DNA from: Xestospongia muta
Taxonomy: Eukaryota; Porifera; Demospongiae; Haplosclerida; Petrosiidae
Reading direction: 5' to 3'
Length of the DNA stretch: 64,000 bases
Assembly (NCBI GenBank): GCA_963693285.1
Contig: OY848918.1
Coordinates: forward strand, 15,064,263 to 15,128,262
This document shows positions 1 to 64,000 of this stretch, piece by piece. Every line of letters begins with the position of its first letter. Position 1 is the stretch's first letter. The position numbers were made by a program, and so were the translations under genes. The notes under the pieces were generated by a model. It had not been told where the DNA came from. It saw only the letters and a program-made list of their open reading frames with translations, and did no database searches.

Positions 1-1813
1 ACAAACAACATAATTATAGTATAAATTTACTAACAAAAACATCACCACATCACATGACAGCTGGACTCAAAAATTAGCATTTGGTCAAATGAATTATTAT
101 GAATATCATCTTTTAAGACTAAATTATCAACATCCTCTAATCATACTATATACATGAACATATATAGCACTAATTTCCATCATTTCATATTAGTCTGTAA
201 TCTAACCTTTTCATTTAATTTCTCTCTTGTGTCATAGTATCGTAACGAGTCTCTTGTCAAAACAAAAAATCGACGTTTCCAATTATGAACTCGATGACCT
301 TTCTTAAATAAGTAGCCTTTACGTAATACTCCATTGATAATTTCATCTTTAATATCATCAACGATCTCTGCCACAACACATGTGTCCATTTGTAATGTTG
401 CAAAGCATTTCGTAAGTGTAGCTAAGTAAGTAGGGAAATCTAGTTGGATTTGCTCTGTACATAGAAAACTCTCGTTCCAAGTGAAACTAGCTTTCATTAC
501 AAAACGTCGTAGAATATCATTCATGATGTCAGAATCAAGATTGGTACTCAACCACGAAAGATGTGAGCAGAATATTAACCAAAGTCGGAAAGTGTCATCT
601 GATGAGAGCCATTTTGGATATGCTATATCTGCTTTAAAATACTACAGAGAAAGAGAATGAGAGAGAGAGAATGAGAGAGAGAGAGAGAGATTAAAACTAT
701 TCAACTAAACATATTGATAATTTTAATGTGTAAGAAAACAACATATTTTATATATTATAATACCTCTGAATAATGTTCCCAACATAACTGATGTATTCTA
801 GTCTCGTCAAAACCTTCATCCACTAGTTTTGTAATACTATCACAAACAACAATAGCAAAGTCTTGAAAACTAGAAACTCCTTCATAAAAATTTAATATCT
901 CTACTTGTGGAACTAGGGAGGATTCAGGTAAATGAACTTGTTTCTTTTTTTTATTCTTCTTGAAACTATAAAAATTATAATTATAAAGAAAACAGATAAC
1001 ATAAGATAAAATCAATATTATAATAATAACAAAACGTAATGCATTACATATATCATAATGACACAAGAAAAGTAGTTTCTTTAAATTATAATAATCAACA
1101 GTTACGCAACCAGAACATTAAGCAACAATTACAGTTAAGCTATAATCTAATTTCTATCTCATTGGAACAAAAAAATAACAGTTATTTAAATAGGAACCAT
1201 AAATAATCGTCAACAGTCTATAACGTTATATTATACTGAATTAATGCGTGTATAATCCTTACAACTTACTAATAGTAAGAATTGATATTATAGTACTGAC
1301 TTTATAATCAGTTAATTCAGTTAGTTACCATTAATATCATTATAATGCTTAGTCAGCAAGTAAACATATACGTGTATTGTTTTCATTAACAGACACAAAT
1401 ATTAGACCCTACATAACTCTAAGTTCATTTGATAACACAGTTACTTTACATACAACACATATATTGTCAACAAAACGCATAGAGACATACAATAAACACT
1501 ACTTATCACATATATACAAGGAAAACTAACATTTGTATGTAATTCAATATGTCTTCACAAAACTGTTCAATACGATGAGTACCACTTGGTAATTTGACTC
1601 CACGAGGAGCTAGGACCATTGCTGCGTGAAGTACACAATGTTTGGTGAGCTCTGTAATATCATAAGGTCCATTTGACTGACTGTCATCTGAAATAAGAGA
1701 GAATATATAATATACTTATCTACAATGTTAATTAGCCTCATCGTTAACACATACTAACAGGTATCTACATAAAAGTGGTAAGTGACGACACATTACAAAC
1801 CTGAAAACGACAT
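1..1813 (-). CDS. SWAP70/DEF6-like PH-domain protein (5' part)
   Basis: Four exons read in phase: about 1801-1813 (start MSFS), 1531-1687, 764-965 and 207-641. The gene continues beyond the left edge. SWAP70 and DEF6 bind phosphoinositides through a PH domain and act on Rac-type GTPases and actin. Family landmarks seen in order are an N-terminal helical/EF-like region, a CWEHY segment (CWTL in vertebrates), DTFRLWLIF (DAFRLW in DEF6), and then the start of the PH domain, GVLRKGYLFKKGHRVHNWKRR. Human SWAP70 has VLKQGYMMKKGHRRKNW at this place. The rest of the PH domain and the coiled coil are outside the window. Bases 1-206 are intron. The first exon is only 13 nt, so the start is less certain than the rest. 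The gene is divergent from the spectrin gene at 2061. Confidence 0.8.
650..692 (-). repeat. (CT)n microsatellite acting as polypyrimidine tract
   Basis: GA-rich on the plus strand, therefore CT-rich on the coding strand of the SWAP70-like gene. It ends a few bases before the AG acceptor at 642-643 that opens the 207-641 exon. Confidence 0.85.
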
Positions 1814-2060
1814 CTTGAACACAGCTACACGCAGCTCTCTTAGAACAACCTCGCACACCCCCACCTAGAAAGATGCCTTGGAATTTAATAAACAATTCAT
1901 AGGGGCTGACCTGGCGGGTACTGGGTAACGCCCATATTTTTTCTTGGGCGCGGTTCAAAATTTGGACTGCTCTTTTTGTGTGCAGTGTTTGCAACTATTG
2001 AAGACTAGTAATTTAGTATTTGATTCTTAGCAAGCATACTCCATAACCTGTGACAGCAGG
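1814..2060. promoter_or_regulatory. Putative shared promoter of divergent genes
   Basis: About 250 bp separate the start codon of the SWAP70-like gene (-) from that of beta-heavy spectrin (+). The interval must hold both 5' UTRs and both promoters. It is somewhat less AT-rich than the introns around it. No TATA box in a convincing position was seen. Function is inferred from position only. Confidence 0.45.
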
Positions 2061-20574
<18,514 letters not shown>

Positions 20575-20763
20575 TAGTAACCCGATCACTTAAAGAAATA
20601 CTAAAATAGTTATTTGGTACATGTATATTTTATCCAACATATATAACTATAGGCTTAGTTGACTATATACATTTAACTTTTACATTATATTCTTGTACTA
20701 CCTTTATCTTTTATGCTAAAAAATATGCCAAAAATTGTTATTGCACATATCAAAGCACTTTTT
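20575..20763. other. Convergent 3' ends of spectrin and kinase-GTPase genes
   Basis: Only 189 bp separate the two stop codons, so both 3' UTRs and polyadenylation sites must lie or overlap here. No canonical AATAAA is visible on the plus strand. Confidence 0.6.
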
Positions 20764-23700
20764 TCATTTGATTGGAATAGACACTGCTAGTAAAATAAAA
20801 GGAATCAATAATATTTTCTTGATTATAAAAATTAATGTTGAAATAATATAAAAACTACTGAATAACACACACTTGTTTCTTATTCGTTCGTTTCTGTAAC
20901 TTATAGTTTGCACGTGCTGCATATAGACTGCTTGTTCAAATACATTGTAAACTCCTTCGTTTAGTTTTGCTGAGCAGTCGACAAATGCATATGCTCCTAG
21001 CTTTTGAGCAAGAGCCTGACCTTCTACTGCGGTGATTTTTCTTGAAATATCAGGATCATTACGGAGATCAGTCTTCATTGCAACTAACACAAACGGTACA
21101 GATGGACAATGAAAATCCATTTCTAGTATCCATTTTTCAGCAACATTACAAAATGAATCTTTGCTATCACATGAAAAACAAATGAGAATTACATCAGTAT
21201 CGGGATATGATAATGGCCTTAGTCGATCATAATCTTCCTGGCCAGCAGTATCCCAAAGAGCTAGTTCACAAGGTGGCAATGATTTTGAAAACCTGAAGTC
21301 TGCTACATAATTCTCAAAAACTGTTGGGATATATGCTTCAGGAAAAACTTCCTTCACAAATCGTATAAGCAAACACGTTTTCCCACATGCTCCATCACCT
21401 ACAACTACAACCTTCATTCTTGAAAAACGAGATGATCTCAATTTTGCTTTCCTCAACTGTTTCAGTTTTTTCGTATGTTCTATTCGTGTATCCAATTTTA
21501 AAGAAACTGATTTTAAAATCTCAGATACCTAAACAGAAGTATTTAAAATGTTATCTGTAATATTAAGACACTTACTAATGGAGGCAGATTTAATGTATTT
21601 TCCTGAGACTGGGTTGTCTCTGTCTGAGGATTTTCAACAACTGTCTTGTTTACATCTGGATCTGCTGTGCATGTTAAATCTTTATTCGTTTCTGTTTTGA
21701 GTTCATGTTCCACAACCAATAAAGACTACATACATTTATTGTATAGTTTGTGCTGATAATAATGTTTGTACCTTTTCATCATCAGTGCTAGCATTGGCCT
21801 CAGTATTGGTATGAGACTCATCCAAATCTTTATCTTCTTGGTCATGCTACAATACACATACATGCTTTGTAAGATTGCTACAATTTAAGTGTTATGTATG
21901 ATTTACTGTAAATTTCACTCCCATTTCTTCAAGTTTCTTAGCAAACTCCTCTTGAAGTTGTTGCTTTTCTTCTTCTTTTACTTTCACAATTCTGTCCTTA
22001 GCTTGACACATTCTTTCCAGACCTTCAACCTCTAACTAAAAACCAATATCATTACATTGAGGTTTTAAAAATTACTTCTTTTATTCTACATTTTTCTTGT
22101 TCCTTTTCAAGGTCTTGTTCTTTTTTCTATGAAAAATAAGATGCTATTATAAATAAAGAAGAAGAAAAGACCAAAGAACCGCATCAATATAAATTCACAA
22201 TGTGTTGTTGTGATTACTTTGCTATCAGAGTAAACTGTTGAGTACCTTGAGGGTCAGCTTTAGTGTTTCTAGCTCAGCTTGTCTTTCCAGTATGAGCTTG
22301 GCTTGTTGCAAATTTTCTCTTTCCTTCAGTTCAGCTACTTTATCCTTTGTTGAGCAAAGAACCTCAAGGTTAGATTTTATATCCTATCAAACATTTAACA
22401 GTCAGCTTTTGTTAATATATTAATGATGTCTTTACTTCTAAATTCTTCAAACTTGATTTCATTATCAGTAATTCATTATCTTTTGCCTGCAAAGAATGCA
22501 TACAGTCAGTAAAGGACAACACCAATAAAGTAATAAATACACTAGGTTTAATGATGCAATTTAGCATTACAAATCTTTACCTACAATTATTATTTTAATG
22601 TACCTCAAGTGTTTGTTGGATAATTAATAACTGATGCTTGTATTCAGTTTCTTTAGCTTCAAGTAGTTTGTCCTTTGTCTGACAGAGATTTTGAAGTTCA
22701 GACACGTTTTTCTATAAAAACAAAACATAAAACAACATGTAAGGTATGTAGAATTATACCTTGAATTCTTGATCAGAATGATCTTGTATCCTTACAGTTT
22801 GGTCTCCTTCTTTCAAAAGTTGTGTACCACTTTCTTCAAAAGGTTGTTGAATTAAGTCAAACCTAAACAAATGTGTATAAGGATTTGGAAATTGATCTTC
22901 TAGATTCTTTAAAGTCTGACTAAGATGTTGTGCAGTTGGCCTTTTATCAGGATCATTGTCAAGACATTCAACAAGGAGTTGTTTGAACTGAGAAAACTGC
23001 AAATCAAGCTTATCAATATAATGACCACGACGTTCAACTTCAGAGCGAGCAATGATAACCTTAGTGTCTGGATTCATAAAAGTAGACCCAGTTGGCAATG
23101 GGAATTCCTGAACCATGGTGTACAAAAGTAAGTGGCCAAATGAAAATATATCAAGTTTTTCATTATATTTTGGTTGAGGATCAAAGGCCTCAGGAGGTAA
23201 GTATACTAAGGTACCTGGGACACATGTCATGGTCTTAGCGAGTTGATCTGGTGAGATGTCAACAATTCGAGAGTTGCCAAAGTCAGCTATCTTAGCTACC
23301 ATTGCTGAAGTGAGTAACACATTGCGAGCAGTTAAATCTCTGTGGATAATTGTTGGAGAGTGACTATGAAGATACGTAAGACCAAGAGATACATCATGTA
23401 AGATGGATCTCTTTATAGGAATTGGTATACTTGAGTACTTCTCAAGTATAGTATCTAGGTTAGTTGGAAGATATTCCATCACAAGAATAGGTAGCTGTGA
23501 TTGTGAGCGAAAACAAATACCCAAAAACTGGACAATGTGGGGATGACGTAGTTGGCTCATCAATTGACACTCTTTTACAAACCTTTCAGTGATGACTTCA
23601 ACTCCTTTATTTGCTGTGTCGATTAGTTCCTTATGAAGAGTTTTCCCAGCACATGTTAATCCTCCGACATCTATCTCTTCAACACTACCATAAGAACCAA

Positions 23701-23776
23701 CACCTAACATTTTGGTGTGATCTGGTAGCTGAAAGTTTCTTAGAACAAACGTACTTAGTTCCGGTGATTCTTCCAT
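20764..23776 (-). CDS. TKL kinase-coiled coil-Rho GTPase-membrane anchor fusion
   Basis: Nine exons (22760-23776, 22604-22711, 22436-22486, 22246-22383, 22076-22126, 21907-22035, 21772-21846, 21576-21725, 20764-21528), all introns phase 0, 827 residues. Residues 1-320 are a protein kinase: glycine loop GVGSYGSV (25-32), Lys45, Glu69, HRDLTARN (Asp147), DFG (Asp165), PPEAF; all catalytic residues are present and the HRDLxARN loop points to the TKL/TK branch. Residues 340-570 are charged, partly coiled coil, with a triplicated LxxLCxTKDK motif. Residues 611-780 are a Rho-type GTPase: [27 protein letters not shown]. The end (about 790-827) is strongly hydrophobic with no CAAX box, so a membrane anchor is likely. 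The chain suggests a kinase and a GTPase switch on one membrane, but substrate and partners are unknown. An internal Met just before the P-loop could allow a GTPase-only product. Confidence 0.85.
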
Positions 23777-24309
23777 CTTGTTAGGGGTCTTAGGGCGAGG
23801 GAGTATCAGTTTATAGATTGTACAAACTACGTGTGGGGGAGTGGAAACAGATCAGGTGATCCAACAGATCGATAGAACTGAATGAACATTCCAAAGAAAT
23901 CAATTTTTATTACCTGACAGTGTAAACTGGAAACATTCTTACCTGTATTATTTTACTGTCTGAAGACATTAAGATGATTTTATTTATCAATAGATTGACT
24001 ATATATTCTCTTTGTGTTCAATTATTAAAAGTTGTTAATATTACAGACATTCACTTTTAAAGTATATATATTATACTTATTTTACTATGAAAATAGCAAT
24101 AAAAATACTTTTGCAGCTCTTTATTCTTATAGTAATGTTACTACTAAAAGATTTAGGATAAATTATTTAGAACAAATAAGAATATATTGGTTTAGACTGT
24201 TTTTCCTTAATAAAGTCGTGCTATTCTTATAGAAAACACTAAAACAATGTAAGATAGAGATTTTCGATTATAGCCATCTTAAGAAGTGCATTGCATTGTT
24301 TTGTACGAT
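23777..24309. other. Upstream region of kinase-GTPase gene, no gene seen
   Basis: The first 100 bases include the likely 5' UTR and promoter of the minus-strand kinase gene. The rest is AT-rich with no supported coding sequence. Confidence 0.5.
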
Positions 24310-25545
24310 GGTTAACTAGGGATGCTCTTGGTAACCCCATATACAAGCACTGTAGTCTAATATTGGAGTTACTAATGATTTATATAACAATGTATATGTC
24401 TTATAAAGAAAGCCACCAAATTCTTTAGAATGTGCACAAACTCCTGCCAGAGTTTTCCTGGTTGATCTTGCGGTATGTTCTAAAGTTTGTTTACAGTCCA
24501 AGTATTCATTAAACATATTCCTAAGTATTTATATTCATTACAATAGTCTATGATGGTACCATTACATGAAAAGGGAAAAGATGATCTCGTTCTTCTAGTT
24601 GGTCTAATATGCAGTACTTTAGCTTTATTGATGTACATAGCTAAACGATTCTTGTCACACCAAGTAGCTACTCTACCAAATAAGCTGTTGTAAATCATTT
24701 TCATTATTGGCAAACAGTGCAATATCATCAACATACAGGAGGATACACATAATTATGTCCTCTTCTATATATACTCCCAAATTTAAATTCTTAAACATAG
24801 GGAACCAGGTCATTAATATATAAATTAAAAAGTGCTGGTGACAGGAAGCAACCCTGTTTGACACCCCTATTTACTGTAAACCACTCAGTGACAGTACCAT
24901 TTATTTCTAAACAATAATTAACTCTAGAATATAATGCTTCAAGATTTTCTAACAAATTACCATTAATTCCATAACATAACAACTTATACTAAAGTAAATT
25001 CCTATCTACACTATCAAATGCCTTCTTTAAATCAATAAAACATATAAATGTATCTTTATTGTAAGTTTTCTATTTTGTGTCATTTTGTGACAATTATGAC
25101 CACTTCTAAATCCTAGTTGTTCTTTTACGAGTATTTCATTATCTTCTAGCCAGAAAATTAATAATTTGTTTAATATACTTGTATATGCTTTAAGTAAATT
25201 ACATTGGAGGGCAATTCCCCTATAATTTAGAGAGTCAGTAACGTTGCCTGATTTTGGGACTGGTAATATAATTGCTTTATGCCATAAATTAGGAAAACAA
25301 CTATTTTGGAAACATGTTCTAAAAGGCTGGATAATAAAAGGAATAAGATTAGGATGTTTAAAATGATCTAGGATTGTGCTTTTGTGATTCTAAAAATTCT
25401 TGTCTTTGAGTTGAAAGAAACAGTCTTTTTTACATCTAACTAATTTGTCAAAGTCTTGTTAGAGAGTCAAATAAGATTGCTTAATGCTTACTACTGATTT
25501 GTTCTTTAACCATGCTTTAAGAGCTATTCTACCTCCTGTCTCTTC
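24310..25545 (-). mobile_element. Decayed LINE (non-LTR retrotransposon) reverse transcriptase
   Basis: Pieces of one reverse transcriptase read in order on the minus strand. They are a linker region (25380-25540), NLWHKAIILPVPKSG and GFRSG (25100-25330), FIDLKKAFDSVDRNLL (about 24995-25050), GVKQGCFLSPALFNLYINDL (24820-24880), the catalytic YVDDIALFAN (24709-24738), a thumb region with NKAKVLHI, and an end with ILDYSACIWGYQ. This order is that of LINE ORF2 proteins. Several frameshifts and stop codons break the frame (for example between the GVKQG and YVDD blocks), so the copy is dead. No endonuclease domain, poly-A tail or target duplication was recognised. The clade cannot be assigned by eye. 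Confidence 0.85.
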
Positions 25546-26059
25546 CTTGGATCATAATTCCATTCTCTTTCTCTTCCCAATAAATTTGCTACCCACATCA
25601 TGATCAACCCCTTTCCCTCCAAATAAATATCATTCCTATCATAATGAAACTCTTGCTTACCTTATTAGATATTTCAAATCCAAAATTTTTCTCACTCTGC
25701 CAACTTTCCCATCATTCTGGTCTTTCTGGTCTACTGCCAAACACATTCGCTCTAAACGTTTGTCTGTAGAATGTAGTAAGTGATAGTATCAATTAAACTA
25801 TTTATTTATATTATTAGAATGTTTAAAGATGAAAACAAATCTTTTGACTCTTTAAAAAAATAAAAAAATAATATAGTTGTTATAAATATATTTGTGGCCT
25901 CTATAATCTTGATACTATTGTTTACTCAAGTATCATGAAAATTAGTATCTAACTTAGCTTGAATAATTTATCCATTAGTTTTTACAGACAATAGTAATAC
26001 ATCTATGTATATTGACTAAAAAATTGAAGTTAGTTCCTTTATCTTGCATTAAAGGATTT
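25546..26059. other. AT-rich gap, nothing recognised
   Basis: Between the LINE and SRCR remnants. No open frame or repeat structure was supported. Confidence 0.4.
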
Positions 26060-26815
26060 TGCTTTATTTTCATCTAGATGACATTGCTAGAAATGGTGCC
26101 ATTATCTTATATCGTAATGAGTATACCTTATCATCTATTACTATGGTATTGTGAGGGTCTATTACAATAATGGATGGGATAATATCTGTTATGAATCCTA
26201 CTACAGCTCTACTGAAGCTAAAGTCATCTGTCATTGATTGGATATACTGGAGCATGAAGTTACTTTAGAGCTGGATTAGTGAGGTTAGATATATCTAGGC
26301 TTAACAATAGTTAGTTCAATTTTTCTGTCTAGTTATATGGCACTGATAGTCTTTCTATGACAACAGATGACCTCAACTGTGGAATACTGACGACAATGGA
26401 TGACCTCAACTGTGGAATACTGACTATCTCTTTCTCTACTGTCATTGATAGAGGATGTAATAATACTAACTCTTATGATGCTACTGTTTGCTAAGTGTAT
26501 AAATATTTCCTCAATATTTATCATTTTTGCAACAGATACCACTAGGATCTGGAACAGTAATCCTTTCCCTGGTTTGATACGGCTTCAATGAGGCAGTCAT
26601 TCTAATCAAGGACACGTTGAAGTCTACTGTAATGGACAGTGAGAAACAATATGTGATAATGTATTTAGTTCTACTGATGCTCAAACTATTTGCAAACGAT
26701 TGCGAATTAACAGTTACGATAATTATGATCACCTCAAAAATTATTATTAATGAGTATAAAATTATTAGTGGCAAAGTAAATATTTCAATATTTGTTTCAT
26801 TTCAGATCTAGTAAT
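26060..26815 (+). pseudogene. Remnant of an SRCR-domain gene
   Basis: Two stretches resemble scavenger-receptor cysteine-rich domains, which in sponges occur in many large cell-surface receptors. The first (about 26148-26255) reads VRVYYNNGWDNICYESYYSS then TEAKVICH, a stop, and LGYTGA. The second (about 26608-26745) reads GHVEVYCNGQ, a stop where the usual Trp is expected, and then ETICDNVFSSTDAQTICKRL. Stops in conserved positions and frame changes between pieces show decay. A 29-bp direct duplication (ATGGATGACCTCAACTGTGG...) lies between them at about 26363-26425. Confidence 0.7.
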
Positions 26816-26824
26816 TCCAGTCAA

Positions 26825-27673
26825 TTAACTTGAGGTACAGACATGTCTAGTTCTTTCTTGGTCACATGTTATGGTAATAGTAATTCCTGCCCATTGACTC
26901 CAGTGACTAGCTGTTCTCTCTCTTTGTTTTTGTTGTTTTCTGACTGTAGGGTTATTAATAAAATCGGAGAGATATGGTGAATCTTGCATCAATTTCTATA
27001 AAAAGAAAACTATTATTTTAAAATAACAATCGGATAAACCAGTACATGTACACATACACTCTACATGTACTTCACTATAAATTATACATTAGCAGTTACA
27101 ATAGGAGTTATATTAATAACTATTGATTACCTCAGTGTCTTTTAGTTCCACTTTCTCTAAAGATACTTTCCTACAGGCAGCTGAAAACAAAGCATAAACA
27201 TCATCTACCTTCTAATCCACACACTTAAATAGAAGTCTATAATATAAATGATAAATATTGTACATACTAGTCACAAAATCACAATGGATGTCATTTGTTT
27301 GTTGGAAAATCAAAATCAAATGACCATATGCCATTTAATTACTAATAATGATTTGGTGTTTTGCGAAAAGTTGTCTTATATGCATACCTATGTATGTCTG
27401 ATAACACTATTAATACAAGGTTTATTAAATTTTAGGGTATCTAATTACAATAATTTTGGTAATTTACATAAACTAGATAAAGTTGCTGGCTTGAAAGCAA
27501 GACCACATACTGCATATAATTACTTATTAACAGAATCAATTTAAATACTCTCCATTGAGATGATTGCTCATGAAAATGTTGACCATAATTATACCAATGA
27601 TCACAAACATTTTAGACAATTACCTTAACACTGTTGTGGAGCTGCTCCTTTTGGTAATGTTGTACTCAGACAT
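26825..27673 (-). CDS. Small candidate protein of unknown function
   Basis: Three exons join in phase: 27624-27673 (start MSEYNITKRSSS), 27131-27170 and 26825-26995, giving a protein of about 86 residues. Splice sites are good (AAG/GTAATT, GAG/GTAATC, acceptors TGTAG and TATAG). The middle contains KVSLEKVELKDTEKLMQDSP, and the C-terminal half is basic with KQQKQRER and HWSQW. No signal peptide or membrane segment is seen and the family is not recognised. The gene ends about 10 bp from the SRCR remnant on the opposite strand. The last exon could instead be shorter. Confidence 0.4.
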
Positions 27674-27996
27674 CTCATTGAGCTAGTCCAAATGAATAAA
27701 AGAACAGGTCACACATAACTTAATGTACTGTAAATTCTAAAGTGATTGATATACACTTTCATACTTGTGATATCGTTGATATCTTTTGCTTGCGGTTGCA
27801 AGTGTAATAATAGAACTCTAAACAAAACTAATTCTCTTCTACTTTAACCTAAACAAAAAATGAAACCAAAAAAAACCAGTTAAGTAACACCAAGGAAATA
27901 ACACCAATTACATTTACAATGATAAAGGTGATAATAATATAACAACTAAAGTGTAAATTTATGCTAAAATACCACAATACAGAATCTCTCTAATTA

Positions 27997-28125
27997 TCAA
28001 TCCTCAAATATAGGAGATTGCTGAATTTTGTGATAATGACCAGACCAGAAGTCAGACTTCACAGTCTCATATCCAGCCCTACAAACAATAGGAAACATTG
28101 TAAGTCTGGGTATGATACTGTACAT
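27997..28125 (-). CDS. Short ORF, 42 residues, possible small protein
   Basis: A single open frame beginning MYSIIPRLTMFPIV and ending HYHKIQQSPIFED. Its composition (aromatic, basic start, acidic end) looks protein-like, and the N-terminus could be a short hydrophobic or mitochondrial-type segment. A good splice acceptor (TTTGTAG) lies inside it at 28084-28085, so it may instead be the last exon of a longer gene. The family is not recognised. Confidence 0.25.
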   Translation of the reverse strand: MYSIIPRLTMFPIVCRAGYETVKSDFWSGHYHKIQQSPIFED

Positions 28126-29233
28126 AGCTCAACCTAGACCAATTTTATGTTGGATATGATACATGTAATATACCCAGCCTTATATCAAAAAAATGCCTAC
28201 AGCATTATGTAAGTAATTACATAGCTATCTCAATACTTCTTTGAGTTATATACTTACTAAATGGTTAACTCTGAGCCAGCTAAGTGCTCTACATCATGCA
28301 GCCATGGTTTATGTTTGGTGCAGCAAGTCACGTCCTAGCCACGTGGTGTAGCAAGGTGTGGCTAATGCTTCTGTTGACACGCCCACAATAAAATGGCTTC
28401 TAAGAGAGAGATTTTTGTCATATTCCCTTAATTTATTACATAAAATGTAAGTGAGAATTATTTTTTTATTAACACCATTAACATGACAAAACTATTTGTA
28501 CAGATTAAAGCACAGTATATTATCTATAGTACCAGTATCAGCTTATAATGGAGGTATGTGATGTCTGACATTTTTGTCCTTGATCCTATGACTTTATTGG
28601 AACTACTGTTCAACAATAATTATTATTAAGTGGACATCCTCTCATTATACTTTTAGATGATATATAATATAGGATAAAGAAAGTCAACTTCATAGACTTA
28701 ATATGTGGTGATCTTGGTCATTGACTACTGCACATTCTATGAAGATAACTGTAAAATATAGACATTAGAAATGTCTACATCAATGATACTGATTTATAAC
28801 TTTTAATATTATTTATGTTAAAATTAATCAGTATTTTGTTGTATTGATGTGATTTTATATATTTACTGTTTCAACTAATGTTATGCATAAATTAATGTTT
28901 ATATTGTTTATTGGGAAGGATACTTAATAAACCATATGGTTGCCGGAATAATTCCTCAATTGGTCCAAATGCTAGGCAGTAACTCCACCCATTGTAGCAA
29001 GATGATGACATGCTGCAATACAAAGGCAGGGCTTCATATATGTGTGATTAATAAACTTACATTCAGAAAGACAATGTTCATTGTATACTAGAAAATATAA
29101 AGTAAATTATATTGTTATTACTATCATGGCGCGATCACGATGATCAAATGAGCATGCGCAGTTCGACTAGCAGCTCTAGTACCGCCAATTTTTACTAGAT
29201 AATAATAAACTTAGACGCCCTTACTTCATTTTA
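28126..29233. other. Intergenic DNA before the repeat block
   Basis: AT-rich, with a CACGTG-type palindrome in GCCACGTGGTG near 28340 and a locally GC-richer patch at 29125-29180 (GGCGCGATC, GCATGCGCAG). No gene supported. Confidence 0.4.
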
Positions 29234-29560
29234 GCCATCTCTCAGTCAGGAAATTACTTCTGCAGGGCTGTTAGCAAGACGAGAACAAAGACCTGGAGTC
29301 GTGAGACGAGAAGAAAGACCTGGAGTCATGATGTCGAGTGATGCCATCTCTCTGTCAGGACATTACTTCTGCAGGGCTGTTAGCAAGACAAGAACAAAGA
29401 CCTGTAGTCGTGAGACGAGAAGAAAGACCTGGAGTCATGTTGTCGAGTGATCCCATCTCTCTGTCAGGACGTTACTTCTGCAGGGCTGTTAGCAAGACAA
29501 GAAGAAAGACCTGGAGTCGTGAGACGAGTAGAAAGACCTGGAGTCATGTTGTCGAGTGGT
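29234..29560 (+). repeat. 109-bp tandem repeat, three copies
   Basis: Copies begin at about 29234, 29343 and 29452, each starting CCATCTCTCNGTCAGG and containing two near-identical AGACCTGGAGTC segments. The array is open on the plus strand only because the period and sequence allow it, and the encoded peptide resembles nothing known. Confidence 0.9.
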
Positions 29561-30150
29561 TCTGATAGTGTTCTCTGCAGTAAATACTGAGACAAAGCTG
29601 TTCCTGGCTACAAAAAGTGGAAGACAGTAGTAACAAATACGGTCAGAGTAACAGTACTCCATGTGTGTTAGTATAGCTAGTTTGTCCCATTTAACTTTTG
29701 TATTCAGTGAGTTTTAGTCAGTTTTAGTTTCTTCTTCATTTAGCCTTTATTTAGTGCATTAGTATCCTAACTAAGCCTGGCATTTTTCCCTGTAATATTA
29801 TAGACTTTTGAAACCAGTATAGTTAGTACAATGTAGCAAGTCTGAATAAAATCAGTCAAGTCTCTTTATTTAGTACAAGCCTGTTTGGGTCTACTTAGTA
29901 CAAGCTTGGGTCTACTTTTGTATTAGTATTAGCTTGTGTTGTTCAGTATTAGCTTGTGATGTTCAGACAATTCCTCTTCTCTTGCACTTGTTGTGTGTAG
30001 AGCATTACAGCATAATAGATCTCTCATTATATTTATAGCCTATTGTCCTTTCATTATAGTAAACTGTGTTTAAAGTATATCTACCTGCTTATTCCCTATA
30101 CAACTTGCTGTCTCCTTATTTTTTGTTATGTCTACAGCGTCCCATTGTAA
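29561..30150. other. Unique spacer between repeat arrays
   Basis: TA-rich DNA with a few short direct duplications such as TATTAGCTTGTG at about 29925-29960. No gene seen. Confidence 0.4.
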
Positions 30151-31300
30151 TTGTCCTGTCTACTGTGTTTTAATTTAACTGTAATGTTTGCTATGTTGTA
30201 GTCTAACTGTTTTGTCTACTGTTATCTAATGTAACTCCTGCCCAGTGTATCCTAATGTAATTTTCCTGTCTACAGTCTCCTAATTAACTTTCCTGTCCAC
30301 TGTCTTTAATTTTATGTCCTGTCTACTGTCTTTTAATGTAACTTCCTGTCTACTATCTTTTAATGTACCTGTCCTGTCTACTGTCTTTTAATGTACTTGT
30401 CCTGTCTATTGTCTTTTAATGTACCTTCCTGTCTACTATCTTTTAATGTACCTGCCCTGTCTACTGTCTTTTAATGTACCTGTCTTGTCTACTGTCTTTT
30501 AATGTACCTTCCTGTCTACTATCTTTTAATGTACCTATCCTGTCTACTGTCTTTTAATGTACCTGTCTTGTCCACAGTCTTTTAATGTACCTGTCTTGTC
30601 TACTGTCTTTTAATGTACCTTCCTGTCTACTATCTTTTAATGTACCTGTCCTGTCTACTGTCTTTTAATGAACCTATCCTATCTACTATCTTTTAATGTA
30701 CCTGTCTTGTCTACTGTCTTTTAATGTACCTTTCTGTCTACTATCTTTTAATGTACCTTCCTGTCTACTATCTTTTAATGTACTTGTCCTGTCTACTATC
30801 TTTTAATGTACCTGCCCTGTCTACTGTCTTTTAATGTACCTATCCTGTCTACAGTCTTTTAATGTACCTGTCTTGTCTACTGTCTTTTAATGTACCTTCC
30901 TGTCTACTATCTTTTAATGTACCTGTCCTGTCTACTGTCTTTTCATGTACCTATCCTATCTACTATCTTTTAATGTACCTGTCTTGTCTACTGTCTTTTA
31001 ATGTACCTGTCTTGTCTACTGTCTTTTAATGTACCTTCCTGTCTACTATCTTTTAATGTACCTTCCTGTCTACTGTCTTTTAATGTACCTGTCCTGTCTA
31101 CTGTCTTTTAATGTACTTGTCCTGTCTACTATCTTTTAATGTACCTGTCCTGCCTACTGTCTTTTAATGTACCTATCCTGTCTACAGTCTTTTAATGTAC
31201 CTCTCCTGTCTATGTCTTTTAATGTAACTCTCCTGTCTACTGTCTTTCATTCTTACTACCATGTCTACTGTCTTTTAACTTAACTGTTCTGTCTACTGTC
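30150..31300 (+). repeat. 27/28-bp tandem repeat array
   Basis: Units of the form CTACTGTCTTTTAATGTACC plus TGTCCTGT, with a spacing of 28 bp and a 27-bp variant carrying CCTTCCTGT. About 36 units in the clean core (30300-31230), decaying at both ends to about 30080 and 31580. Confidence 0.92.
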
Positions 31301-32410
31301 AACCGTCTGCGTCTTGCCTACTGTGTTATAATATGACTGTCCAGTCTACTGTGTCCTAATTTAAATGTCTTGCCTACTGTGTTCTAATGTAGCTATCTTG
31401 TTTACTGTGTCCTACCTAATGTTACTGTTTTGTCTGATGTCTCCTCCTAATGGAACTGTCCTGTCTACTGTATCTAATGTAAATATCCTGTTTACTGTGT
31501 TTTAAAGTAGCAAATCTGTATACTGTAATCTAATGTATCTGTCATGTGTACTCTGTCCTAATGTAGTCCTTATGTAACTTAACTGTGTTCTATATAGTAT
31601 TCCCTTGTGTATTGTTGGTAGCATAAACCCTCACCATCCTGGTTTTATTCAGACTTGCTGTATTGTATTAAGTGAACTGGTTTCTTGTTGTGTCCTAGAA
31701 TTATTTATGCTTATATATTGTTATTATGCATGAATACTTAGCCTTTTCTGATTTTACTTTAATTGCCTCAAAATACATGATCATTTGCCTATTACTGTGC
31801 TTTGTGATGTTATATTTCTAGTCATGCTAAACTGGTTGTGAGTTGTGTATATAACATTTTAACCATTGTTAGCCAACACTATATTTCATTGTGTAGTTAT
31901 ATAGTTACCATCTAAGATGATCTGATCACATTCTGATAACTGTTACCTTGTAAGTTGGATATGTTGTACATGCAGTAGGTTAACATATTCCTGGTGATCT
32001 GTGACGTCTATATATGTGTAAAAAAACACTGACTACTTGTAAGTTTTACCTCATAACAAATGTTAGTATATAATAGATTTATTGTGTTTTAGGCATATAT
32101 ATATTATATTTAAGATGTTTCTTTTGGTGGTGAGTTGGGACAAATAATGTACTTTCTTTCTTTTCTATGGTTGCTGCTCCATATCATGGATCATCTATCT
32201 CCCTGGAGTCTCGGTCTCACCAACATCTTTTAAACTATGTTTATAGTGACATTGGTATTCTGTTTCTACAACAACAAAAAATGGTAGTCCGATACCTGAC
32301 AACATTTTCTGGTAACAGTTTGTAAGTAGATGTAAGTTCATTGTTGTAGATGCAGCTGTTATTAATTATGAGCTCTGAAGTTCTGATAGGATGTTTAGTG
32401 CCAAAAAGAT
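31300..32410. other. Degenerate repeat edge and unique DNA
   Basis: To about 31580 it holds decayed 28-bp units. The remainder is AT-rich unique DNA without a supported gene. Confidence 0.45.
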
Positions 32411-32985
32411 GCCAGCAGAAACAAAGCTATACTGCCTATGAAAAGGAGAGAAGTTTACATGCTTACAATATGGAATGAGCCTTTAAGTGCACATATAATT
32501 TGATGACTTAACATTCCTATTAAAAGCCTATAGCATAGGTTATTGCCTATGAAAGTAGATAAGTTTACATGCTTAGAATATGGAATGAGCCTTTAAATGC
32601 ATATATAATTTGATGACTTAACATTCCTACTAAAAGCCTATAGCATAGGTTTCTGCCCCTGAAAAGGAGAGAAGTCTACATGCTTAGAATATGGAATGAG
32701 CCTTTAAGTGCATATATAATTCGATGACTTAACATTCCTACTAAAAGCCTATAGCATAGGTCACTGCCTATGAAAGTAGAGAAGTTTACATGCTTAGAAT
32801 ATGGAATGAGCCTTTAAGTGCAGATATAATTTGATGACTTAGCATTCCTATTAAAAGCCTATAGCATAGGTTACTGCCTATGAAAGTAGAGAGGTTTACA
32901 TGCTTAGAATATGGAATGAGCCTTTAAGTGCATATATAATTCGATGACTTAACATTCCTATTAAAAGCCTATAGCATAGGTCTGG
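32410..32985 (+). repeat. 110-bp tandem repeat, about five copies
   Basis: The marker TAAAAGCCTATAGCATAGG recurs at 32521, 32631, 32742, 32852 and 32962, giving a period of 110-111 bp. The unit also contains TTTACATGCTTAGAATATGG. The CCTATAGCATAGG core is a near-perfect palindrome. The array sits between two arrays of the unrelated 28-bp family. Confidence 0.93.
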
Positions 32986-32999
32986 TGCATTTATATAGA

Positions 33000-35725
33000 T
33001 CATGGCCATCTACTGTGTCATAACATGACTCACCTGTCTACTGTGTCCTAATGTAAAACTACATCTACTGTGTCATAACATAACTCACCTGTCTACTGTG
33101 TCCTAATGTAAAACACCCATCTACTTTGTCATAACGTAACTCACCTGTCTACTGTGTCCTAATGTAAAACTCCCATCAACTGTGTCATAACGTAACTCAC
33201 CTGTCTACTGTGTCCTAATGTAAAGCTCCCATCTTCTGTGTCATAACGTAACTCACCTGTCTACTGTGTCCTAATGTAAAACCTATCTACTCAACTGTGT
33301 CATAACGTAACTCACCTGTCTACTGTGTCCTAATGTAACACTCCCATCTACTGTGTCATAAGGTAACTCACCTGTCTACTGTGTCTTAATGTAAAACTCC
33401 TATCTACTGTGTCATAACGTAACTCACCTGTCTACTGTGTCCTAATGTAAAACTCCCATCTTCTGTGTCATAACATAACTCACCTGTCTACTGTGTCCTA
33501 ATGTAAAACATATCTACTCAACTGTGTCATAACGTAACTCACCTGTCTACTGTGTCCTAATGTAAAACTCCCATCTACTGTGTCCTAATGTAACTCACCT
33601 GTCTACTGTGTCCTAATGTAACACTCCTATCTACTGTGTCAAAATGTAACTCACCTGTCTACTGTGTCCTAATGTAAAACTCCCATCTACTGTGTCATAA
33701 GGTAACTCACCTGTCTACTGTGTCTTAATGTAAAACTCCTATCTACTGTGTCATAACGTAACTCACCTGTCTACTGTGTCCTAATGTAAAACTCCCATCT
33801 ACTGTGTCATAACGTAACTCATCTGTCTACTGTGTCCTAATGTAACACTCCTATCTACTGTGTCATAATGTAACTCACCTGTCTACTGTGTCCTAATGTA
33901 AAACTCCCATCTACTGTGTCATAAGGTAACTCACCTGTCTACTGTGTCTTAATGTAAAACTCCTATCTACTGTGTCATAACATAACTCACCTGTCTACTG
34001 TGTCCTAATGTAAAACTCCCATCTACTGTGTCATAAGGTAACTCATCTGTCTACTATGTCCTAATGTAAAACTCCTATCTACTGTGTCATAACGTAACTC
34101 ACCTGTCTACTGTGTACTAATGTAAAACTCCCATCTACTGTGTCATAAGGTAACTCATCTGTCTACTATGTCCTAATGTAAAACTCCTATCTACTGTGTC
34201 ATAATGTAACTCACCTGTCTACTGTGTCCTAATGTAAAACTCCCATCACTGTGTCATAACGTAATTCACCTGTCTACTGTGTCCTAATGTAAAACCTATC
34301 TACTCAACTGTGTCATAACGTAACTCACCTGTCTACTGTGTCCTAATGTAAAACTCCCATCTACTGTGTCATAACGTAACTCACCTGTCTACTGTGTACT
34401 AATGTAAAACTCCCATCTACTGTGTCATAACGTAACTCACCTGTCTACTGTGTCCTAATGTACTCAACTGTGTCATAACGTAACTCACTTGTCTGCTGTG
34501 TCCTAATGTAACACTCCCATCTACTGTGTCATAACGTAACTCACCTGTCTACTGTGTCCTAATGTAAAACTCCCATCTTCTGTGTCATAACGTAACTCAC
34601 CTGTCTACTGTGTCCTAATGTACTCAACTGTGTCATAACGTAACTCACCTGTCTACTGTGTCCTAGTGTAACACTCCCCATCTTCTGTGTCATAACGTAA
34701 CTCACCTGTCTACTGTGTCCTAATGTAAAACCCATCTACTCAACTGTGTCATAACATAACTCACCTAATGTAACACTCCCATCTACTGTGTCCTAATGTA
34801 ACACTCCCATCTACTGTGTCATAACGTAACTCACTTGTCTACTATGTCCTAATGTAAAACTCCCATCTATTGTGTCATAACGTAACTCAACTGTCTACTG
34901 TGTCCTAATGTAACACTCCCATCTACTGTGTCATAACGTAACTCACTTGTCTACTATGTCCTAATGTAAAACTCCCACCTATTGTGTCATAACGTAACTC
35001 AACTGTCTACTGTGTCCTAATGTAAAACTCCCATTTTCTGTGTCATAACGTAACTCACCTGTCTACTGTGTCCTAATGTAAAACTCCCATTTTCTGTGTC
35101 ATAACGTAACTCACCTGTCTACTGTGTCCTAATGTAAAACTCCCATTTTCTGTGTCATAACATAACTCACCCGTCTACTGTGTCCTAATATAAAACTGCT
35201 ATCTACTGTGTCATAACATAACTCACCTGTCTACTGTGTCCTAATGTAAAACTCCCATTTTCTGTGTCATAACGTAACTCACCTGTCTACTGTGTCCTAA
35301 TGTAAAACTGCTATCTACTGTGTCATAACGTAACTCACCTGTCTACTGTGTCCTATTGTAACTGTGCCATCTACTCTGTCATAACGTAATTGTCTTAACT
35401 ACTCTGTTTTAATACAATTGTCCCATTTACTGTGTCCTAATATAATTCTCCCATCTACTGTGTCTTATTGTAATTGTTCTGTATCCTGTAACCTGATATA
35501 ATTCTCCCATTGATATGTCATAATGTAACTCATTTGTGTACTGTGTCCTAATTTATCTGTCTCAACTACTGTGTTCTAATACAATTGTCCCATCAACTGT
35601 GTCCTAATATAATTCTCCCATCTACTGTGTCCTGTTGTAATTGTTCTGTATCTTGTAACCTGATTAATTCTCCCATTGATGTGTCATAATGCAACTCGTC
35701 TGTCTACTGTGTCCTAATGTAACAG
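33000..35725 (+). repeat. 28-bp satellite organised as 56-bp dimers
   Basis: Alternating monomers CTACTGTGTCATAACGTAAC+TCACCTGT and CTACTGTGTCCTAATGTAAA+ACTCCCAT, each 28 bp, repeat about 40 times as 56-bp dimers. Order breaks down after about 35345 into diverged units. The monomer is clearly related to that of the 30.2-31.3 kb array. Confidence 0.93.
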
Positions 35726-35737
35726 TCCCAGAGATTT

Positions 35738-36752
35738 TTATTTTGAGCATGATAGGCCATTAAAAATATTTAAGCATATTAGGCCATTTAAAATATATTT
35801 TGAGCATATTAGACCATTAAAAATATATTTTGAGCATAATAGGCCATTAAAAATATTTTTTGAGCATATTAGGCCATTAAAAATATATTTTGAGCATATT
35901 AGACCATTAAAAATATATTTTGAGCATAATAGGCCATTAAAAATATTTTTTGAGCATATTAGGTCATTAAAAATATATTTTGAGCATATTAGACCATTAA
36001 AAATATATTTTGAGCATAATAGGCCATTAAAAATATATTTTGAGCATAATAGGCCATTAAAAATATTTTTTGAGCATAATAGGCTATTAAAAATATATTT
36101 TGAGCATATTAGGCCATTAAAAATATATTTTGAGCATATTAGACCATTAAAAATATATTTTGAGCATAATAGGCCATTAAAAATATTTTTTGAGCATATT
36201 AGGCCATTAAAAATATATTTTGAGCATATTAGACCATTAAAAATATATTTTGAGCATAATAGGCCATTAAAAATATATTTTGAGCATAATAGGCCATTAA
36301 AAATATTTTTTGAGCATAATAGGCCATTAAAAATATTTTTTGAGCATAATAGGCCATTAAAAATATTTTTTGAGCATATTAGGCCATTAAAAATATATTT
36401 TGAGCATATTAGACCATTAAAAATATATTTTGAGCATAATAGGCCATTAAAAATATATTTTGAGCATAATAGGCCATTAAAAATATTTTTTGAGCATAAT
36501 AGGCCATTAAAAATATTTTTTGAGCATAATAGGCCATTAAAAATATTTTTTGAGCATATTAGGCCATTAAAAATATATTTTGAGCATATTAGACCATTAA
36601 AAATATATTTTGAGCATAATAGGCCATTAAAAATATATTTTGAGCATAATAGGCCATTAAAAATATTTTTTGAGCATAATAGGCCATTAAAAATATATTT
36701 TGAGCATAATAGGCCATTAAAAATATATTTTGAGCATATTAGGCCATTAAAA
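35738..36752 (+). repeat. 30-bp satellite with 180-bp higher-order repeat
   Basis: About 33 units of AAATATATTTTGAGCATATT + AGGCCATTAA in perfect 30-bp register. Variants (ATATT or ATTTT, CATATT or CATAAT, GGCC or GACC) recur in a fixed order of six. The blocks 36181-36360, 36361-36540 and 36541-36720 are identical or nearly so. Confidence 0.95.
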
Positions 36753-36882
36753 AAGAATGAGAGGTGGTAGGGTGGGGGGACGGCAATACAGTACCACCTC
36801 CACGTGGTGTCGTCTGGAGCATCATAGATGTGCTAACTATGATGTACTAAGAGTACTGTTGATCCTCGGCTCATTCTTTTTT
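36749..36882. other. Foldback element with multi-hairpin potential
   Basis: A perfect 13-bp terminal inverted repeat (AAAAAAGAATGAG at 36749-36761, CTCATTCTTTTTT at 36870-36882) encloses 108 bp. Inside are AGGTGGTA/TACCACCT (36762-36769 with 36792-36799), CATCATAG/CTATGATG (36820-36827 with 36837-36844) and TACT/AGTA (36845-36848 with 36852-36855). Together these give a cloverleaf-like fold. It abuts the 30-bp satellite and differs in composition from it. It may be a short foldback transposon (no clear target duplication) or a structured RNA. The T6 run could stop RNA polymerase III, but no A/B box was found. Confidence 0.5.
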
Positions 36883-39370
36883 GAACTGTATAGATATAGT
36901 AGCACATTATTAGTAGATTTTCGAGTTTGAAAGTGTTGTAGCAAAAGGTTCCATCAATAACATACCTGATGTGGCCAGCCTCACAACTTTAGTGATTTTT
37001 TACAATTACACTAAAGCCTTCTTTTGGTTTGCTTTTTTGTCTGTTTTTTAATAGTTTCTATAGCTTCTGTTATAATTGGAGAATCCATGTCCAATTGCTT
37101 GTTAATGATATGTTGTGTATTTATGAGACAAACCTTACTGAAAGACAATTTTTTTGATATTGCCTGAGCTTTGGATATTTAAACACTATTTCAAAGTATG
37201 TTAAATAATTAAAACCATTTCTCACTAACATTTTACCAAATGAGGTTATGTCTCAAAGCTGGTGGTGATGAGTTATGGCAGTAGTGCAGTAAATTTGGAC
37301 TACATCAGCAAGTTTTCATAAAAGGTACAATAACTTTTTCCTTGTATAACAGATTAGTAATAATAATATAATGATACATTCTTTTCATAATACTTTTAAT
37401 ACATTCCTTCTTTGTCAGGATTAGTGAAATTTTAAAGAGCACAAGTTATCCCTAGATGTATGTGGGTTAACACTTATTGAGGTCATCACAACAACAGATT
37501 CTTTATATGAAGTAACTGCTCAAGATGTGTGTGGTACAATGTACAATAAGTTTTCTGAAGGTAACAAAGTTATCAGTGTTGTGTGTGATACACATCTATA
37601 TCCAGGTCCTCTGATTTCGTCAAACTAATTGCTGTTTATTTAGAGTACTGTGCTCATATAATTGATAAGAAGCAGTCACGATATCTGACTTGTTGTTGCT
37701 AAATCAGCACATTGCCTTGAGACCTCTAGTTAATGTTTATACAAGTAGTTTATGTCAGCAACTTTTTTTAAAGGTAAATTTAAATTAGGAGTACATGTAC
37801 AAGATTATGAGGACAACTTATAGTTGTCTACAATACACAAATTTGTTATATTAAATTTAATTGCAGTAGACTATAGAGTAGTAATGTTATGATTACCCTG
37901 CCTGGTGCACAAAATTATTTTTGACTAAATTATTATATCTGGGTAGTTATTGGATTCATAATTGTCAAATACTTAAAGCTTCCGTATGTCAGAGCTGCTG
38001 TGGAGCTTTCAAGTTGGACTTGTATCCCCCTCCCTCATTTGCAAGGCTATAAGCTCTTCTATGTTTTAGTGAAAATTTGCAGACAAAGTGTAATATTTTA
38101 TTCCAGAACCTTTTTCAGGCACTCATAGAGATTTAAACCTTGTCATTACAATATAGTCAGTTCACTATATTTATTGTTCATTTCTATGTAGATAAAAGAC
38201 GTACCATAAAGAAAAGGAGATTGTCTAGTACTGATAAAAAAATTCTAAAACAAGTGAAGAAGATATGTTGCTTGTCATGTAAGACATAACAATGTGTCAA
38301 CTACTTTAATATTATTTTGTTTATTACTGTTCAATTCTGTTTGAACATTTGAAACATTAAAACAATTAGTTGTGTAATAATATTCATTGTATAAATCAAT
38401 TACCTATAAGCTGATAGCTCAGAATATACATGTGCAGAGATGCCTAAACTTTGTGTTGCAAGTGTCATGCAAATACAAGTATGCTTTGATGAACATTGTT
38501 TAACTGGTGTGAAGTAGATACTATGTTTACTATGAATGTATTTGCTTGCCTCACAGCTTTAAGTGTAGAGATATTAGACCCAAGTAAACATTGTGACTAG
38601 TGTAGAAATAGCTTGTGTGGTATGAACACTATGAAGTTATATGAAACATTTTGCACAGTAGTCACTTTCAAAAAATTCACGGCTACATGTATTAAATTAT
38701 GTCAGTTTTTTCAGTTGCTATGTTTTTCCATTAACTTTACCATCATCAAAATGTTTTATAAAAGAGATATATATTGGCAAGGACAAAGTCTGTTCAATAT
38801 CATTGATGTTTGTTACCATTTGCTTTCTTACAGTTTTCTAGGCTGACTTTCAGTAGCCTGACTAATAAACCATGCTACAGTGTTTTATCATAGCTATATG
38901 AGAAAATGGCCAAAGGAAATGTGTCTTCTACTTCATTGGACAATCTAACTAACACGTTTCAACTTACTATGTTACATTTATTAGACCATTATAGAACTTC
39001 GTTATTTTATGTGCCTTTTGTCTCTTCATCATGATAATTACAATGCAGCATTCAGCAAATTCCTTTCCACAACTTTCAATAAGTATTTATAATGTTAGTC
39101 TTCAAGTGATGTGAATGTGCTGTAGTCTTCTGGTGAATTATGTAAATTGCATTTAGTTAATCCCTTCTATGTTTCTACAATATTCATATATTGTATAATA
39201 GAATTTAGTATCCTTCTTATTAATCACAAGAATGTCCATGTGTTAATTGTATGTGATTTATTGATTGTTGAATTTTAGTTTATATTTTTATTGAGAAAGA
39301 GTAGCATATCCATTTTATCTTGTTTCAAACTAGTCTTAAACAATAGTCAATATATGGTATAATTTTAAAC
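36883..39370. other. Unique AT-rich region, weak coding hints only
   Basis: No gene supported. Two stretches read as possible exon relics on the plus strand. About 37436-37625 is open and contains EVITTTDSLYEVTAQDVCG. About 38191-38287, after a TATGTAG acceptor, gives a basic peptide ending CCLSCKT and a stop. Neither matches a known family. Confidence 0.3.
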
Positions 39371-41761
39371 TTAAGGGAAATGATGAAATAGTATGCCAGA
39401 CCTTTTGTGAAGACACTGTGGGTCGGGAAAGGTAACTTTAAATTGAATATTTCCATCATTACAATAGTCAAAGGGGCAGTTTTGAGTGTTAATATCACAA
39501 GTTATTGAAGATAAATTTAATTCAGGTCTGCAAACGCAAGTGTTCTTTCCCAACAGAACCTATGTGGACAGGACTCAATTGTAATGTCAGTGACTTTAGC
39601 TAAAGGATCAGATAAAGGTTCAATTGAACTTTGAAGTGTGGCATATACCTGTGCTGTGATTAATAAATAATTTGTCTTAAAGGTAATATTGGTACACTGT
39701 GCATTCAGTCTAATTTGCCCACTTGAGCTATCTGATGATGTCAATTTAATCACTCCTCTGTTAAGCCATTCTTTGCAACAACAGTAGCTAGTGATATATT
39801 TATATCAATCCCAGGTACTGCAGTTATATTGATGTTGTTAATAGAACAATTTTGTTTATTCAATTCACAAAAACACACTTTTATAGGGTCTGATGACACT
39901 ATTGATAGACCTGTCTGTTGAGGGTAGTGAAAAAGGGTTTTAAACTCATCATCTTTATAACATTTGTCGACATTACCACCATATAGGATGTCACCTGATG
40001 TGGCAGCTGTATTGGTGACAAAATAAAACACAGCACTAGAATTATAGTAAGAATAATGAGGAATAACTTCAAAGGAACTCAGTGCTTTTTTTACATCAAC
40101 TACTTGTGATACAAAGATTCCTCCACATGACACACTGGCAAAATTATTGAAAATGATATGTTCACAGTTTTGTTGGTATGTTCATTTAGTAATAATTGGG
40201 AAGACTCATACAAAGCAATCCCTCCACCATAAATGCCAGAATTGTTTAAAAAAATCCTATCCCCACCAAATGTTATTTGGCTATTGAAACACACTAAACC
40301 ACTTGTGTTATGATTACTAACTTCAATTTGTTCAAATATAACATTAGCAATGTTGAATAATACCACAGCAGATTGATATATTTTTCTATATACAGCCAGG
40401 TTATTGGTTGCTTTATTGAAATGAAATAGAACATTCTGAAAGTAGAAGCTACTTGATGTCAAAGTAGCATGAAAAGAACGAAGATACAGTCCTAATCCAA
40501 GGTATGCAATATTTTTGAGTATTCTACAGTTACAAAACTCAACGCTACTTCCTTCATAGAAATCAATGTACACTCCTCCTCCATCATACTGAGCATTATT
40601 ATTGTATATATAGTGCAGTTACGACACTCAATTTTACCAACTCCTTCATGTAAGTCAATGTACACTCCTCCTCCATCATACTAAGCAGTATTGCTATGTA
40701 TAGTGCAATTATGACACTCGATGCTACTTGTCCCATATGTATCAATAAACACTCCTCCTCCATATTTTAGAGCAATATTGTTGTATATAGTGCAGTTACC
40801 AAACTCAAAACTACCACCTCCGTGCAATCTAAAGTACACTGCTCCTCCATATTGTAGAGCAATATTGTCATATATAGAGCAGTCATGAAACTCAATGTTA
40901 CCAAGCCAGTACGATCTAATGTACACTCCTCCTCCATATATCTGTGCAGTATTGTTGTACATAGTGCAGTTACGAAACTCAATAGTACTAATCCCATGTG
41001 ATTCAATGTACACTCCTCCTCTATACCCAACAATATTGTGTGAAAAATTACAATTTTTGATGACTACCTCAGCTTCATTACAATTAAAATACCAAAATCC
41101 ATTCCAGCTACTAAGCCCAATATAAAATTAGATTCCATGATATTAACTCTGAACAGTCCTTTACATCAGTCATCATAGACAATGTATGCATTGCCTCCTT
41201 CATTCTTAGGACCTCCATTGTTAGCAAATGTGGAATATTCAAATCAAAAGTATTGACTATACAGAGTCCATAAACTGAACTATTCTGGACTAATACCCAT
41301 TCCAATGTGACATTATCTATGTCAACAAAGAATAAACTAACATGGCTAGTGCGAGGAATTGCTTGGCTACTGACAGAAGTATAAAACCCGCAGTTTGTTA
41401 TTGTTAATGATTTCACTGCAACAGCTGTACTACTAGTAAATTTTATGCCAGCCCTTCTGTTATCACTACACATTATTACTGATGTGGATTGCATAACTGT
41501 CTCATGAAAGCCTTGTTCCACATCTCCCAGTCCCTACAGAGTTATATTACTTACACCACTGATCTCCAATGTATCTTGTAGAGTATGAGTTCCCTCTAGA
41601 AAGTAGAAGATTGTATCATCAGTGAAGTAAGATTTAAAATTAGTAACATAATATGAAAAGTTGTGACAAGGTAGATCATAACGATCGCAGTGTACACGAT
41701 TAGAATCTGCAGTGACATAATACTCAGCGAAGTGAAGTGACGCATTCAGGAAATGTCTCAA
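39371..41761 (-). pseudogene. Broken beta-helix repeat surface-protein gene
   Basis: The N-terminal part contains YYVTADSNRVHCDRYDLPCH and YFLEGTHTLQDTLEISGVSN, then GFHETVMQSTSVIMCSDN. Six 29-residue repeats of the type NCTIYNNIAxxYGGGVYI follow (about 40560-41013), typical of right-handed parallel beta helices (polymorphic membrane protein-like). The C-terminal part is Cys-containing. The frame is broken at least six times: a TAG at about 41544 (expected Gln), a TAG at 40681 (expected Gln), a 2-bp TA insertion near 40608, and single-base shifts near 40150, 39755 and 39545. No introns are apparent. The same-sense pieces account for almost the whole length, so the loss is recent. Confidence 0.75.
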
Positions 41762-42140
41762 AGCATTGACAAATCTGCTACTAATAGATAATAATATATT
41801 GATTTATATTTGTACTAGGGGACGTTTCCAAAGAACGTTTCATCTTCAAGTTACAATAAATTTTGTATATGAAATATTGATAAATATGACCACACCTTCT
41901 AGAATGTTAAATTTTCTTGCAATACTACCTAGGAACATCATAGCTGGGCCTAAGTTGGCATAGCATTTATAAATAACTTAGAAACTGCAGCGAGGTTCGG
42001 CACTTTAGTGCCTTTCATTTATGACTTATGTTCCTCTCATAACATACTCTCCAATCATCAGTAACAGAACTATTCTTAGCAGAATAAACACTGACAGTGC
42101 AAAGTAAACTCTCATAAGTTCCATGTCGCAGTATCAATAG
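41762..42140. other. Upstream of the beta-helix relic, no gene seen
   Basis: AT-rich. The signal-peptide region expected for the broken gene was not found in frame. A short patch GGCACTTTAGTGCC near 41999-42012 is palindromic. Confidence 0.35.
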
Positions 42141-42330
42141 CCCTGCGCTAGTCTCGCATAACCAGCCCCTTCCGTTCCATTTAAGGGAGGGACTGGCTAG
42201 ACAAGACTAGCTCTTCGCAGCAAGCAGACACAAGTAGCCAGACCCAACACCTATGATTGAACGATGATGTTCAATCATAGAGGTTAGGTCTTGCTTGCAA
42301 GACTAGTTTGAGGTGTGGCTGGCTGTGTAG
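42140..42330. mobile_element. Short foldback (MITE-like) element
   Basis: Two adjacent foldbacks. CTAGTCTCGCATAACCAGCC (arm 42148-42173) pairs imperfectly with 42186-42210. CTATGATTGAAC (42251-42262) pairs perfectly with GTTCAATCATAG (42269-42280) across a 6-nt loop, extended outward by GCAAGCA...TGCTTGC. It has higher GC than its surroundings and no coding capacity. It is the shape of a non-autonomous inverted-repeat element; termini and target duplication are unclear. Confidence 0.6.
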
Positions 42331-42573
42331 TTGTGACTTTACGTATTGCAGACATTCATACATCATCATGATCATGTGTACTAAATCTGTAGTATTCCAA
42401 CAGTAGCAATAATTATAACTTCAATCATATAGGTACATGTACTTGGACAACATTTCATTCATGGTACTACAAATAATGACATCACCAGTAAAAGGTATAG
42501 TGGTCATTACCATCTGTCCATGTGCAAATAATTATCATAAAATCTTTAAAAATATTTTTACTACTATTAATTA

Positions 42574-45500
42574 TCAGTTTAAAGACATTCTGTAGTGTTC
42601 AGGGAGAACGTTCAATAAACCTGAGGGTAGAGATAATATATAATATAACACAACACAACAAAAGTGTGTATATACACCTTTATTATCCAGCCACTGTCTC
42701 TTAAACAGCCTTGTATAATAACGCTACAATGTTATTGCAATAATATTATTATAAAAATATAAATAATACCTGTCCACTGTCACATAAACATGTGACTACC
42801 ACATGACCTGGGCCTAGTTGTCTGGCAACCTATCAAAAAGATAGCATTAAGTCAATGGTGGAAGAACACATCAATGAAGACATAATCAAACAACTAGCTA
42901 TCTATGGATTAGCTATCTTGGTTATTGTGTTAATATGTACATAACAAATACATACAATCAATCACCACATTATTTTCAACCTTACACCAACTAAAAAATT
43001 ACCTACGAAGTACTATGGCACAAGAATGACTAAACCATGTCATGCTGTTACATACATATAAGGACCATACTGATAACATAAACTTATTATTTTTTTGGTC
43101 ATCTTTGATGTTTAATAATATAATGGAACTAAATATAAGGTCAGCCCCCCACCAACTTAAACTTCATTCCTACCCCTCTGACTCACCTGAACAGCTGCAG
43201 TCACATTTAAACCAGAAGAAGCCCCTACAAAAAAACCTTCTTCATGAAGGAGATGAAATGTCTATTAAGACTTCAGTACATAAAGAGATAATAGAAAAAT
43301 AAACACTGACCATTCTGACAATATCTGTGTCCTTTATTAATAAAGCCCAATCAATTGGAGCACCTTGTAAGTTAGAAGTGACCCTTCCCTGTCCAATACC
43401 TAAATATAATGCATAGTATAATAGTCAGTAAATGTATAGTATAATAGTCAGTATAATGTATAGTATAGTAGTCAGTATATTGTATAGTATAGTAGTCAGT
43501 ATATTGTATAGTATAATAGTCAGTATAATGCATAGTATAGTGGACAGTATAATGTATAGTATAGTAGCCAGTATATTGTATAGTATAATAGTCAGTATAA
43601 TGCATAGTATAGTGGACAGTATAATGTATAGTATAGTAGTCAGTATATTGTATAGTATAATAGTCAGTATAATCCCTATAGTATAATAGTTAGTATAATG
43701 CATAGTATAATAGTCAGTATAATGTACAGTACAGTAGTCAGTATAATGTACAGTATAGTAGTCAGTATAATGTACAGTATAGTAGTCAGTATAATGTACA
43801 GTATAGTAGTCAGTATAATGTATAGTATAGTAGTCTGTATAATGTATAGTATAGTAGTCAGTATAATGTATAGTGATGGATGATCAAGGATACAATTAGT
43901 ATATGTAGTAATAAAGACATGTTATGATCAGTAACTTACCTTCAGTAATGGAAGAGCCTTCACTTCTCTCTAACTTACCATTAGTAAACCAGTTATATAA
44001 AACACTGCCCTAAAGTAGAAAACCATAATAAGTATAATTATGAACCATATAGCAGGTATATTTCAATGAAAAAAAATTCACAGACAGTGCAAATTTAAAC
44101 ATTTTGCACTAAACATTTCACAGAAAGGCTTGTATGTGATCCCACCCTTTTACTACTGATGACAGCAGCATAGACTGTGGCAGGAATGACTGTTGCCATC
44201 CCTTTCCCTCCCACTTTAATATCTATGATGGCAGCACATGTCTCCTTCACAAATGATGCCATGGATATCATTGTTATGCTTTTTTGTGAAGCTTGACTTT
44301 CTCGTTCAAAAATGTCTTTAACTTTAATAAAGTTAGCTGTTACTATTCTAGTAGTCTCACCCCTACTCCTCAGACCTACATACAAATGAAAAGTTATTAC
44401 TTTTCACTTGTGTGTAGCTCTGGGACAAGACTACTATCCCAAACATCCTTGAGGATCTGGTTTTCAAAAGTAAAATACATATATACAAAGACACTTCACA
44501 CAAGGTTTCATTGGATGATTAGTTTGATTACATGCTCAATGTTTACCACACCTCCAGGTAATTTGTGAGTCTAGTCCACAAAAAATGTAAGTTTTTACCC
44601 TCAAAAATTATTCACTGTATGGTATATGTAAATTACCTGAGGATCAGCTAAGACAACTTTGACATCTTTATTTTTAGTCTTTAAAAATGTCCCTACTCCT
44701 AGAGAATAAGTGATGCTAGAATAACTGGTAGCATTCTTTATTGGGCCATAAAATGCAAGAAATTGATACACTTTATACTACTACCAGTGAATAGCATAAT
44801 AATATTAAAACATTCTCAAAACTATGAAAGCTACAAGTTAACTAAAAAGTATATGTGTAGTCAAACAAGAATAACAAACTACATGTATTTGTTAATGATA
44901 AGAATCAATCAGAGGTTGGTAGATCTGAAAATACTGAGCATTTACTGACTTATTATACCTGCTAGTGTGCCTCCAGTGCCAGTAGAGAAGGTCACAGCAC
45001 TGACCTTTCCCTCTGTTTGTTCCCATATCTCAGGTCCTGTTGTCTCAAAATGAGCTCTACGATTAGCTGTGTTATCAAACTGGTTTGTCCATATTGCATT
45101 GTCTAAATCATCAGCGTATCTCTTTGCCTACAGTACATAGGAACAATTTGTAGGTGTGTCTGTGTGGGTGTATTACAGTACATGGGAACAATTTGTAGGT
45201 GTGTCTGTGTGAGTGTATTACAGTACATGGGAATAATTTGTAGGTGTGCCTGTGTGGGTTTATATCTGCGTGTACATATATGTGTGTATACACAAACAAC
45301 CGCCCACACAACAGAAACATAGTGCTATATTATAAACCATTGCTAATTTGACATATATTTATAACTATAATCTTTTTAATTTGAAAATATGCCTTAAAAT
45401 TATTTATTTTAAAATTTTGTTCTATTATAAAACGTAACTATTGGATATACAGATTAAGGAACTATAGGATATAATGATTATGGAACTATTGGATATACAG

Positions 45501-48055
45501 ATTAAGAAACTATAGGATATAATGATTATGGAACTATTGGATATACAGATTAAGAAACTATAGGATATAATGATTATGGAACTATTGGATATACAGATTA
45601 AGAAACTATAGGATATAATGATTATGGAACTATTGGATATATAGATTAAGAAACTATAGGATATAATGATTATGGAACTATTGGATATACAGATTAAGAA
45701 ACTATAGGATATAACGATTATGGAACTATTGGATATACAGATTAAGAAACTATAGGATATAATGATTATGTAACTATTGGATATACAGACTAAGAAACTA
45801 TAGGATATACAAATTAAGGAACTATAGGATATATAGGTTACGGAATTATTGGCGGTACAAATTATGGGACAGCTAACTACCTAACAATACTGACCTGATG
45901 GTTATAGTTATTAGGATCATCAAATGGCACAGCAGGAACAGGATATACCTCAGCTCCTAACACTCTTAATGTCTCTATTTTTTCCTGTAACAATATAAAC
46001 TACACTGATATTACATGCCACACATATCCTACTTGTGACTGAGTGTCTGGCATAAAGATGACACACTTGTATCCTAATGCATTACATATATGTGCTAGTC
46101 CAATACCAGTATTACCAGCAGTGCCTTCAACAACAGTACCTCCTGGTTTTAATAACCCTATATAAATTGCAATAAAATGGTTAACTTTTAATTCAAGACA
46201 AAGAATTGTGCATGTGAGTACCTTTTTCCTCAGCATCTTTGACAAGATAGAGAGCAGCTCGATCTTTAACTGAGCCACCTGGATTTAGGTTCTCAGCCTT
46301 CACTGCTATAGTACATTCTAAATAAAGAACAATCTATGAAACAAAGTATCTCAATGAAAATAAAGCACATATGATACAAAATAAGCAATTGAGGACAGAA
46401 ATAATGAGACAACAAATTATAAATATTCACACATGAACCATTAACACACATGTACATGTACATAAATGTATGAGACACACTTTAGTATCAGTATTAGTAT
46501 ACATACCAGTTTCTTCACTCAATTTGTTCAGTTTTATTAGTGGGGTTCTAAATGAGTAAAACATAACACAATGAAACAATTGTATGGAATAGTTAGTTAA
46601 AAAAATGTGGGGATGATTCAACAACAATGAGATACAAAGAATACAAGGAAGATAGTAGGCAGAGATGTAACATCATCTCCACATAATTTCTTAGTGAGTG
46701 TACAAACAATGCAGCAATTATAGTCTTTGATCATAAAGATTATAATCAAAAGTTATTCACTTTGATAGTTAAAAATTATGTGTGGACAAAGGTAACTGCC
46801 ATCCTTACAACCATGCTTGTGTTTTTGATAGTATCAGTGATGAGTCTTGCTTAGCTGGAATCATCAATCATACACAATAACTCAATTGTGTACCTTATCA
46901 TTTACAAATAATTAAAATACCACCTAAAATTCTTTTATGAAACAGTTGGGAAAGCCATTTGCCAAAAGACACAATAAATCCAAAAACTAAGTTCTACATT
47001 TCCACTAAGACCCTTTACCTTCAGAGCTAATTGAAAAACGTAGAATTTCAACGTTGACTTATTTGTAATGTGCATTAACCTTACTACTACCCAATACTCA
47101 GGTATTATCAAAGTAAGACTGTATCATTTCAAGAGATTTTAAGTGAGGTATCTATTTTGCCAATATAATTATTTAAACGAGCAATCCAGATAATCATTAT
47201 ATAAGTACTGTTACCTGTGTGTCTGATATTATTAAAACTCACTTGCCAACAGTGCCTTTAAATCCATCTCGAACACTCTAAACCAAAACATTCAGTGAAA
47301 TAAATTACTGAGATTGTTCATAGACAAATAAACTACCTTTTCACAATATTATAAATATAATCTATCACATCAGGTCTATAAACATGTATTGATGTTATAA
47401 AATATAACATTGCAATAGGTTGTTTTGAAAATGTCTCATACTACTTTGTGTGTAAATAGTGAACTGTAGCCTCACTACATAATTGTCTCTAAAATGGTGT
47501 TAAAATTTGATAAGAATATTACAGTACTTTGGGTGAAATGTTTGTCAAATTTAGAAGTCTCATATTAGATTGTGATTAAATTCCATTACCACACACCAAC
47601 CCTCTCTCATTCTTTGAGGCATGAACAAGACTAGTATATTTCTATATTAGTAACTAACAGACAACACCATACTTTAATGTGTCATTAACATTATATCTTA
47701 GACCATAAGCTCTAAACCTTGGTACCTAATTATTACTATATATATTTCACAATGAATTAACAAGTTAAGTCTCCAAAATTAATTATAGAATAAATGTTAA
47801 GCTGTGCATTAAAGTAAAGAGTGAATGTTTGAATCTTCCATATAATTATGATTATCATATTATGAGTACTTATTGGAGGAAATAACTCCTCGCCTCATGA
47901 TGTATCCTATACATTACTACGTGTATTTATGGAACATTCAAATTTTCAATCTAATTCTAAATATCTTTACTTACTGCAATGCTTCTTCTTGTAGCAGACA
48001 GCAACAAGATAGATGTTAGGCGTGGAGTGCTTTTGTGAACAAGAGCCTTCCACAT
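42574..48055 (-). CDS. Cysteine synthase (OAS-sulfhydrylase type), mitochondrial
   Basis: About 13 exons, roughly 360 residues. Enzymes of this PLP-dependent fold type II family make cysteine from O-acetylserine (or a related substrate) and sulfide. The N-terminus [20 protein letters not shown] + ATRRS is basic, Ser/Leu-rich and acid-free, as in mitochondrial presequences. Landmarks in order are [11 protein letters not shown], the PLP lysine in [33 protein letters not shown] (phosphate loop), [32 protein letters not shown] and [12 protein letters not shown]. The end is probably [14 protein letters not shown]; reading through or splicing at 42660 changes only a short insert. There is no CBS regulatory domain or heme region, so it is not cystathionine beta-synthase. 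Introns hold large minisatellites. The gene is divergent from the C8orf33-like gene. Confidence 0.88.
43405..43875 (+). repeat. 24-bp minisatellite in cysteine synthase intron
   Basis: Units of GTCAGTATAATGTATAGTAT + AGTA at exact 24-bp spacing (for example 43447, 43471, 43495), about 19 copies. Because 24 is a multiple of three and the unit lacks stops, long open frames appear on both strands; these are not genes. Confidence 0.95.
45130..45255 (+). repeat. 45-bp tandem repeat, three copies, intronic
   Basis: CAGTACATRGGAACAATTTG begins copies at 45131, 45176 and 45221, each followed by TAGGTGTGTCTGTGTGGGTG. It lies in the cysteine synthase intron between exons 44955-45125 and 45895-45985. 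Confidence 0.9.
45430..45840 (+). repeat. 48-bp minisatellite made of two 24-bp halves
   Basis: The dimer GGAACTATTGGATATACAGA.../GAAACTATAGGATATAATGA... repeats every 48 bp (for example 45481 and 45529), about eight copies. The two halves are about half to two-thirds alike, so the array began as a 24-bp unit. It is in the same intron as the 45-bp repeat. Confidence 0.93.
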
Positions 48056-48136
48056 GACAAAAACAGACAAATAGACTTTACAAAGGGTTAATTAAAAGAT
48101 AATATGATTTGTGGCTGCATCCCAACAACTACAATC
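48056..48136. promoter_or_regulatory. Very short divergent promoter
   Basis: Only 48 bp separate the cysteine synthase ATG (48055) from the first in-frame ATG of the C8orf33-like gene (48104), or 81 bp if that gene starts at MAEYNKK (48137). Transcription in both directions must start within or across each other's 5' ends. Confidence 0.55.
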
Positions 48137-48664
48137 ATGGCAGAATATAATAAAAAGCTCGAACCTGAGATTGTAGAACCATCGACGACGAGTATAAAAA
48201 AGAAGAAAAAAAGGAAGAAAAAAGGCACAAGCTCTTCTAGTTCACAAGTCCTTAGTGATCAGACTACTCATGTGACTGTAACCACCAATTTTGAAGATGA
48301 GTTAGAGTGGTGTATTAGACAATTGGAACTAGGTCTTCAACAATCAAAAGTGACTGTACAGCAAAAACAAGAATCTGAACAATTAATAGCAAAGTTACGT
48401 TCATCAAAAACTCCATTACCACGAAGGAGACAGCTTATGAGAAGTACTTTTGGAGATTATCGCACAAAAATGAAGGCACAGCCTTTGTCAACTTTACCTA
48501 TTACAAGTTCTGAACAAAAAATTGAAAGTGTAAAAGATAAAAACTGTGATATAAGTGGTCATTTCTTTAGACATTCAATTGGAATGTATTCAGATAGTGC
48601 TTCTTCAACATCAGTTGACACATTTGACACTACATTTAAATTTAATTTTCAGATTCCTGATTAA
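48104..48664 (+). CDS. UPF0488 / C8orf33-like protein
   Basis: A single-exon frame of 186 residues; the more likely start is the second Met (MAEYNKK, 48137), 175 residues. The N-terminal third holds a Lys cluster (KKKKKRKKK) and a Ser run. The conserved core is FEDELEWCIRQLELGLQ... followed by KLRSSKTPLPRRRQLMRSTF and GDYRTKM, which matches the family pattern ELEWCxxQLELGL...LRSxKxPLxxKRQxMRxxFGDYRxxM known from vertebrate C8orf33. Its molecular role is not established. The Lys-rich segment suggests nuclear or nucleic-acid association (inference). Confidence 0.8.
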   Translation: MICGCIPTTTIMAEYNKKLEPEIVEPSTTSIKKKKKRKKKGTSSSSSQVLSDQTTHVTVTTNFEDELEWCIRQLELGLQQSKVTVQQKQESEQLIAKLRSSKTPLPRRRQLMRSTFGDYRTKMKAQPLSTLPITSSEQKIESVKDKNCDISGHFFRHSIGMYSDSASSTSVDTFDTTFKFNFQIPD

Positions 48665-48717
48665 TAATTAATTTTATTCATAGTAATGTTATGTCACCGC
48701 GCCCATGTAGTTTATTT

Positions 48718-48731
48718 GTGGCCATGGTAAC
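48718..48731. promoter_or_regulatory. Perfect RFX X-box
   Basis: GTGGCCATGGTAAC fits the RFX X-box consensus GTNRCC-N(0-3)-RGYAAC with both half-sites complete and a 2-nt spacer. It lies 54 bp after the C8orf33-like stop and about 275 bp before the start codon of the four-pass membrane protein. RFX factors drive ciliary/flagellar genes, so that gene may be expressed in flagellated cells (inference). Confidence 0.55.
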
Positions 48732-49005
48732 GTTGTTGTGATTTGGGTGTGGCTGTCCAACAATTTATAGTTGGGTGGAAGAGAACAGACAAAAAAGGGC
48801 CGAAATAATTTGGACAGTCCTACCAAGTTAATTGTATTCCTGTCTCGTTGCAGACAAGGTGAGAAATTGAATTGCAATAAAATAACAGAGACCTAAGCCA
48901 TGGCATTTTGCATTTTTGAACGAGCCACGCCCCTGTTTGTATTTGTACTTTTACATTGATACTCTTATAAACATTTACAGCAAACTTTTTTTCAGAATTA
49001 TCAAG

Positions 49006-49554
49006 ATGGCTTCACTGTTCTATAAAATAATAATAGTTCTGGGCACTATTGTGTCTCTCTTTCATCTCCTATGTGCAATGGGGCTCTTCTCCTCGATCAT
49101 TATTTGGCTGTCATTGGAATTTTCAGCTGCCCTACCTAGTGCTCTGGCCTTTGTGATTGGAATCCCATGTCTTGTTTGTGCAGTAATATCCATTTTAATG
49201 TTTGGAATACAAGAGAGGGCTACCCTATTCACTGTATTCTATATCATCTTAGGCGTGTTCATTCTTATTGCTGGCATTTCCATCTTGGCTCCATTTATCC
49301 AATTCTATACTCATGAAAGATCTGATCTGATTGGAGATTTTTGTGATGATTGTGAATATTTGGGGAAACGAACTTTAGCCTGTATTGAAAATTGCCATGA
49401 TGAGTGTTGTTTTACTAATTACAGTGCTCCATTGTCGAGAGCATTCATTGCATTTACATCTGTTGCTTTAGTAGTAAGTGTAGCAAGCATTGGAATTGGT
49501 ATAGCTAATTTATGTGTTCATATAACTTCAAAAGACCAAAAGAAAAGTCATTAA
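49006..49554 (+). CDS. Four-pass transmembrane protein, tetraspan-like
   Basis: The start MASLFYKIIIVLG at 49006 is chosen because TTTTTTTCAG just before it looks like a 5' UTR splice acceptor; the longer frame from 48916 is improbable. At 182 residues it has four hydrophobic segments, at about 5-35, 42-68, 72-98 and 142-170. The loop between the third and fourth carries seven cysteines (CDDC, CIENC, then CC) and an NYS glycosylation site, the layout of tetraspanin/claudin-type proteins, but the CCG motif of true tetraspanins is absent. The tail is short and basic (SKDQKKSH). The family is not identified. Confidence 0.7.
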   Translation: MASLFYKIIIVLGTIVSLFHLLCAMGLFSSIIIWLSLEFSAALPSALAFVIGIPCLVCAVISILMFGIQERATLFTVFYIILGVFILIAGISILAPFIQFYTHERSDLIGDFCDDCEYLGKRTLACIENCHDECCFTNYSAPLSRAFIAFTSVALVVSVASIGIGIANLCVHITSKDQKKSH

Positions 49555-50438
49555 TTAACAAATGTGTAATACTGACCATTTTCTACCTTTTATGTTTAAT
49601 TTTCTTCCTTTCTTTCTCTCAATATTTTCATCTTAATTACATTACATATCTTTAGATGCATTCTTTATTTACTATAATAAATTATAATAATTTATTTGTC
49701 AGTTCAGTTTTAGCCCAAATTTTGTTTTAAGTATTGTTTTACTTATTAAAAGTTGTCACTAGCTACTTCGACACCAATCTCATGAGTATGGCAAAAATAA
49801 AGTTTACTTCCATGTATCGTACAGCTTGTTTGTTTATTCTATTCTTATGTTTCTAATTATTACAATGATATTAATGCCACACATGTAGATATATCTTATA
49901 AATAATTCACAAGCCACCCATTGGGGAATTAACTATGAATATGTTAAGATGCTAAAAATAGACCAGCTCTATTATTAGGCATTACATATATGGAGATATA
50001 CTTGTACAATATAATTGTGACAACAATGCAAAAATGTCATTGTGTCCTTATAGTGACTGCATCAACGATCATAAAGAATTACCGAATACAGCAATAACAA
50101 TATAACATAAATTACATAATACTAATTGCCTGCATCAACAAGTCACTAACAAGTAGAAAAGACTTTTATAGTGTGATATACCAAGTTCTTCAATCGTGAA
50201 TTTGCATGCATGACTGTGAAAGAAGGTACTTTAGTATATTGTTGACATTTAACTTCAGGTTTGATTGCTTTTAGGTAAATAAATGAGTTAATCACAAAAT
50301 TCAAAAATTATAAATAAACTTCCATTACATACATGTTAGAAGTAGTAAATGCATTAGTTTTTGGACAGGATAGATTAAAAAACCAAAAACTATAAAGGCT
50401 CAATTAAAAAACAATGCTGTTGAATAATTACATGTAAC
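49555..50438. other. 3' UTRs between convergent genes
   Basis: AATAAA occurs at about 49795 (GGCAAAAATAAAG), a likely polyadenylation signal for the four-pass protein gene. The rest is AT-rich without a gene and includes the 3' end of the MYND gene. Confidence 0.5.
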
Positions 50439-51741
50439 TTATGTAGATTTATGTATATCCCATGTTGAGTTTGAATTATTCTTAGAAAAGTCTATTTCAG
50501 TTAACCTAATAAAGTACTTCATCACTTTACATTCTTTTTTATGATTCTTCTTCCAGTCATCAATTTGACATTGCTTACAACAATAGCGTGTGATATAACA
50601 TCGACCACATTTCTTTAACTCTTCTGATGGCATTTTCAGGCAATTCCAACATACCTAAATGAAATATTCAAAATTATGTCTACAAAATTTAATAAACAAG
50701 ATTATTATATATAATATTAGGTCTACTCCCATGCAGAGAAGGCATTTAATGGAACACTGTACAATATGAATTAAGATAAACATTATACAACTTCTTACAG
50801 TAAGGAAGCTTATGACACTAGCTATTTTTACACTCAGGCATCATTAAAGTCCATTTTAGCATATCAATGAAGATATCAACATCTATATTTGGACTACATG
50901 CTTGACTCTTTATATCTCAATGATATGTAATGTTCCTATATACCATTAATAAGGTCACATTCTTATGAACATGGAATGTTGGAAATGTACTTTCTATTGT
51001 ACAAAGAAAACCACCTTTGTAATTATAGACAATGCCTATAGGCATGTAATTTATGGGCAGTGCTTATAGACATCCCAGGAAGTGGATAGTCACATGATTT
51101 ATAGCCGTAAATGCTAAAACAGCTAAATTGAATAAAGCAGCTATGTGGTTACTTCATTCTAAGTAATCAGTTTAAACAAAGAATATATTATTATATATTC
51201 TCTAGTCCTTTAAAAAAAGATATTACTTTGAACTCTTTACCTCATGTGCCTTTTTAAATCGAGATGAAATACCAAAAAGTTCTTTAAGATTACATTCCAA
51301 AACTTTAATTGTGTCCAAATTTTCAATGCGAAGACCAATTGTCCCATCCAAAAAGTGATGCCTTTCAGCAAATAGTACAGCAATAGTACATCCCTTCTTG
51401 AGTGTCTTAAAGTCAAAGTAGCCCATTTTAGGATAGAACATAACAGGTATATTGTCATACCCAGTACGATCCTTAACAGCAATACGATTTCTTCCAAAGA
51501 ACCCAAATACTTGAGACATTTCATCGTTTGTAATCTCTGCTAAGAAACACCATGTTCTTTTGTAATGAAAATCACATTCTGTGATTTCACAATGATCAGG
51601 GTCTGGCAGTACATCCAAAGGAAGGTCAATGAATGATGGGAAATTTCTTGTGTCTTTCAGAATGTCTTCACACTTTTTGCTTACATCTGAACTGGAACCA
51701 GTCTTTTTTGAGTGGAATTCACAGTCAGAACGTTGAGCCAT
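50439..51741 (-). CDS. MYND zinc-finger protein
   Basis: Two exons, 51241-51741 and 50439-50654, joined in phase 0 (KKAHE/VCWNC), 238 residues. The C-terminal third is a MYND finger: CWNC, CGRC, YCCKQCQ, DDW, HKKEC, with all metal ligands present. MYND fingers bind proline-containing peptides in partner proteins. The N-terminal 165 residues contain EITNDEMSQVFGFFGRNRIA and a following KDRTGYDNIPVMFY, resembling the beta-rich N-terminal part of other invertebrate MYND proteins, where its role is unknown. No SET or ankyrin repeats are seen, so it is not a SMYD methyltransferase. Confidence 0.78.
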
Positions 51742-52951
51742 TTTTGTGTTGATTATGAAAGAAATCCAGTATAAGTTGTATAACCTGATCTTTTAGGAAA
51801 TCTAAACGTATACGTATCAAATACACACGTCATTGTTCCAAAAAAGGTAACACTTCCGCGAATGTAATAATACACCGAAAATAATGAATAATAATTATTA
51901 ATAATTTTAATTGTTTGTTTATTGAGAACTGTGAAATCATTTTGTGTTAGTTTGTGTTAAGTCTCAGTACTTTAACCAAATCTACACTCAAGTCTAACTA
52001 TCACTTTTTTATTTACAAAATTGTGTACATGTATCATTTAGATTGTATACATACAGTAAATGATGTGCAGTTCTACTTTGGGTAGTCTTTGAGGTAGATG
52101 ATATATGTATATTTACTACTCTATCAAATCATTACAAAACTTTAAAATAAAAAATAATTGAGATTTTACAAAAATATTTGCCATCATACCATTCTCTCAT
52201 AACAAATTCAAGTAGTAATCGCCCATGGCTATATCAAACATGGAGTGTACAGTGATTTCTTAAGTAATAATCTACATTGGATATATTAATTTTTATTAAT
52301 GAAACACAAATAGTTCTTGAGCTTGCACTCTACTTCAAGAGAACCATACATCAATTAGTGATCTCTTCATAGAAAGATATAATTTTTTCAAAGTTCATAA
52401 TATTCATAGTCTTGATCTACATCAAACGTAATACTAAACAATTTTTCTTTTGTCTTTTAATAATCTCCAATATAATTGTACTTCATCAAAAAGGGGTGGA
52501 GCATAGACGTACTTGAATGTATTTGATCTCTTATTAAATCACCAGATATTCATTAAGGAAAATAAAAATTATTACAAGTTTGTACTAATATTACTGGTGG
52601 TAGCAGATAAGTTCCCTGTGATAATAATTATAATACAGAGGTAAAGGGTAGACTATAAATGTATTACATAGAAATAAACAAAATAAATTATGTCTACCAC
52701 TTCATAAGAGTTGAACAGATGAAACAATAAAGACGCAACAGTACTTGGGTGATAATAATGACTGTTGCATTTATGAACAAAGTCCAAATGTCAAGAAGAA
52801 GGTAAGTCAAATGAGTAATGATGAATTGGTACATCCGTAAAAGAAAAAACTAAGAGTGAGTAAGAAGACAAAAGCAAGAAAAATAAACTTTTGATGATAA
52901 AATTAGTGATTTCAAGTATGTTACTGAAGGGGGTTATTACAAGTCATGTAT
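51742..52951. other. Intergenic region, no gene seen
   Basis: Contains the promoter of the MYND gene at its left end and the 3' UTR of the FBXO11 gene at its right. AT-rich, with no repeat or frame of note. Confidence 0.45.
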
Positions 52952-55900
52952 TCATGATGTAGAGGTATTTAATTGAATGGGTGGAGCAGTTGGTGGCTGC
53001 TGTTGCTGAGAGCTTTCACCTTGTTGAAGTTGATGTAGTCCACTATTCACTTTTGGAGATGAGAAGGCTTTATAGCCTGTTAATAAACAATCACATCCTA
53101 ATGCACCTGCTCCACAATCACAGAAAAATCTAAAAAAACATAAGCGATAGTCATTGTCTCATATATTATGCACAATCAACTACATGTATAAAACAATATT
53201 ATACCATTTGTTAGCTCCAAAATTAAGTAAAACATAGAACTTTAATACTAAGTTGAAAGCATATAAACTGAAGTAATGATCTAGTAATTGTAGGAGGCTA
53301 TCTCAAATCACAAAATTATTTCAAGTATATATTAAGAGTTTTTCTTGCTAATATACTTGCTAATATATTTAGTATATATGAGTACCTGTCATGTCTAACA
53401 AATTGAATGGTATGATCTTTATGACATGATTTAACACAGCTAACACAAATTGCATCATTGTCACCACGACTACAAGTTAGACACCTATTAGACAAAAATA
53501 CATCACATAACATTAAAGTAATCGATAGTATGTATTATATTACCTATAGAAGTCGTGCATTGGAAAAGAGTTGTCTCCTGAGATAGAATATAAACATTTT
53601 CCTCTTTGAATGGCTTCTTCTAATGTCTGACGATTATTATATTGTTGATTACCTGTGTGAGAAAAGAAAGTATCATAACACTTGAAATAGCTGTAAGTAA
53701 TTTAAGTCTTGATTTCAATTGTTGTAAGCTTTCAAATATGATGAATAAAATTAACCTCCTGTATGTACTGACTCATATTGCAATTATTACTCATATTACA
53801 TAATACATGACTGATTAAAACTTCTAAAATCTTGGCAGAATCATGTACATGTAATCATTCATCTGTATCAATCCACCTATTCATTTATCAATTCATCTTT
53901 CTTATCTATACATTTAGCACACTCATATAGTTATGTATCTAAATGATTTTTTGTATAGCACTTACCAGATAAGAATGGAGTAACTCCACTTGCTAGACAA
54001 ATGCCATCAAAATTGTTATCAAAAACTTCATTGTTTTCAATGATGCCACCTCCATTATTTGTAATTTCAATTCCAGCTGCTTTACCACCAAAAATTCTAT
54101 TGTTTTTAAGAGTGGGCTGGCTATTTGAAGAGATTAAAACACCTAAAAAATAAAAATATATCCCACATTGACTGATAATATACACAGCTTATTTTACCTG
54201 TGAGTTTATTGTTAAAAATATCATTGTCTTCAAGTAGACCACGTCCATTATTAAAGATACAAACTCCTCCCTCTTTTCCATTATATATTTTGTTTCTTCG
54301 AAGAACAGGATTGCTATCAGTTTTTATCCATACTCCAGCTAAAGCATTGCCATAAATGTCATTTTCTTCTAAACGACCTTCACCTACATGTACAATAATG
54401 TCATATATTAAGTCATGTGCTCTCAAGACATTGACTATATGTGTCTGCACAAATTAAATCGTCTACTGACCAGAATTATAAATTAAAACACCACCATTCT
54501 TGCCTCCAAAAATTTTGTTTCTTCTGATCATGGGGTTACTTCCAGTTCTGTTTATAAATTGTATATAATTATAACTTAACAACTAACAAATGCATAACTC
54601 ACCTGATTTGTATGCCAGAGAAAGAATGATTATAAATGTCATTTTCTTCTAGTAGTCCACCTCCATTATCATAAAAGTAGATACCAACCTGCTTACCACT
54701 GTGTATTCTATTATGTCTCAGAGTTGGTTGACTCCCTACAAGTCAATGGAGACTATATTTAATACCACAATATGACTAGTGTATTCTGTGTGTCAGCAAT
54801 TGTTTGAATCACATGCTGTTTATAGTGTTTGTCTATTCTTAGATTTGTATTCTATTGTTCCCCATAACTATCAAACTCATATACTATACCCACCAATACA
54901 ATTATATCATAATTAATTATTTTACTACAGACACAACAATGATGAGTGAAGCTACTAGCTAGTGCCAAACATCTACTAAACAGTCTTACAAGTTTTGATA
55001 AACATCAAAGCAAAGTTAAGACAATTACTATTATCTTGTGTCTTTTCAACTTGTCATTAAAACAAAGTATACAGTAAACATTGTGCATACTACAAATTCT
55101 GTCACTTTATCTAAATCTTATCCTCTTAATTGGTTACACCACTATAACTTCTTAGAAATTTTTAGGTAATTAATACATGGATTTCATTTTGGCAACCAAA
55201 ACAAACCTATTGTACATGTGATCCAACCAAAAACTCAGACTGACCTGTTGTGATCCAAACACCAGCCAGAGCATTTGAATGTATTTCATTGCCTTCAATA
55301 AGACCTAGTCCATTGTCGTGCTATATTATTAAGTATCAATATATTAAGGATATGATAAAACATACTCACTTACCACATAAATTCCCCCGTGTAAACCATG
55401 ATGTATTTCATTATTTCTAATTATTGGGTCACTACCTGTTCTGATTTGCACACCAGCTAATGTATTACCTGCACATATAAAAGACAGTAACATCAGCTTT
55501 TGGTTAAATGTAGGGTTTCTGGGTTTGTCCATGCATAAACCGTCTTACTATATAAGGCTCATACTCACTATGAATATTATTATTCTCTAATATACCACGT
55601 CCACCTCCAAAGAAATATACACCTCCTTGTAAACCAGAGAATATCTCATTGTCTCTAAGAGTGGGGTTGCTTTCACTAGTGATCCATACACCAGCATATG
55701 TGTTAGCAAAGATTTTGTTCTCAACAAATTGACCTCGGCCCTAAACCAACACAGAGTGAAACGTTAGTGTATTAAATATATCCATGTCTTACTCTGTCAT
55801 GAACATATACTCCACCAGTTGATCCATGATGTATGGAACATCGATATATGATGGGATTAGCATCATTTTTGATTTCAATACCTGCTATTCTGTTGCTATG

Positions 55901-58900
55901 AATATCGTTATCTTCCAATAGACCCTAAGGAAACCACATTACTTTCAATATATACTATAACAATAACTTTACCTGTCCACCTTGGAAGATGAAAAACCCT
56001 ACATCACGACCATGATGTACTTCGTTACGCCTAAAAATTGGTGATGAGTAATTTTTAATCCAAACTCCTGCTAATTTGTTGTTATGAATATTATTATCTT
56101 CAAAACGTCCCTAATATGGAATACAACCATCAACTGAAATGTATATCAAAGAATTACATACCCTAGCATGATCATCAACAAAAATACCAACATTATTAGC
56201 ATTAGCTATTGTACAATGACTGATGATTGGATTAGCATCTTTGCCGTGAACATAAATACATGAACCACCTAAAAAGAAGTCAAAATATAAAGATATTGAA
56301 ATAGTAACCTTACAGAATGAAGTGTTAGTAAAATAACAATTGTGTAGAATGGGTTGTGCTCCCTCAGGTATATTAACACAGTACTGTCTAAGATTGGGCA
56401 TGTCATCTGGAGCATCAAACTAAAGCAAAAAAGAGAAAAAGAGAAAGGTATGATATATAATATACTTATTTGGGAGTTTATTTAATATTAAACTGTTTAT
56501 ATTCAATTATCCATTCAGCATGTCACATTTGTCATCACATTAGAGCATGGAATTTATCATATTATCTCCATATATACCTTAATCTCCATATTAGATATTG
56601 TAACATTCTTGAGATGGAAAGAAGTTTCTATTACTGTATGTGATACACTAACTAGTAGAACACGTTCTGGACTAGATCCAATTAATGAAACTGGTTTATT
56701 CAAAAGTATAGATTCAGTATAGACACCAGGATGAACCAATATTCTCTCATTATCTGTTGCACTCTCAATAGCTTCCAGTATAGTTAAATAATACTATAGG
56801 AAAAAAGGTAAATATAAGTGTAAGTACTGTGTGTGTGTGCGTGCGTGTGTGTGCGTGCGTGCGTGTGTGTGCGTGTGTGTGTGAATCTACATATATTATT
56901 AGTGTGTTTATGTGTAGTATAGTCCTCAATTATTATAGTGGTCAGGTCCTTATACATATAAATAGTGATTTAATAGTAACATTTACTACAAGCAGCTGAC
57001 CTTGACACCAGGTGCCTCTGTTCTAAGAGGATGTGTACTGGGTAATGATGCTAGTCTTGGGAACACATGAGAACAGCCATACTACAAAATCAATAAGATT
57101 TAAACTAATGATCTATTTTATAGTGTGACCATCTCTATGGTAACATAGTATATAGTCAGGTGCATTGAAGTAGATATATTACATAATTCATTTCTGTACA
57201 TGTCAGAACAACAAACCAGTTAGATTAATATTTATGACATATAAATTATTCAATACTAGTTATCACAAACACCCTAGAAGGACCTGTTGTATAATAACAA
57301 TTATACAAAAATTTATTATATACAGTCATAAAGCAAAACAAATGGAGACAGACTGCCTTGAGCAAACAAATAGAATATGTATGTGTTCCTTGTTTATTTC
57401 TTAGGTTGTAACTATTGATTGTGTATAGATAGGTATGATGTAGGTAGACCTATCAACAAAGTTGTTCTGAAGGGAACTGATTAAGTTGGCGGCAGTTAGT
57501 GGCAACACAGAAGTCACATAACTAACTAAACTACACTCATATATTAATTGTGGTTTAATCTAGTACTACAGTTAATGTAAGTTTAACCAGTCTTGGGTAA
57601 CACCCTTGAAATTGATATATGCATTGTACAATAGTAGCTAATGTATACAAGCACTCATTACTTGAAAGAAGGGAATGCATGTACACTATTTTAATATGTA
57701 ATAAAACATCAATTTCCATTCATTATTACACATTCCTTGTATTAGTCTGACCGTACACTGTCCCACTACACACTACAAACATGTACATGTACACGTACAT
57801 GTACATGTACAACATTCTTTGGTTTTTAATATACTATGGCATCATCAATTTAGAACACACAAATAATATGTTAGTACAAGTTTACCATAATTGAGAATTG
57901 AGACTTCCAAGATAGACCCTCTACTGATGAAGAATGTCCTCCTATTGAAGGTGGAATAAATGCGTGATCCATTTCAAATACTCTATGAAATAGATCTTTC
58001 CTACAATGAAAGAAAAGTTGTAATAGCAAGACTCTCTCTCTCTCTCTCTCTCTCTCATTTTCTTCCATCCAGCAACCAACATAAAAGAGCACTAAAGTAC
58101 AGAACCCTCAATTTACTGCTTACAGAAACAATAAACAGCCTACTGAAATTCATAAAATAAATCTTTTCAACAAAAAAATTATGCAAAATAACATTTTTGT
58201 TTTGCATATTGATTTTACAAACTTTCTCTCTTGATAATATGCTTGCTAATAACAACAAAACAGAACTATAGCTATCTGTGTACAAATTTAAGATTAGTTC
58301 TGTAAAACTGGTGGTTTTGAGTCATGGCTGATTTAAATGCTTTGCCCTGGCCAAGCATCAATAAACAAACTACTGATGTCTTAATAGATTACCATAATTT
58401 TTCCATTGAAGAAACTTGATTGAATCGTCGGCAAACTCTGCTAACATTACACAAATCTCTTTCCCTTAGAAATGAGAATATATGTTGTAACACTTCACTG
58501 GGTAGTCTCTCTTGAAAATAAGGTGTGTCTAAAATAAAGAGAACAACCTTCACTAGTTATTCTAATCTACATGTAACAATTAGTGTACCAATCTTTGGTA
58601 AAGTGGTTTATTTTTAACCCACTCTGACAATGGCAATTTTATACTGTGAGAAAGTTTGAATCATGTATAAAGTTACAATGTCCTTTTCATTGCAGCCAAT
58701 CAGGTGCAGTCAGTTGATACAGCCAACAACTACCCCAGAGAGAACAACACATGAATAACAGTTGTGGTCTAGGAACTACTCTACCATGAACAATATTCAT
58801 ATTACAGTACACCTTAAGGCAGCAGATGAGTTGTGTAATGTTATACACATTATGATGTGGTTCATTTATCTTATCTCTGTTAATGATTCATCTTGGTTAC

Positions 58901-61777
58901 TATGTTATATGGTACATGTGATGAGGTGGTATTACCCTACCACGGGACATTTGTACTAAGATCAAACACATTAACTTGTAATTCTAGAAAGTATTATTAT
59001 TCAATATAAAGAACATCAGCTTAATTATATGTATTCTCTTCTGGAATTTTACCACAAATTGTATCGTATTAATATACAATTTAAACTAATCAACTACTAG
59101 ATATGTGAGTACTAACAGCCACAATGCCATATGCTATTACATCAACTAGAAACCCTTGTTATTGCAATTACCAGCACACTTGTTCATACACATACAAATT
59201 AACAAAAAGACACAAACACACCTGTACATACAAACTACCACATACAAGGTTGCTGAGATTAATAAAACCTAATAATTATACTATATCACCAATAAATGAT
59301 ATTCATAGAAAATCACTAGACAGTAGAATTATATTCATGACAGTCATGATAATAGAATTCATAGTGGTTTATTGAAGCATAGTAACCTTCATTAGTGAAG
59401 ACCTCCTCTTTTCCATCATGTCCCCATATAAAGTGTGTGAGTTTTGGCATAGTAGTTGATATAACAACATGATGATGAAATATGTCTCCAATCAAAAACA
59501 TGGCCAGATACACACCCATTTACTCAATGGTTACTCAAACTCTACTAATAGCTATCTACTACTTTGGTTTTGCATAGTAGTAATACCTTTCTTCATTCTG
59601 CCACAAGGCTTTAACTGAGACAAGCATACAATTAAATGCACTGTATAGTAAGTATATATGTTAGTATTGGACATTACATTATGCTATGACAAACTAATGT
59701 GAACATCCATAAGATAGCTGTGAGTTTACGCACAATAGATAACTATTGTGCTTCATAAACTTTCTCTTGGCAAAGGCTCTGATTGTATTGAGAACGTTGG
59801 GAGACTACAGTAGCTAAAGTAATGTAAACAAACACATAAAATGCTATGACTATATCAATAGTAAATCACTATGTGGTGTGTTTAACACTCTTATGTGAAA
59901 TATATCTTTACTCAATGATGCACTAATAACTAGATCAAGCATATCGGATTATATACATGTACCACAATAGAATAAGTACATATACATGTACATACAAAAA
60001 CATATCAAGTAATAATCAACGGCAAATTGTTACAGAGAAAACTTCTATATTGAAACATTCTAACAATAAACAAAATACCTATTATTCATTACAAGTAATT
60101 CATAACAAATGTGGTATACACAAGTACAATAGGGTATTCTTCATAAAGAAACATCAATGAATACAGTTTGAGTTTAAAAGCCAGAAAGCTCCCACTCACC
60201 CAATCATATCCCACACAACATGAATTCCCTCAAAGGGCTGGCTACCTACACAAAAAGACCTGCCCTTTACCTACTATCCTCAATGGTTATTATCAGTTTT
60301 TCCCATACTCTATGGATAAGATTGGTCTTCAAAAAGGTCAAAATGATAATAACTACTATTGAAGATATTACTACACAAAGTACATCAACTTGTATTCTTA
60401 CAATACTCATGAGACACTTACAAACATTGTCTTGTGAATTAATTTCCGGTCTTCTTTTACGCCGTGTCATCTGTATTATATAGATATAAAATATTGTTAT
60501 TACTACAAACTGAGTATATAATATCCCATTGTGTGTAATATGCCATACTTAAATTGATATAACAAACTAGACATAATGGTTTTGCTTTAGTTTAAGCAGG
60601 ATGGCTCCTGGTTTTCAAGAATTACTCATTCAAATTTGAAGTGTTAAGCAACCACAAATCAGTGCAACAAACAGTTGCAGATGTGGTCTTAAACAAGTCT
60701 TTTGTATTCCCAAGAAGACAGAGGCTGGGTGTAGAAAACCACCTCAAAACAACCTGGTGTCTATATTATCCCTTTCTATAGTAACCTCAGAAATTATAAC
60801 AGGTTATTTTGTTGTCAAAAACTGGAGTTAAGAAGCCTCATACCAAGTACTAATCAAAGTCATGTCTACTACATTTACTGTGTACAAATCTCTATAGACT
60901 GTTGCATATAGACAATCATCTAGAAGTCATATCATGGATAGTATCAAATTACTGTCCATGTTTTAATTTTGGCCAAGAATTAATAAAAAAATTTGCAGAT
61001 AAAGGGTTATATTTTAGTACACAAAACTTGCAACAGCCAAGCTTTCTACTAAACAACGCCACAATGAAATTCTGTGGCAACGTTTGAGGCAAACAAATCA
61101 ATTCAAAAGTCGTTAAACAATACCATAATACTAGAAAAGTGATAGCAATTATAGTACTAATATCCTAATGAGGTCAATTTGGTCATTAACTACCTCAAAC
61201 TATACATGTATACATCAATGTACATGTACACATATAGTATGTACATGTAGTTAATATACATGTGAACATGTAGCAAGTACATTGTCATTGTACATACATG
61301 TACATTGTTGTAGTACTAAATTAGTACTACAATTTGTATGTATTTGACCATTAATTATCTTATAGGTAGTTATTTATTGCAAGCAATAGTAGAGTGCTCT
61401 CTGATCATCTTATCACTAACTAAACCAGTTTTTAAAACCAGATTTGGTGGGTATTATGAGATGACACATGTGTAGTAACATAATCTATTAAGATGGTATC
61501 AACAAATCCATTCAATACATGCAGTTAGTGGTTAAGGGTTAGTCCTTAGGTTAGAAGCTAACAAAAAGGCTGAATTGAAGACAGAAGACTAAGCAATAAA
61601 TCAAGCTAAAGGATGTGGTGTGAGTGTTCTTTATGTTCAATATCAACCCACCTCATACTGGCAGGATATGACAGTTAGAAATTAATGAAACTTAATAACA
61701 ATTTTAATAAAACTCACCAGGTCAACATGAACTCTTTGTCTTGTGCGTTTTATACCTGCTTTCATAAGAGTCTCCAT
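52952..61777 (-). CDS. FBXO11: FBXO11/DRE-1 F-box protein
   Basis: About 19 exons. FBXO11 is the substrate receptor of an SCF (SKP1-CUL1) ubiquitin ligase. First coding exons: 61718-61777 ([20 protein letters not shown]) and 60422-60470 ([10 protein letters not shown]), a basic N-terminus. The F-box exon ends at about 58524 ([33 protein letters not shown]). Exons at 57886-58004, 57001-57080 and 56578-56792 match the linker and first beta-helix turns ([20 protein letters not shown]). Exons from 56418 to 53966 carry many beta-helix turns such as [20 protein letters not shown]. Exon 53396-53484 and the last exon 52952-53129 form the UBR-type zinc finger ([24 protein letters not shown]), ending in a Gln/Pro-rich tail. 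A non-coding first exon probably ends at 62374 (donor GTGAGT). Order and content match vertebrate FBXO11 throughout. Confidence 0.92.
56826..56882 (+). repeat. (GT/GC)n microsatellite in FBXO11 intron
   Basis: GTGTGTGTGCGTGCGTG-type alternating purine-pyrimidine tract of about 57 bp, in the intron before the exon at 56578-56792. Confidence 0.85.
58029..58057 (+). repeat. (CT)n microsatellite in FBXO11 intron
   Basis: About 14 CT units. On the coding (minus) strand it reads GA, so it is not a polypyrimidine tract, unlike the CT tracts in the spectrin gene. Confidence 0.85.
58530..60420. other. Long FBXO11 intron, nothing else seen
   Basis: About 1.9 kb between the F-box exon and the exon at 60422-60470, the longest intron of the gene. 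Short open frames here resemble nothing and overlap on both strands. Confidence 0.5.
60471..61717. other. FBXO11 intron rich in TACATGTA palindromes
   Basis: No gene. Between 61200 and 61315 the palindromic core ACATGT occurs at least seven times, several as TGTACATGTACA-like words. Confidence 0.5.
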
Positions 61778-62440
61778 TTCCAGTCTAATAAGGAACAAAC
61801 TATATAAAAATACTAGTGTCCTGCAATTAAAACACTACTTCAATTGGGAAATTAATAAAACCTAAACTGTTTTACTTCTAGGTCCTAAATGCACTAATTA
61901 TCATTTGTGTTGGCAAATGGTAGACATCATGTCTACACTATAGATCTTCATACATTCATTATTCATCTCTGAAATTTGAAAATGGCCTAAATGTTTATAT
62001 AAACAATGACAACACCTATCTATTGAACTGTATAGCTGTCAAAAAATCACACCGAAATGTGACTCAATTTGAGGTCAACACAACATTGTCAATACATTTT
62101 CACCTTTCATTTGGCAAAAGCTAGAGACTTTTGTCAGTAACCACCTAATATTCTAGGTAGATTTTTTTATCAATCTTTGATGCTATGATTGGTTCATCTT
62201 ATTATTATTATTTTACACAATATTACTATTCTAGAAAAAGTTATAATAAGAAAAGGAATCGTATATCGCAATTTAAATAATGAAAAGAAAATGGTAGCTT
62301 AAAATTATACCATCATCAGATCGCTTCTTTATAAATATATCAAGAAACTTTTATTATCAATACAACTACTCACCAATAAATGTTTCAAATGATGGAATGT
62401 CGTCTTGTTCGTGCCTCGTCTCCTTTTCTCCCTCTCCCTT

Positions 62441-62712
62441 CTCGGTGTGTGTGTGTACAAAGCCTCAGGCGTTATGGGCGTTATAATAAAGTGTTTTTAC
62501 CTGGCTTCAGTCAATCAGTTTAAGAATGGCCCTCCTCAATGTTTAAGTAGACACTTTGCGGTTTCCTTGACCTTCTTTCATTCGAGACTGTGAATATAAT
62601 TTAGTCTTGCACGCTTAAATTCGAAATTCCCGCATCCTAACGACTAAACAGTTGATTGGTTCATGTCAAAAGGTTGCCATGACGGCAAACACACCTCCAA
62701 CACTGCTATATT
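62441..62712. promoter_or_regulatory. Divergent promoter with X-box-like element
   Basis: Lies between the inferred 5' exon of FBXO11 (-) and the plus-strand gene at 62713. An inverted CCAAT box (GATTGG, about 62654) is followed by GTTGCC (62673-62678) and GGCAAA (62684-62689), two RFX half-sites 5 nt apart; the usual spacer is 0-3 nt, so this is X-box-like only. Confidence 0.4.
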
Positions 62713-63490
62713 ATGGAGAAGTCGACACAGCAGAATCTAGACAAACGTTCTCAATTCTTGAGGCAGAATCCACGATTTATTAATGAGCCAATATGTAGTG
62801 TCGATTTTACTATAGATGGTGAAGCAACAGTGGCTGAATGTATGAAATGGTACAGTCATGACAGTAGAAGTCAACCAGCTAAGATTTTCAAGTGGTATGC
62901 AAATAAATTATCATAATATTTGTGGTATAATATATTATAATTATATGCATACAAATCTGATACTATATAAATATGCAACTTAATGTTTTGCTGGGTGACA
63001 ATTAATTCTTAAACAATCTTGCTACAATTAAACTGTTTGTCTACCTTAGTTCTACAACATCACTGTCATCATCTTCAAGACAGGACTATCAACTGCCATC
63101 AAAAACTCTAAACCATCTCCACAAAGCTCCTAAAACTTTCATTCAAAGCTTATTAGGTATATCCCATTTATTTCAATGTAAACTATTTTGGTATATATGT
63201 AGTATATTTTCGTCAATCTCATTCTCACTGACCCTTCCAGTCTAGCATACTAGAGCTACTGTAAAAATAACTTAACTATTATTATTATTATTATTATTAT
63301 TATTGCATATAGAACCTGAAATGGAAAGAAGTAAGAGTGTAAAGAAAGAATTTATTTCATTCAAGCACCAGTACAATTGTCGTAGTGATCCAAATGAACC
63401 AATTAAAGGAAAAGTTAGTATTATTACGCATACAGAAAAGATTTTATTATATTATAGCTTCACGGAAGTTTTGTCTGGGAACTGAAATAA
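62713..63490 (+). CDS. Short protein of unknown family, possibly ciliary
   Basis: Four exons join in frame: about 62713-62895, 63049-63160, 63312-63414 and 63458-63490, giving a protein of about 143 residues. It starts MEKSTQQNLDKRSQFLRQNP and ends KGKLHGSFVWELK. It is rich in Lys, Ser and Gln, with no signal peptide, membrane segment or enzyme motif. The short compact shape with aromatic-basic blocks and the X-box-like element upstream resemble small axonemal or ciliary microtubule proteins. That is inference; no family is recognised. The third intron is bounded by GTTAGT and TTATAG. Confidence 0.6.
63277..63305 (+). repeat. (ATT)n microsatellite before splice acceptor
   Basis: About nine ATT units immediately before the GCATATAG acceptor of the exon starting at 63312. 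Confidence 0.85.
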
Positions 63491-63581
63491 AATAACTTTG
63501 ATATTGATAAAGGTACTATTATTATTACATCTAATAATTTAATGTGATTACTCTTGGTCAATTCAGTAGTTTGATTTCTTT

Positions 63582-64000
63582 TTACACATCAGTTTCCAAT
63601 CCATTTTCAACTTCATACGGCAATGCCTTATCAAAATCATTATGTTCCTCTTCAGTGCTGTCATCATTTTCTGACTTGATGTTTGTCTTTTTTTCATAAT
63701 CATCTGCACTTGAAAAGTTGTCAGTTTCTTCTACTATGGGATAAATAGGTAGGCTTAGTGTCTGTGATGTCCAGCTTAAATCGGAAAGCTTTTTATGAAG
63801 AAACCCTTTCTCTTTATAATCAATGGGTGAGATTGGTGGTTCAATGCTGTGTGTGGAGTCACATGGAGACGTTATATCTGGAAAGGCAAAATGTCGATTA
63901 TTATGTAATGATAATGGTGGAGCACTAATTGGTGGGGCATCAGTTGAGAGTGATGTCTTATTAAGAGGGTCAAGAACAGAGTCTTCCGTGAAAGATGTTA
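63582..64000 (-). CDS. C-terminal exon of an unknown gene (partial)
   Basis: An open frame of about 138 residues enters from the right edge and ends with ENGLETDV and a TAA at 63582-63584. No start codon lies in frame inside the window, so this is a terminal exon. The sequence is Ser/Thr/Pro- and acid-rich (PPISAPPLSL, SENDDSTEEEHNDFDK) with one SDLSWTSQTLSLPIYP block. It looks like a disordered tail. Function and family are not recognised. Confidence 0.6.
   Translation of the reverse strand, partial: TSFTEDSVLDPLNKTSLSTDAPPISAPPLSLHNNRHFAFPDITSPCDSTHSIEPPISPIDYKEKGFLHKKLSDLSWTSQTLSLPIYPIVEETDNFSSADDYEKKTNIKSENDDSTEEEHNDFDKALPYEVENGLETDV

Follow-up and report, generated by a model that had tools for sequence, protein, structure and literature searches.

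In the sponge Xestospongia muta, a single minus-strand gene probably codes for a chain made up of a protein kinase (TKL/TK-like), a long charged region, a linker and a Rho-type GTPase of divergent sequence with a basic tail and a CaaX end, the Rho part most likely having been added to a member of a kinase family. It was found in the window, i.e. the whole stretch of 64,000 nt analyzed here, and its most likely interpretation is a new domain combination in a module-swapping sponge kinase family.

The chain runs from 23776 to 20764 on the minus strand and consists of nine exons with 827 codons (Table 1). All eight introns (40-119 nt) have GT-AG borders and the lengths of all nine exons are multiples of three, which bears out the claim of the initial annotation that nine exons are joined with all junctions in phase. 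Eight of the nine exons are present in the automatic gene model, and adding the 17-codon exon 3 yields exactly 827 codons. Counting in the translation placed the kinase residues K45, E69, HRD147 and DFG165 exactly where they had been assigned, and the domain search with the 827-residue product, proposed earlier as a check, gave a Pfam kinase match at residues 22-287 (E 2e-40) and a Ras match at residues 612-774 (E 4.5e-45), the latter overlapped by lower-scoring Roc and Arf models. Among the NCBIfam models, a general GTPase model scores above its cut-off, and the kinase models score below theirs. Taken as a whole, the initial observation stands in its gene model and both domains, but not in its hydrophobic end (see below).

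Table 1. Features of the kinase and Rho-type GTPase locus (positions in the window).
Feature	Position	Strand	Remark
Exon 1, protein kinase domain (TKL/TK-like)	22760..23776	-	ATG at 23776, 339 codons
Exon 2, charged region, first L-x-x-L-C-x-T-K-D-K unit	22604..22711	-	
Exon 3, small, 17 residues	22436..22486	-	least certain by codon score
Exon 4, charged region, second L-x-x-L-C-x-T-K-D-K unit	22246..22383	-	
Exon 5, charged region	22076..22126	-	
Exon 6, charged region, third L-x-x-L-C-x-T-K-D-K unit	21907..22035	-	
Exon 7, acidic linker	21772..21846	-	
Exon 8, linker	21576..21725	-	
Exon 9, linker (37 codons, 21528-21418), then Rho-type GTPase from M (21417)	20855..21528	-	3' limit from tail common to relatives
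C-terminal tail, basic region and CaaX-type end	20855..20923	-	2 bases out of frame with upstream Rho frame in assembly
TATAT, extra dinucleotide shifting frame	20921..20925	-	TAT implied by relatives' proteins
Out-of-frame continuation, initially annotated as hydrophobic membrane anchor	20764..20922	-	missing from P0210 and P0230

To assess the coding character of the middle exons, a codon model was trained on 35 long open frames from kinase and Ras loci of this genome. Coding sequence averages 0.17 bits/codon in the model, and the 95% level of the background, set on open 43-codon stretches (several of the exons are shorter), is 0.12 bits/codon; the background stretch contains reverse-transcriptase-like fragments. 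Six of the seven middle exons exceed this level, exons 2, 4, 5, 6, 7 and 8 scoring 0.28, 0.28, 0.54, 0.46, 0.43 and 0.18 bits/codon, respectively; exon 3, which is 17 codons long and was scored from a point one codon ahead of its start, lies below it at -0.04. Antisense frames of some exons are above the level too, the highest being that of exon 6 (0.37), and the codon signal may come in part from the amino-acid composition. The joint chance that exons 2-8 and the 37 codons preceding the Rho methionine are all open is about 2e-8 in local sequence, an indicative value calculated for the exons as found; for the 37 codons taken separately the chance is 9%.

The best matches of the kinase domain among solved structures are TNNI3K, a tyrosine kinase entry, CTR1 and RIPK2 (E ~1e-23; best 60 of 2484 PDB matches, which also include TYK2 and roco4), indicating the TKL/TK branch. 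Judging from its motifs, the kinase is predicted to be active. It belongs to a family expanded in sponges and is followed by a charged region. There are 121 matches to it in the genome; the best-scoring match to the kinase exon other than itself is 43% identical, and none of the matches listed exceeds 52%. In 17 of the 29 best loci fetched (L010-L038, several of them in tandem clusters and alike) the kinase continues in frame into a charged stretch, loosely defined as at least 60 residues with at least 36% E/K/R/Q/D. A separate locus (L069 3-2245, G000:C10) contains, by eye, a kinase, a charged region and a Kelch-like frame, with PP2C-like exons downstream. The metagenomic protein P0129, encoded on a 3.6-kb contig, matches the product at 42% identity over 498 aa (54% over residues 6-310 for the kinase) and has repeated L-x-x-L-C-x-T-K-D-K-type units too; hence the kinase and the charged region form one unit.

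Kinase relatives were sought among the 7990 candidates sharing most words, with protein lengths of about 455-1447 residues, so that the lone kinase exon of a counterpart could not show up. Of these relatives, 34 were counted (P0121-P0145, P0147, P0148, P0150-P0153, P0159, P0165 and P0173; the weaker P0178-P0194 and the fungal P0146 were excluded), Geodia barretti being among the named sources. An extra module is present in 18 of the 34: a second kinase in nine, an AIG1-type GTPase in one, and what we take to be Kelch, NHL and CHAT modules in six, one and one, respectively. None of the 34 has a Ras/Rho domain; most kinase relatives resemble predictions from unspliced DNA, and therefore modules in later exons would go unseen. 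The relative P0173 resembles the product in that a kinase (35% identical) and, after it, a GTPase share one frame, but this GTPase is AIG1 and not Ras/Rho. The end of P0173, in the same frame as its kinase and AIG1-type GTPase, is glycine-rich and possibly membrane-inserting. As the kinase and charged region recur and the modules of the relatives vary, the chain in the window most likely represents one further module swap.

The charged region, described initially as a coiled coil, comprises 159 residues, of which 51% are E/K/R/Q/D and none is proline. This composition agrees with the description, but the heptad periodicity is not significant, being reached by 70 of 300 shuffles; the region is probably helical and self-associating. 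All six matches of the middle region in the genome fall in its own locus.

The GTPase is closest to Rho proteins, with Rho1 and RhoA/B/C (223-192 bits) ahead of Rac1 (178 bits) among the best 60 of 799 PDB matches. The G1-G3 motifs and the switch regions are present, and in its P-loop, switch I and switch II the domain is as complete as it had initially looked, but it deviates in two other features. Firstly, G4 reads MKTD, without N or T before KxD; the relatives P0210 and P0230 (see below) have MKTD and LKAD, respectively. At that G4 site, C is reported for Rnd and RhoBTB in a published survey (PMC7600811). Secondly, the Rho insert, for which 10-15 residues were expected, is short: the segment comprises 12 residues, compared with 20 in 87 of the 106 measured matches, and the insert is 8 residues shorter than that of P0265. 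A segment of 12 residues also occurs in P0210 and four further matches. The same survey, published in 2020, reports the insert, the basic site and the CaaX for all the homologues of the human Rho subfamily that it examined in basal metazoans (PMC7600811). Since both the insert and G4 deviate, the domain is named Rho-type here and is not filed in the Rho subfamily.

In a tree of 33 rows, the window sequence groups with P0210 and P0230 in a separate clade (100/99) on a long branch. This clade lies on the Rho side (97/98), not with Rac/Cdc42, its position as the sister of Rho proper being weak (88/71), and is separate from the two Rho genes of the genome on C15. The latter two have an apparent intron after DTAG (by eye); the fused Rho has none, which would fit an origin as an intronless copy. 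The best-scoring match to the Rho exon after itself is 44% identical (C14), pieces of the C15 genes are 60-69% identical, and a few short pieces elsewhere in the genome reach up to 71% over 41 residues.

The two close relatives found with the Rho exon, P0210 and P0230 (among the best 120 of 7984 matches), also bear on the C-terminus. Up to the point of divergence, their identity with the window is 90% and 87%, respectively, and both terminate in a basic tail and CVIQ (VCVIQ), which is a CaaX-type end; the end of P0230 is VYAACANYKLRKQTNKKRRVCVIQ. The window encodes a 22-residue tail and a stop at 20923-20855. The basic region and CaaX, in frame in P0210 and P0230, are encoded out of frame here, with 20 of 22 residues of the tail of P0210 retained. 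The change of frame falls at GTCTATATGCAGC; the proteins of the relatives imply GTC-TAT-GCA at this place. As the displaced tail is so well preserved, the shift reflects either a mistake in the assembly or an allele of very recent origin. By this comparison, the initially annotated hydrophobic membrane anchor down to 20764 is an out-of-frame reading past the extra dinucleotide.

It is very unlikely that the hydrophobic end is real, i.e. that the Rho part in this lineage swapped its CaaX for a tail anchor, though such a swap is compatible with the fusion: the shifted reading is hydrophobic and open down to 20764, but the P0210 tail residues held in the other frame mean that any loss would be very recent. 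A decaying pseudogene, also compatible with a past fusion, is a highly improbable explanation as well. Its sign would be the single frameshift close to the 3' end, but the remainder is open across nine exons, the kinase motifs and splice sites are intact, and the Rho exon shares 87-90% identity with the two relatives. In view of the corrected C-terminus, experiments should use a CaaX-ended protein rather than a transmembrane tail.

The kinase and the Rho-type GTPase quite probably belong to one gene, and a shared transcript is likely. The exon 8/9 junction has a gtaagt donor and a gtttag acceptor and is in phase, and the Rho exon extends 37 codons upstream of its first methionine. In the window, as in P0210 and P0230, this methionine is 6 residues ahead of GDG. 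The motif is present in 117 of the 120 matches listed, and all but these two relatives show a distance of 8 (one match) or at least 9 (114 matches), so that a Rho standing on its own would have an unusual start here. In an alternative, unlikely arrangement there would be two adjacent genes: one for the kinase, stopping just past exon 8 (read to 21543), and one without introns for the divergent Rho-type GTPase, with the methionine at 21417 as its start. Several features speak against a single gene. Poly(A)-like signals precede the Rho exon (AATAAA at 21740 in intron 7 and at 21686 in exon 8, ATTAAA at 21594 in exon 8), and neither AATAAA nor ATTAAA occurs between the Rho stop and 20506; P0210 and P0230 have a methionine at the same Rho start; the 37-codon linker ahead of it is neutral in codon score (-0.008); and the counted kinase relatives have no Ras/Rho domain. 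On the other hand, only about 125 nt separate the stop of such a kinase gene from the Rho methionine, which leaves scant space for a 3' end, a promoter and a leader, and both the in-phase splice signals and the closeness of the start to the P-loop speak for one gene.

Among the matched proteins, no relative spanning the kinase to the Rho was found, P0129 lying on its 3.6-kb contig and P0210 and P0230 being single predictions on contigs of 25.7 kb and 2.3 kb, respectively. Scans of genome contigs and viral contigs with P0210, the Rho alignment and the kinase exon yielded one locus only, a bacterial kinase (31%). On the evidence of this genome, the covalent kinase-Rho chain that was proposed initially is the better supported of the gene models.

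Comparison with known systems shows partial likenesses. ROCK, which acts in Rho signalling and binds a separate Rho, has a kinase (of the AGC type) followed by a long helical region, as does the window model. It is not among the best 60 of 2484 PDB matches of the kinase, and its PH and Rho-binding regions have no Pfam match in the product. The combination of a kinase with a Rho-type domain in one predicted chain was found almost nowhere else in the searches made, and no description of it was found in the literature, going by titles and abstract openings. The initial statement that no family with this order has been described holds as far as searched, with the exception of two unverified fungal gene models with a kinase and then Rho, P0076 and P0146, both from Ceratobasidium. 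P0076 is the only kinase carrier among the best 120 of 600 suitable-length proteins matching the Rho exon, and P0146 came from the search for kinase relatives (120 of 130 matches listed). Pfam finds a kinase and a Rho in each, and the two domains follow in the same order within one predicted chain, but the kinases are 23% and 25% identical to that of the window and the Rho domains group with fungal Rho1 rows (modest support). These two may be merged gene models.

By eye, the only other kinase/Ras pair within about 3 kb among the matches listed (150 of 479, 119 of 529 and 126 of 1305 candidates scored, with part of the 164 matches of one search listed) is C8:6583720/6586608. It was rejected as a fusion, appearing by eye to consist of an SH2-tyrosine kinase and, after it, separate Rab-like genes. 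The locus L073 331-7485 (G000:C8) contains, also by eye, an SH2-tyrosine kinase, Rab-like pieces and a 727-codon ROCO-like frame in a row.

ROCO proteins had been set apart initially by their opposite domain order. This is true of LRRK and other ROCO kinases, which combine a GTPase and a kinase in a single chain with Roc-COR preceding the kinase, but not of the DAPK1 ROCO group, where the kinase precedes Roc-COR (PMC6337361). No COR domain after the GTPase was found in the product with five Pfam families at E up to 0.001. The closest known order is that of DAPK1 (kinase before Roc), together with the two unverified fungal models. DAPK1 likewise has the kinase ahead of a Ras-like GTPase in a single chain (PMC6337361), but it carries Roc-COR and a death domain, in contrast to the Rho-type domain of the window, whose relatives are CaaX-ended. 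GTP on the Roc of DAPK1 is reported to lower kinase activity (PMC6337361), i.e. such coupling exists in a kinase-first chain. RhoBTB is similar in having a Rho domain within a multidomain protein; in it, BTB domains follow the Rho and CaaX is lacking (PMC7600811), unlike the window, where the Rho-type domain is last and the relatives are CaaX-ended. BTB domains have no Pfam match in the product.

The chain most likely originated when a Rho coding sequence was joined to the 3' end of a member of the sponge-expanded kinase family. Its most likely working mode, as we interpret the domain layout, would be recruitment with GTP-controlled docking; in this scheme we infer a single transcript, kinase activity, prenylation and coupling. 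Prenylation would put the chain at membranes, where the Rho-type module and the lipid would hold the kinase. The Rho-type module would be loaded by GEFs, and its GTP/GDP state would control docking to Rho regulators and effectors; the effectors, or the Rho-type module itself, would position or release the kinase. Thereby, GEF and GAP signals would switch the place of action of the kinase and perhaps its activity, and the charged region may permit association between chains. More tentatively, and as a possibility we would not rate as the probable one, the protein could be a conserved poriferan kinase gated in cis by an in-chain prenylated Rho-type switch, a Rho-class counterpart of the coupling in DAPK1 and LRRK that arose by independent module swapping.

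Should the chain prove real, it would lock together a Rho-type switch and a kinase, normally separate partners, and provide a natural test of cis gating. It would also suggest that members of one expanded sponge kinase family swap modules with each other, among them a second kinase, Kelch, NHL, AIG1-type GTPase and Rho; this has implications for the way in which signalling diversity arose in early animals.

As for the neighbourhood, a convergent gene on the plus strand (17971-20574) encodes a spectrin repeat and a C-terminal part that looks PH-like by eye; it stops at a distance of about 280 nt from the Rho stop as corrected here. Reverse-transcriptase-like fragments were noted by eye on the minus strand (24316-25389), directly upstream of the kinase gene, and the two pieces scanned gave no match in Pfam. 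Further away, at 35718-36832, there is a long tandem repeat open on both strands, with units like EHNRPLKIYF.
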